DNA from: Cytophagales bacterium
GTDB lineage: Bacteria > Bacteroidota > Bacteroidia > Cytophagales > Flammeovirgaceae
DNA: 64,000 nucleotides
Reading direction: 5' to 3'
Assembly (NCBI GenBank): GCA_025056215.1
Contig: JANWWC010000004.1
Span: 62,001 to 126,000 of the forward strand
Shown: piece by piece, positions 1 to 64,000 of the stretch
Position numbering within the stretch: position 1 is the stretch's first letter
Layout: each line of letters begins with the position of its first letter
Position numbers and translations under genes: made by a program
The notes under the pieces: model-generated
Told to the model about the DNA's origin: nothing
Seen by the model: only the letters and a program-made list of their open reading frames with translations
Database searches by the model: none

Positions 1-798
1 AATGCGCAAATTTGCTTGGTGAGGAACTAACAAATCAATATCTTCGACACGCAACTGGTTTGCTTGAAGTGCTTCTAATATTACTTCGCAAAATCGCTGA
101 GTTGCATTTTTGAAAACAAAGGGTCCATCCATAACTGGGTAAAAACTACCGCCAGGAGACAGCATTTCTTCTGTGATGCGAGGAGGTTTACAACTAAAAC
201 TAGGAGAAAGAAGAGCTAATTTTTCTGCAAATTCCCCATCTGAATGAAGATGTGTTGAAAGAATTCCTTCTTGAAGATTATCAGTAGCTTTTAATACAGC
301 TGCTCCTGCACCGTCTCCAAAGATTACAGCAATATGCCTTCCGTAGTCTGAGTAATCTAATCCATAAGAATGTATCTCAGAGCCTACTACAAGAGCATTC
401 TGGTACATTCCTGTTCGAATGAATTGGTCAGCTACAGAAAGCGCATAAACAAAACCAGAACATTGAGCTCGAATATCAATTGCCGGAATAGTTCTGCATT
501 TTAATTCTCGCTGGAGTAAAACACCAGAGCCCGGAAATTGATAGTCCGGGCTTAAAGTAGCATACACAATAAGTTCGAGTTCGTAGGGGCTTATGCCTGC
601 GCGTTCCAAGGCAGTCTTGGAGGCTTGAGCTGCCATCGTGTAGTTTTTATCTTCCTCTGAAACATAACGCCTTTCTAGAATACCCGTTCTTTCTACAATC
701 CATTCATGAGTGGTGTTCATGATTTGCACTAAATCGTGATTAGTGACCACTCTTGAAGGGACGTAGTAGCCTAAGCCTGCAATTTTTGACCTTTTCAT
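1..798 (-). CDS. fabH: 3-oxoacyl-ACP synthase III (FabH), C-terminus cut by window edge
   Basis: Beta-ketoacyl-ACP synthase III condenses acetyl-CoA with malonyl-ACP to start fatty acid synthesis in the cytoplasm. The 266 codons visible start at ATG (798) and begin MKRSKIAGLGYYVPSRVV. The active-site cysteine lies in AQCSGF (about residue 113), and the histidine motif PHQAN sits at the very edge of the window, so only the last part (family length about 310-335) is missing. It follows the SiaC-like gene by 8 nt and is probably cotranscribed with the siaB-siaC pair upstream. Many Bacteroidota carry several FabH paralogues, so this copy may have a special acyl primer; that cannot be told from the sequence. 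Confidence 0.93.
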   Translation of the reverse strand, partial: MKRSKIAGLGYYVPSRVVTNHDLVQIMNTTHEWIVERTGILERRYVSEEDKNYTMAAQASKTALERAGISPYELELIVYATLSPDYQFPGSGVLLQRELKCRTIPAIDIRAQCSGFVYALSVADQFIRTGMYQNALVVGSEIHSYGLDYSDYGRHIAVIFGDGAGAAVLKATDNLQEGILSTHLHSDGEFAEKLALLSPSFSCKPPRITEEMLSPGGSFYPVMDGPFVFKNATQRFCEVILEALQANQLRVEDIDLLVPHQANLRI

Positions 799-806
799 GC
801 CTAGTT

Positions 807-1190
807 TTATTCGTTGTGGAGTACTTTCATGTTGATAGGCAAGTTGATGATTTCCTTAAAATCCATACCCGATTCGAGCATGTCTTCGTCGTCTTCTTCG
901 TAGTACCAATCTACTTCTACTTTGTAACCTTTTTGTTGGATTTCTTCTAAACGACGAAACACTTCAACTAGGCATTTAGAAGAGCTTGTGTTAAAATATT
1001 CTAACTTTACTTCGAAAACAGTAACAGCGCGAGGTTGTTTCATGTATTGTTCCAGCCAATCGTAGAGAGGTTTGTAAAACTCTATTGAATTTTCTGGAAT
1101 AGAACGCCCTGCTAAAATCAATTTTCCTGCTTTGGCATCAAAAAATACCAAAGGTGTTTTAGATGTTTCAGCTAAATGAAGATTCTCCAT
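807..1190 (-). CDS. SiaC-like (DUF1987) phosphorylation-switch protein
   Basis: The 127-residue protein matches the SiaC/DUF1987 family, small proteins that are phosphorylated by the HATPase-type kinase SiaB and dephosphorylated by a PP2C phosphatase (SiaA) in Pseudomonas, where they control a diguanylate cyclase. The segment EYFNTSSSK holds the threonine aligned with the SiaC phosphosite, and it is residue 68 here, the same number reported for P. aeruginosa SiaC. The N-terminal half carries the hydrophobic strand LVFFDAKAGKLILAG, and the C-terminus is acidic (DWYYEEDDEDM). It lies 17 nt after the SiaB-like kinase and 8 nt before fabH. Family assignment is confident; the downstream target in this organism is unknown. 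Confidence 0.85.
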   Translation of the reverse strand: MENLHLAETSKTPLVFFDAKAGKLILAGRSIPENSIEFYKPLYDWLEQYMKQPRAVTVFEVKLEYFNTSSSKCLVEVFRRLEEIQQKGYKVEVDWYYEEDDEDMLESGMDFKEIINLPINMKVLHNE

Positions 1191-1207
1191 CTTTCAAATA
1201 TTTTTAT

Positions 1208-1780
1208 TTATTCTGAGCTTAACGATATTTTTACCTTTAAAGTAAAAAAAGAGAAATCACGATCTGGAACTTTCTCAAACTGATATTCTAATTGTTTGCC
1301 AGATCTGCGAGCAATATCTAAAAATCCGAGCCCTGCGCCTCCTTTTGCCGAAAATTCTCCGTTATTGAGCGCCTCTCTGTAGGTATTTTTGATTTCCTCG
1401 AGCGACATGCGACAAATACTCTCTAAGCGCGATTTTAATGCTATGGTGTCTTTTTGGGCAATATAATTTCCGATAATAATTTCGTAGCCTTCGTCAGTTT
1501 TTAATAGCAAAAATAAGATAGCATCTAAATCTTCTAAGATGTACTCTTGCAAGGTTTTAATATCAAGGTGATGATAAATATTTTGCAACAATTCAACTAC
1601 AATCGTGTATACTTTTCTTCTTAGCTTGGCATGAGGCTCTAAGTATTTTATTTTGTTATCCACAATAGAAAGTATGGTGTCTAACAATTCGTTAGATGCC
1701 GAACCCTTATAAGCCAAAACAATGTTTTTTGACTGTAGAGACCGATAGTGTTGAATTGAATTGTCCAATATAGAAATCAA
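1208..1780 (-). CDS. SiaB-like HATPase protein kinase (DUF6272)
   Basis: This 190-residue protein resembles SiaB, a GHKL-fold kinase that phosphorylates SiaC. The ATP-binding N-box is ELLQNIYHH (residues 63-71) and the glycine-rich lid is KGGAGLGF (146-153). No membrane segment or sensor domain is present, so the protein is cytosolic. The start is a TTG at 1780; no ATG was found upstream in frame, and the next candidates would cut into the fold. It is the first gene of a run siaB-siaC-fabH. A cognate PP2C-type phosphatase is not adjacent, but one with a SpoIIE-type domain is encoded at 20997-23627; whether it acts on this pair is speculation. Confidence 0.82.
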   Translation of the reverse strand: MISILDNSIQHYRSLQSKNIVLAYKGSASNELLDTILSIVDNKIKYLEPHAKLRRKVYTIVVELLQNIYHHLDIKTLQEYILEDLDAILFLLLKTDEGYEIIIGNYIAQKDTIALKSRLESICRMSLEEIKNTYREALNNGEFSAKGGAGLGFLDIARRSGKQLEYQFEKVPDRDFSFFTLKVKISLSSE

Positions 1781-1851
1781 TTTAAACCTACTTTATTTCT
1801 CCTACAATTATAACACCAAAACAATTTTTAATCTTAAAAAAATATAAATTT

Positions 1852-4107
1852 TTATTGTAATAATTTGAAGCGAATTTTTTGATTGCCCACCATTAGAGTA
1901 AAATAACCTTCCTCGAGTAGATGTCTGCCTTTTTCGTCAGGGAAGCTTAGTTCTTTCGCTGTGATTTGAAAATGAAAAACCTGTGCTGAAGAAGCGCGAA
2001 TCAGTCTTTTTTCAAAACCTTTTAACATTTTAATAGGTCGAACGATAGACCCCACTTCATCTTGTATATACCACAAAACGGTTTCTTTTCCATCTCGGTC
2101 AGACAAATTCCGCACTGTAACGCTTGCAATCAAGGTATCGGAGGAGAACATAACCGTATCTGAGATAGTCAGGTTTTCGTATTGAAAAGTAGCATAACTC
2201 AACCCATGTCCAAAAGGAAATTCTTCTGAACAAAGTTTTGTGTACTGGCGCCAATAATTTGAAGAAAATTTGCGATAATAAGGTTCATAGCTATGGACAT
2301 CGCAAGGATAAGAGAACGATAATTTGCCACTCGGATTGACGCTACCACGGATAATTTCAGCAATAGCGCGCCCGCCTCCAAAGCCCGGATGTCCTGCAAA
2401 TAAAATAGCTTTTGCCTTAGAAGAAAGATGGCTTATGATTCTAGGGCGTCCCTCTACGAGTACTAAAACTATAGGCTTTCCAGCTTTAGCTGCTGTTTCT
2501 ATCATTGTTTGTTCTTGACTGTCTAATAATAGATTATTGATATTTCCTTTGAACTCACTGTAAGGTTTTTCTCCAACCGTGAGTATGATAACATCTGATG
2601 CTCTGGATTTTTGTTCTAATAGTTTTAGGTTAATTTCTGCATTTGGAACATACTCTACTTTTGAATTGGGAAACTCTTTTTGAAGTGCTTCCAAGATAGT
2701 TTCCATTTCTTTAGGATGCTTCGATTCATCAGGTTGTCCCATCCATTCGTATGTCCAGGCACCTGCTAAATAATGTTTGGAGTTAGCCGCTTTCCCTGCC
2801 ACTAATATGTTTTTTGTTTTAGTGCTTAAGGGGAGAAGATTTTCATTTTTTAACAATACAATACTTTCGCGCGCTGCATCGGTAGCTATTTGCTTATGAG
2901 CAACTGAACCAATACGCATCAGGCGATCTTTGCGAGGATAAGGGTTCTCGAATAAACCTAATTCGTATTTTAGCTTTAGAATTCGATAAACAGAACGGTT
3001 GATTCTATCTTCTGAAATTTTCCCTTCTTTCACGAGCTCAAGCATAGTAGAAATAAAATCATAGCTATTGCAAGCCATGTACATATCTACGCCTGCTTGG
3101 ATAGACATCAAAACCGCTTCTTTAAAAGTGGCAGCGCCTGCATGCATTTCTACAATTTTTTGAATATCCTTGATATCTGTAACTACAACTCCATCAAAGC
3201 CTAACTGATTGCGGAGTAAGTCGTAGAGGTAACGCTTAGAGCTGTGTAAAGGTTCTCCGTTGAGATCTCCGCTGTTTATCATCACCGTTTTTACACCACT
3301 TTGAAACGCTTTCTGAAAAGGCGGAACAAAAATTTCATATAAAATTTGTTCAGGGATTTCTGATGAAGAACGGTCAAAACCATTTCTAGGGTCTGAGTAA
3401 CCAATAAAGTGTTTAGCACATGCCGCCAAACGATAGGGTTCAATACTAGAGCTGTTTTGGTAAGCTCGAATGATAGAAGCTCCCATTTCGGCACATACAA
3501 GAGGGTCTTCCCCAAAGGTTTCGTAAAATCGGGGCCAATAAGGATTTTTACCCACATCCAAAACAGGAGTAAAATTCCACTGCAGACCTAAGTCAGCAGT
3601 TTCGATCGCGGTAATTTCAGCCAAGCGAGCAGCAAGTGCAGTGTCAAAAGAACAGCTCAATGTTAAATTATGTGGTAGAATGGTTCCTTCATCGACATAA
3701 TTAGCACCGTGTACGTGGTCGATTCCGATCAGAAGCGGTATTTTTAGTTCGGTTTCTTCCAAAGCAATTCTTTGTACCTCAGTTAGAAAATCTATCCATT
3801 GTTCCGCACTGCCAGTGCCGCTCAAAAAGGAACCTACTTGCCACTTGACAATAGCTTCTCGGAATTTATCAGGGCTTATGTGCAAAGTTTTGGTGCCATC
3901 TAGTGTGATAGTGCTAAAGCATATTTGTGTCATTTGACCAATTTTTTGTTCTAAAGACATTTTGCGCAACAATTGCAAGGCGCGCTTAGAAGGTGAATTT
4001 TCGTTTTGGTAGCTTGGGGTTGTAGTTTGTCCAAATTTCGTCTCAAAACTCGTAAGAAAACCCCAAACTATTATTACGTTGGTAATAAGCAATATTTTAT
4101 TTTTCAT
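1852..4107 (-). CDS. bglX: Glycoside hydrolase family 3 beta-glucosidase, secreted
   Basis: GH3 enzymes hydrolyse terminal beta-linked glucose from oligosaccharides. The order is N-terminal TIM barrel, alpha/beta sandwich, and C-terminal FnIII-like domain. Visible motifs are PLLIGIDHVHG, CAKHFIGY (KH pair), GFDGVVVTD with the nucleophile Asp (311 counted from this start), RESIVLLKNENLLPL at the start of the second domain, and FPFGHGLSYATFQY. I chose the ATG at 4107 because it begins the signal peptide MKNKILLITNVIIVWGF; the reading frame extends to 4170 with an atypical leader. The product is expected in the periplasm. A second, decayed GH3 gene lies at 58157-60530. The symbol is by family resemblance to BglX; substrate specificity is unproven. 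Confidence 0.9.
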   Translation of the reverse strand: MKNKILLITNVIIVWGFLTSFETKFGQTTTPSYQNENSPSKRALQLLRKMSLEQKIGQMTQICFSTITLDGTKTLHISPDKFREAIVKWQVGSFLSGTGSAEQWIDFLTEVQRIALEETELKIPLLIGIDHVHGANYVDEGTILPHNLTLSCSFDTALAARLAEITAIETADLGLQWNFTPVLDVGKNPYWPRFYETFGEDPLVCAEMGASIIRAYQNSSSIEPYRLAACAKHFIGYSDPRNGFDRSSSEIPEQILYEIFVPPFQKAFQSGVKTVMINSGDLNGEPLHSSKRYLYDLLRNQLGFDGVVVTDIKDIQKIVEMHAGAATFKEAVLMSIQAGVDMYMACNSYDFISTMLELVKEGKISEDRINRSVYRILKLKYELGLFENPYPRKDRLMRIGSVAHKQIATDAARESIVLLKNENLLPLSTKTKNILVAGKAANSKHYLAGAWTYEWMGQPDESKHPKEMETILEALQKEFPNSKVEYVPNAEINLKLLEQKSRASDVIILTVGEKPYSEFKGNINNLLLDSQEQTMIETAAKAGKPIVLVLVEGRPRIISHLSSKAKAILFAGHPGFGGGRAIAEIIRGSVNPSGKLSFSYPCDVHSYEPYYRKFSSNYWRQYTKLCSEEFPFGHGLSYATFQYENLTISDTVMFSSDTLIASVTVRNLSDRDGKETVLWYIQDEVGSIVRPIKMLKGFEKRLIRASSAQVFHFQITAKELSFPDEKGRHLLEEGYFTLMVGNQKIRFKLLQ

Positions 4108-4179
4108 TTTCAAAATGTTTGGAACTATCTGACGCATTGCAAGATAAAGCGAATTTTTAGCAAAAGTCAAAAATCATTT

Positions 4180-5262
4180 TTAGTGTTTGTTGCAACAATA
4201 AGAGGCAATGGTAGGAAAATGGTCGGAATACTTATATTGATAGAGTGTTTGAAAGTCGAGAATTTGAAGTGTAGAAGAATAAAACTGGTGGTCGATTCTA
4301 AGGAAAGAAAGAAGTTTTCCGTTATAAGTAAATCCAAATCCTTTGCCTCTTGTTTCAAAAGCATTCTTGAAATAACTTCTCAACTCGAAATAAGCATAAC
4401 TGTATGGAGTTTCATTTAAATCGCCACAGATGATAACAGGATAAGGCGATAAACGAGCAAATTCTATGAGTTGGCGCACTTGTAGGCTTCTGCGTTGGAT
4501 TGCGCGGTGCATTCTTGAGAATATATTTTTAGTTTCTACTTTAGGGTCTTGTAATTCTTTTTCTTGCAGATAGGTAGACTGAAGATGCATATTGATGACG
4601 CGTACAATACAAGAATCATTAAGTTGGATATCTGCATACATTGCTCCATTGGTATGTTTAGCATCTATAGGAATAGATTCGCAGCGCAAAATAGGAAATT
4701 TGCTGTAAATCGTTAGTCCGAACTGGTGAGCAGGGGGATTAAATTTTTTTACATCTCGTGCAACGTAGTTCCACCCTTTTTTTTTGAAAACTTGTTCTGT
4801 GTGAAAAATTCTGCGTTTATCTCGAGGGTCGTTGTAGTCTTCCTGAAAGCAAAGGATATCAGCATCTACTTCTGAAACATGGCTAATCATAGTTTTAGGA
4901 ATACCTAAGTTTCCTTTGTGATGTTCGGGATATGAGTTGAACACGCGGACGTTATAAGAAAAAACTTTGAAGTCACAAGTGTCTTTTAGCGCTGTATTCC
5001 AAGAGAAAGTAACTGACCATATTGGCATTGCTATCAACACAAACAAAAAAGAAAGGAGTGGAAGAATTTTTTTTCTCCTAAAAAACCAAATTATTCCACT
5101 AATAACATGATATATCCACCAAAAAGGCGTAGTGAAAGCCCCAACACTTGCCAAGAAAAATTTATCGGGTGGTATAAATAAGCTTCCGTACGCTAAAAAA
5201 GCTATTAAGACCGCAATTAGGTGACCAAATTTAACAATTTTCTTAATTATGCGCAGAGTCAT
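4180..5262 (-). CDS. Membrane-anchored endonuclease/exonuclease/phosphatase-family protein
   Basis: The 360-residue protein has about three hydrophobic N-terminal helices (residues 12-100) followed by an EEP (DNase I/sphingomyelinase-like) domain. EEP signatures run in order: FSYNVR, CFQED (metal-binding Glu), NMHLQ, CGDLNETP, RIDHQF and the terminal SDHFP. These are the full set of catalytic residues, so a metal-dependent phosphodiesterase acting near the membrane is likely; nucleic acid, phospholipid or another phosphoester could be the substrate. Its start overlaps the end of bioD by 20 nt, implying cotranscription and possibly translational coupling. This architecture is common in Bacteroidota and generally uncharacterised. 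Confidence 0.85.
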   Translation of the reverse strand: MTLRIIKKIVKFGHLIAVLIAFLAYGSLFIPPDKFFLASVGAFTTPFWWIYHVISGIIWFFRRKKILPLLSFLFVLIAMPIWSVTFSWNTALKDTCDFKVFSYNVRVFNSYPEHHKGNLGIPKTMISHVSEVDADILCFQEDYNDPRDKRRIFHTEQVFKKKGWNYVARDVKKFNPPAHQFGLTIYSKFPILRCESIPIDAKHTNGAMYADIQLNDSCIVRVINMHLQSTYLQEKELQDPKVETKNIFSRMHRAIQRRSLQVRQLIEFARLSPYPVIICGDLNETPYSYAYFELRSYFKNAFETRGKGFGFTYNGKLLSFLRIDHQFYSSTLQILDFQTLYQYKYSDHFPTIASYCCNKH

Positions 5263-5860
5263 GATTTTTTAGAAATTCATCTGCGAATATACGAACCTCT
5301 TGCTTAGTAATGCGTGAGAGAGTAGGAATTCTTAGCAACACTTTTAGTTGCGTATGGTGCAAAATGATCTGTTCGCTATATGGATTGGGGTTTCCATTAA
5401 AAACAATACCTGCTATCGAAATTTCTCTTTTTATCAGTTCTTGGAAAGTAAGTAAAGTGTGATTGATGCTTCCTAAATAAAAATTGGATACCAAAACGAC
5501 TGGAAGTTTGAGTTTTTGAATAATATCAACTATAAATTCTGATTCATTAATAGGAACTAATATTCCGCCCGCTCCTTCTACAATAATTTTGTTTTGAGTA
5601 GGAAGTTGAATTTCTGAAAGAGTGATTCGAATGTTCTCTAAAGCTGCTGCTTGGTGTGGAGAAACAGGATTTTTAAAGAAATACTGCTCCTTATGGAAGC
5701 GAGTTACTGGATTAGAAATCAAGCTTTGAACTGTTTCTGTATCTCTTGGCAAACCTGATTGAATAGGTTTCCAATAATCTGCTTGTAAGGCTTCCGCTAA
5801 AATAGCAGATACGAGCGTTTTTCCAGAGTTTGTACTAATAGCTGTTACAAAATAAGACAT
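5243..5860 (-). CDS. bioD: Dethiobiotin synthase (BioD)
   Basis: BioD carboxylates 7,8-diaminopelargonic acid with CO2 and ATP to form dethiobiotin, the penultimate step of biotin synthesis. The 205-residue protein begins MSYFVTAISTNSGKT, a slightly modified P-loop compared with the usual GTDTxxGKT, followed by KPIQSG and VEGAGGILVPI, both BioD hallmarks. No other biotin gene is visible here; the neighbour downstream is an unrelated EEP protein overlapping by 20 nt. The atypical P-loop start (AISTNSGKT) keeps the Lys-Thr pair and should be functional. Confidence 0.88.
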   Translation of the reverse strand: MSYFVTAISTNSGKTLVSAILAEALQADYWKPIQSGLPRDTETVQSLISNPVTRFHKEQYFFKNPVSPHQAAALENIRITLSEIQLPTQNKIIVEGAGGILVPINESEFIVDIIQKLKLPVVLVSNFYLGSINHTLLTFQELIKREISIAGIVFNGNPNPYSEQIILHHTQLKVLLRIPTLSRITKQEVRIFADEFLKNHDSAHN

Positions 5861-5951
5861 GAATACTTGAGGACTTTCTTACTGAACAATTCAGCATCAA
5901 ACATCTTTTTATTTTTTTTTAGTAGCAAGTAGCGGTCGCCTTTTCTTTGTA

Positions 5952-6077
5952 TTATACTAAAGAAATTAAATTAATGATGTTCACCAAAACAATTAGCACG
6001 ATGGCTAATATTAAAACTACCGACTGCAAGTCTATCTTGCGTAGGCTGCGCGAAGCATCGCTATAAAGAGTTTTCAT
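5952..6077 (-). CDS. Small single-pass membrane protein (41 aa), unrecognised
   Basis: This short frame is read from ATG at 6077 to TAA at 5952. The product begins MKTLYSDASRSLRKID, a basic soluble stretch, followed by a long uninterrupted hydrophobic helix (VVLILAIVLIVLVNIINL) and ends LISLV. That pattern of positive N-terminus then one membrane helix is what real small membrane proteins look like, and no larger gene occupies this 300 nt interval between bioD and the DUF1232 gene. I do not recognise a family. It could still be a chance frame; comparative conservation would settle it. Confidence 0.45.
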   Translation of the reverse strand: MKTLYSDASRSLRKIDLQSVVLILAIVLIVLVNIINLISLV

Positions 6078-6160
6078 GGGTATTAGGTGCTTAATTATTA
6101 CGTAAAAATAATCAGATTCATGAAATTGTCATTGTACGGATTGTTAATAAGTTTATATAA

Positions 6161-6385
6161 TTACTCTTGATTTTTTTGGGATGACGATATTTGTTTTTCC
6201 CACCATTTTACTAAATCTATCCCAAAGTAGCGCAAACATGCAATTAATATGGCTGTTGCAGTGGCTTCATCCAGATTCCCAACAAATGGAATATTGTCTG
6301 GAATTAATTCAAAAATTCCTAAGGTTGGATTAATTAGATATAGAAACGCCAACAGCCCAATTGCCGCAACGAGTATATTTTTCAT
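6161..6385 (-). CDS. DUF1232 (YkvA-like) small membrane protein
   Basis: The 74-residue protein has an N-terminal membrane helix (ILVAAIGLLAFLYLI) and the DUF1232 core pattern IPDNIPFVGNLDEATATAIL, in which the conserved D..P....G..DD-like arrangement is seen. The function of the family is unknown; members are thought to sit in the inner membrane. The gene is divergent from the peptide transporter at 6434, with only 48 nt between the two starts, so the two promoters must overlap closely. Confidence 0.75.
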   Translation of the reverse strand: MKNILVAAIGLLAFLYLINPTLGIFELIPDNIPFVGNLDEATATAILIACLRYFGIDLVKWWEKQISSSQKNQE

Positions 6386-6433
6386 TTCTTTAGAATTTTC
6401 ACACTATTTTTACGAACAAACATTTTCTTTCTC

Positions 6434-7954
6434 ATGACAAGTTCTTCTTCTTTTCTTCAGCACCCTAGAGGCTTATTTTATTTATTCTTCGCCGAACTTT
6501 GGGAACGATTTAGCTTTTATGGAATGCGCGCGCTTCTTACTCTTTATATGACTAAAGAATTATTTGTTGAGCTTCCTCACAAAGAATCTTTTTCTATTGG
6601 TATATACGCAAGTTATGGAGCTTTGGTTTACACCACTCCACTTTTGGGAGGATTTGTTGCTGATAAATTCTTAGGATACTCTCGTTCTGTGATGTTAGGA
6701 GCGATTTTTATGGTGATAGGACATTTTATAATGGCTTTTGAAAATCTTGTGTGTTTTTATACAGCTTTGGCGTTATTAATTGTAGGAAATGGATTTTTTA
6801 AACCTAATATTTCTTCTATTCTTGGAAGTTTATATGCTCAAGGAGATGCTAAACGAGATGCTGGCTTTGGGATTTTTTATATGGCTATTAATATTGGTGC
6901 AATGCTTTCTCCTATTGTTTGTGGTTGGATTGCAGAAGAATACGGTTGGCACTACGGATTTGGATTAGCGGGCATCGGTATGTTAATAGGGCTTCTTTTT
7001 TTTCAAAGTGGTCGTAGAAAGGGTGCATTTGGAGATTATAATTTTCCTGTGAAGTCACTTCGAAAGCCATTTCTTGTCTATACAGGAGCCATTTTGTTAG
7101 TGCCTCTTGTAGCCGTATTGTTAGTTTTTCACCAATCGTTAGGATATTTATTAAATACTGCTTTGGGAATAGCGATTATTTCTTTAATTTTCATGGGTTT
7201 TAAACTTTCTAAAGCTGAGATTTCTCGGATAGTTGTCATTTTAATATTAGCATTCTTTGTTACCATTTTTTGGGCTTTTTTTGAACAGGGTGGAAGTTCT
7301 CTTACGTTATTTGCCGATAAAAATGTACGTCTTGTTGGAATTAATGCATCTCAAACAAATTCTATCAATCCTTTTTTTATAGTGTTGCTTACATTTCCTT
7401 TTTCTACTTTGTGGGTTTGGCTTGATAGAAAAGACATGAATCCGAGTATTCCACTTAAATTTTCGTTAGGTATTTTTCAGCTCGGAATAGGTTTCGGAAT
7501 ATTTGCGGCGAGTGCTTTATGGGTAGATGCTACAGGAAAAGTACCTATGTTATTTTTATTGGCGGGATATTTTTTTATTACCACAGGGGAGTTATGTCTT
7601 TCACCAGTAGGTTTGTCGATGGTAACTAAGTTAAGTCCTGCTCAAATGACAGCTTTCATGATGGGAATATGGTTTTTAGCAAGTGCTTTTGCTCATCATT
7701 TAGGAGGATGGATAGGAAAACTTACTACGCGTTCAGCATCAGACTTCACTCCACAAAATACTTTTGATGTTGTTACGCAGTGGATAGTGAAGCTTTGCAC
7801 AAAAAATTTTTCTGTTAGTTCCTCAGAAAATTTTGAATCTTTGCATGCCTATACTACTGTTTTTGTACAAATAGCTTTAATAGCAATGGTTGTAGGTTTT
7901 GTAATAGCTGCTTTGACACCTCTTCTAAAAAAAATGATGTATGGCGTGAAATAA
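6434..7954 (+). CDS. POT/PTR family proton-coupled peptide transporter
   Basis: The 506-residue polytopic protein belongs to the proton-dependent oligopeptide transporter family, which imports di- and tripeptides across the inner membrane. Visible signatures are the first-helix ELWERFSFYGMR (the ExxERFxYY-type proton/peptide motif), GGFVADKFLGYSRS (PTR2 signature 1), and the signature-2 region FGIFYMAINIGAMLSP. The C-terminal half holds GELCLSPVGLSMVTKLSP, which contains the conserved glutamate and PVG turn. Roughly 14 hydrophobic segments are present. It is followed 44 nt later by a TRAP small permease, which is not functionally related as far as can be seen. Confidence 0.92.
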   Translation: MTSSSSFLQHPRGLFYLFFAELWERFSFYGMRALLTLYMTKELFVELPHKESFSIGIYASYGALVYTTPLLGGFVADKFLGYSRSVMLGAIFMVIGHFIMAFENLVCFYTALALLIVGNGFFKPNISSILGSLYAQGDAKRDAGFGIFYMAINIGAMLSPIVCGWIAEEYGWHYGFGLAGIGMLIGLLFFQSGRRKGAFGDYNFPVKSLRKPFLVYTGAILLVPLVAVLLVFHQSLGYLLNTALGIAIISLIFMGFKLSKAEISRIVVILILAFFVTIFWAFFEQGGSSLTLFADKNVRLVGINASQTNSINPFFIVLLTFPFSTLWVWLDRKDMNPSIPLKFSLGIFQLGIGFGIFAASALWVDATGKVPMLFLLAGYFFITTGELCLSPVGLSMVTKLSPAQMTAFMMGIWFLASAFAHHLGGWIGKLTTRSASDFTPQNTFDVVTQWIVKLCTKNFSVSSSENFESLHAYTTVFVQIALIAMVVGFVIAALTPLLKKMMYGVK

Positions 7955-7998
7955 ATAAAACCTATGTTTATAATTGTGATGTATCAACAACTGAAAGT

Positions 7999-8487
7999 AT
8001 GAGAGAATTGATTACGAAGATTTTGGGTAAATTTTTGATTTTTTTGATGGGTGCTATGGTTGTTAATGTAACCTGGCAAGTAATCTCTCGTTTTTTGGCA
8101 CAAGCTAAAATTATTGCGCAGCCTAGCTCGGTGACAGATGAATTGGCAGGATTTATGTTGATATGGCTCGGACTTTTAGGAGCTTCTTACGCAACTGCTA
8201 AAGACATGCATTTAGCAATTGATATTCTTCCCCAAAAAGCAAACGACACTCAAAGAAGAGTCTATCATCTTATTATACAAACTTGTACGTTTCTTTTTGC
8301 CTTTACAGTCATGGTGATAGGAGGAATTAACTTGGTTTATATGACATTTATTTTAGGACAAAAATCTCCTACTCTCAAAGTTCCGATGGGATACATTTAC
8401 TTAATAGTACCGATTAGCGGGATTCTTATTTGTTATTATAGTCTACACGCACTTGCGAATGAATTTCTGAACAAGGCAAAAAAATAA
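7999..8487 (+). CDS. TRAP transporter small permease (DctQ-like), orphan
   Basis: The 162-residue protein has four hydrophobic segments and the DctQ pattern VTWQVISRF in the first helix, then VTDELAGFMLIWLGLLGASYA and KDMHLAIDIL, which are characteristic of the small membrane subunit of tripartite ATP-independent periplasmic transporters. It would normally partner with a large permease DctM and a periplasmic binding protein DctP. Neither occurs next to it; instead the TsaC/YciO gene starts 3 nt after its stop. Assignment to DctQ is good; the missing partners are presumably encoded elsewhere, or the protein has another role. Confidence 0.85.
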   Translation: MRELITKILGKFLIFLMGAMVVNVTWQVISRFLAQAKIIAQPSSVTDELAGFMLIWLGLLGASYATAKDMHLAIDILPQKANDTQRRVYHLIIQTCTFLFAFTVMVIGGINLVYMTFILGQKSPTLKVPMGYIYLIVPISGILICYYSLHALANEFLNKAKK

Positions 8488-8490
8488 AAC

Positions 8491-9120
8491 ATGTCGGCTA
8501 TTGTTGTCGAGATTAATCCTAAAAATCCGCCAGAGCGAAAAATTTTACAAGTTGTAGAAATGATTAAGGAAGGTGCTATTGTGGTTTATCCTACTGACAC
8601 AGTGTACGGCCTGGGCTGCGATATTTTTCACCCAAAAGCGATCCAGCGCTTATGCCGTATAAAGGGAGTAGAGCCTTCTAAAGCAAATCTTTCCTTTATA
8701 TGCTACGACCTTAGCGATTTAAGTCTATATGCCAAAAATATCAGCAATTCTCTTTTTAAACTTATGAAACGTGCCTTGCCAGGACCTTATACTTTTATTT
8801 TAGAAGCGAGCTCAGAAGTTCCTAAAATCTTGCATTACAAAAAAAAACAAATTGGTATTCGCATACCAGATCATAAAGTACCGCGAGAAATTGTGAGATT
8901 ATTAGGAAATCCTATTATTACTACGTCGTTGAAAAGAGATGACGAAATTGCTGAGTACCCCACTGAGATTTCTGAAATTGTAGATTTATATGGAAAAATC
9001 GTCGATGTGATTATCGATAGCGGTAGTTGTGGAAATACTCCCTCTACAATTATCGACGGAACCACCGACAATTTTGAGGTTGTTCGATATGGTGCAGGAA
9101 AAGTAGAAGAACTTCTGTAA
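8491..9120 (+). CDS. TsaC/Sua5/YciO-family protein (threonylcarbamoyl-AMP synthase type)
   Basis: The 209-residue YrdC-fold protein begins with a strand leading to VVYPTDTVYGLGCD, the diagnostic motif, then RLCRIKG and the lysine-rich nucleotide-binding face. Members make L-threonylcarbamoyl-AMP from threonine, bicarbonate and ATP for the tRNA t6A modification; the YciO subgroup is less active. The sequence KIHRIKG-type lysine/arginine spacing and IGIRIPDH-like segment are present, and PITTTSLK-like region (IITTSLKRDD) matches the family. Length fits TsaC/YciO without the Sua5 C-terminal domain. It is packed 3 nt after the DctQ gene and probably shares its transcript. Confidence 0.85.
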   Translation: MSAIVVEINPKNPPERKILQVVEMIKEGAIVVYPTDTVYGLGCDIFHPKAIQRLCRIKGVEPSKANLSFICYDLSDLSLYAKNISNSLFKLMKRALPGPYTFILEASSEVPKILHYKKKQIGIRIPDHKVPREIVRLLGNPIITTSLKRDDEIAEYPTEISEIVDLYGKIVDVIIDSGSCGNTPSTIIDGTTDNFEVVRYGAGKVEELL

Positions 9121-10236
9121 ACTTTTCAAAAACGTTGGAAAAAGCTATTAAAAAAACATCTAAAAACTGAACTATAGCAAGTAAAATAAAAGTTGAAAAG
9201 AAAAAATAGTTTTAAATGAAGATATCAAAAAGTGCCGAAAAGTGATATATTTAGAATTAGTTCAATCAGTATAAAAGAATAAAACAGAGTTTCTTTAAAT
9301 TCAAAAGATGTTTAGTTTAGTTATGACTTAATATGGCAGTTTGGGTTATTTGTCATTTGAAAATTTTTGTCTAATATTTTTTAACCAAAAGCAGCGAAGA
9401 GAATCTTTAAAGATTTGCATAAGAGTTTTGCTATGAAATATTTTCACCGTGCGCCTTCTTTCGTTGTAAGAGGCTATCTATTCGTCTAAAAATCTTTATG
9501 TAATTCCTAATTATGGAAATTATGCATTTTCTTGCGAAAAACGACCGAATAGAATTTCAGACTAAATAGTTCAATGGATGCATAAATACTATTTGCTTTG
9601 AGGTGCTTAGCAAAAGTCTCTAGGTCTTACCCATAGCCATATGCACTGCACTTCACTGGGCGAAATAAAGGTTTCTTTCTTTTTCAATTCGTTGAATGTG
9701 CGAAATTCCAGTAAAGCTGTGTTTATAAAGGCCATTTGCACCACAGTTTTGTGCTCTTCTATTGTTCTTCAGACTTGGACTTCTTTCGGCTTATCTCCGT
9801 AGTGCCATTTCACTGCCCATTTCCCACAACTGGTTTCATGCGATAGAAATTATCGTGGTTATACTCATTTCTACAGGCTTTAGGACACAACGTTGCCTGA
9901 TTGTTATGCTAATTTTGGCAGTTCTACTTTTTTTTGATGAGCTTGGTTTCGGTATTCATCTTTTGGTAGTTTTTGGAATACCTTTACGTTTAAACTATCG
10001 ATGAAACTTAAATGTATTCTCTGTAAAATTTTCTTTTTTGATCGTTTCGATTATTGCAATCGAGTTGTATTAAACAACAAAAAACTGTTAGCTCGCCTTA
10101 TATGAAGCTTTTTTTAAAGATATACCCGAGGTATATGAAAATAATTTTTATTAAAAACATTAACAATGCAAAACAATTCACAACAGTAACACCAGAAATT
10201 ACAACTTCTCCATTATACTAAACTTGCTATTTTAAA
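9121..10236. other. 1.1 kb gene-poor stretch
   Basis: No convincing gene was found between the TsaC-like gene and glyA. The interval holds a perfect 14-base palindrome AATCTTTAAAGATT (9402-9415) and a short hairpin ATATACC-CGA-GGTATAT (10120-10136). An open frame on the plus strand (about 9729-10004, TTG start at 9762) encodes a hydrophobic peptide with stretches such as AIEIIVVILISTGFRTQR; it has no good start and no recognised family, so it may be the remnant of a membrane-protein gene or chance. The rest is AT-rich sequence without visible structure. Confidence 0.6.
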
Positions 10237-11511
10237 TTACGCGTGAAATAAAGGATAGTTCGACATAAACTCATTCACTTCAGCTTTTACAGATGCTATA
10301 ACTTGTTCGTTAGAGAGATTTGTAAGAACCTTGTCTATCCATTCGGCGATGCGAGGCATATCTTTTTCTACTAATCCTCTTGTAGTGATAGCGGGTGTTC
10401 CAATGCGGATGCCTGATGTAACGGTAGCTGGTTTATCGTCAAAGGGAACCATGTTTTTGTTAACAGTGATATCGGCTTGGACAAGAGCCTGCTCCGCTTG
10501 TTTTCCTGAAATTCCTTTGTTGCGCAAATCAATTAAAAACAAATGATTATCAGTTCCTCCAGAAACGATGTGGTAGCCTTTGTCTATCAAGCAGTTTGCT
10601 AGAATATCTGCATTTTTTTGCACCTGTAAAACATAACGCACATATTCATCTGAGAGAGCTTCTTGAAAGGCAACTGCTTTTGCTGCAATTACGTGTTCGA
10701 GCGGACCACCTTGTACGCCTGGAAACACTGCTGCATCGAGCAACGACGACATTAAGCGAGTTTCTCCTTTAGAGTTTTTGATGCCGAAAGGATTTTCAAA
10801 ATCTGTTCCCATCATGATGACGCCGCCACGCGGTCCCCGAAGGGTTTTATGAGTAGTTGAAGTTACGATATGGCAATATTTCAATGGATTTTTGAGGAGA
10901 CCGCGCGCAATGAGTCCTGAAGGATGTGAAATATCGGCTAATAAAATAGCACCCACTTCATTAGCAGCTTTTCGAAGTAGTTCATAGTCCCAATCGCGCG
11001 AGTAAGCTGATGCTCCACAGATGACCAATTTAGGCTTTATTTCTTTAATTTGTTTGTAAACTTTCTCGAAATTGATGCGGCCTGTTTCTTTTTCTACGCC
11101 ATAAAAATGTGCTTGATACATTTTTCCCGAAAAGTTTGCAGGAGAGCCATGAGTAAGATGTCCTCCATGAGAGAGATCAAATCCTAAAATTTTATCTCCT
11201 GGCTGTAAGCAAGCTAAAAACACTGCCATGTTGGCTTGGGCTCCTGAGTGAGGTTGAACGTTTACCCATTCGGCGCCAAAAAGCTCTTTAAGACGTTCAA
11301 TAGCAAGAGTTTCCACTTTATCGATGTATTCACAGCCGGCATAATATCTTTTTCCTGGCAAGCCTTCTGCATATTTGTTGGTTAATACGCTCCCCATTGC
11401 TTCCATTACTTGTGGAGAAACAAAGTTCTCAGAAGCAATGAGTTCGATACCTCTCATTTGGCGTTTTTCTTCTTGTTGAATAAGTTCAAAAATTTCTGCA
11501 TCTCTTTTCAT
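10237..11511 (-). CDS. glyA: Serine hydroxymethyltransferase (GlyA)
   Basis: GlyA interconverts serine and glycine using pyridoxal phosphate and tetrahydrofolate and supplies one-carbon units. Visible signatures are [46 protein letters not shown] and the PLP-lysine motif [14 protein letters not shown] (Lys 222 from this start). The frame continues upstream to a TTG at 11544, but the ATG at 11511 ([15 protein letters not shown]) matches the usual family N-terminus, so I used it. The gene follows yebC by about 48 nt on the same strand. With gcvT at 37242 it serves glycine/one-carbon metabolism, though the two genes are far apart. Confidence 0.95.
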
Positions 11512-11559
11512 TTGATCAAACTTTAACTCGCCGTTAAGATACAAATCGGAAGCAAAAAA

Positions 11560-12276
11560 CTATGCTAAAGTGCTAAAATAGTTTTGTACGTCGTCGTCTT
11601 CTTCTAATTTTTCAAAAAGTTTATGGACATCCTCTTCTTGTTCTGGAGTAAGTTCTTTAGTTACGTTGGGGATTCGCTCAAATTCGGACTTAATGATTTC
11701 AATTCCTTTGTTTTCTAATGCTCTAGTAACATCTCCAAAATTTTCAAAAGGTGCATAAATTACGAGCTGTTGCTCTTCGTGGTCAATCATTACCTCTTCT
11801 ACTCCGTAATCGATCATTTCCAATTCAAATTCTTCGACATCTTTTACAGCGTTTTGAGAAATTCGAATCACTGATTTTCTATCGAACATAAAAGCAACAG
11901 ATCCTGAGACTCCTAAACTTCCACCCGTTTTGTTAAAATAACTTCTTAGATTAGCTACAGTTCGGTTAGGATTATCTGTTGCACAGTCGATAATGACAGC
12001 AATTCCGTGGGGAGCGTAGCCTTCATATACCATTTCTTTGTAATCTTCTTGTTCTTTAGTGGTAGCTCTTTTAATAGCTCTTTCGATATTTTCTTTGGGC
12101 ATATTGGCAGCGCGAGCATTCTGGATAGCTACGCGCAAACGGAGATTAGACTCTGGATTAGGTCCTCCAGCTTTTACAGCCATAGCTATTTCGCGTCCGA
12201 TTTTAGTAAACGTGCGAGACATCTGTCCCCAGCGTTTAAACTTTCTTTCTTTACGGTATTCAAATGCACGTCCCAT
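11560..12276 (-). CDS. yebC: YebC/PmpR-family protein
   Basis: The 238-residue protein begins MGRAFEYRKERKFKRWG and carries the family patterns FTKIGREI, AVKAGGPNPESN, LR..I..ARAANMPKENIERAI and GYAPHGIAVI. Members were described as DNA-binding transcriptional regulators and more recently as translation factors that ease ribosome stalling at proline stretches. The acidic tail (QEEDVHKLFEKLEEDDD) is typical. It lies upstream of glyA on the same strand; its own promoter must be in the divergent interval before the OmpA-like gene at 12605. Confidence 0.93.
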   Translation of the reverse strand: MGRAFEYRKERKFKRWGQMSRTFTKIGREIAMAVKAGGPNPESNLRLRVAIQNARAANMPKENIERAIKRATTKEQEDYKEMVYEGYAPHGIAVIIDCATDNPNRTVANLRSYFNKTGGSLGVSGSVAFMFDRKSVIRISQNAVKDVEEFELEMIDYGVEEVMIDHEEQQLVIYAPFENFGDVTRALENKGIEIIKSEFERIPNVTKELTPEQEEDVHKLFEKLEEDDDVQNYFSTLA

Positions 12277-12352
12277 AGCAAATCAATTTTAATGACGGAC
12301 GCAAAGTTCAAACAAAAACTTAAGTTGATGAAGAAAATTTTTAAAAAGACAA

Positions 12353-12466
12353 GGCAAACTTATAAAGTTTGCCCTGAATCTTACTTAAAACAATGAAAAC
12401 TATGTTCTTTCGTGTGAACTTGACTCTTGAAGTTAAGTTCACAATCGTTAACAAAGAAAACGATTG
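12353..12466. repeat. Three successive inverted repeats in a divergent intergenic region
   Basis: Between yebC (minus) and the OmpA-like gene (plus) lie three inverted repeats in 114 bases: GGCAAACTT/AAGTTTGCC with a 3-base loop (12353-12373); GTGAACTTGA/TTAAGTTCAC with one G-T pair (12414-12442); and CAATCGTT/AACGATTG (12442-12466). The first, read on the minus strand, is followed by TTGTCTTTTT, so it might act as a weak terminator. The others have no T-run and could be operators or RNA hairpins. Confidence 0.6.
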
Positions 12467-12604
12467 AAAATATTTTATGCAAATTTTTTCGCTAAAAAAT
12501 TGTGTTAAACTTATAATAAATTTTAATTTTTTAAGGGTCTCTTATTCCATTTTTTTCTTTTCCATGATTGCACAAAATTTGCTATATAATGTGGGTGCGT
12601 TGGC

Positions 12605-13660
12605 ATGCTAAATGGTTTTGGAGTGATAAAAAAAATAGTAATTTTATTGTATTTATGGCTTTCGATTGCAACGGGAAAGGCACAAGTAATTTCTTTGTTG
12701 GAGCGTTCTGAGCGTCCAAGTTATAGAGTACTCGGGTATGTATTCGGAGAAAAAGATAAAAAGCCTAAATCTAATGTAGTAGTATTGGCTTACAGTTTAG
12801 AGGAAAACGAATCAAAACCCACATATCGAATTTTAGAAGAACAACATCAAACTATGACAGATGCCGACGGAAGATTTTCGTTAGAACTCTATGGAGATAC
12901 TGAGTACATGATTCATATTATGAAAGATGGATTTAGCGCAAAACCTATTTTTTTTAATAAAAAGAGCGTTTCCAAAGGAGAAAGCATCAGCATAGAAGTG
13001 ATGCTTTCTAAAGCTGTTACTTATACATACCAAGGAATGGTGCTCAACATCGATACAAGAGAGCCTATTGAAAACGCAGAAGTGGTTCTATATGATTTAA
13101 CAGGAGGCACTAGCCTTCATATGAAGACTAAACAGAACGGGCAATTTAATTTTCTACTCGAAAACAACAAAGAATATCGTTTAGAAGTATTCAAAAGCGG
13201 ATATTATTATTATATTCGGAATGAACTAACGGTCAAACAACTCTTAAATGCTCATCCTGAAAATATGAATGTTTATCTAGAAAAAATTTTAGTAGGCAAA
13301 CGAATTGTGTTGGATTATTACCCTTTTGAAATCAACGATGATTCTATTACAAAAGAGGCAGAAGCAGAAATGATTAAACTATATAAGCTCATGTTATTAA
13401 ACCCTCACATTAATATAGAAATTGGCTGTCATACCGATGCGCGAGGAGATGATGCCTACAATGAAAAGCTTTCTCAGTCGAGAGCAGAAGCAGCCCGAAA
13501 CTATTTGATACGCAGGGGAATTCATCCCAAACGAATTACAGCAAAAGGATATGGCGAAAAATATATTTTAAATGAGTGCACAGAAGGAGTAAAATGCTCA
13601 AATGAAAAACATCTCGAAAACAGGCGTTTAGAATACATTGTTACAGAACAAGTAGAATAA
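12605..13660 (+). CDS. OmpA-family protein with carboxypeptidase-like regulatory domains
   Basis: A signal peptide (about residues 1-26, ending near GKAQ) precedes two beta-sandwich repeats of the carboxypeptidase regulatory type: one around residues 40-140 (GRFSLELYGDTEYMIHIMKDGF) and one around 145-225 (NGQFNFLLENNKEYRLEVFKSGY). The C-terminal third is an OmpA-like peptidoglycan-binding domain with IEIGCHTDARGDDAYNEKLS, QSRAEAARNYL, GIHPKRI and NRRLEY. The protein probably anchors an outer-membrane assembly to peptidoglycan. It opens the cluster containing the sigma factor (4 nt downstream), the anti-sigma candidate and porP, so a role linked to T9SS or envelope sensing is plausible but inferred. 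Confidence 0.85.
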   Translation: MLNGFGVIKKIVILLYLWLSIATGKAQVISLLERSERPSYRVLGYVFGEKDKKPKSNVVVLAYSLEENESKPTYRILEEQHQTMTDADGRFSLELYGDTEYMIHIMKDGFSAKPIFFNKKSVSKGESISIEVMLSKAVTYTYQGMVLNIDTREPIENAEVVLYDLTGGTSLHMKTKQNGQFNFLLENNKEYRLEVFKSGYYYYIRNELTVKQLLNAHPENMNVYLEKILVGKRIVLDYYPFEINDDSITKEAEAEMIKLYKLMLLNPHINIEIGCHTDARGDDAYNEKLSQSRAEAARNYLIRRGIHPKRITAKGYGEKYILNECTEGVKCSNEKHLENRRLEYIVTEQVE

Positions 13661-13664
13661 AATC

Positions 13665-14291
13665 ATGCCTGAAAAACCTAAAAAACAAATGCGTTCTCAT
13701 GATGAAAAGATAAAAATTTTTCATCAAGAATTGATCCCGCACATCAATTCTATTTACGCTTTTTTGTTTAAGCTCATTAAAGATGAAGAGGACGCTAAAG
13801 ATCTTGTACAGGAAACTTATATGAAAGCTTTTCGATTTATAGATTCTTTTGAAACAGGAACTAATGCTAAAGCATGGTTGTTTAAAATAGCGAAGAACGC
13901 CTTTGTAAATGAATATCGCCGCAAAAGCAAAGAGCCTCTAAAGATTGACTACCAAGAAGTTGAAGCTATTTATAATTCTGATGAAGCTGATTATAAAAAA
14001 ACGGTTGATTTGCGAACAGAAATGTTGAGCAATAAAATTGGGGATGAAGTGACGATAGCGTTGAATTCTTTATCTGTAGATTTCAGAGTGATTGTTATTT
14101 TGTGCGACGTGGAAGGATTTACTTACAAAGAAATGGCGAAAATTTTGGATATTCCTATCGGTACAGTGCGCTCTCGATTGCATCGTGCACGGCAATTATT
14201 AAGAGAAAAACTCAAAGATTATGCTGAGTCTTTAGGATACAATACAGATGAAAAACCATCACAAGAAATCGAAAAATCAAATACAATATGA
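13665..14291 (+). CDS. ECF-type RNA polymerase sigma factor
   Basis: The 208-residue protein has region 2 (YAFLFKLIKDEEDAKDLVQE, then ETGTNAKAWLFKIAKNAF) and region 4 (LSVDFRVIVILCDVEGFTY, then IPIGTVRSRLHRAR, the helix-turn-helix). No region 1 or 3 is present, which identifies the extracytoplasmic-function class. The stop codon overlaps the start of the next gene (ATGA), typical of sigma/anti-sigma pairs. In Porphyromonas gingivalis an ECF factor, SigP, controls T9SS genes together with PorXY; here the factor is physically placed between an OmpA-like gene and porP-gldKLMN, making T9SS regulation an attractive hypothesis. Confidence 0.93.
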   Translation: MPEKPKKQMRSHDEKIKIFHQELIPHINSIYAFLFKLIKDEEDAKDLVQETYMKAFRFIDSFETGTNAKAWLFKIAKNAFVNEYRRKSKEPLKIDYQEVEAIYNSDEADYKKTVDLRTEMLSNKIGDEVTIALNSLSVDFRVIVILCDVEGFTYKEMAKILDIPIGTVRSRLHRARQLLREKLKDYAESLGYNTDEKPSQEIEKSNTI

Positions 14292-14560
14292 ATCATTCAA
14301 AATTCACTCGCAAACAAAAGGTCTACACATGCAAGTGTTTTGAAGAGCTCGTCTATTTAATTCTTGATAAGCAAGCAACCCAAGAGCAAATCGAAGAGTT
14401 TGAGAAAATTATTTCTCAGTCAAAAGAGTGTTATTCTTTTTATCTTGTTCAAAAAAAAATTCACTATTTGTTAAGAGCTTCTTTTCATGATTGTCCTGTT
14501 TGTCCAGTTTCTCTTAAAGAAGAAATCATTCAAAAAATTGAAAAATTATCTGCGTCTTAA
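14288..14560 (+). CDS. Probable anti-sigma factor, small cysteine/histidine protein
   Basis: The 90-residue protein overlaps the sigma gene by 4 nt. It contains CKCFEELVYLILDKQAT near the N-terminus, H-Y-LLRASFHDCPVCP in the middle, and a helical tail (LKEEIIQKIEKL), resembling the small zinc-binding anti-sigma domain of Bacteroidota ECF systems. There is no membrane helix, so it would act in the cytoplasm, perhaps as a redox- or metal-responsive partner of the sigma factor. The call rests mainly on position and the Cys/His pattern; the family match is moderate. Confidence 0.6.
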   Translation: MNHSKFTRKQKVYTCKCFEELVYLILDKQATQEQIEEFEKIISQSKECYSFYLVQKKIHYLLRASFHDCPVCPVSLKEEIIQKIEKLSAS

Positions 14561-14571
14561 AATTTTTACGA

Positions 14572-15552
14572 ATGTTAAATTGTATTGTTTTCTTGAAGTG
14601 GCGTAGAAAGTTTTGCTTAGGTCTCAACCTCGTCTCGTTTTTCGCTTTTGCGCAACAAGAAGCTCAGCTTACTCAATTTGTTTTTCATCAGCACTATTTT
14701 AATGTAGCATGCGCTGGCATTAGTAGAGCATATTCAGAAGCGCAGTTCATTCACCGCATGCAATATCTTGGATACACTACTACTTTAGATGCTAATCTTC
14801 CTCCTACTACGCAGATTTTTTCAGTAACTTCTCCTTTTACTGCGTACAATATAGGAGTAGGAGGTTTATTTGCTAACGATCGATTTGGACCTCTTACTAA
14901 ACAAAAAGCATTATTTTCTTTAGCATATCAGTTTAAAATCCGAAATGAGAATATTTTAGCTGTGGGAGCTGGCCTAGGAGCTTTTTCTTTTGCGCTTAAT
15001 AATGATTTATTGCGTTTTGTAGATCCTCATGATAGGTACGCTTCTTATGCAGGAGTACAAACACAAACAAAACCTCTTTATAGAATGGGAGCTTTTTATC
15101 AAACATCTTATTTTTATACGGGTGTTTCTGTCAATCAACTTCTTCCTACCACTTTCGATTTAGGTACAGGGAATGTGTATCATTCGACTAATCAACACAT
15201 TTATTATATAGTAGGATTTCATAGAATGATTTTGCCAAATTTTAAAATTTCTCCTGCTGCCCTAGTAAAATTTGATAGAAAAGTCGTTTCAATAGAAGGC
15301 GGAATGGTTGCTACTTATTTAGAAAAATTATTTTTAGGCCTTTTTTGGCGAGAATCAGATGCGTTTTCAGCAATTGTAGGAATTTATCCTCTCAAAAGCA
15401 CACAGTTGCAATTTAGTTATGCGTTCGATTATGTATATCACTACCAAACAGCTAAAGCTCCTACCTCTCATGAAATCCTTTTGGCATACAAATTCGGAAC
15501 TGTGAAGCCCTTAGTGCGAACCATTATTCGAACTCCAAGATTTCGACATTAA
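14572..15552 (+). CDS. porP: PorP/SprF-family type IX secretion outer-membrane protein
   Basis: The 326-residue protein has an N-terminal signal segment ending around FFAFAQQEAQLTQF and then the PorP/SprF pattern: FHQHYFNVACAGISR near the start (usual family form YNPAYAG), GVGGLFANDRFGPLTKQKALF, LAVGAGLGAFSF and alternating beta strands to the C-terminus (ILLAYKFG). PorP/SprF proteins sit in the outer membrane and connect the T9SS to surface substrates. Its position directly before gldK-gldL-gldM-gldN copies the porP-porK-porL-porM-porN order of P. gingivalis. Confidence 0.88.
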   Translation: MLNCIVFLKWRRKFCLGLNLVSFFAFAQQEAQLTQFVFHQHYFNVACAGISRAYSEAQFIHRMQYLGYTTTLDANLPPTTQIFSVTSPFTAYNIGVGGLFANDRFGPLTKQKALFSLAYQFKIRNENILAVGAGLGAFSFALNNDLLRFVDPHDRYASYAGVQTQTKPLYRMGAFYQTSYFYTGVSVNQLLPTTFDLGTGNVYHSTNQHIYYIVGFHRMILPNFKISPAALVKFDRKVVSIEGGMVATYLEKLFLGLFWRESDAFSAIVGIYPLKSTQLQFSYAFDYVYHYQTAKAPTSHEILLAYKFGTVKPLVRTIIRTPRFRH

Positions 15553-15582
15553 CAATAAAAAAAACATAAATTCATGATAAAT

Positions 15583-15615
15583 TTTGCTTATTTGGTTTCA
15601 TTTTTGCTAAAATTG
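15583..15615 (+). promoter_or_regulatory. Possible promoter for gldK
   Basis: A TTTG (15583-15586) is separated by 21 bases from TAAAATTG (15608-15615), one mismatch from the Bacteroidota TAnnTTTG -7 element. The 116 nt gap before gldK would give a leader of about 50 nt. Weak by sequence alone. Confidence 0.3.
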
Positions 15616-15668
15616 TTTTTGAATCGTATTATGTAAGACTGGAAACTAAAGAAGCTTAACTCGTTAAG

Positions 15669-16715
15669 ATGATGACTCAACTTAATTTAACATTTGCTCG
15701 CCTAACAATCATGATAGCTGTAGCGCTATCAATACAAGGATGCAAGCGCGGAGGAGACCTCTCAGAAGCAGGAGAGCTTTATCCCACCCCACGCGAAGGA
15801 TGGCAACAGGTAGTGCCTTACGGAATGGTGGTAGTTCCTCCTGGTACTTTTCATATGGGGCAAGCTGATGAAGATATCACCTCCTCTAAAATTAACCTCA
15901 ACAAACAAGTCACTATTGGAGGATTTTATATGGACGATACAGAAATTACTAATAACGAGTATCGCATGTTTATTCAAAAAGCTAAAGAAATGTCCGCTCA
16001 AGGGGATACCTCCTGGACGATGACAGAGGACGAGATTATGGAGCAGTTATATCCAGATACAGTAGTTTGGATTAACGATTTCGCTTATCATATGGGAGAC
16101 CCTCTTACCAAATATTACTATGACCACCCTGCTTTTGACAACTATCCAGTAGTGGGGGTCACTTGGTTTGCTGCTAAAAAATTCTGTGAATGGAGAACTC
16201 TTTATCTTAATAACTATCGAATTGAGCAAGGGCAATTTCCAATGCCTAACTTCCGCTTGCCTTCAGAAGCTGAATGGGAATATGCCTATCGTGGAGGGCG
16301 TGATATGGCAAAGTTTCCTTGGGGAGGTCCTTATGTGCGCAATGCAAAAGGTTGTTCTTTAGGAAATTTCAAACCAGGAAGAGGAAATTATTATGATGAT
16401 GGGTATGCTTACACTGCACCTGTTGCATCCTACTTTGCAAACGAGTATGGTTTATACGATATGTTTGGAAATGTAGCTGAGTGGTGTGAAGATGCTTATC
16501 ATCCTGCTAGCTTTCCAATTGTGTGGGACATAAATCCTACTTACTATGACGAAAACGAACCTCGCAAGATTGTTCGTGGAGGCTCTTGGAAAGATATAGA
16601 GTTCTATACTGAATCAGGTACGCGTTCTTATGAGTTTCAAGATCAGTCGCGCTCCTTTATAGGTTTTCGTTGTGTAATGACCTACTTAGGACGTTCTGCT
16701 GGAACTGAATTTTAA
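15669..16715 (+). CDS. gldK: T9SS/gliding lipoprotein GldK (PorK)
   Basis: GldK is an outer-membrane lipoprotein that forms a periplasmic ring with GldN at the base of the type IX secretion system. The signal peptide ends in the lipobox LSIQGC with Cys25. The rest is a formylglycine-generating-enzyme-like fold: MVVVPPGTFHMGQADE, MDDTEITNNEYRMF, PVVGVTWFAAKKFCEWR, FRLPSEAEWEYAYRGG, GLYDMFGNVAEWCEDAYH and the closing FIGFRCV. The 348-residue length is normal for the family. It is the first of four consecutive gld genes. Confidence 0.97.
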   Translation: MMTQLNLTFARLTIMIAVALSIQGCKRGGDLSEAGELYPTPREGWQQVVPYGMVVVPPGTFHMGQADEDITSSKINLNKQVTIGGFYMDDTEITNNEYRMFIQKAKEMSAQGDTSWTMTEDEIMEQLYPDTVVWINDFAYHMGDPLTKYYYDHPAFDNYPVVGVTWFAAKKFCEWRTLYLNNYRIEQGQFPMPNFRLPSEAEWEYAYRGGRDMAKFPWGGPYVRNAKGCSLGNFKPGRGNYYDDGYAYTAPVASYFANEYGLYDMFGNVAEWCEDAYHPASFPIVWDINPTYYDENEPRKIVRGGSWKDIEFYTESGTRSYEFQDQSRSFIGFRCVMTYLGRSAGTEF

Positions 16716-16804
16716 TCTCTTTATAATTTATTCATTCTTTATTTTATTATATTTTTCTTATTATTGACCTTAAGATTTATTTAAAACTCTAAACAATCAA
16801 AAAG

Positions 16805-17617
16805 ATGGCTCAAATTCATGAATCTGGCTTACAGAAGTTTTATCGCGTAGTGGTTCCTAAAGTAACAAGCTTAGGAGCATCGTTAGTGGTTGTAGGTGCA
16901 ATGTTTAAAATCATGCACTGGCCAGGAGCAGGTGTGATGCTTGTGATTGGCTTAAGTACAGAAGCATTTTTGTTCTTTTTAGGAATTTTTCAGCCCCCTG
17001 CTCACCCTGAAGTGCATTATCACTGGGAAAATGTGTATCCAGAGTTATTGGATAATACTAAAAAATCTGGTGGCAAAAAAGACGACCCTACTAAGTCACT
17101 ACAAACGATGGTAGGATTTGATAAACTTCTTGCAGAAGCGAATCTTTCGGTAGATACTATTAAAAACTTTGGTAACGGTATTAAGCAACTTACTGATTCT
17201 GTTACTAAAATGAAAGATATTACAGAAGCATCTGTTGCAACTTCAGGCTATACCACTTCTTTAAAAGAGGCTACTAAATCTATCAGCGATTTAAACAAAG
17301 CTTATGCTGCTACGGTCGCTGCTATGAATGAAATGGCGAATGCTTCAAAAGATGCTAAAGAGTATCATGCTCAAATTCAAACTATTACTAAAAATCTCGG
17401 TGCTCTGAACGCTGTTTATGAAATGGAACTTAAGGATGCTAATAGCCACTTAAAAGCAATGAATAAGTTTTATGCTAATCTAACAGTGGCGATGGAAAGC
17501 ATGTCTGAAGCAAGCAAAGAGTCAGCTCTCTTTAAAGAACAAATGTCGAAGCTAACAACCAACCTTACTAACTTGAATAAAGTATATGGTAATATGTTAG
17601 CTGCAATGAAAGGTTAA
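16805..17617 (+). CDS. gldL: T9SS/gliding motor protein GldL (PorL)
   Basis: GldL is the inner-membrane subunit of the GldLM proton-driven motor that powers type IX secretion and gliding. Two transmembrane helices occupy roughly residues 20-37 and 42-62, holding MFKIMHWPGAGVML (Lys35, His38) and STEAFLFFLG with the membrane-buried Glu53, the type of residue proposed to carry protons. The cytoplasmic remainder is helical and contains related segments ending AAMNEMANASK, VAMESMSEASK and NMLAAMKG, i.e. an internal repeat of about 50-60 residues. The length, 270, is slightly above Flavobacterium GldL. Confidence 0.97.
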   Translation: MAQIHESGLQKFYRVVVPKVTSLGASLVVVGAMFKIMHWPGAGVMLVIGLSTEAFLFFLGIFQPPAHPEVHYHWENVYPELLDNTKKSGGKKDDPTKSLQTMVGFDKLLAEANLSVDTIKNFGNGIKQLTDSVTKMKDITEASVATSGYTTSLKEATKSISDLNKAYAATVAAMNEMANASKDAKEYHAQIQTITKNLGALNAVYEMELKDANSHLKAMNKFYANLTVAMESMSEASKESALFKEQMSKLTTNLTNLNKVYGNMLAAMKG

Positions 17618-17650
17618 TTTTGAAAGTGTTAAATTAAAACTTTAGAAAAA

Positions 17651-19279
17651 ATGGCAGGTGGTAAATTAACGCCTCGTCAGGCGATGATTAATATGATGTA
17701 CCTTGTTCTCACAGCCCTTTTGGCATTGCAAGTGAGTAACTCGGTACTGGACAAGTTTATCTTTATAGACCAAAGTCTGCAGCACTCCTACAAACTCATG
17801 ATGGATGCTAACGATAGGCAAATAGGAGGCATTAAAATGGTAGTGGAAAAAAATGGCAACCGTCCTGAGGATGTTGCAGTACTGAAGGCAGCAGAAGAAG
17901 TGAAAAAACTTACTAAGGAATTGGAGACATACATAGGTGATGTGCGTGAAGAAATTGTAAAGCGTACTGGAGGAAGAACGGAAGATGGGAAATTAGTAGG
18001 CGCAAAAGACTATGATAAGCAAATGGCTTACACTCTTGGACCTGAAGGTTCAAAGAGTGGAGAAGCTTATACCATGAAAAGAAAGATTGAGGAATACATT
18101 GCTAATCTGGAAAGAATTGCAGCAAGTGTAAAAATGGCTAAGGATACTACCGTTTTGAAGTTAGATCCTATGACACTTGACGCAAAAGATATGCCAGAGT
18201 TTGCCAAAGACCAAGACCAAAGAAACAAAGACTGGGCCTATTTAAATTTCGATCATACTCCTACAGTTGCTTGTATGGCTGTTATCAGTCAGATTCAAAA
18301 TGAAATTGCCCAAAGAGAGCAAAAAACAATTGAGTACTTGGCTTCAAAGATTGGTGCGAAGGATATTAAATTCGATAGGGTATTTGCTGTAGTAAGTCCA
18401 CGCTCTAGGATCGTTGCAGCAGGAACAGAATACGAAGCTGAAATGTTTATTGCAGCATCTTCTAGCGGAATTGTTCCTCGCATGACATCTTCTGTAGGTC
18501 CTGTTAAAGTAGAAGATGGCAAAGGAAAAATTAAGTTCATTGCATCGGGAAGTAACTATGATGCTGACGGAAATGAGAGAAAGCAATGGACTGGCTCTAT
18601 TACTATCAGTACCGCTTTTGGGGATACAACTTTTCAAGTAAAAGAAGAATATATTGTAGCAAAGCCTGTTATACAAGTACAAGCAGCCGCCGTTTCAGCA
18701 TTGTATTTGAATTGTGGTAATGAGCTTAATATTCAGGTTCCTGCATTGGGTTCTGCATATGATCCCAAATTTACAGCTGATGGCGCTGAGGTTATTCAAG
18801 GTGCTAAAAAAGGTGTTATTACTGTAGTGCCTAACAAAGCCGAGGTTGCTATTTCTGTGTATAGTTCTGGCAACTTACTCGGAGTAGAGAAGTTCAAAGT
18901 AAAGAAGATTCCAGATCCTACAGCGATCGCCAGAAATGGAAATAAGGAAATTGATTTGAAGAATGGTGTAAGTCTCGCACAAATTCCTCGTTCGATCAAT
19001 ATTTTGATGAAGCCCGATGCGAGCTTCGCAGAGTTTCTTCCTAAAGATGCGCGTTATAAAGCAACGGAGTGGGAAATTACGCTTGCTCGCGGTAAGAGAG
19101 CGATTTCTACTAAAAAAGTAACCTCTGATGAAGTGAACATCACCGATATGGCTGCGCAAGCAAAAGAAGGCGACCGTTTTGTGATTGAAATTAAGAGCGT
19201 AAAACGCATGAACTTTAAAAATGCTGTAGAAGACGTGAAGAGTTTTAACAACCCGATTATAAACATTCCTATAAACTAA
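17651..19279 (+). CDS. gldM: T9SS/gliding motor protein GldM (PorM)
   Basis: GldM partners GldL in the inner membrane and spans the periplasm to push on the outer-membrane ring. The protein starts MAGGKLTPRQAMINMMYLVLTALLALQVSN, the hallmark N-terminal helix that inserts through the GldL pentamer, then a long helical domain (residues about 45-220) and beta domains (about 225-542) beginning near FDRVFAVVSPRSRIVAAG and including GSNYDADGNERKQWTG. The N-terminal 542-residue architecture agrees with four periplasmic domains. The gene follows gldL by 33 nt and precedes gldN by 8 nt. Confidence 0.97.
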   Translation: MAGGKLTPRQAMINMMYLVLTALLALQVSNSVLDKFIFIDQSLQHSYKLMMDANDRQIGGIKMVVEKNGNRPEDVAVLKAAEEVKKLTKELETYIGDVREEIVKRTGGRTEDGKLVGAKDYDKQMAYTLGPEGSKSGEAYTMKRKIEEYIANLERIAASVKMAKDTTVLKLDPMTLDAKDMPEFAKDQDQRNKDWAYLNFDHTPTVACMAVISQIQNEIAQREQKTIEYLASKIGAKDIKFDRVFAVVSPRSRIVAAGTEYEAEMFIAASSSGIVPRMTSSVGPVKVEDGKGKIKFIASGSNYDADGNERKQWTGSITISTAFGDTTFQVKEEYIVAKPVIQVQAAAVSALYLNCGNELNIQVPALGSAYDPKFTADGAEVIQGAKKGVITVVPNKAEVAISVYSSGNLLGVEKFKVKKIPDPTAIARNGNKEIDLKNGVSLAQIPRSINILMKPDASFAEFLPKDARYKATEWEITLARGKRAISTKKVTSDEVNITDMAAQAKEGDRFVIEIKSVKRMNFKNAVEDVKSFNNPIINIPIN

Positions 19280-19287
19280 AGTCAATT

Positions 19288-20157
19288 ATGTTGCGAAAAG
19301 TTGCAGTTTCTTTATCGTTCTCATTCTTATCTCTTGTGCTTTTTGCACAAGAGATGGATGATAATGGGCATAATTTCAATTCTGTGCGCCCTATTCGACG
19401 TGCTGACATCATGTTCAAGCGAACTATTTGGTATTCAATTGATTTGAGAGAAAAGCAGAACGAGCCTTTTTTTGCTGTGAATAATGAAATTTCTAAAATT
19501 ATTATAGATGCAGTGCGCGCTGGTGTTCTCAGACCCTTCCGCAATGACTCTCTTACCTCGCGCCTTACAAGAGATGAATTTTTGGAAAACCTGAAGATAC
19601 CAGGTGCTGACGAAGGGCTTTCGGAAGAAGACATCGCGATGGGTTTTGGAGGAGGTGATGATGCTTTTGGAGGCGATAGCTGGGGAGGAGATAGTGGATG
19701 GGGTGGTGGAGGAGATAGCAAATCTAAAGATGCGGCAGCTGATGAATTTTTCCCTAAGCAAATTTACTTACTTGAAATTAAGGAAGATCTGATTTTTGAC
19801 AGAAAAAGAAGCAGAATGTATCACGATATCCAATCTGTTAAATTGATTATTCCAGGAGATTTGTATCCTACTGGCATTGATAAAGAATTAGCTACCTTTT
19901 CTTACAAAGAACTCGTGGAAAATGTTTTTAAAGACAACCCACAGGCAGTTTGGTTCAATCCACAAAATACTGCTGAACATCGCAACCTTCAAGACGCTTT
20001 TGATTTGTTAATGCAATCTGGAAGGATAATTAAGTATTCAAATCCTAAAGATAAAATGATTGTAGACATGTATGGCGACGGAGAGCAAGCTTTAGGGAAA
20101 TCTTACGAATACAAGTATAAACTTGTAGATTATGAATCGGAAGTTTGGTGCTACTAA
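19288..20157 (+). CDS. gldN: T9SS/gliding ring protein GldN (PorN) with a Gly/Asp/Trp-rich insert
   Basis: GldN is a periplasmic protein that forms the GldK/GldN ring. The 289-residue protein has a signal peptide (through LVLFAQEMDD) and typical segments VRPIRRADIMFKRTIWYSIDLREK, IIDAVRAGVLRPF, YLLEIKEDLIFDRKRSRMYH and LATFSYKELVENVF. Between about residues 113 and 147 there is a glycine/aspartate/tryptophan-rich stretch containing repeated GGD and GWGGG units, unlike the rest of the sequence; it probably forms a flexible loop. The gene ends 22 nt before a strong terminator. Confidence 0.95.
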   Translation: MLRKVAVSLSFSFLSLVLFAQEMDDNGHNFNSVRPIRRADIMFKRTIWYSIDLREKQNEPFFAVNNEISKIIIDAVRAGVLRPFRNDSLTSRLTRDEFLENLKIPGADEGLSEEDIAMGFGGGDDAFGGDSWGGDSGWGGGGDSKSKDAAADEFFPKQIYLLEIKEDLIFDRKRSRMYHDIQSVKLIIPGDLYPTGIDKELATFSYKELVENVFKDNPQAVWFNPQNTAEHRNLQDAFDLLMQSGRIIKYSNPKDKMIVDMYGDGEQALGKSYEYKYKLVDYESEVWCY

Positions 20158-20179
20158 AATATTAAAATAAAATAAAGTG

Positions 20180-20210
20180 AAAACCTGTGCTTCGAGAGAA
20201 CAGGTTTTTT
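20180..20210 (+). terminator. Intrinsic terminator after gldN
   Basis: Perfect 9-bp stem AAAACCTGT/ACAGGTTTT with an 11-base loop, followed by a T-run (TTTTTT). It lies 22 nt after the gldN stop, between convergent gldN and the GAF gene. On the opposite strand the stem is followed by TTTTCACTTT, so it may also work for the minus strand. Confidence 0.85.
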
Positions 20211-20217
20211 ATTATTT

Positions 20218-20925
20218 TTACCTATTTTTGATACTTTCATAAAATAAATCTTTATCATTTTTACTTTCTGGTTCTTTTTTCTCAAAGAAATTTCTGAGAA
20301 TATCTTGCTGCTCTTGCATAGCTTCTTTTGCCAAATTTATGCTCTCATATATTTTTTGAAGTTGTTCTTGTTTCACGCTATTTAAATCAAGATATAAGAA
20401 TTTGTTTTTCGAAATTTCTTTTTCCAGTTCTTTTTGATTTCTTCTGAGCTCTAATTGAAAGATTACTTGTTGAGCTAATGTTCTCAGCGCTAACTTTTGA
20501 GCATCAGATAGTTTTCTTTTTTTAGTATCGATAACGCATAGCGTTCCAATATTATAACCTTGAGGAGTTTTTAAAGGCATGCCAGCATAAAATCTAACAT
20601 AAGGTTCTCCTGTTACGTAAGGATTTTGTGAAAATCTTGCATCTTGAGTAGCATCTTCGATCTCAAAAATTTCGTCTTGTTGGATAGCATGCGTACAGAA
20701 GGATAGTTCTCTCGGGGTTTCTTGAATTTGAATTCCCACTTTTGCTTTGAACCATTGTCTTGATGAGTCAAGTAAGTTTACCAATGCAATAGGAGTCTGA
20801 CATATTTGAGAAGTAATTTTTGCTAAGTCGTTAAATACTTGTTCTTCTTCAGTATCTAATATTTCATATTTTAATAAGGCGTTTAGCCTTAAAGTTTCTT
20901 TTTGAGAGTCAGAATTATTAATCAT
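20218..20925 (-). CDS. GAF domain signalling protein
   Basis: The 235-residue cytosolic protein has a GAF domain over residues about 25-165 (DLAKITSQICQTPIALVNLLD, QWFKAKVGI, ELSFCTHAIQQ, FYAGMPLKTPQGYNIGTLCVID) and a coiled-coil C-terminus (LELRRNQKELEKEISKNK). Such proteins bind small ligands or nucleotides and commonly precede kinase or phosphatase partners. No output domain is present. The gene is 71 nt downstream of the TPR/PP2C gene on the same strand, so it may be the last member of a TonB receptor-PP2C-GAF transcription unit. Confidence 0.85.
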   Translation of the reverse strand: MINNSDSQKETLRLNALLKYEILDTEEEQVFNDLAKITSQICQTPIALVNLLDSSRQWFKAKVGIQIQETPRELSFCTHAIQQDEIFEIEDATQDARFSQNPYVTGEPYVRFYAGMPLKTPQGYNIGTLCVIDTKKRKLSDAQKLALRTLAQQVIFQLELRRNQKELEKEISKNKFLYLDLNSVKQEQLQKIYESINLAKEAMQEQQDILRNFFEKKEPESKNDKDLFYESIKNR

Positions 20926-20996
20926 AAAAAAATAGGTTTAGAGTTAAGAGAAATTACTATATAAAAAAACAAAGACTTATGACATTTTGTTTCTAA

Positions 20997-23627
20997 CTAG
21001 CCTATTTTTACTCCGACAACACAAACGTCATCAATTTGTTGATGAGTTCCAATCCAATCTTCGAGCGTATGCTCTAAAATGAGCTTTTGCTCTTCAAAAG
21101 GTTGTGTATGGATATCTGAGAGAAGTTTACGAAAGTTTTTACTCATAAATTTTCGATTATCAGGTCCACCGAAAGCATCTTGAAAACCATCGGTGTACAT
21201 ATAAATTGAATCTCCCTTTTCGAGTTGCAAAGTGTGGAGAGCATAGTCTATTAATTCAAGTTCCTGCTGTCCGCCAATAGGCTTGTTATCTCCTTTTAGA
21301 AAGATTTCTTGATGATTAGAAAACACAACAATAGGACTTTTAGCGCCAGCAAATTGCAATTGATATGAGCTATCAGATAGTAATTCCAGATGACAAATTG
21401 CAATGTCCATGCCGTCTCTTATTGTTTTTTCATCGTTTTGTTGATAAAGAAGTTTAGTAAGAGAATAGTTAAGAGTGGTAAGGATAAGGTCGGGTTGTCG
21501 TACTCCTCGCAAAAGGATAATATTATTAAGCAGTTCAATTCCGATTGTGCTCATGAAAGCACCTGGGACTCCGTGCCCTGTACAGTCAGCAACTGCAAAA
21601 GTGATAGCATTTCCCTTGGCATCTATCCAATAGAAATCTCCACTTACGATATCGCGAGGTTTGTAAAAAATAAAAGCATCGTTGAAAAACTTTCGAAAGT
21701 AACTTTCTGAAGGAAGAAGTGCTTTTTGAATTCGGCTTGCATAATTAATAGAAGAGAGAATATTAATATTTTTCTGTTCAATAATGTCGCGCTGTTGAGT
21801 AATATGACGATTAATTTTTTCTAATTCGTCTCGTTGTTGTTCGATTGTTTCCTTTGTGGCAGAAAGTTCTTCATAGCTTTGTCGAAGTTCTTCTTCATTA
21901 GCGAGAAGTTCAGCATTTTTTTCTTGAAGCTCAATTTGTTGTTTTTTAATTTCTTCATTTAAACGAGTAAGTTCCTTTCTACGTTGTTGAGAACGCATGT
22001 AGGCGTATATTACAAAAAGAAATAAAAGTGTTCCTAAAGCCATAACAAGTCTTGTATAAAACTGCGTCTTTTTCTGCTCTTGAATTTGGATTTCTTGCAG
22101 TTTTTGTTGGGCTTGTGCTAACTTAATAGCTTTTTCTTGTTCTCGCCGGATAGCCTCTTGCTCTCGGAGTTGGAGTGCTTGTTTCTCTTGCTGTTGTTGA
22201 AGGGCTAAAATCTCCTTATTACGTTTTTCAGCTTCGAGTTGTTGTTGAGCTAATAAAAGTGCTTGCTGAGCGCGTTCCTTTTCGAGTTTTTGTTTGCTCA
22301 AAAGTTGCTTTTGGAGTTCCTGTTCTTTTTGAAGAAGTTGAAGTTGTTGCTCTTTAAGTCGTAAGTCTTGCTGTTGTTTTTCTGTTTCAAGTATCATTTG
22401 TTTGAGAGCAAGTTCTTGTTTTTCTGTGTTAGCAATAAGCAGTTTAAAAGAGCTTTCTTGTTTTTCGGCTTCTAATTGTGCGGTGTTTTGTTGTTTTTGT
22501 TGTAAAGAAAGCAGTTCTATTTGCTTTTGGTTTACCTCAATAAGTTTTTGTTGATAGTATTTATAAAGGTCAATACTTCCCTCATTAGAATAAATTTCAC
22601 TCAAAATTTTGTAGCTAGCAGCTAAAATATCATATGCTTCTAGGGGTTCAGCGATTTTGATTGCACTTTCTGCAAAACTAATAGCATCTTCCATTTTTTT
22701 ATGATAAAAAGCATTAATGGCCAGATAGTTATCTGTTTCGGCCGTGCTTAACATATCTTTGTTCTGTAAAAAAATTTCTCTCGCTTTTTCATATTGACGA
22801 CGAGCATTTTCAAATTGCCTTTGATTTGTGTAAGTAATACCAGCGTTATTAAGAATGATTGCCTTGGTACGACTATAAAAAGTAATGTCATTTAGCAAAT
22901 GAATTGCTTTTTCAAAAAACAAACCTGCTTCGTATTGTTTTCCTTGTTTTTGAGATAAGTATCCTAAATTGTTAAAACAATAAGCTTCCTCTATTTTGTC
23001 TTGGTTTTCTTCGGCGAGTTTTTTGAGTTGCAAGGTATAAGAATGTGCTTTCTCAAAGTTGTTTGAGTTATTTGATAAAATAATAAGTCTTCTTAAAATG
23101 AATCGCTGTTTTTCGTAATTTTTTTGTTGAGCATAGAGAGACAATACTTTTTGATAGTTGTCTTCTGCTTCGGTGAATTTTTTGAGTCGAGAGCACACTA
23201 ATGCGAGATTTTCATACATTTCTGCTGGTGGCTGGAGATAATTTTCCAAGTATTTTTTTTCTGCTAACTGTAAGTTTTCGAGAGCTTTTTCATGGAGTTC
23301 TCTTTGAAGATAAAGTAATCCTATTTTATGGTAGCTCTCTGCTAATAGAGAGTAGTATTTTTGATTTTCAGATAAATAAGCGCTTTGCAAATATGTGTTA
23401 AGCGACTGCGAGAATTGCTGTTTGGCGCGGAAAATATCTCCTAAGAGTAAGTACGCTTTGATTTTTTCTTTAGGTTCAAGTTGAAAAAGATTTTCTTCTA
23501 ACAAAGTCTGTGCCTCGTCATACTGTGAAGTGTTATACAGATTTGTTGCTTGTTGTAAAAGGTGCTGTTGTCCTTTTAAGTAAAGACAGAAATGCAAGCA
23601 TAATAAAATCAAAAAAACTTTATGCAT
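20997..23627 (-). CDS. TPR / Gln-rich coiled-coil / transmembrane PP2C (SpoIIE-type) phosphatase
   Basis: The 876-residue protein begins with a signal sequence (MHKVFLILLCLHFCLYLKGQ), continues with about seven TPR units (residues 22-360; e.g. AEDNYQKVLSLYAQQKNYE, YCFNNLGYLSQKQGKQYEA), then a 160-residue coiled coil extremely rich in Gln, Leu, Lys and Glu, one transmembrane helix (VMALGTLLFLFVIYAYM, about 527-543), a second coiled coil, and a C-terminal SpoIIE-type PP2C domain. Phosphatase motifs VSGDFYWID, VADCTGHGVPGAFMS, YTDGFQDAFG and QIDDVCVVGV are intact. Topology implies a periplasmic TPR sensor and a cytoplasmic phosphatase. It starts one nucleotide after the TonB receptor stop codon, implying coupled translation. 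Confidence 0.92.
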   Translation of the reverse strand: MHKVFLILLCLHFCLYLKGQQHLLQQATNLYNTSQYDEAQTLLEENLFQLEPKEKIKAYLLLGDIFRAKQQFSQSLNTYLQSAYLSENQKYYSLLAESYHKIGLLYLQRELHEKALENLQLAEKKYLENYLQPPAEMYENLALVCSRLKKFTEAEDNYQKVLSLYAQQKNYEKQRFILRRLIILSNNSNNFEKAHSYTLQLKKLAEENQDKIEEAYCFNNLGYLSQKQGKQYEAGLFFEKAIHLLNDITFYSRTKAIILNNAGITYTNQRQFENARRQYEKAREIFLQNKDMLSTAETDNYLAINAFYHKKMEDAISFAESAIKIAEPLEAYDILAASYKILSEIYSNEGSIDLYKYYQQKLIEVNQKQIELLSLQQKQQNTAQLEAEKQESSFKLLIANTEKQELALKQMILETEKQQQDLRLKEQQLQLLQKEQELQKQLLSKQKLEKERAQQALLLAQQQLEAEKRNKEILALQQQQEKQALQLREQEAIRREQEKAIKLAQAQQKLQEIQIQEQKKTQFYTRLVMALGTLLFLFVIYAYMRSQQRRKELTRLNEEIKKQQIELQEKNAELLANEEELRQSYEELSATKETIEQQRDELEKINRHITQQRDIIEQKNINILSSINYASRIQKALLPSESYFRKFFNDAFIFYKPRDIVSGDFYWIDAKGNAITFAVADCTGHGVPGAFMSTIGIELLNNIILLRGVRQPDLILTTLNYSLTKLLYQQNDEKTIRDGMDIAICHLELLSDSSYQLQFAGAKSPIVVFSNHQEIFLKGDNKPIGGQQELELIDYALHTLQLEKGDSIYMYTDGFQDAFGGPDNRKFMSKNFRKLLSDIHTQPFEEQKLILEHTLEDWIGTHQQIDDVCVVGVKIG

Positions 23628-23628
23628 A

Positions 23629-25713
23629 CTAAAATCTGTATTGAAATGATAATGAAAATTGACGATTAAATACTGCTATGTTTGCGTGACCCCCATAAAA
23701 AGGTTGGATGATTTCGTATCTTGTATTAAAAATATTGTAACAAGTTATATTTAGAGCGCTATTTTGAATTATATCTTTGAATAAAATATTAAAATTAACA
23801 ACGGTAGTTGAAGGAAATAGCTGGTCTTTGGGAGTAGTAGGAGGTTCTGCATTAGGGTTATTGAGAAGCTCATTTTCATAATTTTGCATATCAGCATAAT
23901 ACTGGTAGGATTGTCCGAACCGACTGCTGAGCCACCAAACAGATGGAGAAAATGTAACTTTTTGATATGTATAAGCGATACCGCTATTAATTTTTTGAGA
24001 AGCCATTCCTATAAATGCGGTTTTTTCTTGATTAAGTAAAAATTCTGATGATAAGTTGCTCGGAAAGTTAAGAGCAGCATTTACGAAGCCTGTCCAGCTT
24101 TTGGATTTTAATAAAAGTTCTGCCTCTATTCCTCTTGTTTTGACTCTTCCTTCGTTTGTATAAGCGTTTAAATTGCCAATATAAGTAATAGCTTGTTGAA
24201 TATCAATCCAATAACTATTGATTCGAGCCGAAATGTTTTTGGTAAACTTATACCCAACTTCTATTTCGTAAGTAGAAGATGTTTCTGGGTGAAGTAGCTC
24301 TATAGTGTTAACTTCACTACTGTAAGCTTGAAATACTGTAGGAATTCGAAAAGCTTTTCCGTATAATGCTTTTAGATTGAGTTTTTTATCGAAATAAGAA
24401 ATTCCTATGCGCGGAGCTAAAGCGTTTCCATAGGTAGTGATTTCGTACCTTCCTCCGAAGGTAAGATTAAATCGATTAATTTTGATGATTCCTTGAGCAA
24501 GATTATAAAAACTTTCTGCGTATTGCGTAAATACTAATAAACTATCTTCCGCGTAGTTTCTACTTCTTAGGCCAGGTGTAAGATTAGTATTTGTGATAGA
24601 AGCAATATCTCGGAAGTATCCCGTTCCTACCCAAAGTTCTGTTCGACTAGAAGCTTTGAAATTTCCAATAATCTCTGTTTTGTAGCGACTCAATATCTGT
24701 CCTCCGATAGTTCCATATTGCTCATATATTATTTTACTGCCTGGCAGTACACTTGTTGCGATATTGTTTCCTCTGTTTAATTCTACATTGATATCTATTC
24801 CATATTTTTCTGATAGTTCGCGTTTGTAGCCTAAAAGAAAGTTGTTCATTTGATAATTAAGCTGTTCAGTATTCGCTGAATCTGGAGAAATATTAACAAG
24901 GGTAGTATGACCATCTAACCCGCTAAAATTAAAATTAGTGCGATTCCATTGAAAATAAATATTTTTATAGTCAGCTTTAAGAGTGGAATAATAAAAGTGG
25001 CGATAAGAAGTTTTTTCATTGAGCTTAAGTTCATTTCCGAAAAAATCTCTGTACAAATTTTGAGCTAGCGGACGGTAAGAAATTCCTAATAGAAAGCTTA
25101 TGTTTAAATCTTTATGTTCTGTTCCTATAGCGATTTGTCCTTGTCTTAAGAAGCCATCTTTTCCGATAATTCCTGCACTGCTTTGCAGTTCGATTCCTTT
25201 TAGTTGGTTTCCAGAAACTGTAATAATATTGATAACAGTCACTCCTGCAAATCCACCGTACAGTGCTGAGCCAGGTCCTCGAATAATTTCTACTCGCTCT
25301 ATCATGGAGGCTGGGATGGTACCAATAAAGTTATAGTTTCCATACCCTAAATCGTTGAGCATCAAACCGTTTAACATGATAAGGGCTTTACCTTCGTGAG
25401 CCCATATTCCTCGAAAACCTAAACCTACGATTTGATTAACATCTATGCCGAACTCAAAACCTGGAACCAAACGCAGTACATCAGCAATGTCTTGGCAACC
25501 ATATTTTTGAATTTCATTTCGGGTGATGACAGAGACAACAGAGGGCGCCTCCTCCAAAAATTGTTCTTTTTTGCTTGCTAAGCTAATTTTATTTGCTTCA
25601 TCTTGCTGTATTGAAGCAATATCTTGAATAGAAAGCCTTAGTATTTCGGTACTATCTTGTCCAGAAGCTACAACACTAATAAAAAAAGTAATCAAACAAA
25701 AAAAACATCTCAT
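23629..25713 (-). CDS. TonB-dependent outer-membrane receptor
   Basis: The 694-residue protein has a signal peptide (through VVASGQ), a short N-terminal segment, a plug domain from about residue 45 (LEEAPSVVSVITRNEIQKYG, DIADVLRLVPGFEFG, IERVEIIRGPGSALYGG), and a beta-barrel ending in the aromatic FSLSFQYRF typical of outer-membrane proteins. There is no carboxypeptidase-like or FecR-interaction extension of the usual length, so it is a plain receptor. The ligand is unknown; the plug reads like vitamin/siderophore-type receptors such as BtuB/CirA. It is followed with a 1-nt gap by the transmembrane PP2C gene, an unusual arrangement. Confidence 0.93.
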   Translation of the reverse strand: MRCFFCLITFFISVVASGQDSTEILRLSIQDIASIQQDEANKISLASKKEQFLEEAPSVVSVITRNEIQKYGCQDIADVLRLVPGFEFGIDVNQIVGLGFRGIWAHEGKALIMLNGLMLNDLGYGNYNFIGTIPASMIERVEIIRGPGSALYGGFAGVTVINIITVSGNQLKGIELQSSAGIIGKDGFLRQGQIAIGTEHKDLNISFLLGISYRPLAQNLYRDFFGNELKLNEKTSYRHFYYSTLKADYKNIYFQWNRTNFNFSGLDGHTTLVNISPDSANTEQLNYQMNNFLLGYKRELSEKYGIDINVELNRGNNIATSVLPGSKIIYEQYGTIGGQILSRYKTEIIGNFKASSRTELWVGTGYFRDIASITNTNLTPGLRSRNYAEDSLLVFTQYAESFYNLAQGIIKINRFNLTFGGRYEITTYGNALAPRIGISYFDKKLNLKALYGKAFRIPTVFQAYSSEVNTIELLHPETSSTYEIEVGYKFTKNISARINSYWIDIQQAITYIGNLNAYTNEGRVKTRGIEAELLLKSKSWTGFVNAALNFPSNLSSEFLLNQEKTAFIGMASQKINSGIAYTYQKVTFSPSVWWLSSRFGQSYQYYADMQNYENELLNNPNAEPPTTPKDQLFPSTTVVNFNILFKDIIQNSALNITCYNIFNTRYEIIQPFYGGHANIAVFNRQFSLSFQYRF

Positions 25714-25723
25714 GAGACAAATT

Positions 25724-25772
25724 TTAATGATAACAAATGTATGTAATATTTAAATAAATGATAGCAAATTTA
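25724..25772 (-). promoter_or_regulatory. Two similar 18-base elements, each with a -7 box, before the TonB receptor gene
   Basis: Elements TTAATGATAACAAATGTA (25724-25741) and TAAATGATAGCAAATTTA (25755-25772), written on the plus strand, match at 15 of 18 positions and are 31 bases apart start to start, close to three helical turns. On the transcribed (minus) strand each includes a TAnnTTTG box (TACATTTG and TAAATTTG). They are tandem promoters, paired operator sites, or both. Position is 11-59 bases before the receptor start. Confidence 0.55.
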
Positions 25773-25830
25773 TGTATATTTCTAGCATTTTTGTCTTACG
25801 CAGTAAAGGTTGAGCAGGAATAATTAATAA

Positions 25831-26811
25831 TTATCTCTTAAAATTTTTAAGGAAAGCTATTGCGAAAGAAATGCCTCCTACACATAAAATGGCGAGAGTT
25901 TGAGATGTGTGCATTAAAAAAGCAAAATATTCTCCTATAGATTCAGAAATTTGATAAGTTAAAAAGGCAGTGCTTACAAAAAAATGATATGAACCAATAC
26001 CTCCTGGGGTCGGAATTATAACGCCTATGCTGCCCATTACGAGTACGGTTAAGCAGCACATCATGCCTAAAGAACTTGTTTCTTCCATGCTAAAAAATAA
26101 GACGTAAGCCATTAGGTAATAAAATATCCAAATTAGAAAGCTATGAAAGATGTACCACGACAATAAGTTGTTTTGGAGTCGGAAAATGCTGAGCAATCCT
26201 TTTAATAGTTCATCAATGAAATGATACAATTTCCCTAACAGTCTGTTATGTTCTAACCAATGACGTAATCTAAAAAAAGCAATTAAAGCTAGAATGCCTA
26301 CAAGGGCTAAACCAATCAACCAAGGAAGTTTTTTTATCATCAAAGAAGAATTTCCTAATAAAAAGTTACCGAGTCGGTCGAATTCGATTGTAATTACAAC
26401 GATAGTCAGCATTCCCAAAATAATTAGATCGATCGTTCGTTCTGCCACTACAGTTCCAAAAGAGTTTGCAACCGGTACATTATCTAATTTTTTAAGTAAA
26501 CTGCATCGAGCTACCTCACCAGCGCGAGGTACGAACAAATTAACAAAGTATCCTACCATTACACACAAAAAAGCGTGAAATGTGTAGACGCTATAACCCA
26601 AGGGTTTTAATGCGATAGTCCAACGCTGAGCGCGGCTCAAATGACTTAATAAAGAAATAATGACAGAAGCATATATCCATTTGGGATTGATATATTGTAA
26701 TTTGTTGAGCATTTCATCAAAATTTTGGTCTCGATAGATGTACCAAAACAGGGCGATAGCAATACCTGATGAAATAAGATATTTAAAAATAGAAAACAAC
26801 TTTTGCTGCAT
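25831..26811 (-). CDS. Flippase-like / lysylphosphatidylglycerol-synthase-type membrane protein (UPF0104)
   Basis: The 326-residue polytopic protein has about eight membrane helices and the family pattern SRAQRWTIAL (usual form RA.RW...L), FVNLFVPRAGEVARCSLLKK, SFGTVVAERTIDLI and GVIIPTPGGIGSYHFF. Members span the inner membrane and resemble the flippase half of MprF; suggested roles are lipid or polyprenyl-linked translocation. The specific substrate is unknown. It is divergent from the Hpt gene at 27010. Confidence 0.85.
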   Translation of the reverse strand: MQQKLFSIFKYLISSGIAIALFWYIYRDQNFDEMLNKLQYINPKWIYASVIISLLSHLSRAQRWTIALKPLGYSVYTFHAFLCVMVGYFVNLFVPRAGEVARCSLLKKLDNVPVANSFGTVVAERTIDLIILGMLTIVVITIEFDRLGNFLLGNSSLMIKKLPWLIGLALVGILALIAFFRLRHWLEHNRLLGKLYHFIDELLKGLLSIFRLQNNLLSWYIFHSFLIWIFYYLMAYVLFFSMEETSSLGMMCCLTVLVMGSIGVIIPTPGGIGSYHFFVSTAFLTYQISESIGEYFAFLMHTSQTLAILCVGGISFAIAFLKNFKR

Positions 26812-26839
26812 AAGAAATTTTGAAAAAAATTTGCTCTTG

Positions 26840-26867
26840 CAAAGCTATCTAAAAACATTGGATACAA
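26840..26867 (-). promoter_or_regulatory. Predicted promoter for the flippase-like gene
   Basis: On the minus strand TTG (26867-26865) is separated by 17 bases from TAGCTTTG (26847-26840), a full match to the Bacteroidota TAnnTTTG -7 element. The ATG is about 29 nt farther on. Confidence 0.5.
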
Positions 26868-27009
26868 GTTCCTTTGAGCGAATTAAAAACTTTAAAAATT
26901 GCAGTTTTTCGGATGTTTTTAACAATTGTATAAACTTATTATAAATTATTGTGTAAACTGATTGTTCAACTTTTTAGTTTTATCAATAATCCAATATTCG
27001 TTTTAAAAG

Positions 27010-27387
27010 ATGAGCAACTTACGAAAGTATGATTTGTATAAAGAAGGATATTTTAAGGCTGAAACGGTAGAAGAACTTCTTAAACTGAATGATGACGCTT
27101 TCATTGAGGACGTCATTCAAACATTTAAAGAAGAAAGCCCAAAGTACCTTAAACAAGTGCGCGAGTGTTTTCAAGCGCGCGATTACGAACGAATGAGAAT
27201 CAGTTTACATCAATTAAAAGGAAGTTGTGGCACAATTGGCGCCGAAAAAGTGCGTCGCTTTGTGATGGAAATGATGGAAAAAGTAGACAAAGGGCGCATC
27301 TCTTCTTTGCAGCAAGATTGTGAACAACTTGAAAAATTATTAGTAGATTTGTACGAGATGCTCGATATTGTCTACGAAAGAAAATGA
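27010..27387 (+). CDS. Stand-alone Hpt phosphotransfer protein
   Basis: The 125-residue helical protein contains the histidine phosphotransfer motif SLHQLKGSCGTIGAEKV with the phosphoacceptor His67. There is no attached kinase or receiver. Hpt proteins relay phosphate from a hybrid kinase receiver to a response regulator. The gene overlaps the next by ATGA, the first of three genes so linked. The hybrid kinase at 39494 already has its own Hpt, so the partner of this one is not obvious. Confidence 0.9.
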   Translation: MSNLRKYDLYKEGYFKAETVEELLKLNDDAFIEDVIQTFKEESPKYLKQVRECFQARDYERMRISLHQLKGSCGTIGAEKVRRFVMEMMEKVDKGRISSLQQDCEQLEKLLVDLYEMLDIVYERK

Positions 27388-27659
27388 GAATTTCATATAC
27401 TCCAGCTTTTTTACGAAAGTTAGAACACTTCGTAGAAGAAATTTCTTATGTACTTCGCTACGAAAAAGGAAATTTTCAGTCGGGTTATTGCATTTTAAAT
27501 CATCAACGTATTATCATTATAAATAAATTTTTCCCTTTAGAAGGAAAAATTAATGCATTAATGGAAATTATCAGCCAGTTGCCAATAGAAAAAACTGCAT
27601 TAAGCCCTGAAAATCAGGAACTGTACTGTCTTCTTAAAAAAAATATTTCAACTACATGA
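27384..27659 (+). CDS. Unrecognised 91-residue protein in Hpt-methyltransferase operon
   Basis: Start ATG overlaps the Hpt stop by four bases and its own stop overlaps the methyltransferase start in the same way, so it is very likely expressed. The sequence (MRISYTPAFLRKLEHFVEEI, then GYCILNHQRIIIINKFFPLEGKI) has one beta-rich middle and helical ends, no membrane segment, no cysteine pairs other than scattered ones and no known motif. Size and pattern suggest a small alpha/beta protein; I do not recognise the family. Confidence 0.75.
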   Translation: MRISYTPAFLRKLEHFVEEISYVLRYEKGNFQSGYCILNHQRIIIINKFFPLEGKINALMEIISQLPIEKTALSPENQELYCLLKKNISTT

Positions 27660-28318
27660 CCTTATCGGGAGAAATGCCGTCTGTGAGCGAAGGCAATTAT
27701 GAATTTTATCGGCGCATTCAAATTCCTATCTTCCAGCACTATGCGAAACTAACAGGAATGGATACAGGAAAAGACATCGATATTATTTATCCTATGATTG
27801 AAAAGTCTACCTTAGTTGTAGAGCTTGGAGCAGGTTACGGAAGAAGTGTTCAGTTTTTACTCCAAAAAGGATTTTGCGGGAGATTGGTTCTTGTAGAAAG
27901 AGTACCAGAAATGATTGAATATCTTAAGCAAGCTTTTCCGCCCTTAGAAATCTTACAAACAGATATAAGGTATTTACAACTTCCCTTTCAAGCAGATGTT
28001 TTGTTATGGTTATGGTCTGGAATTTTAGAGCTTTCTCGCCAAGAACAGACTCAAACTGTTCAGCAATTGTACAAGAATCTGAAAAAAGGCGGGCTTTTGT
28101 TTATTGAGGCACCTTACCAAAGAATACAAGTAGTAGGATCTCATACATCAGAGAAGTTAATAAAATTAGAAACAGAATGGGGTACGCTCACCGCTTATTT
28201 GCCTTCTCCTGAAGAAGTTGAAAGCGATGCAAGACTTGCAGGGTTTAGTAGTTTTAAAAAAATTCTTTATCGTTCTCAAACTGATTTAGAGCGTGTAATT
28301 TATCTGCTCACCAAGTAG
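27656..28318 (+). CDS. Class I SAM-dependent methyltransferase
   Basis: The 220-residue protein carries methyltransferase motif I as VVELGAGYGRSVQFLL, followed by LVLVERVPEM (motif II acidic end), LQTDIRYLQLP, and LLWLWSGILELSR with LKKGGLLFIEAPY, the Rossmann-fold order of class I enzymes. The substrate is unknown. Translational coupling to the small unknown protein and Hpt suggests a signalling or protein-modification role, but that is inference only. Confidence 0.88.
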   Translation: MTLSGEMPSVSEGNYEFYRRIQIPIFQHYAKLTGMDTGKDIDIIYPMIEKSTLVVELGAGYGRSVQFLLQKGFCGRLVLVERVPEMIEYLKQAFPPLEILQTDIRYLQLPFQADVLLWLWSGILELSRQEQTQTVQQLYKNLKKGGLLFIEAPYQRIQVVGSHTSEKLIKLETEWGTLTAYLPSPEEVESDARLAGFSSFKKILYRSQTDLERVIYLLTK

Positions 28319-28444
28319 CTGATTTTGAAAATCATTTTCATAGCTCTAAAGCGGTTTTATTCACACCTAACACCTTTCTTATACTTCAAAAAATTTTAAT
28401 AAAATTTTTCATCAATTTAGACAATAATTCGAATGCTTTTTCGT

Positions 28445-28473
28445 TTTGCTTATAACTATTAGGCTTAAATTTG
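28445..28473 (+). promoter_or_regulatory. Strong Bacteroidota-type promoter giving a near-leaderless mRNA
   Basis: TTTG (28445-28448), 17 bases, TAAATTTG (28466-28473): a full match to the -33/-7 consensus. The ATG of the barrel gene is at 28481, so the start of transcription would fall within a few bases of the start codon. Confidence 0.6.
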
Positions 28474-28480
28474 ACTTCAA

Positions 28481-29341
28481 ATGAAAATTATAATGTTCTT
28501 AGCCGGTTGGTTAGGGATAAGCTACAGTGCGCTTGCTCAACTGACCTACGGCGCTGGAATTGGCACTACAGGCTATTCTGGCGACGTGAATGACGTATCT
28601 ATAGGTTCAGCTCGGTATTCTATTAATGGAGATGTAGGCTACAAAGTAAATGACATGCTAGAATTGTATGGCTCGGCTACTTTTTACGAAATTTCTGCAA
28701 AAGATGCAGTTCCCCAACGCAACATAAATTTTCGCTCTCGAAACTTGGAAGCATACGTAGGAGCAAGGTTTTTTTTGACTTCTCCTTACAAAACTTTCGT
28801 TACTTACAAAACAGACGTTTTACTTCCTTATTTTTATGGAGGTGTAGGCGTTACTACTATCGATCCCTACGCAAGAGATGGCAAAGGAGAATACGTAAGT
28901 ATGCGGCAGCTGCGATTGGAAGGGCGACCTGTTCCCTCAAGTGCTGCTATATATCCTATAGGGTTCGGGCTTCGGCTTCGACTGACGCAGGCATTTTATA
29001 TAAATGCAGAAGGAGGGCTTCGTTTTGTTAATTCAGACATGCTCGATGGAATTATGACTGACAAAGTGAAATCGAAAGACATTAGCCCTGAAGCAAGAAG
29101 TTTCATCGCGTCATTAGGTCAAACTCAATCTAACCTTGTGAACGCAATGAATTCTACTGACGCTACAGGAGGATTTGTCTATAAAAACGGAAACCCCGCT
29201 CGAAAAGATCTTTATGGAATTTTTCAACTTCGAGTAGAGTTTATTCCTGCAGCTTCAGCAAAACAATCTGAATTTAAGTATAGAGGGCGTTCGGCAAGCA
29301 GCATTTATCACAGGCGAAAACCCTCAAGAAGATTGAAATAA
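28481..29341 (+). CDS. Outer-membrane beta-barrel protein
   Basis: The 286-residue protein has a signal peptide (MKIIMFLAGWLGISYSALAQ) followed by repeated amphipathic strands such as LTYGAGIGTTGYSGDV, SINGDVGYKVNDMLELYGSATF and YPIGFGLRLRLTQAFYINAEGG, the pattern of a small outer-membrane barrel. The C-terminal 20 residues are strongly basic (RGRSASSIYHRRKPSRR), which is odd for a barrel end and may contact lipopolysaccharide or peptidoglycan. Function unknown. Its mRNA is predicted to be nearly leaderless and to end at the hairpin starting at 29364. Confidence 0.8.
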   Translation: MKIIMFLAGWLGISYSALAQLTYGAGIGTTGYSGDVNDVSIGSARYSINGDVGYKVNDMLELYGSATFYEISAKDAVPQRNINFRSRNLEAYVGARFFLTSPYKTFVTYKTDVLLPYFYGGVGVTTIDPYARDGKGEYVSMRQLRLEGRPVPSSAAIYPIGFGLRLRLTQAFYINAEGGLRFVNSDMLDGIMTDKVKSKDISPEARSFIASLGQTQSNLVNAMNSTDATGGFVYKNGNPARKDLYGIFQLRVEFIPAASAKQSEFKYRGRSASSIYHRRKPSRRLK

Positions 29342-29363
29342 CAATTTTACTATTAGCTTTGTG

Positions 29364-29391
29364 CTCCGAAACAAAAACGTTTCGGAGTTTT
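29364..29391 (+). terminator. Hairpin terminator directly before the next start codon
   Basis: Perfect 9-bp stem CTCCGAAAC/GTTTCGGAG, loop AAAAAC, then TTTT. It is 22 nt after the barrel-gene stop and only 3 nt before the ATG at 29395, so it would both end the upstream transcript and, if read through, bury the downstream start region. Confidence 0.65.
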
Positions 29392-29394
29392 CGG

Positions 29395-29868
29395 ATGAAA
29401 ACAAAATATTATAGTTACCTTCTGATATTTTTCTTGTTTGTCCTTTACCTTTTTTATCATGACTTTCGCGCATGGTCGGGACAAGTTCTTAAAGATTGGT
29501 TGTTAGTTGAAAATTCTGTTTGGGATTTTTGGGAGAACTTTTTAGGAAAAAACTTTTACAAAAAAATTCCTCTAGCGATCTGGCTAGGATATGCAATATA
29601 TGCTTTTTTAGTAATCGGGTTGACAGTTGCCGCTGTGTATTTGCATTTTCAAAATACACTCTATGCAAAAATTTCGTTTATTCTCATGGTGACCCTTTTA
29701 TTTGTTTGTGGTGTGCTGAGTTTTCTGTTTGTGTATTTAGAATTTCCGATAGCAGATCGAATTTGTCGCGAGACGATATACTATGTAATTTCCCCTGTTT
29801 CTATTATGTTTTTTTTACCTACTTTCATGTTATTAGAAAAACAAAAAAACAAAACTCAACTTAATTGA
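29395..29868 (+). CDS. Four-helix membrane protein, unrecognised
   Basis: The protein of about 157 residues (ATG at 29395; the frame reaches back to a TTG at 29359, but that would run through the hairpin) has four hydrophobic segments: YYSYLLIFFLFVLYLFYH, IWLGYAIYAFLVIGLTVAAV, KISFILMVTLLFVCGVLSF and YYVISPVSIMFFLPTF. No motif beyond that was recognised. Its 3' end overlaps the convergent aminotransferase gene by 8 bases. It is probably an inner-membrane protein of unknown role, perhaps cotranscribed only by readthrough. Confidence 0.65.
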   Translation: MKTKYYSYLLIFFLFVLYLFYHDFRAWSGQVLKDWLLVENSVWDFWENFLGKNFYKKIPLAIWLGYAIYAFLVIGLTVAAVYLHFQNTLYAKISFILMVTLLFVCGVLSFLFVYLEFPIADRICRETIYYVISPVSIMFFLPTFMLLEKQKNKTQLN

Positions 29869-31069
29869 TTCGGTTGATTGCTTGTATAATTCTTTGTTGT
29901 GGAGAACAAAGAGAAATACGCACGTATTTTCTTCCTTTTTCCCCGAACACTGTTCCAGGTGTAATAAAAATGTGGTACTTTTCTAAAATACTATCAGCAA
30001 ATTTCTCTGCATCAGAAGCGTGGGGAGGAAGTTTCGCCCATACAAACATTCCTTCTTGAGGCTCTTGATATGAACAGCCTAGTTTTTGCAAAAGTTGGAT
30101 TACTAACTCTTTTCTAATACTGTACTCTTTATTTCGCTCATGGTGCCATTCTATAGGTAAAGCGAGTGCCTCGATAGCTGCATCTTGTACGGCGCGAAAC
30201 ATACCAGAGTCCACATTGCTTTTTACTTGGAGAATAGCTGTTAAATACTGCGGATTCCCTGCCACCCAGCCAATGCGCCACCCAGCCATGTTATGAGATT
30301 TGCTCATCGAATTGAGTTCAATAGCCACTTCTTTTGCTTTAGGGACAGACAAAATGCTGATAGGGGAACGTTGGGGAAGCACTAAACTATATGGGTTGTC
30401 ATGACAAACAAGAAATTTATGCTGATGTGCTAATGCAATCACTCTTTCAAATGTCTCGTAAGAAGCAGGAGCGCCTGTAGGCATGTGGGGATAGTTGAGC
30501 CACAATAGTTTTATGTTTTTTTCTGTTTTTAGGATATTTTCTAAGATGTTCCAATCGGGTTGCCAATTCTTTTCAGTAAGCGAATAAGCAATTGCATTTG
30601 CTTGGCACAATTTAGCAGCTGCTTTGTAGGCCGGATAGCCTAACTCAGGCACTAAGGCTATGTCCTTTTGATTTAGAAAAGCCCATGAAACGTAGGAAAC
30701 TCCTTCTTTGGAACCTAAAAGTGGTAATACTTCTTCTGTATGCAAAGTTACTTTATAAATAGATTGGTAAAACTGAGCAATCGCTGCTCGAAATTCAGGA
30801 GTTCCTTTGTAGCCCTGATATCCGTGATGAAGGGGGTCGAGAGCAGATTGATAAAGCGATTCTATCACATGAAGAGGAGGAGGAAGGTCAGGACTGCCAA
30901 TTCCGAGATTGATAACATCTGCTCCTGTTCGATTTATTTCTGCAATTTGATGTAACTTTTTAGAAAAATAATACTCTTCTACATCCTTAATTCGTTCTGC
31001 CTTGGGTATTATCATCGCACTAAGATTTCTTGGCAAAGATAGCAGTGTTTTTTGGCTTTTTTTTTCCAT
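29861..31069 (-). CDS. PLP-dependent class I/II aminotransferase
   Basis: The 402-residue fold-type I aminotransferase shows INLGIGSPDLPPP, YQGYKGTPEFR, LLGSKEGVSY, LWLNYPHMPTGA, the aspartate loop FLVCHDNPYS and the PLP lysine in SMSKSHNMAGWRIGW. Similar enzymes include LL-diaminopimelate aminotransferase and other DapL/AspC-type proteins, which would make lysine/peptidoglycan precursors or transaminate aspartate, alanine or aromatic acids. The exact substrate cannot be fixed by eye. It is transcribed opposite to its neighbours. Confidence 0.88.
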   Translation of the reverse strand: MEKKSQKTLLSLPRNLSAMIIPKAERIKDVEEYYFSKKLHQIAEINRTGADVINLGIGSPDLPPPLHVIESLYQSALDPLHHGYQGYKGTPEFRAAIAQFYQSIYKVTLHTEEVLPLLGSKEGVSYVSWAFLNQKDIALVPELGYPAYKAAAKLCQANAIAYSLTEKNWQPDWNILENILKTEKNIKLLWLNYPHMPTGAPASYETFERVIALAHQHKFLVCHDNPYSLVLPQRSPISILSVPKAKEVAIELNSMSKSHNMAGWRIGWVAGNPQYLTAILQVKSNVDSGMFRAVQDAAIEALALPIEWHHERNKEYSIRKELVIQLLQKLGCSYQEPQEGMFVWAKLPPHASDAEKFADSILEKYHIFITPGTVFGEKGRKYVRISLCSPQQRIIQAINRIN

Positions 31070-31079
31070 GAACTTATGT

Positions 31080-31087
31080 TATATTTG
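31080..31087 (+). promoter_or_regulatory. Predicted -7 element for the LVIVD lipoprotein genes
   Basis: TATATTTG matches TAnnTTTG and lies 18 nt before the ATG at 31106. A TTTG at 31051-31054 is 25 bases upstream, longer than the ideal spacing. Confidence 0.45.
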
Positions 31088-31105
31088 CTATAAAATTTAA
31101 TAGAT

Positions 31106-31612
31106 ATGAAAAAATGTATCTTGTTGTTGTTCTTATTGGGATTTTTAGGAAGTTGCCATACAGAAGATACTGCTCTTTCTGAACCTCAAACTGAATACCG
31201 CCCTGTGTTAGCAAACAGAGAAGACTTAGACAAACTTATTCATATCAAATCCGCTCAGCCTATCAAACAAAAAGGAAAAATTTACTTTAAAAATAATTTT
31301 ATTTTTTTAGTAGAACCTCAACAGGGTATCCATATTATCGACAATCGAAGACCTGAAGAGCCACATCAGATTGGTTTTATAGAGATTCCGGCATGTGTAG
31401 ATGTGGCCGCAAAAGGCAACATTTTATATGCGGATAATGCTACTGATTTAGTTTTGATTGATATATCTAATCCGTTTTCACCGAAATTGATAAAACGGCT
31501 TCCTAATGTCTTTCCAGATTTGTTGCCGCCTGATAATGGGTCGATTCCAGAAATTTATACACCTGCTAAACGTCCTAAAAATACTGTAATTATTCGATGG
31601 GAAAAACCTTAA
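31106..31612 (+). CDS. Lipoprotein, LVIVD-repeat related (short)
   Basis: The signal peptide MKKCILLLFLLGFLGSC ends in a lipobox with Cys17. The remaining residues carry LVIVD-like repeats (IYFKNNFIFLVEPQQGIHIID, ILYADNATDLVLIDISNP) that form beta-propeller blades in longer proteins, but only two blades are visible, so the 168-residue protein may be a truncated or partnering form. It is followed 4 nt later by a second LVIVD lipoprotein and then a PEGA barrel protein; the three look like one operon. Confidence 0.8.
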   Translation: MKKCILLLFLLGFLGSCHTEDTALSEPQTEYRPVLANREDLDKLIHIKSAQPIKQKGKIYFKNNFIFLVEPQQGIHIIDNRRPEEPHQIGFIEIPACVDVAAKGNILYADNATDLVLIDISNPFSPKLIKRLPNVFPDLLPPDNGSIPEIYTPAKRPKNTVIIRWEKP

Positions 31613-31616
31613 GTTT

Positions 31617-32375
31617 ATGAAAAGGATTGCGTTATTTATAGGTTTTTTATTGATGGGATGCTCAGAGAGAAGTTCTGATGCTCCTTCTCCTTCTGCAGTA
31701 GGAGATGTAAGTGGTTCGAATAAGGGAGGCTCTATGGCTCGTTTTGCTGTAAAAGGAGATTATCTTTATACGGTCGATAACCAGTCGCTAAATATTTTTA
31801 ACATTCGTGACAATCAGAATCCAACGAAAGTGGGAGATGTTAAAATTGGAGATGACATAGAAACGATATTTCCCTTCAACGATTGGCTGTTAATTGGTTC
31901 GATGCGAGGAATGTATATTTATGAGCTCTCTAATCCTGAACGTCCTGAAAGATTAGGAATGTATGAGCATGTAATAGCTTGCGACCCTGTAGTAGCTCAA
32001 GATAAATACGCTTATGTAACGCTCCGTTCTGAAGCAGCGAATCGCTTTTGCAATCGGGGAGAGAATGCGCTCCACGTGCTCGACATCAGTAATCCTGCAA
32101 ATATTAGACGTATTGCTCGCTATGCAATGGTGCAGCCAGGAGGTTTAGGAGTAGATGGAAAATATTTATTTGTTTGCGACCAAGGATTGAAAGTATACGA
32201 TAATACAGATCCTACTAATTTGATACTTAAAAAGAAATATTCTATCGACGGATACGACGTCATTCCGCTTGGAAACTTGTTAATTGCAGTAGCTACACAA
32301 GGCTTGTATCAATATTATTATACACCTGATACCATGTACCACATCAGTACAATTCCGTTTGGTAAACTTTTTTAA
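31617..32375 (+). CDS. LVIVD-repeat lipoprotein
   Basis: Signal peptide MKRIALFIGFLLMGC with lipobox Cys15, then a Ser/Pro/Asp-rich linker and at least four LVIVD blades (YLYTVDNQSLNIFNI, LLIGSMRGMYIYEL, ALHVLDISNPANIRRI, YLFVCDQGLKVYDNTDP). The 252-residue protein should fold as a partial beta-propeller on the outer membrane surface or periplasmic face. Function unknown; similar genes are common in Bacteroidota near TonB or surface loci. Confidence 0.85.
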   Translation: MKRIALFIGFLLMGCSERSSDAPSPSAVGDVSGSNKGGSMARFAVKGDYLYTVDNQSLNIFNIRDNQNPTKVGDVKIGDDIETIFPFNDWLLIGSMRGMYIYELSNPERPERLGMYEHVIACDPVVAQDKYAYVTLRSEAANRFCNRGENALHVLDISNPANIRRIARYAMVQPGGLGVDGKYLFVCDQGLKVYDNTDPTNLILKKKYSIDGYDVIPLGNLLIAVATQGLYQYYYTPDTMYHISTIPFGKLF

Positions 32376-32376
32376 A

Positions 32377-33423
32377 ATGAGAAAATGTATTTTTGTGGTA
32401 GCTCATAGCCTTCTGCTTTTTCTTACTTCTTGTCTAACCATTTTTAGTGGAACAAAACAAACAGTTTTTCTAAATTCTGAACCACAGGATGCGAGTGTAT
32501 TGGTAAATGGAATGTATGTTGGAACAACTCCCTGCAAGGTTCGCATTAAAAGGCGTGTGCAGATGTCTCCCTATAATCGGCGAAACCAGCAACATTATCA
32601 TTTTCAAAAAGAAGGATATGAGGATTTACATATTTACGATGAAGCTCAAATTAATCCTATGGCTATCATTGCAACTGTTTTTACGAATGGGATTTCGGCC
32701 ATAGATTTTTTGACAGGTGCTTCTAATCAGTATAAAAAAAGATGGTACGTAAAATTGGTTCCTACTTCTGAGCAAGTTTCGTATAACAAAGAACGTACAA
32801 CAGAAAGTTTCTTTAAAAAAAATGTGCGTCCACCTTTTGTTAGATATTCAGCCGATTCAGTAAGAGGCAGGAATATAGTATCTTTTTATCCTTTCGGATT
32901 AGTAGCGGGAACTGCTCTTATTGGTTGGGAACAAAAAGTTGCGCCTCGCACAAGTTTAAAAACTCTTTTGGGATATGGCTACAACGATTACGTAAGATAC
33001 TATGACTTGCGCAACGTAACAGAAATTTATCTTGAGTTGCAGCCACGATTTCATTTGAGTGACAAGTTTATGTTTCAAACAATATATTTTTCTCCTTTTT
33101 TGTTAGGAAAGTATATTGATGGCAAAAAGCAAATCAATCAAGCGAATGGGATTAATAATTCTGGTTCGCTTGTTGTAGAAAATTTTCGCCATACTAATTG
33201 GGCTGTTGGAGTAGGAACGGTTGTTGGCTATCAGTTTACATTTTTTCAGCGCCTTAACTTAGATTTTTATATAGGAGGAGGGCTTATAAAGCAGCAACAA
33301 ATTCGCGACGATTTTTCTTTTATAAAGGGTTTGAATCCTTATAAAAGCGGAAATTTCCTACATATGGGATTAAATGTAGGAATTGTTTTAGGAAAAAATA
33401 CGCCAGAACTCCTAGAAGAATAG
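32377..33423 (+). CDS. PEGA-domain outer-membrane barrel lipoprotein
   Basis: The ATG at 32377 is chosen over the longer frame (TTG at 32359) because it begins a signal peptide and lies right after the previous stop. The signal ends with a lipobox-like LTSC (Cys19). Next is a PEGA domain (DASVLVNGMYVGTTPCKVRI, then YHFQKEGYEDLHIYDE) that may bind glycans. The C-terminal half has beta-strand periodicity (IVSFYPFGLVAGTALIGWEQ, LNLDFYIGGGLI, MGLNVGIVLG) typical of a small barrel. A fused lipidated PEGA barrel is unusual; the residues may instead form a periplasmic beta domain. Confidence 0.75.
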   Translation: MRKCIFVVAHSLLLFLTSCLTIFSGTKQTVFLNSEPQDASVLVNGMYVGTTPCKVRIKRRVQMSPYNRRNQQHYHFQKEGYEDLHIYDEAQINPMAIIATVFTNGISAIDFLTGASNQYKKRWYVKLVPTSEQVSYNKERTTESFFKKNVRPPFVRYSADSVRGRNIVSFYPFGLVAGTALIGWEQKVAPRTSLKTLLGYGYNDYVRYYDLRNVTEIYLELQPRFHLSDKFMFQTIYFSPFLLGKYIDGKKQINQANGINNSGSLVVENFRHTNWAVGVGTVVGYQFTFFQRLNLDFYIGGGLIKQQQIRDDFSFIKGLNPYKSGNFLHMGLNVGIVLGKNTPELLEE

Positions 33424-33424
33424 T

Positions 33425-34519
33425 TTAATCTCCGAAACAAATTCCTACTCCTCTAGCAGCATGTATGAGATAAGAATCAGGCTTGACATGGTTATATTTT
33501 CCTGTAGCTTCTGTAAGAGAGACACTTACAACAGTGTTGTTTCGATAGGCTACCATTTTTCCATACTCTCGGTTAAGTACCATTTCGAAAGCTTTGACGC
33601 CGAACATAGTGGCTAATACGCGGTCGAATGCGATAGGGGTTCCGCCGCGCTGTGTGTGTCCGAGAATTGTTTCGCGAATATCGGCTTGTACGCCAACTTG
33701 TTTAAGTTGAGCAGAGAGTTGCAGAGCAATGCCTCCTAAGCGCACATTTTCATATCCTATTTCGTCGCTTTTTCGGGCAACAATAGTGCCCTCTTTGGGT
33801 TTAGCTCCTTCTGCTACCACTACATGAGCGAATCCTCTTCCGTTTTGGAAGCGCTCGTTGAGTCGGGCAGCTACTTTTTGAATATCGTAAGGAATTTCAG
33901 GAATCAAACACACTTCTGCCCCTCCTGCAATTGCTGTATGAAGTGCTATCCAACCTGCATCTCGTCCCATCACTTCCATAATCATGATTCTGTGATGACT
34001 TTCTGCGGTGGTAACTAAACGGTCAAAACTTTCAGTTGCAATTTGAACGGCAGTTTGAAATCCAAATGTAAAGTCGGTGGCAGATAAATCATTATCAATT
34101 GTTTTAGGAACTCCTACAATATTGACACCTTTTTCAAAAAGTTTTTGACTGATGCGCTGTGAGCCATCTCCTCCTATGCTAATAATTGCTTCTATATTAA
34201 GTTCTTGAAGGCGTTTTATCATTTCGTCAGAGCGATCTACAGCTTTCCACGTTCCATCGGGTTGTTTTATAGGATAAGCAAAAGGTCCTCCTTTATTAGT
34301 AGTTCCGATAATAGTGCCGCCTCGCACATGAATTCCACTGACTGTCTTATTATCTAATGGAATGAGTTCCATAGGGTCGCTTAATAGGCCGTTGTAAGCG
34401 TCTCGGCTTCCTATGATTTCCCAACCTTTTTCTTGGGAAGCGCGTTTGACGATGCCTCGAATCACGGCATTAAGACCAGGACAATCTCCTCCGCCAGTGG
34501 CTACCAATACTCTTTTCAT
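33425..34519 (-). CDS. pfkA: 6-phosphofructokinase
   Basis: The enzyme phosphorylates fructose 6-phosphate, the committed glycolytic step. Motifs: TGGGDCPGLNAVIRG, GGTIIGTTN, ISIGGDGSQ (phosphate-donor loop), GVPKTIDNDL (catalytic Asp142), GRDAGWIAL, and LGHTQRGGTPIAFDR. GGDG is the ATP-enzyme form at the donor site, whereas the lysine in PKTIDND is the form seen in pyrophosphate enzymes and in mixed 'group III' enzymes, so donor preference (ATP or PPi) is uncertain. The 364-residue length fits group III. No other glycolytic gene is near. Confidence 0.93.
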   Translation of the reverse strand: MKRVLVATGGGDCPGLNAVIRGIVKRASQEKGWEIIGSRDAYNGLLSDPMELIPLDNKTVSGIHVRGGTIIGTTNKGGPFAYPIKQPDGTWKAVDRSDEMIKRLQELNIEAIISIGGDGSQRISQKLFEKGVNIVGVPKTIDNDLSATDFTFGFQTAVQIATESFDRLVTTAESHHRIMIMEVMGRDAGWIALHTAIAGGAEVCLIPEIPYDIQKVAARLNERFQNGRGFAHVVVAEGAKPKEGTIVARKSDEIGYENVRLGGIALQLSAQLKQVGVQADIRETILGHTQRGGTPIAFDRVLATMFGVKAFEMVLNREYGKMVAYRNNTVVSVSLTEATGKYNHVKPDSYLIHAARGVGICFGD

Positions 34520-34551
34520 TTTCAGATACTTTTCAAGTTAAGATTTATGCT

Positions 34552-34559
34552 TATATTTG
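34552..34559 (+). promoter_or_regulatory. Predicted -7 element for the alpha-oxoamine synthase gene
   Basis: TATATTTG matches TAnnTTTG in the short divergent region between pfkA (minus) and the oxoamine synthase (plus). The -33 partner is poor. Transcription would begin about 45 nt before the GTG at 34610. Confidence 0.45.
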
Positions 34560-34609
34560 CATGATATTTTGAAAACTCCAAATTTTAAACCATTAAATAT
34601 TCGAAAATC

Positions 34610-35854
34610 GTGGATTTGTTCGATAAGTTGCTAGTAGATAAAGGTCCTTTGGGCAGACACTCTGCAATTGCTCACGGATATTACATGTTTCCGAAGTTAG
34701 AGGGTGAAATTGGTGCTCGCATGAAGTTTAGAGGACGCGAAATGCTCGTATGGAGTCTCAATAATTATTTAGGATTAGCCAATCACCCAGAAGTTAGGAA
34801 AGCTGATACAGAAGCTACTGCGAAATACGGTCTTGCTTATCCAATGGGAGCGCGCATGATGTCGGGAAACTCTACGATTCTTGAAGAATTTGAAGATCAA
34901 CTGAGCGATTTTGTAGGGAAACCTGCTACAATGGTGCTTAACTATGGCTATCAAGGCATCGCTTCTGTAATAGATGCGTTGTTAGATAGAAAAGATGTAG
35001 TAGTATACGATTCAGAGTGCCATGCGTGCATTATTGATGGATTGAAAATGTTTATCGGAAAACGTTATGTCTTTCCGCACAATGATATTGAAAAATGTGA
35101 AAAACAGCTTCAGCGCGCTACCAAGCTCGCCAATCAACAGGGTGGAGGTGTTTTAGTGATTACAGAAGGAGTTTTTGGAATGCTCGGTGACCAAGGAAAA
35201 CTGCGCGAAATTGTAGAGCTTAAAAAGAAATATCAATTTCGTTTGATGGTAGACGACGCTCACGGGTTTGGAACGATGGGTAAAAATGGCATTGGAACAG
35301 GGGAAGAGCAAGGGGTTATGGACGAAATCGATATTTATTTTTCTACCTTTGCCAAAGCAATGGCAAGCATCGGGGCTTTTGTTTCGAGTACGGAGCCTGT
35401 AATTGATTACTTGCGCTACAATACGCGTTCCCAAATATTTGCTAAAACTTTGCCTATGCCTATTGTAATCGGCAACATGAAACGCCTCGAACTCTTGCGT
35501 TCACAACCGCAATTGCGGGAGCAATTATGGACTGTCGTAAGAGCTTTGCAGAATGGTTTGCGTGAAAAAGGATTTAATTTAGGGAAAACAGAATCTCCTG
35601 TTACTCCTGTTTTTTTAAGTGGAGGTACAAACGAAGCCGCTAATCTGATTATGGATTTACGGGAGTACTACAATATTTTCTGTTCTGCTGTAATTTATCC
35701 TGTAGTGCCTAAAGATGTAATTATGTTGAGGTTAATTCCTACAGCTGTACATACTTTGGCAGATGTGGAAGAAACTATCAATGCTTTCGCAGCAGTTTCT
35801 GATAAACTCAAAAGTGGCTATTACGCTACCAAAGAGTTTCAACCGGCTCAGTAG
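34610..35854 (+). CDS. Alpha-oxoamine synthase (serine palmitoyltransferase / cysteate acyltransferase / KBL-like)
   Basis: The 414-residue PLP enzyme begins at GTG (34610). It shows SLNNYLGLANHPEV, YGLAYPMGARMMSGN, YDSECHACIIDGLK, MVDDAHGFGTMGKNGIG (PLP aspartate-histidine) and the PLP-lysine motif YFSTFAKAMASIGAF. This is the alpha-oxoamine synthase family, which condenses an amino acid with an acyl thioester. Bacteroidota members include serine palmitoyltransferase for sphingolipids and the cysteate acyltransferase of sulfonolipids, which are linked to gliding in Cytophaga relatives; 2-amino-3-ketobutyrate ligase is a third option. Sequence alone does not decide, but with T9SS genes nearby a lipid role is attractive. 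Confidence 0.85.
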   Translation: MDLFDKLLVDKGPLGRHSAIAHGYYMFPKLEGEIGARMKFRGREMLVWSLNNYLGLANHPEVRKADTEATAKYGLAYPMGARMMSGNSTILEEFEDQLSDFVGKPATMVLNYGYQGIASVIDALLDRKDVVVYDSECHACIIDGLKMFIGKRYVFPHNDIEKCEKQLQRATKLANQQGGGVLVITEGVFGMLGDQGKLREIVELKKKYQFRLMVDDAHGFGTMGKNGIGTGEEQGVMDEIDIYFSTFAKAMASIGAFVSSTEPVIDYLRYNTRSQIFAKTLPMPIVIGNMKRLELLRSQPQLREQLWTVVRALQNGLREKGFNLGKTESPVTPVFLSGGTNEAANLIMDLREYYNIFCSAVIYPVVPKDVIMLRLIPTAVHTLADVEETINAFAAVSDKLKSGYYATKEFQPAQ

Positions 35855-36188
35855 TCCATCTTGTATGTTGTTTTGATGAGAAACTTTTCTCGATCTAGAA
35901 ATCGAGAAAGGAGAGGCTATCTTTTGTTCTTAAAAACTTCAGCTGTGCAAGAGACTCATCGAAATCAAAAATTTATAGGGAGATTAAAAGTAACAATATC
36001 GACGCTTGCTTTGTTGTAGCTAGTAAGCATTAGCTGAATGGAAAGACTTATGAAGCGGTGAGAGCTTTGAACTTTTTTAAATGAGCATATTAATTTCGGA
36101 AAGGATATGCTTTTCTTCGAAAAATTATAAATGGAATTTCTGTTGTATGAGAAATTTTTCTGGCTTTACATCGCAAGAATTGATAAGT

Positions 36189-36565
36189 TTATTTATACTT
36201 ATTTGTTGTTTGGCTTGCTCTAAGCTTATTTTGATTAGAGCGCAAATTATAGTTTTGAAAAATAAGTCTCTTTAAACAAAAGAGAGAAATCATGAGAATA
36301 GTTTGGAGCGAAATAATTGTAAGTTTTCTCGAGAAATAATAACTGATGGTAAGAGGAAACTCGGCAAAATTGAAAACTTCTTTGTAAATCTCGGGAAAAT
36401 AATATAAAGAACAATATATCTGAGTGCCAGCTCTCAAAGTTCTTAAATAGATAGTAGGAAATAATGCTTGGCGATGCCCGTGTTGATATGAAGCGCGATA
36501 ACTCTCTCTAAACCTGCGTATACATCAGCAAGTATTTTTTGAGCATGAAAATCTATTTTCGAAGT
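36189..36565 (-). pseudogene. Possible remnant of an unidentified gene
   Basis: On the minus strand one frame reads IDFHAQKILADVYAGLERV and continues INTGIAKHYF (36565 to about 36443) and stops; the next frame, starting before 36437, continues with LRTLRAGTQIYCSLYYF and PEIYKEVFNFAEFPL to 36189. The two pieces join smoothly if one frameshift near 36445 is allowed. Codon choice looks coding-like, but I recognise no family, there is no clear start, and the reading is by eye only. Confidence 0.25.
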
Positions 36566-37024
36566 TATGTTCCGATTTCAAGTAATGATCCTATTTTTTT
36601 ATGTATCAAAATCGACCCAGATGTTTTAAAGTATGTTTGTAGAGTTGTTGTTTAGCTAAAAAAGTTATGTATGTACTGGATTTTATTCTTTTAAAGCCCA
36701 ATATTTTTATAAGAAATCTGTAATAATACCATTGCCCAATTGAAAGCAGATGTTGCCAGGCTGTATTAACCAAACCTGTTTACTAAGTCTTCCAATTTCA
36801 AAAAAATGAATATTTTAAAATAAAGTACTGATTTACAGATGGTTTATTTTTTATTTTTATTTATGATTATAGATAACATTTCAGAAAGCTGGCAATATCA
36901 TATAATATTGCTGTAGCTTTAAAAGCTTTCAGAAGTGAACGATTTTTTTTAAAATTTGCTTGCATAATGGTAGTTCCTCTATGCTAGCAAGCTGCACTAC
37001 TAGGAGATGCTCGCACAGTATCAA

Positions 37025-37135
37025 ACTACTAAACCTAAGTGCGAAATTTATGTAGCTTATCTGATTGATTTACCATTTAGTAGTATTATATTGGACCTTG
37101 CTGCATGTGCAATTTATAAATGCTCAACTACTAAA
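37025..37135 (+). promoter_or_regulatory. Switch-like trio of complementary 9-mers before gcvT
   Basis: ACTACTAAA (37025-37033), its complement TTTAGTAGT (37076-37084) and ACTACTAAA again (37127-37135) are spaced by exactly 42 bases each. The central element can pair with either copy but not both, as in riboswitch-type alternatives. A 36957-36992 hairpin candidate (GCTTGC/GCAAGC) lies just upstream and a terminator just downstream. Confidence 0.4.
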
Positions 37136-37167
37136 AATAAAAAGATAAATAGGTTTCTTTCAAAAAG

Positions 37168-37193
37168 AGAGGTATTCAAATGCCTCTTTTTTT
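37168..37193 (+). terminator. Intrinsic terminator about 50 nt before gcvT
   Basis: Stem AGAGGTAT/ATGCCTCT (8 bp, one G-T pair), 4-base loop, followed by seven T. No gene precedes it on the plus strand for over 1.2 kb, so it ends either an unannotated RNA or the gcvT leader itself. Confidence 0.75.
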
Positions 37194-37241
37194 CTTGTAA
37201 ACTGTCAAGTTTTTAAGATTTTTGAGAGCAATTCGAATGTT

Positions 37242-38324
37242 ATGAAAAAGCTCGTTCTTGATTCGTGGCATCGTCAGATCGGTGCTAAAATGGTAGCCTT
37301 TGCAGGTTTTGAAATGCCTATCCGTTATGGTTCTGAAATAGAAGAACATCGCGCTGTTCGCCAAAATGTAGGTATTTTCGATATTTCTCACATGGGAGAG
37401 TTTGTTGTAATAGGAAAATACGCGCTCGATTTTTTGCAAAAAGTTACTTCCAATAATGTAGCAAAATTGTACAATGGCAAAGTTCAATATTCTTGTTTTC
37501 TAAATGAAAATGGAGGAATTGTAGACGACTTACTCGTGTATCGCTTACAGGAAAATAAATATTTGTTAGTAGTAAATGCCGCAAATATAGAAAAAGATTG
37601 GCAACATCTGATGAGCTATCTACCGAGTGACAAAGAAGTAATTCTTCAAAACATATCTGACGAAACTTGTTTGTTTGCTTTACAAGGTCCTAATGCGCAA
37701 AATGTGTTGCAACCTTTGGTAAATGTGTCATTATCAAATCTGGCGTATTATACTTTTGTTGTTACTGAAATGGCGGGAATTCCTGATATTCTTATTTCGG
37801 CTACAGGCTATACGGGAGCAGGAGGGTTTGAGATATGCGTTCCTAATCAGTATGCTGAAACGATTTGGACAAAAATCATTGAAAGTGGAAAAAGATTTCA
37901 TCTTCAACCTATCGGACTAGGAGCTCGCGATACGCTTCGCTTAGAAAAAGGGTATTGTTTGTATGGAAATGATATTGATGAGACTACCTCGCCTTTAGAG
38001 GCTGGATTGAGTTGGATAGTTTCTTTTCAAAAAGAGTTTATAGGAAAGGAAACTCTTTTACAACAGCAACGGGATGGCCTTCAGCGCAAGTTGGTAGGTT
38101 TTGTAATGAAAGAAAAAGCGATTCCGAGAGCTCATTACTTGATATGTGATTCCACAGGAAAATCAATTGGTCGTGTAACTTCTGGCAGTCTTTCGCCTAC
38201 TTTAGGGTATGGAATAGGATTAGGATATGTGCAAAAACCATTTGATGAAATAGGTACTCAGATATTGATTCGGATTCGAAATAATTTTCATCAAGCGCAA
38301 GTTTGTCAGTTGCCTTTTTTATAA
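37242..38324 (+). CDS. gcvT: Aminomethyltransferase, glycine cleavage T protein
   Basis: GcvT transfers the methylene group from the aminomethyl-lipoyl H protein to tetrahydrofolate. Visible segments are HRQIGAKMVAFAGFEMPI, EHRAVRQNVGIFDISHMGE, VQYSCFLNENGGIVDDLLVY, ALQGPNAQ, GYTGAGGFEICV and ARDTLRLEKGYCLYGND, all diagnostic. The 360-residue length is normal. The gene stands alone: gcvH and gcvP are not in the window, and a terminator and possible switch precede it, so it may have its own regulation. Confidence 0.96.
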   Translation: MKKLVLDSWHRQIGAKMVAFAGFEMPIRYGSEIEEHRAVRQNVGIFDISHMGEFVVIGKYALDFLQKVTSNNVAKLYNGKVQYSCFLNENGGIVDDLLVYRLQENKYLLVVNAANIEKDWQHLMSYLPSDKEVILQNISDETCLFALQGPNAQNVLQPLVNVSLSNLAYYTFVVTEMAGIPDILISATGYTGAGGFEICVPNQYAETIWTKIIESGKRFHLQPIGLGARDTLRLEKGYCLYGNDIDETTSPLEAGLSWIVSFQKEFIGKETLLQQQRDGLQRKLVGFVMKEKAIPRAHYLICDSTGKSIGRVTSGSLSPTLGYGIGLGYVQKPFDEIGTQILIRIRNNFHQAQVCQLPFL

Positions 38325-38753
38325 GAATTTTGAATTTTGATCATCTTAAGAAAATAATTTGGAAAGATACAAGCCAAAAAGCTTAGCATTGGCTACAAGT
38401 TTAGGTTTTTACAAGTATTATTCTGTTGTGATGAGTTTTTAGTTTGATATGCAGTCGATTAGCTTGGAAATTTTGGCTCATCAACAAGTATAAGTAATTG
38501 ACTACGTTTTGTTATGCTTTTCAACTTTTGTTATATGGTCTTTTTTGAAAGGAAAAATCTCAGAAAGCTGTATCCTTTAAAATTTTGGTAAGCAACTTGC
38601 AAAGTTTCTTCAAATTAAATTTTCATGAGGCAAGAAATTTTTCTTATCAACTTCTGTGCATTATCTTTAACAATTTTCTGGCACTTTGTGGAGGGGTTGT
38701 TATTTTATGTTTCGTTATTTGATTATCGAATGTAAAACATCCTTAGAATTTTT
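38325..38753. other. 430-nt interval between convergent gcvT and the oxidase subunit gene
   Basis: AT-rich, no gene seen on either strand. It holds a small inverted repeat AGCCAA/TTGGCT (38372-38394) without a T-run, so no clear terminator was found for either gene. Confidence 0.55.
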
Positions 38754-39380
38754 TCAGAAAGAAATAAGAAAGTAAACAAATAAAAATATCCAAAGAGCGT
38801 CTAAGAAATGCCAATATTGGCATAGCATTTTGATTTTTAATTTTTCATAAGGGCTTGTGATGAGTATCAAATATTTTACTGGGTCTTTGAGCATTTGGAG
38901 AACGGTTCTGTATTCGAGAAAGAGAAAGATGATTCCTCCTATCAAATGCAAAGCGTGAAGACCAGAAATCAAATATAAATAAGCGCCAGATGCTTTTCCT
39001 ATTAAAAAAATACCAGATTTTTGAAGTTCCAACCACCCTAGAAATTGAGTGGCACAAAAACTTATTCCTAATAACAAAGTAATTCCTAAGAGATGTTTGA
39101 CTTGTTCTATTTTTTCTGATTCAAAAGCTTTTCTCGACTTGCGCAAAAACCAGCTACTCGACATAATTAGAAGAGTGCTGATGATAAAAGCGACAGGAAA
39201 CTGCTTATATTCAAAACCCTGCAAGCGCAAGCGAGTAAAGGTAAACGCTACTAACAGAACACTAAATAAAAGCCCGATTCCTATGATAAACAGATATAAA
39301 AGCATTTGATGGGCGTGCATTGACTCAAGTTGATGTACCAACGTAGTCTTTTGCTTTTTAGGAGGTTGACATGTCATCAT
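38754..39380 (-). CDS. Heme-copper oxidase subunit III (CoxC/CyoC-type), orphan
   Basis: The 208-residue protein has five or more membrane helices and the subunit III pattern FPVAFIISTLLIMSSSWFLRKS, GITLLLGISFCATQFLGWLEL, GAYLYLISGLHALHLIGGIIFL and the C-terminal YWHFLDALWIFLFVYFL. These are signatures of subunit III of aa3- or bo3-type oxidases. No subunit I or II of that class lies beside it; the window's other oxidase (61.8-64 kb) is of cbb3 type, which has no subunit III. It is therefore an orphan or belongs with genes elsewhere. Confidence 0.85.
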   Translation of the reverse strand: MMTCQPPKKQKTTLVHQLESMHAHQMLLYLFIIGIGLLFSVLLVAFTFTRLRLQGFEYKQFPVAFIISTLLIMSSSWFLRKSRKAFESEKIEQVKHLLGITLLLGISFCATQFLGWLELQKSGIFLIGKASGAYLYLISGLHALHLIGGIIFLFLEYRTVLQMLKDPVKYLILITSPYEKLKIKMLCQYWHFLDALWIFLFVYFLISF

Positions 39381-39461
39381 TAGCTTTTCGATTTCTATTG
39401 TAAACTTAGCTGAAGTTGGAATTGTTTAAGCATTTGTGTAGAATTTTTATTTAAATTTTTT

Positions 39462-39469
39462 TAGATTTG
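39462..39469 (+). promoter_or_regulatory. Predicted -7 element for the hybrid kinase gene
   Basis: TAGATTTG matches TAnnTTTG and lies 25 nt before the ATG at 39494. A TTTG at 39433-39436 is 25 bases upstream, a long spacing. Confidence 0.38.
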
Positions 39470-39493
39470 TTTAAGAAGATTTTTTAGTTTAGT

Positions 39494-42400
39494 ATGGACA
39501 CACTGATTCAGCCTATTTTCCAAGAAATTCTTAATACTGCCTCTGACCTAATCTTTGTGTTTGATGAAAATGGAAAAATTTTGTTTGTTAACAATGCTTG
39601 GAAAAATACTTTAGGTTACACTCAAAAGGATATAGAGAACTTATCACTAGAAAAAATTACGGCAGTAGGTTATAAATTGCGAACAGGAGTAGCCACCATA
39701 CAAGCTGAACGATATGGCGTTTGCCAAGATTTTCATACCGTGCTGATTGCTAAAAACAAGCGCAAAGTTACGTTAATGGGTTCTATATACTGCAAACTTC
39801 CCGAAACAGAAGACGAACCGTTGATTTTTCGCGCCATGCTTTCTAACAAAACTGAAAAATTGCGAGCAGAAACTCTACAAAATCTCTATTACAAGATTTC
39901 TAAATTAATTGAAAGCGGCGTCGGCTTGCCAGAACTATACTCTAAACTGTACCAAGAACTCGAACAAATCTTGCCTATAGATAGCTTTATAGTAGGAATT
40001 TTTGATGAAAAACGCGCTTCAGTACAGTACCCTTTTTATGTGAGCTCTGTGTACTCTCAAGAGCAGGGCGTACAAGGTGAAAAGTTTATTGAATATGCTG
40101 CTTTTACATTCGAACGTCCGATGTTTTTGTACGAAGAGTATATCAAAGAAATTTGCCGCAAACACTCTATTAAATTATTGTTTCCGCCTGCAAAAGTGTG
40201 GTTAGGGGTTCCGTTGGTGATAGATAAAAAGCACATCGGTATTTTGATACTTCAATCTTTTCGGAAGCGAGAAGATTATTCCAAAAGAGATTTAGAAATT
40301 TTGCAATTCATTTCCAGTCAGTTAGCTAGTGCAGTTCTCCGCTATCAGAACGAAGAAAAAATACGCGCACAAGCTGCTCGCCTGAAAGCAATTTTTGAAA
40401 GTGGTTCTCATCTGATGTGGTCGCTCGATAGGAACGGAAATCTTACCAGTTTCAACGAAAATTTTAAAAAATTGCTTAACAGTTTATATCGCATCGAAAA
40501 CCTTGAAAATGGTGTCAATCTTCTCAAAATTATTGGAAAAGAAAGAAGTCATCAAGAGGTTTTATTGAAGTGGATTCATCATTATCGGCTTGCTTTTGCT
40601 GATTTGGCTCAGCAGTTTGAATTTAAGTTTGTAAGGGAAACACAAAAAGAAAGCTGGTGGGAGGTTTATCTCAATCCTATTTATGATAGAAACGGACAAG
40701 TAGCTGAAGTATCTGCTGTAGCCCACGATATTACGCAAAAAAAAATTACAGAACTTATTTTAGCAGAAAGCGAGTTGAAGTTTAGAAGTATTTTTGAGTC
40801 TTTCCAAGATGTGTATTTTCGAACAAATATCGAAGGAGTAATAAATATGGTAAGTCCTTCGGTATCTGAGTTGTTGGGAGAACCTCCTTCGGAGGTTATT
40901 GGTAGAAATATTCTGAGTTTCGTAGCATCTGACGTGAACGTAGAAGAGCTCATGAAACAACTTTTTACATTAGGTAATGTGCGCAACTACGAAAGTGCTG
41001 TGCGTTTAGCAGATGGTACTATCAAAAACGTAATTTCTAACTTTCGACTTATTTACGATGAAAAAGGTCAGTTAGCTGGAGTAGAGGGAGTGGCACGAGA
41101 TATTACAGAGCTCAAGAGTGCAATAGAGCAAATTCGTTTAGCAAAGGAAGAAGCAGAGCGTTCTTTAGAAGTCAAAAAAAGATTTCTTTCCAATATGAGC
41201 CATGAAATTCGCACACCGATGAATGGTATTATTGGCATGCTCGAATTGTTGAATAATTCTGAGCTAAGTGCTACCCAACAAGAATATGTTAAAACGATTC
41301 GCACTTCTTCAGAAACTCTTCTCAACATACTCAACGATATATTAGACCTTTCCAAGATAGAAGCCGGCAAAATGGAGGTGCGTGCGCGCTCTGTATGTTT
41401 GCGTGAAACACTCGATAAGCTTATTGCGCTCTTTCGTCAGAGAGCGTTGGAGCAGGATACAGAAATGTACTATGAAATGGAACATAGCATTCCATCTTTC
41501 ATTCTAACAGATGAAACGAGATTGTTACAAATTCTATCAAATCTTACTTCTAACGCTATTAAGTTTACGCAAAATGGAAAAGTGATCATTCGAGTGCGCT
41601 TACAATTGGCAGAGCCTCCCCAAATAAAGTTGCGTTTCGAGGTAGAAGATACGGGTTTAGGAATTTCTCCTGAAAAACTAAACCTTTTGTTCAAACAATT
41701 TAGCCAACTGCATCACGATACCTATACTAAAGCACAAAGCGGAACAGGACTCGGATTAGCCATTTCTAAAGAACTCGTCGAATTACTTGGGGGAGAAATA
41801 GGAGTTGTTTCAGAGGAAGGAAAAGGAAGTACTTTTTGGTTTACTATCCTTACGCAAGAAGCCTCGCCAGAGCAAACCACCGTAAAAGAGCAAGTGAAAC
41901 CCAACATTGTATTTTCGCATCATCCTTCTGTTTTGATTGTAGATGATAATGTGGTAAACCTTCGTGTAGCAGAAGGCATGTTAGTACAAGCAGGTTGCAA
42001 GGTATTTACTGCTTCGAGCGGACAAAAAGCTATTGACTTGTTAAGTGCTGTTCATTTTGACATAGTGTTTATGGATATTCAGATGCCTCATATGGATGGA
42101 ATTGAGGCCACGCAGCGCATCAAATCAATGAAACTTCCTATTTGTCCTCCTATTATTGCCATGACAGCGTTTTCGATGGTAGAAGAAAGAGAAATGTTTT
42201 TGAAAGCGGGCATGGATGACTATATCGCTAAGCCGATTACTCAGGAAGCTATTTTAGAAAAAGTTGAAAAATGGACGCAGCCGCAACAACTCTATTTATC
42301 GCAAAATGTTTCTTCTGTTATTTCGTTGGGCGATGCTGTGTTAGATAAGCAGATCTTTGAAAATATGCAAAAATATGGAGACCAAGAATTTGTAAGAGGA

Positions 42401-42676
42401 ATTTATGAAGACTTTATGCGTGAATCAGAACAAATAGTAGTAGAAATACGAGAATTGCTCCGTTCTACGGACGATTCGCGCCTTAAATCGCTTTTGCACA
42501 GTCTTAAAGGAACTGCTGCCACCTTAGGAGCGCAGCGCATTGCTCAGTGTGCAGCTACGTGGGAACATCTTATTAGAAGTGGACAAAATTACAAAATTGA
42601 AAGTCAGTACAAACATTTGTATTATGAGCTGATGAGCTTTAAATCACATTTAGCCTACGTATTGGCGCATCAATAG
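39494..42676 (+). CDS. Hybrid sensor histidine kinase: PAS-GAF-PAS-PAS-HisKA-HATPase-REC-Hpt
   Basis: The 1060-residue soluble protein begins with a PAS domain (about 10-125), a GAF domain (135-285), a divergent PAS (295-415) and another PAS (425-540), each followed by a HDIT/RDIT-type exit. The kinase core has SNMSHEIRTPMNGIIGMLEL with phosphoacceptor His570, an N-box around NLTSNAIKFT, DTGLGIS and GTGLGLAIS. A receiver follows (VLIVDDNV, phospho-Asp861 in FMDIQMP) and an Hpt domain ends the protein (LLHSLKGTAATLGA, His1002). It is a full phosphorelay in one chain, with no membrane segments. Its stop is immediately followed by the convergent M14 peptidase stop. Confidence 0.95.
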   Translation: MDTLIQPIFQEILNTASDLIFVFDENGKILFVNNAWKNTLGYTQKDIENLSLEKITAVGYKLRTGVATIQAERYGVCQDFHTVLIAKNKRKVTLMGSIYCKLPETEDEPLIFRAMLSNKTEKLRAETLQNLYYKISKLIESGVGLPELYSKLYQELEQILPIDSFIVGIFDEKRASVQYPFYVSSVYSQEQGVQGEKFIEYAAFTFERPMFLYEEYIKEICRKHSIKLLFPPAKVWLGVPLVIDKKHIGILILQSFRKREDYSKRDLEILQFISSQLASAVLRYQNEEKIRAQAARLKAIFESGSHLMWSLDRNGNLTSFNENFKKLLNSLYRIENLENGVNLLKIIGKERSHQEVLLKWIHHYRLAFADLAQQFEFKFVRETQKESWWEVYLNPIYDRNGQVAEVSAVAHDITQKKITELILAESELKFRSIFESFQDVYFRTNIEGVINMVSPSVSELLGEPPSEVIGRNILSFVASDVNVEELMKQLFTLGNVRNYESAVRLADGTIKNVISNFRLIYDEKGQLAGVEGVARDITELKSAIEQIRLAKEEAERSLEVKKRFLSNMSHEIRTPMNGIIGMLELLNNSELSATQQEYVKTIRTSSETLLNILNDILDLSKIEAGKMEVRARSVCLRETLDKLIALFRQRALEQDTEMYYEMEHSIPSFILTDETRLLQILSNLTSNAIKFTQNGKVIIRVRLQLAEPPQIKLRFEVEDTGLGISPEKLNLLFKQFSQLHHDTYTKAQSGTGLGLAISKELVELLGGEIGVVSEEGKGSTFWFTILTQEASPEQTTVKEQVKPNIVFSHHPSVLIVDDNVVNLRVAEGMLVQAGCKVFTASSGQKAIDLLSAVHFDIVFMDIQMPHMDGIEATQRIKSMKLPICPPIIAMTAFSMVEEREMFLKAGMDDYIAKPITQEAILEKVEKWTQPQQLYLSQNVSSVISLGDAVLDKQIFENMQKYGDQEFVRGIYEDFMRESEQIVVEIRELLRSTDDSRLKSLLHSLKGTAATLGAQRIAQCAATWEHLIRSGQNYKIESQYKHLYYELMSFKSHLAYVLAHQ

Positions 42677-45175
42677 TCATTCGCCGGCAGTCCGATGATA
42701 TCGCAAATTATACCCCAAAAATAAGCTATTGAAAAACAATAATTTACCGTTATACCAAAATAAGCGCATAAGTGGATTATCAGTAAAGTACACAATAGAC
42801 CCTTTTCCATAAGATTCGATACCTAAAGCGAGTGTTTTTTCAATTGATTTTCGAGCATTCGTTCCTGCAAAACCATTAACAATAGCGTTTGTGGGATAAA
42901 TACCTACATTGAAGCCTTGTTTTTCTAAGTATTGATAATAGGTTTCAGAACTTTTTAAAGAAAAATAGCGGCGAGATAATCCAAACCCTATAGGGTGCGT
43001 AGTATCTATTAGTACTTGACAAATAGCACCTGCAATGTTGTTACTCTGGTTTCTGGCAGAGAGTTTCCCAAAAATGGGGAGAGAATCAGGAGAAGAATTA
43101 ACTTCTTTTATTTGAAGAGTAGTTTTCCCGTTCTTTTTTGCAAAAAGAGAAACAGCATTTTCTAACGCAATAATGCGCCCGCCATGCTCTACAAACTCCA
43201 TGAGCTTGGTTTCTGTCTTTAGGCGTTGATAATTGCCTGAAGGCAGAATTAATACATCGAAGTCATCTAAATCATAATATTCCCAAAACATATTTTCTAG
43301 GAGCGTAATCGGATATTCGATCTCGTAGTCAAAAAAATGCCAAATTTCTCCCACGGCAGTAGGGTTGATATGCTCTCCTATCAGAAGAGCAATTTTAGGA
43401 GGTTGAATGAGGCGCGAAAAGCGAGAACCTATATCTTTTCCTTCTTGTACTAATCCTGACGCTAGGACTGAAAATTTTACATAGTATTTTTTGAGAATAA
43501 ATAAAGTTGTATTTTCAAAATCAAGAATATGCCGATTGTCATAGGCAGTGATGAGCAAACTACCTTCTCCGAATAATTGATTATTAGCTACAAACGGCTT
43601 CTCTGCATATCGCACGCGAAACCCTTTTTGTAGCAGGTGAGACAACAGTTTGGCAGCTCCCAAATCTTGCCACGCTACGGCAAATGCATATACGTTGGAA
43701 GGAAATAGAACAGTATCAGCATTTGATACATAAGAAAGAGAAGGATTGATTCTTTGAGAAGTTGCATAGCACTGCAAACCAAATGCATACGGAAGTGTCC
43801 AAGCAGTTAAATCGTAAGTTTGAGAGTCTTTTAAGATTGTTTGGTGCTCAAAGAGTACTTTCAACAGATTCGACATCGGTTGATAGGCAGAAATTACAAC
43901 ATCATAAGGAGTAATCTCGAAATTTTCTTGTTGAAGGCGATGATAAGCATATCCATTTGCTTTAATAGAAGAAGTAACTCGTCCGTATTGAATTTGTTGT
44001 TTGTCGAGTAAAGCTAAGAAAGTGCGTAAGCGGTCTGGTGAATTTTCGGCTTTGATGACATAAGTTTTATAAATCCCTTCAGGCGACTGGATAGAGCGCT
44101 TGAAATAATTTTCAAATTCTTGCAATAACTTATGTTTTAGTCGAAAACTAGTTTGTATTACCGAATGACTAACGGCTAAATGGTGTGCGATGCGGTCTTT
44201 AAGAGTGAGTGTATCGCCTTCAGAGGTTCGAAGAGCAATACCGGCTTTGCCACCTCCGCCTTGCTCAAAAGTAAAGGCAGTAGCACCGTGTAAGATAGGA
44301 TAAGTTTCGCCGTATGCAGGGTATAGTAAATCGTAAATTTCTTTGGTAAAGTAAAGCCACTTTTTTTGGTCGAACACTTGGGCGTTCGCTTTTCCAAGAG
44401 AGTCTTGGAATATGAGATGCCAACGATGAATCAGTTCGTGGTAAGGTTGTGCAGCAGGCGCAAAATAGTAGCTAAATTCTGGACCCATTTCATGGAAGTC
44501 GCAATACACTTGTGGCATGAATTGCCGATAAATTTTCATTCGGCTTTCCGTTTCAACTTGAGATTGCCAAGCCCAATCGCGATTTAGGTCAATTCCGTAG
44601 TGATTAAATCGCCCGCCAGGCCATGGTTGGTAATGTTCCCATGCTGACGGATATACATTAGGAAATCTACCAATTGCTCTTTGATACCATTGTACATAGC
44701 GCTCTCTTCCATCTGGATTCAGACAAGGATCGATGATGATCAATAAGCTATCTAAGTAAGAGGCGGGGAGTTGTAAAGCCTCGTATAAAAACTGCATCGC
44801 AACTTCAGTAGATACAGCCTCATCGCCGTGGATATTATAACCCAACCAAATAATTGGAACTGAAACACCTTGTATTGTTCCTGAATCTAATCCAGCGCGT
44901 ATACGGTTATTTTTGCCGATTTGATTGAGATGCTTCAAATTTTTAGGAGAAGAAACTGCTGCTACAAGTAAAGGACGCTGTTCATAGCTTTTTCCATAAT
45001 AAATTAGCTGCACCTTATCAGAGTTTTGTGCTACGTGTTCAAAATAGTTAATCGTATAATGATGATAAGTAAATCGGTCTCCGAGTTCATATCCTAGAAA
45101 TTGCGCAGGACTCAACAAAACTTGGGCTTCTACTGAAAGCGATAAACAATAAAAAACAAATAATGTGTGTTTCAT
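42677..45175 (-). CDS. M14-family zinc carboxypeptidase, secreted
   Basis: The 832-residue protein starts with a signal peptide (through SVEAQVLL) and an M14 catalytic domain with the zinc ligands in NIHGDEAVSTEV (His and Glu), DPCLNPDGRERYV, the third ligand region VYCDFHEMGPE, and the catalytic glutamate in TFEQGGGG. A large C-terminal part (about 380-832) of mixed alpha/beta with a glutamine-amidotransferase-like section (LILPSGNYQRLKTETKLMEFVEHGG) completes it. It is likely a periplasmic or secreted peptidase. The gene is last in a minus-strand run that includes recQ and a DUF4296 lipoprotein. Confidence 0.9.
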   Translation of the reverse strand: MKHTLFVFYCLSLSVEAQVLLSPAQFLGYELGDRFTYHHYTINYFEHVAQNSDKVQLIYYGKSYEQRPLLVAAVSSPKNLKHLNQIGKNNRIRAGLDSGTIQGVSVPIIWLGYNIHGDEAVSTEVAMQFLYEALQLPASYLDSLLIIIDPCLNPDGRERYVQWYQRAIGRFPNVYPSAWEHYQPWPGGRFNHYGIDLNRDWAWQSQVETESRMKIYRQFMPQVYCDFHEMGPEFSYYFAPAAQPYHELIHRWHLIFQDSLGKANAQVFDQKKWLYFTKEIYDLLYPAYGETYPILHGATAFTFEQGGGGKAGIALRTSEGDTLTLKDRIAHHLAVSHSVIQTSFRLKHKLLQEFENYFKRSIQSPEGIYKTYVIKAENSPDRLRTFLALLDKQQIQYGRVTSSIKANGYAYHRLQQENFEITPYDVVISAYQPMSNLLKVLFEHQTILKDSQTYDLTAWTLPYAFGLQCYATSQRINPSLSYVSNADTVLFPSNVYAFAVAWQDLGAAKLLSHLLQKGFRVRYAEKPFVANNQLFGEGSLLITAYDNRHILDFENTTLFILKKYYVKFSVLASGLVQEGKDIGSRFSRLIQPPKIALLIGEHINPTAVGEIWHFFDYEIEYPITLLENMFWEYYDLDDFDVLILPSGNYQRLKTETKLMEFVEHGGRIIALENAVSLFAKKNGKTTLQIKEVNSSPDSLPIFGKLSARNQSNNIAGAICQVLIDTTHPIGFGLSRRYFSLKSSETYYQYLEKQGFNVGIYPTNAIVNGFAGTNARKSIEKTLALGIESYGKGSIVYFTDNPLMRLFWYNGKLLFFNSLFLGYNLRYHRTAGE

Positions 45176-45186
45176 TTGAGAAAAGT

Positions 45187-45546
45187 TTATTTATTGGTTG
45201 AAAAAATTCTTTCGCGGCGTATGATCAGGCTGTCGCATACGCGGTTGTAAATTTTTTCGAAGTGTTCTATATCTTTCGAATAATAATCGTACGATTGATA
45301 ATAAGTAATACTATCGGTTTGGTATTTTGCAAAAATTTCTTTCTCAAGCGTCTTATAGATGGTATTAGTGTGTTCTGAATATTGGTTGTTAAGCGAGAAA
45401 ACCTTTTCTTGCAACAACAAAGTTTCTATGATAATTTCCACTAATATATTCTCATCGAGTAGGTTTTGAGGTTTTGGAGGTTGTTTAAATATTGGCTGAC
45501 AACTTCCAACTACGAAAGCAATCCATACAAAAATTATGATGCGCAT
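45187..45546 (-). CDS. DUF4296-type lipoprotein
   Basis: The start ATG at 45546 begins a clear lipoprotein signal MRIIIFVWIAFVVGSC with Cys16; the frame continues to 45597 but that leader would overlap recQ. The mature part (LLDENILVEIIIETLLLQEKV, YQTDSITYYQSYDYYSKD) matches the Bacteroidota DUF4296 pattern of helices with a YY.S..YY motif. Function unknown. It is 11 nt upstream of the M14 gene and 13 nt after recQ. Confidence 0.78.
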   Translation of the reverse strand: MRIIIFVWIAFVVGSCQPIFKQPPKPQNLLDENILVEIIIETLLLQEKVFSLNNQYSEHTNTIYKTLEKEIFAKYQTDSITYYQSYDYYSKDIEHFEKIYNRVCDSLIIRRERIFSTNK

Positions 45547-45559
45547 TTGCAAAAGAAAT

Positions 45560-47467
45560 TTATGGTTTGATTTGTAAATATAAACCTTGGATTTCAATTT
45601 CTTTTCTTTCAGAGAGTATTCTAATTGCTTGAAATACTCTTTCTTGAGGAACGCCGCTCATGGAGTAAAGAAGATCCGAAACTTTTGTTTTCCCTTTTTT
45701 CAATAATTCAGAACGAATTTTAGAAATAATTTCTACTTCTGTCAGCTCACTCCTTTTTTGATATACGCAAACATCGCAAATGCCGCAAGGATCATTAGCG
45801 ATTTCTCCAAAGTATTCTAAAAGTGCCGAGGTTCGGCATTGTTTTGAATTATCTACGTATCGAGCTACCGATAAGGCTTTGTTAAGAAGTAATGCTCGGC
45901 GCATTTCAACGATTTTAGCATTTAAGGGCAACGTTTCTTTAGAATATCTAGGTTGAAGGTAGATAATTTGAGGCTTTTCTGTTTTTTCTTCGTAATCGAT
46001 AATTTCAAGTTTGTGCAAGTAGCGCAACGAATCTATTAGAGCGTTTTGAGAAAGGTTTGTATACCGGCTCATTTCATCTTCAAAAATAGGAGTAGAATAG
46101 TGGAAAAGTGCTCCTCCATAATGTCGCAATAAGCAATTAATAAGCGGACGATATTGAGGAAAATTGTTTTGAAATTCATGGAGCGCTTGCTGAGAAACTT
46201 TAATGCGCACTTGCGACAATTTTCCTATATTTTCTGAAAGTAGCAATAATCCAGCTTCTTCTAATTTTTGAAGAGCGTTTAGCACTTTTAGAGTAGAAAA
46301 TTGATAAGTTTTTGCAAATGCTGTCAATGAAAAATCATAAGCATTCATTTCTCCTTCTCCAATAGGAATTTGGAGGTAGTTCCCTAATGCATGATAAATT
46401 TCTTTGATTTCCTCAAGAGTAGGATAGCTTCTTTCAATATTTTTAACGACGGCTTGTAAGTCTTCTTGGGTATAAAGCACAACAGCAAAAGCTTTTTTTT
46501 CATCTCTTCCTGCTCTTCCCGCTTCTTGATAGTAGGCTTCTAAAGAATCAGGCAAATCCAAATGCACCACTAAGCGCACATCTGGTTTGTCGATCCCCAT
46601 GCCAAAAGCGTTTGTAGCAACTATTACCCTTGTTTGGTTTGCTATCCACGATTTTTGTTTATTTTGACGCGTTTCAGCATCTAAGCCAGCGTGATAATAA
46701 TCTGCGCGAATGTTGTGGCTCTGCAAAAAATCAGCAACTTCTTGTGTTTTTTTTCGATTACGAACATAAACAACTGCGCTCCCTTGTATTTTTTGAAGCA
46801 TCTGAATCAATCTCTCATATTTATTTTCTTCGTAGAGAGCTGAATAAGAAAGATTAGGACGTGCGAAGCTTTTTTGAAATACTTTAGAGCCCTTGCGAAA
46901 GCGAAGTTTCTTTTGAATATCTTCGCGCACTTCGAAAGTAGCTGTAGCGGTTAGCGCAATGCAAGGAATTTCAGGGAGAAATTCCTCGCGAAAATGGCCG
47001 ATTGCTAAGTAAGGAGGTCGGAACTCATAACCCCATTGGGAGATACAATGAGCCTCATCGACAGCAAGCAAGCTAACTGGAATATAAGAAATCGTTTTTC
47101 TAAAAAGCTCTGTTTGCAAGCGTTCGGGAGAAACGTACAGAAATTTAATAGCTCGGTGTTGTGCATTGCTCAGTACGTATTGAATTTGCATACGATTCAT
47201 TGCTCCATGAATCATTTGAGCTGGGATTCCGCGCCTTTGGAGTTGAAAAACCTGGTCTTGCATCAGCGCAACAAGAGGTGAGATGACTAAACAAATTCCT
47301 TCTTTGGTTAATGCTGGTACTTGAAAACAAATAGATTTCCCTCCTCCTGTTGGTAAAAGTGCTAGAGTATCGTAGCCGTTGCCAATATGTTCGATGATTT
47401 CAGCTTGTAATGCCCGAAACTGCGAATAGCCCCAATACTTTTTTAGAATATCGAGGTATGCATTCAT
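45560..47467 (-). CDS. recQ: ATP-dependent DNA helicase RecQ
   Basis: RecQ unwinds DNA during repair and recombination. The 635-residue protein (ATG at 47467, MNAYLDILKKYWGYSQFR) shows PTGGGKSICFQ (Walker A), SPLVALMQDQ, DEAHCISQWGYEFRPPY, IALTATA, NAFGMGIDKPDVR and HQEAGRAGRD-type motif VI (YYQEAGRAGRDEK). The zinc/RQC part has CRTSALLEYFG and NDPCGICDVC, then a winged-helix tail; a canonical HRDC domain is not obvious. The start codon shares a base with the preceding gene's stop (TAATG), so translation is coupled to the T9SS-like gene. Confidence 0.95.
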   Translation of the reverse strand: MNAYLDILKKYWGYSQFRALQAEIIEHIGNGYDTLALLPTGGGKSICFQVPALTKEGICLVISPLVALMQDQVFQLQRRGIPAQMIHGAMNRMQIQYVLSNAQHRAIKFLYVSPERLQTELFRKTISYIPVSLLAVDEAHCISQWGYEFRPPYLAIGHFREEFLPEIPCIALTATATFEVREDIQKKLRFRKGSKVFQKSFARPNLSYSALYEENKYERLIQMLQKIQGSAVVYVRNRKKTQEVADFLQSHNIRADYYHAGLDAETRQNKQKSWIANQTRVIVATNAFGMGIDKPDVRLVVHLDLPDSLEAYYQEAGRAGRDEKKAFAVVLYTQEDLQAVVKNIERSYPTLEEIKEIYHALGNYLQIPIGEGEMNAYDFSLTAFAKTYQFSTLKVLNALQKLEEAGLLLLSENIGKLSQVRIKVSQQALHEFQNNFPQYRPLINCLLRHYGGALFHYSTPIFEDEMSRYTNLSQNALIDSLRYLHKLEIIDYEEKTEKPQIIYLQPRYSKETLPLNAKIVEMRRALLLNKALSVARYVDNSKQCRTSALLEYFGEIANDPCGICDVCVYQKRSELTEVEIISKIRSELLKKGKTKVSDLLYSMSGVPQERVFQAIRILSERKEIEIQGLYLQIKP

Positions 47468-48267
47468 TATTTTTTGAAGAATTTTTCTGTGCGATTGTCG
47501 TACACTACGTAGTAAGCACCCATTTTTAAATCTCGGCAATCTACCTTGATACCTTTTCCTTTTTTGATAAGAGCTCCATACATATCGAGAATTTCATAAC
47601 TCACTTCTCTTGTGAAATTCAGGTCTTTATCTACGCGCAAGGGATAAAATTTGACGGGTTCTAAGTTAGAATTGTACTCTACTTCTTGAGAAAGAATTTC
47701 TTTGCCTGTACTTTCGACATATCTTATTCGATATTTATTAATTCCTGAGTTGTGTTGGCAGGGAATAGAATAGTTGTTTACGTCGACATTGCCTTTTACG
47801 GGAGATGTTACTAATTGCACCCAAGCAGATTGTTCAAAGCGTTCTAATACAATTTTAGAGGAATTTTTTTCTCCTTTAGTGACAAAGTCTACCCCATTGG
47901 GCGTAACATCCACAGACAAAAATTGAAATTGAACGGAAGTTCTAATCGCATTAGGATTCAACACTTTCGGAACACAGCCTTCTGAGTGAATAATTTTGAC
48001 TTCTACGGCTTCTCCCATTTTTACCATAATTGAAAGAGGGATATCGAAAGCTGTAGCTTGAGGAATTTTAGAAAGTTTTTTTCCGTTTACAATAATCTCA
48101 TTAATACAATATCCTTGAGGAGTTACAGGATTCTGAACATAAATATTAGTTCCGTTGAAGTAGCCTGTCAGCGTAATTTCACCTGCGTAAGAATAAGTAA
48201 ATCCTGTCACAAGAAATATAAAAAGCGTTAAGTACATAGCGATCTGAAATCTAATTTGGAGTAACAT
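47467..48267 (-). CDS. Secreted protein with T9SS-type C-terminal domain
   Basis: A signal peptide (about residues 10-29, ending SYAGEI) precedes a beta-rich body (EITLTGYFNGTNIYVQNP, VDVTPNGVDFVTKG). The last 70 residues resemble the T9SS sorting domain: VSYEILDMYGALIKKGKGIKVD followed by LKMGAYYVVYDNRTEKFFKK, ending in a lysine-rich motif. The 266-residue protein is thus a likely T9SS export substrate, matching the gld genes of this window. Its TAA overlaps the recQ ATG by one base. No enzymatic domain was recognised. Confidence 0.75.
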   Translation of the reverse strand: MLLQIRFQIAMYLTLFIFLVTGFTYSYAGEITLTGYFNGTNIYVQNPVTPQGYCINEIIVNGKKLSKIPQATAFDIPLSIMVKMGEAVEVKIIHSEGCVPKVLNPNAIRTSVQFQFLSVDVTPNGVDFVTKGEKNSSKIVLERFEQSAWVQLVTSPVKGNVDVNNYSIPCQHNSGINKYRIRYVESTGKEILSQEVEYNSNLEPVKFYPLRVDKDLNFTREVSYEILDMYGALIKKGKGIKVDCRDLKMGAYYVVYDNRTEKFFKK

Positions 48268-48482
48268 CTGCTAGCACAATATGTATTATGCAATTATAAG
48301 CACGAAAAATAATAAATTCTTAAAATAAGCAACGAATGAAAGAAAAATTCATTATTGAAGAAAATTAAAAAATTGTAAATATTCTTAAATAGGGATTTTT
48401 GAAAGTTTGTATCTGAAAACAATTGCTTGATATACAGTGATTTTTGTTGCATGTTTAAAAATAATTAAGTTTAAAAGCGGTT

Positions 48483-49814
48483 TTAGCGCCGAAGCATTTT
48501 TTTCAACTTTCCGTTTACAGCAGAGGTAGAATTTTTGTTCATTATTTTCATAAGTTTTCTCATTTCTTCAAATTGCTTTACTAACTGATTCACCTGCTGA
48601 ATAGAAGTTCCACTTCCTTTGGCGATACGACTTTTTCGTTTGGAATCTAAAATATCGGGATTAGCGCGCTCCTTGGGAGTCATAGAATTGATAATCGCCT
48701 CGATTCGTACGAATGCTTTTTCATCGATTTGAGTATCTTTCATGAGTTTTGAAACACCAGGAATCAAGGAAAGAATATCCTTAAAATCGCCCATTTTTTT
48801 TATTTGTTGGACTTGCGCTAATAAATCATTATAGTCGAACTGGTTTTTTCGAATTTTTTTGTTTAGTCGCTTTGCTTCTTCCTCGTCGAAAGCTTGCTGC
48901 GCTTTTTCTACAAGCGTAATGACATCTCCAAAACCTAAGATGCGTTGCGCCATTCTATCGGGGTGGAAGGCGTCGATAGTATCAGGTTTTTCTCCTATGG
49001 AAATAAATTTAATGGGCTTATTGACAATCGTTTTAATAGAGAGCGCAGCCCCTCCTCGCGTATCGCCGTCGAGTTTGGTCAGTACAATGCCGTCAAAATC
49101 CAAACGATCGTTAAACACTTTGGCGGTATTTACGGCGTCTTGCCCAGTCATAGCATCTACTACAAAAAGCGTTTCAGATGGATTGACTGCTTTTTTAATT
49201 GCTTCTATTTCTTGCATCATTTCTTCATCTACTGCAAGGCGCCCTGCTGTATCGATGATAACAATTTGTTTGTGAATTCTTTTAGCAGTTTCAATTGCTT
49301 TTCGAGCAATTTCGATTGGGTTCTTATTTTCAGGTTCTGCAAACACTTCTACGCCGATTTGAGCGCCGAGAGTTTTGAGTTGGTCAATTGCTGCGGGGCG
49401 ATAAATATCGCAGGCTGCTAATAACACTTGCTTGCCTTGCTTTTTGAGTAGATTGCCTAACTTCGCTGTGAAAGTAGTCTTTCCTGAGCCTTGTAAACCT
49501 GCAATCAACACCACTGCCGGATTTCCTTTGGGAGAAAACTCGGCAGTTTGTCCTCCTAAAATTTTTACTAATTCGTCGTAAACAATTTTAATAAATAACT
49601 GACCGGGCTGTACTGATATCATCACTTTTTGCCCGATAGCTTGTTCGCGAATTTTATCAGTAACCTCCTTCGCTACCTTGTAGTTTACATCAGCTTCTAA
49701 AAGCGCTCTTCGAATTTCTTTGGTAGTTTCCGCAATGTTCAGCTCGGTAATGGAGCCCGTTCCTTTTAAAGTTTTGAGAGCTAAATCGAGCTTCTGACTT
49801 AAACTTTCAAACAT
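48483..49814 (-). CDS. ffh: Signal recognition particle protein Ffh
   Basis: Ffh binds signal sequences and targets ribosomes to the membrane with FtsY. The order is N domain (1-90), GTPase (GLQGSGKTTFTAKLGNLL, ACDIYRPAAIDQLK, DTAGRLAVDEEM, LTKLDGDTRGGAAL) and a methionine-rich M domain (GDFKDILSLIPGVSKLMK, IINSMTPKERANPDIL, SRIAKGSGTSIQQVN). The 443-residue length is normal. It follows greA by 12 nt on the same strand. The 4.5S RNA partner was not found in the window. Confidence 0.97.
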   Translation of the reverse strand: MFESLSQKLDLALKTLKGTGSITELNIAETTKEIRRALLEADVNYKVAKEVTDKIREQAIGQKVMISVQPGQLFIKIVYDELVKILGGQTAEFSPKGNPAVVLIAGLQGSGKTTFTAKLGNLLKKQGKQVLLAACDIYRPAAIDQLKTLGAQIGVEVFAEPENKNPIEIARKAIETAKRIHKQIVIIDTAGRLAVDEEMMQEIEAIKKAVNPSETLFVVDAMTGQDAVNTAKVFNDRLDFDGIVLTKLDGDTRGGAALSIKTIVNKPIKFISIGEKPDTIDAFHPDRMAQRILGFGDVITLVEKAQQAFDEEEAKRLNKKIRKNQFDYNDLLAQVQQIKKMGDFKDILSLIPGVSKLMKDTQIDEKAFVRIEAIINSMTPKERANPDILDSKRKSRIAKGSGTSIQQVNQLVKQFEEMRKLMKIMNKNSTSAVNGKLKKMLRR

Positions 49815-49826
49815 GTGTGAAAAAAA

Positions 49827-50306
49827 TTATATGCCTAATTTAATTTCAAGAACTTCTAATTTTACTATTCCATTAGGTGTTTTAATTTCAGCAATTTCTC
49901 CTACTTTTTTGCCTAACAAACCAGCGCCAATTGGAGATTTGACTGAGATTTTTTTGAGCTTCAGGTCAGCTTCTTCTTCTGAAACTAAAGTGTACTCCAT
50001 TAAAGCGTTGTTCGCTTTATTTTTGATTTTGACAGTTGTAAGAATTGATACTTTAGAAGTATCGACTTTGCTTTCGTCGATGATGCGTGCGTTCGCCAGA
50101 AGTTCTTCCAGCTTGGCAATTTCCATCTCAAGAAGCCCTTGTGCATCTTTAGCAGCATCGTATTCAGCATTTTCGCTCAAATCGCCTTTGTCTCGCGCTT
50201 CTGCAATTTGTGCAGAAATATCGGCTCTTCCTTTTGTTTTAAGCTCTTGCAGCCTATTGCGGAGTTTGTTATATCCTTCTTGGGTATAATATGTGACTTT
50301 CGACAT
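49827..50306 (-). CDS. greA: Transcription elongation factor GreA
   Basis: GreA rescues backtracked RNA polymerase by stimulating transcript cleavage. The protein (ATG at 50306; the frame goes on to 50315 with a TTG, not used) shows the coiled-coil YTQEGYNKLRNRLQELKT, the tip with acidic residues (DISAQIAEARDKGDLSENAEYDAAKDAQG) and the C-terminal FKBP-like domain (SPIGAGLLGKKVGEIAEIKTPNGI). Upstream are a -7 element and a terminator hairpin in the leader, and downstream is ffh 12 nt away. Confidence 0.96.
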   Translation of the reverse strand: MSKVTYYTQEGYNKLRNRLQELKTKGRADISAQIAEARDKGDLSENAEYDAAKDAQGLLEMEIAKLEELLANARIIDESKVDTSKVSILTTVKIKNKANNALMEYTLVSEEEADLKLKKISVKSPIGAGLLGKKVGEIAEIKTPNGIVKLEVLEIKLGI

Positions 50307-50339
50307 AACCAACAAATTTTTAAGATTAAAGAAATGAAT

Positions 50340-50379
50340 AAAAAAAAATTAACGATTAGCGCAGGCGCGAAATCGTTAA
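50340..50379 (-). terminator. Terminator hairpin in front of greA (minus strand)
   Basis: Perfect 9-bp stem TTAACGATT/AATCGTTAA with a 13-base loop able to pair internally (GCGC/GCGC), followed on the minus strand by nine T. It lies 66 nt after the WD40 gene stop and 34 nt before the greA start. Confidence 0.8.
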
Positions 50380-50390
50380 ACATCACCTAG

Positions 50391-50398
50391 CAAAGATA
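50391..50398 (-). promoter_or_regulatory. Predicted -7 element just upstream of the greA leader hairpin
   Basis: On the minus strand the sequence reads TATCTTTG, a full TAnnTTTG match. Transcription would begin within about 6 nt of the terminator hairpin. No convincing -33 element was seen at the ideal distance. Confidence 0.45.
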
Positions 50399-50444
50399 AT
50401 AAATATTTCAAAAAATAAAAATAGAGTAATGATAGAGTGACTTT

Positions 50445-51473
50445 TTAGTTATCTATATTCCAAACGATTAAGTTTCCTTTTTCGTTTCCAACCGATAGTT
50501 TATTTATGCGGTTTGCCCATTGTAAAGCTGTAATTTCTCCTTTAGGAAGTTGAAAACTCTTAATCACTTTTTTAGACAAAGGAAAATTCCAAATAATGAC
50601 GTACCCTGCTTCATCGGCAGAAGCCAGGTAATTTCCATTAGGGTGAAAAGCTACTTGGGTGATTTTTCCGTAATGCTCTTGTAAAATTGTAGGTCGCGTA
50701 TTTTGAGGAGTGCCCGTAGTATACACATCCCAAATAATGAGTGAATCATAAGAAGGGGTTGCCAAATATTTACTATTGGCTGACCATGAAAGAGAACGTA
50801 CTTTTGCGTAATAACCCGACATTTCTAAGTCCTGCTCGGGAACGTATGGTAATAGCCAAAAGTGAATTTTATTGTCGCCAGTTCCTGCAGCTAAATATTT
50901 TTGATTAGGACTTAATGCGCAACTTATGAAGGAAGCTGGGTACGGCAATGTTTGAATTTGGAAAGCAGGAGCGAGTTGTGCAAGAAGGGCTCCTCCATAA
51001 TATACAGCTACTACGGTGTTACCATCGTTTGAAAATGCAATATCGAATGCCGATTTGGGAAGCGTATAATTCAAAATATTTTCTAAATTGAGAGTGTTCC
51101 ATACTAAAACTTGTTTGCCAACAATCGCTGCAAGTCGTTTAGAAACAGAACTATGTACTAACTTGTCAATCCAAGTGAAGCCACTTTTTCCATCTCCTAT
51201 TATTTCTCGTTGAAGCAATAAGTTCTGGGCGCTCCAAATTCGCAGCATACCATCTTGTCCGGCAGAAGCCAACGATTGGCTTTCATTAATCCAGCAAACG
51301 CTTGTGCAACACTCGTCATGCGCTTGAAAGCGCACTAGCTCTCGAGAGTCTATCGAGATAACAGCAATTTCTCCTGAAGAAAGTGCGACAGCTATTTTTG
51401 TGTTGTCGTCACTCCAAGCAATAGCGTAAATATATTCTTGTAATTGTGTATGAATTTCTATTTCAGAGTTCAC
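50445..51473 (-). CDS. WD40-repeat beta-propeller protein
   Basis: The 342-residue protein is made of about seven WD-type repeats; examples are IAVALSSGEIAVISIDSRE, SAGQDGMLRIWSAQNLL, AAGTGDNKIHFWLLPY, ATPSYDSLIIWDVYTTG, ASADEAGYVIIWNFPL and the final NEKGNLIVWNIDN. It should fold as a propeller that scaffolds protein interactions; no catalytic part and no signal peptide were seen, so it is cytosolic. The start is a GTG at 51473. It is the first gene of a minus-strand unit ending before greA's terminator. Confidence 0.85.
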   Translation of the reverse strand: MNSEIEIHTQLQEYIYAIAWSDDNTKIAVALSSGEIAVISIDSRELVRFQAHDECCTSVCWINESQSLASAGQDGMLRIWSAQNLLLQREIIGDGKSGFTWIDKLVHSSVSKRLAAIVGKQVLVWNTLNLENILNYTLPKSAFDIAFSNDGNTVVAVYYGGALLAQLAPAFQIQTLPYPASFISCALSPNQKYLAAGTGDNKIHFWLLPYVPEQDLEMSGYYAKVRSLSWSANSKYLATPSYDSLIIWDVYTTGTPQNTRPTILQEHYGKITQVAFHPNGNYLASADEAGYVIIWNFPLSKKVIKSFQLPKGEITALQWANRINKLSVGNEKGNLIVWNIDN

Positions 51474-51871
51474 GATTTATTTAGTTTTTGCAGTTTTAAT
51501 ATTGGACCTGATGAGAGGAGCCGTTTGTCGCTTTCCCAATCTGAGTCTTACGCCTATTTTCATCAGTGATAATCCATTTTATTCAATTCAGATTTTTGCT
51601 CCTTATCTTTGCATTTCCATCTTCTGATGTCCATTTAAAAAGGTATTGTTTCGTTATAGTTTACTCCCATAATATTGTGTAGCTTGATTTTTTCCACCTT
51701 TCCCCTTGCCTTTAAAATTAAGAGCAGTGGTTTATCCTTCAGGTAAGGAAGTTTTGTACTTTTTGATGTTCCTTCCTTCAGATTCTGACTACTATTATAA
51801 AAGCCGCACTAAAAAGAAAAATTTTTTCGCGCTGTTTAGATTTTAGTTATGTGCAAAAATAGTGGAAAGAG
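51474..51871. other. 400-nt interval between sirtuin and WD40 genes
   Basis: No gene found. A hairpin with stem AAGGAAG/CTTCCTT and a 20-base loop occurs at 51745-51778, and a TATCTTTG (51604-51611, plus strand) resembles a promoter -7 box but has no gene downstream in that direction. Confidence 0.55.
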
Positions 51872-56457
<4,586 letters not shown>

Positions 56458-57948
56458 ATGGTAAATGAAGAAAACATACGTTTGATATTTGGCTTGAAAG
56501 TCAAGATGTTAAGGCAAAGCCTGCATATGTCCCTTTCAGAGCTTGCTGAAAAAACAGGCATTTCGGTTTCTTACCTTAACGAAATTGAAAAAGGGAAAAA
56601 ATATCCTAAATCCGATAAGATTGGTGTATTAGCTCAAGCTCTTAACACCACTTATGAATGGTTAATATCGCTTAAACTTACTAAAAATCTTACTCCTTTA
56701 GCTAATTTTTTGCGCTCTAATATATTATCGGAGCTGCCTTTAGAAGTGTTTGGTGTTTCTCCGCGCAGCATTTTAGAACTTTTTTCAGATACTCCTTCTA
56801 AATTGAATGCCTTTGTTACGACAGCTTTTGATTTGGCGCGCAATCACAATATTACTTTACAGGATTTTTATTTTTTAGCTCTGCGTTCCTATCAAGAAAT
56901 GCATAATAATTATTTTGAAGAAATTGAAAAAAGCGTTTTAGACTTCCGAGAAAAATATTTAGGCAATCGACCCATTACGTTAGAACAATTGTACGTATAT
57001 GCTAAGCGCGAAATCGGATTTGAAATTGATGAAACTAGTTTTGCCGACTTTCCACAATTGCAATCTTATCGTTCTTTTGCAAAAATAGAAAAAAAACACA
57101 AGCGATTGTATTTGAATCATTTGCTTAACAACCGACAAAAGTCCTTTATTTTAGCGCGTGAAGCAGGATATCATTTTATGGGAATTGTAGAACGCTCTAT
57201 GTCTTATCCTTGGCTCAAGACAGAATCGTTTGATGAACTATTAAACAACTACAAAGCTACTTATTTCGCAGGAGCGTTAATGATTCCAGAAACGGATTTG
57301 AGTGCTGACCTACGCAACATTTTTCAGAATGAAACATGGGAACCTCATCTTGTTTTAAGGCTCTTAGATAAGTATAATGCTTCTCCAGAAATGTTGATGC
57401 AACGCATTGCGACTGTATGCGCTAACCGCTTGGGAATTCAACGCCTTTTTTATAGTAGAATCACCCATGAAGTGGGCAGTCCTAAGTTTATTCTAAACAA
57501 AGAAATGCATTTAGGAGGATTGCATACGCCACATAGTACAGTTCTTGAAGAGCATTATTGTAGGCGTTGGTTAGGAATTAATATTATTCAAGAACTTGAA
57601 AAGCAGATTGCTAGAGGTATTTACCAAAAACCAATTATTGGTATTCAAGTCTCTTATTACATGGATTCTACTAATCAGTATTTGGTAATTTCTTTGGCGC
57701 GTCCGCTATATCCTACTCCTAATATTAATTGTAGTATTTCTATTGGTTTTTTAATAGACGAAGAGTTCAAACAAAAATGTAAGTTTTTGAATGCTCCTAA
57801 TGTGCCAGAGCGTTTTGTAAATGGTACCTGCGAAAGATGTTCTTCTGTAGATTGCGAAGAAAGAGCAGCACCTCCTATTCGACTCATGATGACAAAAAAA
57901 CAAGAAGCCATCCAAGAGGCTTTTTATAAATTAGCAAGACGCTACTAA
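56458..57948 (+). CDS. XRE helix-turn-helix / IrrE-type / ScfR-like transcriptional regulator
   Basis: The 496-residue protein has an N-terminal XRE helix-turn-helix (LSELAEKTGISVSYLNEIEKGKKYP), a middle DUF955/ImmA-IrrE-like region (about 180-310) in which the peptidase HExxH is degraded to REAGYH, so proteolysis is doubtful, and a C-terminal cysteine cluster NGTCERCSSVDCEERAAPP found in short-chain-fatty-acyl regulators (ScfR/RamB type). Family members bind DNA and sense acyl-CoA-related metabolites. The gene stands alone and is preceded by a terminator and a repeat-rich leader. Target genes are unknown. Confidence 0.88.
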   Translation: MVNEENIRLIFGLKVKMLRQSLHMSLSELAEKTGISVSYLNEIEKGKKYPKSDKIGVLAQALNTTYEWLISLKLTKNLTPLANFLRSNILSELPLEVFGVSPRSILELFSDTPSKLNAFVTTAFDLARNHNITLQDFYFLALRSYQEMHNNYFEEIEKSVLDFREKYLGNRPITLEQLYVYAKREIGFEIDETSFADFPQLQSYRSFAKIEKKHKRLYLNHLLNNRQKSFILAREAGYHFMGIVERSMSYPWLKTESFDELLNNYKATYFAGALMIPETDLSADLRNIFQNETWEPHLVLRLLDKYNASPEMLMQRIATVCANRLGIQRLFYSRITHEVGSPKFILNKEMHLGGLHTPHSTVLEEHYCRRWLGINIIQELEKQIARGIYQKPIIGIQVSYYMDSTNQYLVISLARPLYPTPNINCSISIGFLIDEEFKQKCKFLNAPNVPERFVNGTCERCSSVDCEERAAPPIRLMMTKKQEAIQEAFYKLARRY

Positions 57949-58004
57949 AGAATTTTAAAAATCGTTGTGCGTTTGCAAAGTTGTTCATAGATTTGCAGTG
58001 CTTT

Positions 58005-58090
58005 GCCGAGATGGTGGAATTGGTAGACACGCAGGACTTAAAATCCTGTGGCAGTAAAATGCCGTGCGGGTTCGATTCCCGCTCTTGGTA
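58005..58090 (+). tRNA. tRNA-Leu, anticodon TAA
   Basis: A cloverleaf of 86 nt: acceptor GCCGAGA/TCTTGGT (two G-T pairs), D arm TGGTGGAATTGGTAGACAC, anticodon stem CAGGA/TCCTG with loop CTTAAAA (anticodon TAA at 58039-58041), long variable arm GGCAGTAAAATGCC as in leucine tRNAs, and T arm GCGGG-TTCGATT-CCCGC. No CCA is encoded. It reads UUA codons, the common leucine codon in this AT-rich genome. Confidence 0.95.
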
Positions 58091-58156
58091 CATGTTTCGA
58101 GAGTATGTTTTTGTTTTTGAGTACGACCTTAGAAATTTATTTCATCATCTATTTTG

Positions 58157-60530
58157 TTATTTAACAATAATTTTTTCAGACATTGTATTTGTACTACTTC
58201 CCCCTATATATGAGGTGAAAGTACCAGGTTCTACGCGAAATTGCATGTGGGCATCCCAAAGTGCTAATTTTTCGAAAGAGAGTTCTAAACCGACTGTTTG
58301 CATCTCACCTGGCTTGAGTCTAATTTTTCGGAAATCACGCAATTCTCGAAGAGGTTTGACAACGCTGCTCACTTCGTCGCGGATGTAGAGTTGTACTACT
58401 TCTTCTCCCTCGTAATCACCTGTATTTTGAATATTTACATACACCACGACTGATTCTTTAGGTTCAATAACTTTTTTCTGAAGTCTAAGGTTAGAATATT
58501 CAAACGTCGTATAACTGAGTCCATATCCGAAAGGATAGAGAGCAGTAGTAGTATCTGCTACGTATCCGCGTGTAGCCGATTTTTTAGTAGCGTAATAGGA
58601 GGGTATATGTCCTACACTTCTTGGAAATGAAATAGGCAATTTCCCACTCGGATTATATATTCCGAATATTACATCAGCGAGAGCATTTCCTGCTTCTTGT
58701 CCTAAATACCAGTTTCGAGAATGGCACCTGCGTATTTTTCTTCATTTGTAAGCGCAATAGGCGCTCCATTTGAAAGAACTAAAATATGACAGGTTTTCCT
58801 GTAGATTTCATGAGTTTTAGTAGGTCGGATTGTCTGCCAAAAAGGTAATGTTTGCACGGTCTCCTTTGTGTTCCCAACTCCAAGCTTCTCTTCGAATAGA
58901 TTCATTCTCACCTAAGCATAAAATATAATAACATCGGCCTGTTGAGCTATTTTAAATGCTTCAATCATTAAAGCAGAGTCTTCTTAGAAAGTAGGGATGT
59001 TTTGAGGGGCTAAGTCTGCAAACCAATTTCCGTCTTCCTTCGTAATATAACAGCCTTTTGCATATAATATTTCAGCTTGGTTTCCTACAAAATTTCGGAT
59101 TCCTTCTAAAAAAGAAACTTGATACTTAGCATAATCGCTATACCTTCCTTCATGAAGCTTTTCAGCGTTCGGTCCGATCACTGCAATTTTTTTTAGATTT
59201 TCTAATTTTAGAGGAAGGGTTTTGTTTTGATTTTTCAGCAAAACCATAGATTCTCTTACTGCTTGTCGAGCTAAGAGTCAATGTTCTTGGTTTCCGCATA
59301 TAGAGTCGGCGAGTTGCGGATTTTTAACAAATGGATTCTCAAAGAGTCCTAATTCAAATTTGGCGCGCAAGACTCTTGCAACTGCTTTTTCAAGAAGTTT
59401 GATATCCACTTTTTTTCTTTAACGAGTTCTACTAAAAGTGGAAAAGCATTTGGATCAGGTAGCTCTACGTCTACTCCTGCTTTTAGAGCTTTTTGAGCTG
59501 AGCATTTTTTATCTGGGCATATACTATGAACGGTCTCTAGCTCTTGAATTGCGCAGTAATCCGATACTACAAAGCCTCTAAATCCCCATTCTTGGCGCAA
59601 GACTTTGTTTAACAACCATTCTGATGCGTGGCAAGGGACTCCATTCAATTTCGTTGTAAGAAGCCATTACGCCAATAGGTTGCGCTTTTGTAATAGCATA
59701 CTGAAAAGGGCGAAGATGCACTTCTCGCAGATAGCGCTCTCCAAAAGGCGCTGGAGCAATATTTCGACCTCCTTCAGGTTGTCCGTGAGCAGCAAAGTGT
59801 TTGATAGTAGTGCCGACATGCAGCGAATCGAGGCGCTGTTTGTCTCTACCTTGAAAGCCTTCGATGCAAGCCGTGCCAAGGATGACATTCAAATAAGGAT
59901 CTTCTCCATAGGTTTCTTCTACTCTTCCCCATCTAGGGTCGCGCGCTACATCTAATATAATACAGGAGTAAGCACAATGTGGCAGCCCATTGCACGCGCT
60001 TCCTTTGCAGTCATTGCATAAAGTTTTTCAATAAGTTCAGGGTTAAAAGAAGAAGCCAATCCGATGGGTTGCAGAAAACTTGTAATCCAGCCAGCTTGTA
60101 ACCCATGAAGCGCCTCAGCGTGCATAATGGCAGGAATTCCGAGCCTTGTTTTCTCAAGCATTACTCGCTGAAAGTCGTTTACAAACCGCGCCGTTTGTGA
60201 AGGAGTTTTAAAATTCCAAAAATGATACTTTTCATAAGGGCGAGCTACCTACCCAATACCATGTGGATAAAGAGCTATTGCGGAATCGGCAATCACTGTA
60301 GTGCTGTCTTTATCGGAGATTTTTCTTTTTTCTATCCAAATTCCCAGTAATTGTGCTACTTTTTCTTCTAAGGTCATGCGAGAAATCAAGTCTTGCACTC
60401 GCTTTTCAATAGGTTGAGAAGAATCTTTGTAGAGAGGCTTTTTTTGAGCATTTGTAAATAAGGACACCCAAAAGCAAAAATGCAAGCAGAATGTTTTTTT
60501 ACTTTCATTAATCTTAGAACGAATGTACAA
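58157..60530 (-). pseudogene. Decayed glycoside hydrolase family 3 beta-glucosidase
   Basis: Pieces of one GH3 gene lie in several frames, read from 60530 down to 58157. In-frame stops: TAG at 60249-60251 (HGIG*VARP, most likely CAG to TAG), TGA at 59278-59280 (where the family has Arg) and a TAA near 58984. Frameshifts: a 5-base tandem duplication TAATA-TAATA at 59953-59962, two extra bases near 59645, one lost base in a run of T at 59410-59416, and others near 58920, 58800 and 58710. Retained GH3 segments include TIKHFAAHG, WGFRGFVVSDY, SMVLLKNQNKTLPL and PFGYGLSYTTFEY. The gene cannot make an intact enzyme. Confidence 0.92.
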
Positions 60531-60559
60531 TATTTCAAAGAAAAGTCAATAGGAGATGT

Positions 60560-61543
60560 TTATTCCACTTCAGATTCTGGATGTTTTCGAACTGTTTTTT
60601 GGAGTTCTACATCGGCAGCCATGTCGCGTTCTTTTTCATTTTCTTCTTCAAACTCTTTGCGTATTTCTGTGCCAAGCAGCAAATCCAAATCTGGTTTGCC
60701 TCCATCTACCCAACAGGTATACCAAAAGTCACCTACCATTTGAATAGCGCGTCTCATTTGTCTTTCAATTTGTCCGTTTAATCGTTCATGAAAGCGATAA
60801 GCAAACTCATAAGAGTAAGTTTTAATGGTTCTTCCAAATCGCGCTTCGAAACTCCATTTTTTATCTTCTCCCATTTCTAAAGTAAGTTCGCGTTCGATTC
60901 TAAACACAGAATCTAACGCTGTATGAGCTTGTTTGACAGCATCCCATACGTATTCTTGCGTGTTTTCGATGTAATGGGCACGCTCCATAAAATAGTCGTA
61001 ATCATCTGAAAAAAGTTCTACACATCTTGATTCCCAAAAACCATGAATTCCGTATTGATTGGTGTACTGTCCATTGTAGTTATGCGTAGTATGGAGCGGA
61101 ACATTACAATCGCCAATATAATGACCTATTTCCGCTGAAAGTTTAAGGATTTGTTCTACGTCCCGCCGACGAAAAGCATTGGTAAGCCGTACTTTCATTA
61201 CCTCAATATGCCAAGGAACGATTCCATATGTTTTAAGAGTATCTTCTGTGTACTGCTTTACAGCATCTGTCCATCGGTGTGGAAGTATGTTGTAAGCATC
61301 TTTTCCATAAATGTCTAAATCGATATAATGCCTTTCTGCTTCTCCTTTTACTGCATAGCGCCGTTGGTCAGGGTTTACAGAATTGTTTACTAAAAAACTA
61401 ATATGGTGTTTGTAAAAAGTTATCATCTCAGGAGGAAGTGTAAAAACTGCCATTCGATTAATGCGGCGATGCCCAAAAAAGCCCCAACCAAATGCAGAAC
61501 AAGCCTCCATAAGGAATAAACATAAAACAATTATCCGTTGCAT
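60560..61543 (-). CDS. S1/P1-nuclease / zinc-dependent phospholipase C-like protein
   Basis: The ATG at 61543 starts a signal peptide MQRIIVLCLFLMEACSAFG, so the mature protein would begin near a Trp-Gly (WGFFGHRRI), and the N-terminal Trp of this fold supplies a zinc ligand. Further ligands appear as the H in GFFGHRRI, HYIDLDI, LSAEIGHYIGDCNVPLHTTHNY and NQYGIHGFWES. These are the signatures of S1/P1 nuclease and zinc-dependent phospholipase C folds, which cleave nucleic acids or phospholipids. It is probably secreted to the periplasm. The longer frame upstream to 61654 is rejected because the signal peptide would be internal. Confidence 0.87.
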   Translation of the reverse strand: MQRIIVLCLFLMEACSAFGWGFFGHRRINRMAVFTLPPEMITFYKHHISFLVNNSVNPDQRRYAVKGEAERHYIDLDIYGKDAYNILPHRWTDAVKQYTEDTLKTYGIVPWHIEVMKVRLTNAFRRRDVEQILKLSAEIGHYIGDCNVPLHTTHNYNGQYTNQYGIHGFWESRCVELFSDDYDYFMERAHYIENTQEYVWDAVKQAHTALDSVFRIERELTLEMGEDKKWSFEARFGRTIKTYSYEFAYRFHERLNGQIERQMRRAIQMVGDFWYTCWVDGGKPDLDLLLGTEIRKEFEEENEKERDMAADVELQKTVRKHPESEVE

Positions 61544-61683
61544 TGCCAAAAAAGATTTTATTTCCAAAGCTACATATTTTTCTTTCACATTTCGCATTCC
61601 CTGTGGTATTGCAATTTTATAAATGATGATAAAAGTCATCTTTTGAGTAGGCAAACATCATCATTTTTCCAGAGAGTGCACTA

Positions 61684-61691
61684 TAGATTTG
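61684..61691 (+). promoter_or_regulatory. Predicted -7 element for ccoS-ccoNO
   Basis: TAGATTTG, a full match to TAnnTTTG, 16 nt before the ccoS ATG. No -33 at the ideal distance. Confidence 0.42.
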
Positions 61692-61707
61692 AAAAAAAAC
61701 TAAATCT

Positions 61708-61845
61708 ATGTCTGTTATTTATTTGCTACTGATTATCAGCCTTTTGATAGGTCTTCTTTTTTTGGGATTGTTCTTGTGGAGTGTTCGAAATGGTCAGTAT
61801 GAAGATGATTATACACCTTCTATAAGGATTCTTTTTGATGAATAA
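61708..61845 (+). CDS. ccoS: CcoS cbb3-oxidase assembly protein (45 aa)
   Basis: The 45-residue product starts MSVIYLLLIISLLIGLLFLG with one membrane helix, continues LFLWSVRNGQYEDDYTPSIR and ends ILFDE. The pattern of a helix followed by W..R.GQYDD is the hallmark of CcoS, which is needed for insertion of heme b and CuB into the cbb3-type oxidase. It lies 28 nt upstream of the fused ccoNO gene, the expected place. The small size and the position make a convincing gene. Confidence 0.9.
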   Translation: MSVIYLLLIISLLIGLLFLGLFLWSVRNGQYEDDYTPSIRILFDE

Positions 61846-61873
61846 TTTTTTACAAATTAAACTTTTAAAGATT

Positions 61874-64000
61874 ATGGAAGAGGCAATTTTGCAACAAGCA
61901 CAGCGTGAAACTGTTTCATCTTCTGCCGCAGTGAGCAGATTTGAATACGACAATGCCATTGTGCGTAATTTTATGATAGCTTCGATTGTTTTTGGTGTTG
62001 TCGGAATGTTAGTAGGGATTTTAGCTGCTTTTCAACTAGTATTTCCTTCTCTAAACTTTGATTTGCCTTATACTACTTTCGGGCGGATACGTCCGTTGCA
62101 TACCAATGCGGTGATTTTTGCGTTTGTAGGAAATGCTATTTTTGCAGGTGCTTATTATTCGATGCAGCGCGTATTGCGCACGCGTATGTATAGCGATTTA
62201 TTAAGTCGCGTCCATTTTTGGGGTTGGCAACTTATCATTTTGTTAGCAGCTATTACGCTCCCTTTGGGTTATACTACCTCTCACGAATATGCCGAATTGG
62301 AATGGCCTATTGATATACTCATTACACTTGTGTGGGTAGTCTTTGGCATCAACATGATGGGAACAATCATCGTAAGACGCGAAAGACATATCTATGCTGC
62401 TGTTTGGTTTTATGTAGCTACTTTTGTAACAGTAGCTATTTTACATGTTGTCAATTCGTTTGAATTGCCAATTAGTTGGCTTAAAAGTTATTATTGGTAT
62501 GCAGGTGTTCAAGATGCTCTCGTGCAATGGTGGTATGGACATAATGCTGTGGCTTTCTTTTTGACAACACCTTACTTAGGAATGATGTATTATTTTCTTC
62601 CTAAAATTGCTAACCGCCCTCTTTACTCATATAAGCTCTCTATTTTGCACTTTTGGACCCTGATTTTTATTTATATTTGGGCAGGTCCACATCATTTGCT
62701 GTATTCTTCTACTCCTGATTGGGTCCAGTCGTTGGGAGTTGTGTTTTCGGTAATGCTCATTGCACCTTCGTGGGGAGGAATGATCAACGGGTTACTCACA
62801 TTGCGCGGTGCGTGGGATAAGGTAAGAGAAGAGCCGGCGCTTAAGTTTATGGTAGTCGCACTTACGTGTTATGGGATGGCTACTTTTGAAGGTCCTATGC
62901 TTTCGCTAAAAAATGTCAATGCGATTGCTCATTTTACAGATTGGGTAGTAGCTCATGCACATGTCGGTGGACTAGGATGGAACGGGTTTCTCACATTTGC
63001 TATTTTTTATTGGCTTGTGCCGAAGATGTGGCAAACAGAGCTTTATTCTAAACGATTAGCAAATGCTCATTTTTGGATTGGAACTTTAGGAGTTGTCATG
63101 TATGCAATTCCGATGTATTGGTCTGGGTTTACCCAAGGGTTGATGTGGAAGGAGTTTACTGCCGATGGCGTTTTGAAATATCCTAATTTTTTAGAAACTG
63201 TAACTAAAATTATTCCGCTTTATGCGATGAGAGGTATTGGAGGAACTCTCTATTTAATAGGTGTTTTTATAATGATTTATAACCTTGTAAAAACTGCTCA
63301 ACAAGGAAGTTTTTTGGCTAACGAAGTTTCTGAATTTGCCAAAGTGCATCAGCCAATCCAGCGGCTTACATGGAGAGACTGGCATAAAGTCCTTGAAGCA
63401 CATCCTATTTTGTTCATGATTGTTTCTATTGTAGTAGTTTCTATCGGTGGTTTAGTGGAGATGATTCCTACTTTTCTGATTCGCTCTAATGTGCCTACCC
63501 TTGCTAGTGTGATGCCCTATACACCTTTAGAATTAGAGGGACGCGATATTTATATTCGAGAAGGTTGCAACACATGCCACTCTCAAATGATTCGTCCATT
63601 CCGCTCTGAAACAGAAAGATACGGAGAATATTCAAAGGCAGGCGAGTATGTATACGATCATCCTTTCTTATGGGGCTCGAAGCGTACAGGACCTGATTTG
63701 ATGCGCATCGGTAAAAAATATCCCGATTCATGGCATTATCATCACTTTGTTGAGCCTGCTTCTATGTCACCGGGCTCTATTATGCCCAAATATCCTTGGT
63801 TGCTCGAAAATCAGTTAGACATTTCGTTGCTTGATAAAAAAATGATGGCTATGCAAACTTTTGGCGTACCTTACACCGATCAAGAAGTAGAAAAAAGTCG
63901 GGAAATTGCTCGTAAACAAGCAGAACAAATTGCTGAAAACCTCCGCAAAGAAGGTATCGAAGTAGAGCCAGATAGAGAAATTATTGCCCTTATTGCTTAC
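61874..64000 (+). CDS. ccoNO: cbb3-type cytochrome c oxidase CcoN-CcoO fusion, cut by window edge
   Basis: The open frame begins at ATG (61874) and runs 709 codons to the window end. Residues 30-500 form the heme-copper oxidase subunit I (CcoN): IRPLHTNAVIFAF (heme ligand His), VQWWYGHNAVAFFLTTPY (CuB His), WAGPHHLLYSSTP (CuB His-His) and VVAHAHVGGLGWNGF (heme His). After a linker with a further membrane helix (about 510-535) follows the CcoO part, with EGCNTCHSQMIRPF (heme c CxxCH) and later MSPGSIMPKYPWLL, the usual heme c axial Met region. CcoN and CcoO are normally separate; the fusion is known in some Bacteroidota. This oxidase reduces oxygen at low concentration and pumps protons. Confidence 0.95.
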   Translation, partial: MEEAILQQAQRETVSSSAAVSRFEYDNAIVRNFMIASIVFGVVGMLVGILAAFQLVFPSLNFDLPYTTFGRIRPLHTNAVIFAFVGNAIFAGAYYSMQRVLRTRMYSDLLSRVHFWGWQLIILLAAITLPLGYTTSHEYAELEWPIDILITLVWVVFGINMMGTIIVRRERHIYAAVWFYVATFVTVAILHVVNSFELPISWLKSYYWYAGVQDALVQWWYGHNAVAFFLTTPYLGMMYYFLPKIANRPLYSYKLSILHFWTLIFIYIWAGPHHLLYSSTPDWVQSLGVVFSVMLIAPSWGGMINGLLTLRGAWDKVREEPALKFMVVALTCYGMATFEGPMLSLKNVNAIAHFTDWVVAHAHVGGLGWNGFLTFAIFYWLVPKMWQTELYSKRLANAHFWIGTLGVVMYAIPMYWSGFTQGLMWKEFTADGVLKYPNFLETVTKIIPLYAMRGIGGTLYLIGVFIMIYNLVKTAQQGSFLANEVSEFAKVHQPIQRLTWRDWHKVLEAHPILFMIVSIVVVSIGGLVEMIPTFLIRSNVPTLASVMPYTPLELEGRDIYIREGCNTCHSQMIRPFRSETERYGEYSKAGEYVYDHPFLWGSKRTGPDLMRIGKKYPDSWHYHHFVEPASMSPGSIMPKYPWLLENQLDISLLDKKMMAMQTFGVPYTDQEVEKSREIARKQAEQIAENLRKEGIEVEPDREIIALIAY

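Follow-up and report, generated by a model that had tools for sequence, protein, structure and literature searches.

On the minus strand of a 64,000-nucleotide stretch of a Cytophagales genome (hereafter the window), a TonB-dependent receptor gene is followed at once by the gene of a membrane-bound protein phosphatase. TonB receptors are the chief nutrient gates of these gliding bacteria and, to our knowledge, only a small number of pathways have been described for inward signalling from them. The question raised by the locus is whether the two genes form a signalling unit, with the receptor as the input of the phosphatase.

ORF calls and profile searches placed the receptor (694 aa: signal peptide, plug and presumed barrel) at 23629..25713, minus strand. 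Its stop codon (TAG) is followed by a single T and then by the ATG of the phosphatase gene (20997..23627, minus strand; 876 aa), a 1-nt spacing; the TPR/SpoIIE-PP2C assignment of the product was based on ORFs, profiles and a structure model. A stand-alone GAF protein (20218..20925, minus strand; 235 aa, with a C-terminal coiled coil) is encoded after a further 71 nt, and was identified by ORF and Pfam (GAF domain, E 2.2e-14). This is the layout described in an earlier note on this DNA: the ORFs matched, and the plug, TPR, SpoIIE and GAF domains were confirmed by Pfam and NCBIfam. In the interval that separates the GAF gene from gldN, which converges on it, a hairpin (AAACCTGT-loop-ACAGGTTT, then T-rich; 20181..20208, minus strand) was recognised by eye as a likely terminator; its loop is longer than the hairpin scan permits. 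Type IX secretion genes (PorP/SprF and gldKLMN, 14572-20157) lie downstream of the three genes and converge with them, and the upstream neighbour of the receptor encodes a TIGR00374 flippase-like membrane protein (NCBIfam). For the host genome (2.83 Mb, 99.5% complete), the nearest named relatives among those found belong to the Cytophagales, Raineya and MAGs of Microscillaceae being examples.

The plug domain PF07715 was detected in the receptor by Pfam (E 1.6e-18). The barrel model PF00593 gave no match at E 1e-3 in this protein and was matched in related paired receptors. The C-terminal residue is Phe, and orthologs of 33-39% identity were found at 12 related loci. The locus resembles FecA-FecR-FecI in that an outer-membrane TonB receptor gene stands beside the gene of an inner-membrane signalling protein. 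It differs in the partner, a protein phosphatase, and in the receptor itself: the Pfam search found no STN domain, and no FecR or sigma factor gene adjoins the receptor, whose neighbours encode the TIGR00374 protein, GldN and the GAF protein. Because STN and a neighbouring FecR/sigma are absent, the Fec route does not apply and Fec-type signalling was ruled out for this pair; the earlier note had likewise set the arrangement apart from the usual TonB signalling through FecR/sigma.

The phosphatase is composed, in order, of a signal peptide, a TPR superhelix (~20-350), a long coiled coil, a transmembrane helix (residues ~527-545) and a SpoIIE/PP2C domain (~640-876). Pfam matched SpoIIE (PF07228, E 7.9e-21) and several TPR families, and the protein has a hydrophobic N-terminus and a single transmembrane segment near residue 527. 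An AlphaFold2 model was built from 45 homologs (mean pLDDT 84.5): the TPR superhelix (residues ~20-370) and the C-terminal PP2C domain were predicted with confidence, and the long membrane-crossing helix at lower confidence. The topology put forward earlier, with periplasmic TPRs and a cytoplasmic SpoIIE/PP2C domain, fits both the transmembrane segment and the model. No YfiR domain was found in the phosphatase by Pfam; TPRs occupy its place, and a YfiR/HmsC-type sensor was rejected for this protein.

Several features place the catalytic domain in the SpoIIE/PP2C family: the SpoIIE domain itself, a DCTGHG motif and the metal-ligand aspartates (D659, D664, D681, D741, D813, D817, D866 and D867), which are invariant across the 45 homologs. 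The active-site residues are intact. Pseudomonas aeruginosa SiaA-PP2C (6k4e) was the sole phosphatase match by sequence (E 2.3e-35) and the best phosphatase match by fold (TM-score 0.88-0.89 by target length). The fold comparison also placed TPR superhelices, LGN among them, with the best solved relatives. The phosphatase domain is thus SiaA-like, with a score of 166.9 bits against the SiaA equivalog NF038263, for which the curated cut-off is 700.

The occurrence of the gene pair was surveyed in 390 genomes of the order. Loci were selected by phosphatase similarity only (no more than two candidates from each genome being scored, cut-off E 1e-90): 42 loci passed, three of them too close to a contig edge to score. 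A TonB receptor was the immediate same-strand upstream gene in 17 of the 39 scorable phosphatase homologs, a count that takes in the transposase-interrupted pair L100 and one pair with a longer gap (L090). The gaps were mostly -17 to +60 nt, and the upstream neighbours that were checked were confirmed as receptors by Pfam. The linked phosphatases span five families (f1, f2, f4, f15 and f22), and five extra pairs were found beyond the survey (L076, L101, L209, L216 and L217). The proposal in the earlier note had hung on such linkage in relatives, and it withstood this comparison.

The 2.83 Mb of the host genome contain 35 SpoIIE genes and 18 plug-domain genes, a crowding that could favour chance neighbours, and two pairs within this genome alone are only mildly unexpected (about 0.01). 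The background in relatives speaks against such an origin: a same-strand upstream TonB receptor was found for 2 of 207 other genes of the survey loci (~1%) and for none of 367 genes in stretches of the host genome. Receptor linkage also changed at least nine times on the catalytic-domain tree and is therefore not one inherited accident. With 17 of 39 against ~1%, on many separate branches, chance linkage of receptor and phosphatase was refuted by the survey, and we consider it extremely improbable. The pairing of receptor and phosphatase is genuine and recurs in Cytophagales. In a phylum-wide sample, which draws few members of the homolog-bearing families, no homolog was found at E 1e-75 beyond the window's genome. 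The open-access papers searched contained nothing relevant on a TonB receptor-SpoIIE pair, on YfiR with TonB receptors or on DUF4154 (a weak absence, subscription papers and preprints being outside its scope); as far as that literature shows, the pair is undescribed. At two loci (L232 and L233), a receptor gene lies between two SpoIIE genes, all on one strand.

The linkage is patchy. A receptor is lacking in the vicinity of many close homologs of the phosphatase, and in one genus (six loci: L220, L222-L224, L226 and L227) receptor linkage was zero. When the receptor served as the query, orthologous receptors turned up at 16 loci and the phosphatase lay downstream in only five, one of them with two inserted PDDEXK_2 transposase genes ahead of the phosphatase. 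In genome G093, the orthologous receptor is followed by two inserted transposase genes and then by an orthologous phosphatase, the best match to that of the window found anywhere. The two PDDEXK_2 transposase genes at L100:5177-7051, between orthologous receptor and phosphatase genes, are in tandem and share the same N-terminus.

The paired receptors are of varied types (mean identity 22%), and because of this diversity a single receptor-specific interface for all pairs is unlikely. Over 19 pairs, receptor distances correlated with those of the TPR region (r 0.28, p about 0.007; after removal of near-duplicates, r 0.22, p 0.017) and did not correlate with those of the catalytic domain (r 0.07-0.08). 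The result weakly favours the periplasmic part as the one adapted to the receptor, and it is the one observation that would point towards the earlier suggestion of TPRs sensing receptor occupancy. Such weak covariation, the great diversity of the receptors and the frequent lack of a nearby receptor beside close phosphatase homologs would also suit co-transcription without contact, in which the phosphatase would sense some other envelope cue (e.g. periplasmic peptides or stress) and would lie behind receptor genes only through controlling, or being controlled together with, the uptake of the same nutrient. We regard this as rather unlikely: the receptor-then-phosphatase order is repeated, with tiny gaps, in five families, and the host genome contains a second design in which a YfiR periplasmic domain is encoded beside a receptor.

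That second receptor-phosphatase pair (L049:6274-10473) encodes a SpoIIE protein whose N-terminal YfiR/HmsC domain replaces the TPRs, 39 nt behind a receptor different from that of the window. Within the order, a YfiR gene and then a GAF or histidine-kinase sensor gene come after many of the receptors related to that of the window. In NCBIfam, TOL_0244 is the name of a receptor and TOL_0243 that of a YfiR-like protein, and the two locus numbers are adjacent; the likeness lies in a receptor gene beside a periplasmic sensor, and at L049 YfiR is fused to SpoIIE. The window phosphatase differs in having TPRs and no YfiR, the YfiR/HmsC domain being present in its paralog at L049. In six Bacteroidota MAGs (L129, L130, L134, L135, L148 and L159), a SpoIIE gene is divergent from a TonB receptor gene; the receptor is followed by YfiR in each of these except L148.

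The target of SiaA and SiaB in P. aeruginosa is T68 of SiaC, for which the phosphorylated peptide is LLYLNTSSIK (PMC7647112). The host genome encodes eight SiaC proteins, at least six SiaB kinases and two STAS proteins, and the motif YFNT(S/A)SS is kept in 8/8 of the SiaC proteins. One of the eight, a phosphoprotein of the SiaC family in which the YFNTSS motif is conserved (807..1190, minus strand), lies in the window beside a SiaB-family protein kinase (DUF6272; 1208..1780, minus strand; 144.9 bits, subfamily cut-off 85). The former is a candidate substrate of the phosphatase and the latter a candidate kinase for its antagonist. The two genes are ~19 kb from the receptor-phosphatase pair and outside its operon, and siaB and siaC are absent beside the pair, in contrast to the SiaABCD operon. 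In the close phosphatase homologs L200 and L202, SiaB and SiaC genes come next in the same operon, and these two homologs share a clade (99% SH-aLRT) with the receptor-linked L203 and with L049 of the host genome. The window phosphatase falls outside this clade, and its substrate is therefore inferred by kinship. The earlier suggestion that the phosphatase dephosphorylates an antagonist fits this SiaA/SiaC partner-switch kinship.

The resemblance to SiaA/B/C/D of P. aeruginosa consists in the membrane PP2C phosphatase, for which 6k4e is the closest solved phosphatase domain, and in the SiaB kinase and SiaC families of the host genome, with their conserved NTSS motif. The window phosphatase differs in its TPR superhelix as sensor, in the place of its gene, which follows that of a TonB receptor instead of lying with SiaB/C, and in its score, far under the SiaA equivalog cut-off. 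The genome search found no GGDEF protein in the host, hence no SiaD; a c-di-GMP output was rejected and, for the same reason, a SiaD-like output is unlikely.

The same architecture could act instead on a STAS anti-anti-sigma substrate, in the style of SpoIIAA/RsbV, with a sigma factor as output. STAS proteins are the classical targets of SpoIIE-type phosphatases (PMC11418112) and the genome encodes two of them, but they are outnumbered by the SiaC proteins (8 vs 2), the catalytic domain is nearest to SiaA, and linkage to SiaB-SiaC genes is seen in close homologs; we judge a STAS substrate improbable. With SpoIIE/RsbU of Bacillus, the window phosphatase shares the SpoIIE-family PP2C domain, the metal-binding aspartates and the partner-switch logic; it differs in its sensor, its receptor linkage and its likely substrate, SiaC and not STAS. 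The partner-switching repertoire of the host genome is large, with 35 SpoIIE phosphatases against eight SiaC and two STAS proteins.

The reading that we prefer is SiaA-like partner switching in which a TonB receptor is likely to be the input. In such a two-gene envelope signalling unit, the receptor would handle its ligand at the outer membrane, and the periplasmic TPR superhelix would read the state of the receptor, via contact or via the receptor cargo. The signal would be passed along the coiled coil and the transmembrane helix to the cytoplasm, where the SpoIIE/PP2C domain would dephosphorylate a SiaC-family phosphoprotein that had been phosphorylated by a SiaB-family kinase. SiaC would then change partner and alter an output. 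For this chain as a whole, from receptor through TPRs and phosphatase to a SiaC switch, we see the chances as evenly balanced; its putative steps are that the TPRs touch the receptor, that SiaC is the substrate, and that an output follows. The broader proposal is more tentative, and we hold it to be somewhat short of an even chance: an additional inward TonB route apart from FecR/sigma, with a SiaC output other than c-di-GMP, reused with different receptors across Cytophagales. A recurrent pair of this kind would add Ser/Thr partner switching to the signalling routes of TonB receptors and would supply inputs for the many orphan SpoIIE phosphatases of Bacteroidota (35 here, against about 10 known substrate-type proteins). 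It also raises the question of which process SiaC governs when the genome has no diguanylate cyclase.

The GAF gene was treated separately. It is probably co-transcribed with the pair in the window. Among the surveyed loci and 19 relatives, no GAF gene follows a receptor-phosphatase pair elsewhere, and the GAF homologs of those 19 relatives are mostly parts of longer open frames; GAF was rejected as a conserved third member. The trio that the earlier note had presented as one unit is thus reduced to its first two genes, the pair being recurrent and the GAF gene local, and chance neighbourhood is the likely explanation of the position of the latter. Within the genome, the paralog nearest to it is the GAF portion of a GAF-SpoIIE phosphatase, at 56% identity, which hints at a possible link with SpoIIE signalling and no more. 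Elsewhere in the window's genome (L041:6398-9883), the gene of a GAF-containing sensor-like protein lies immediately upstream of a SpoIIE gene.
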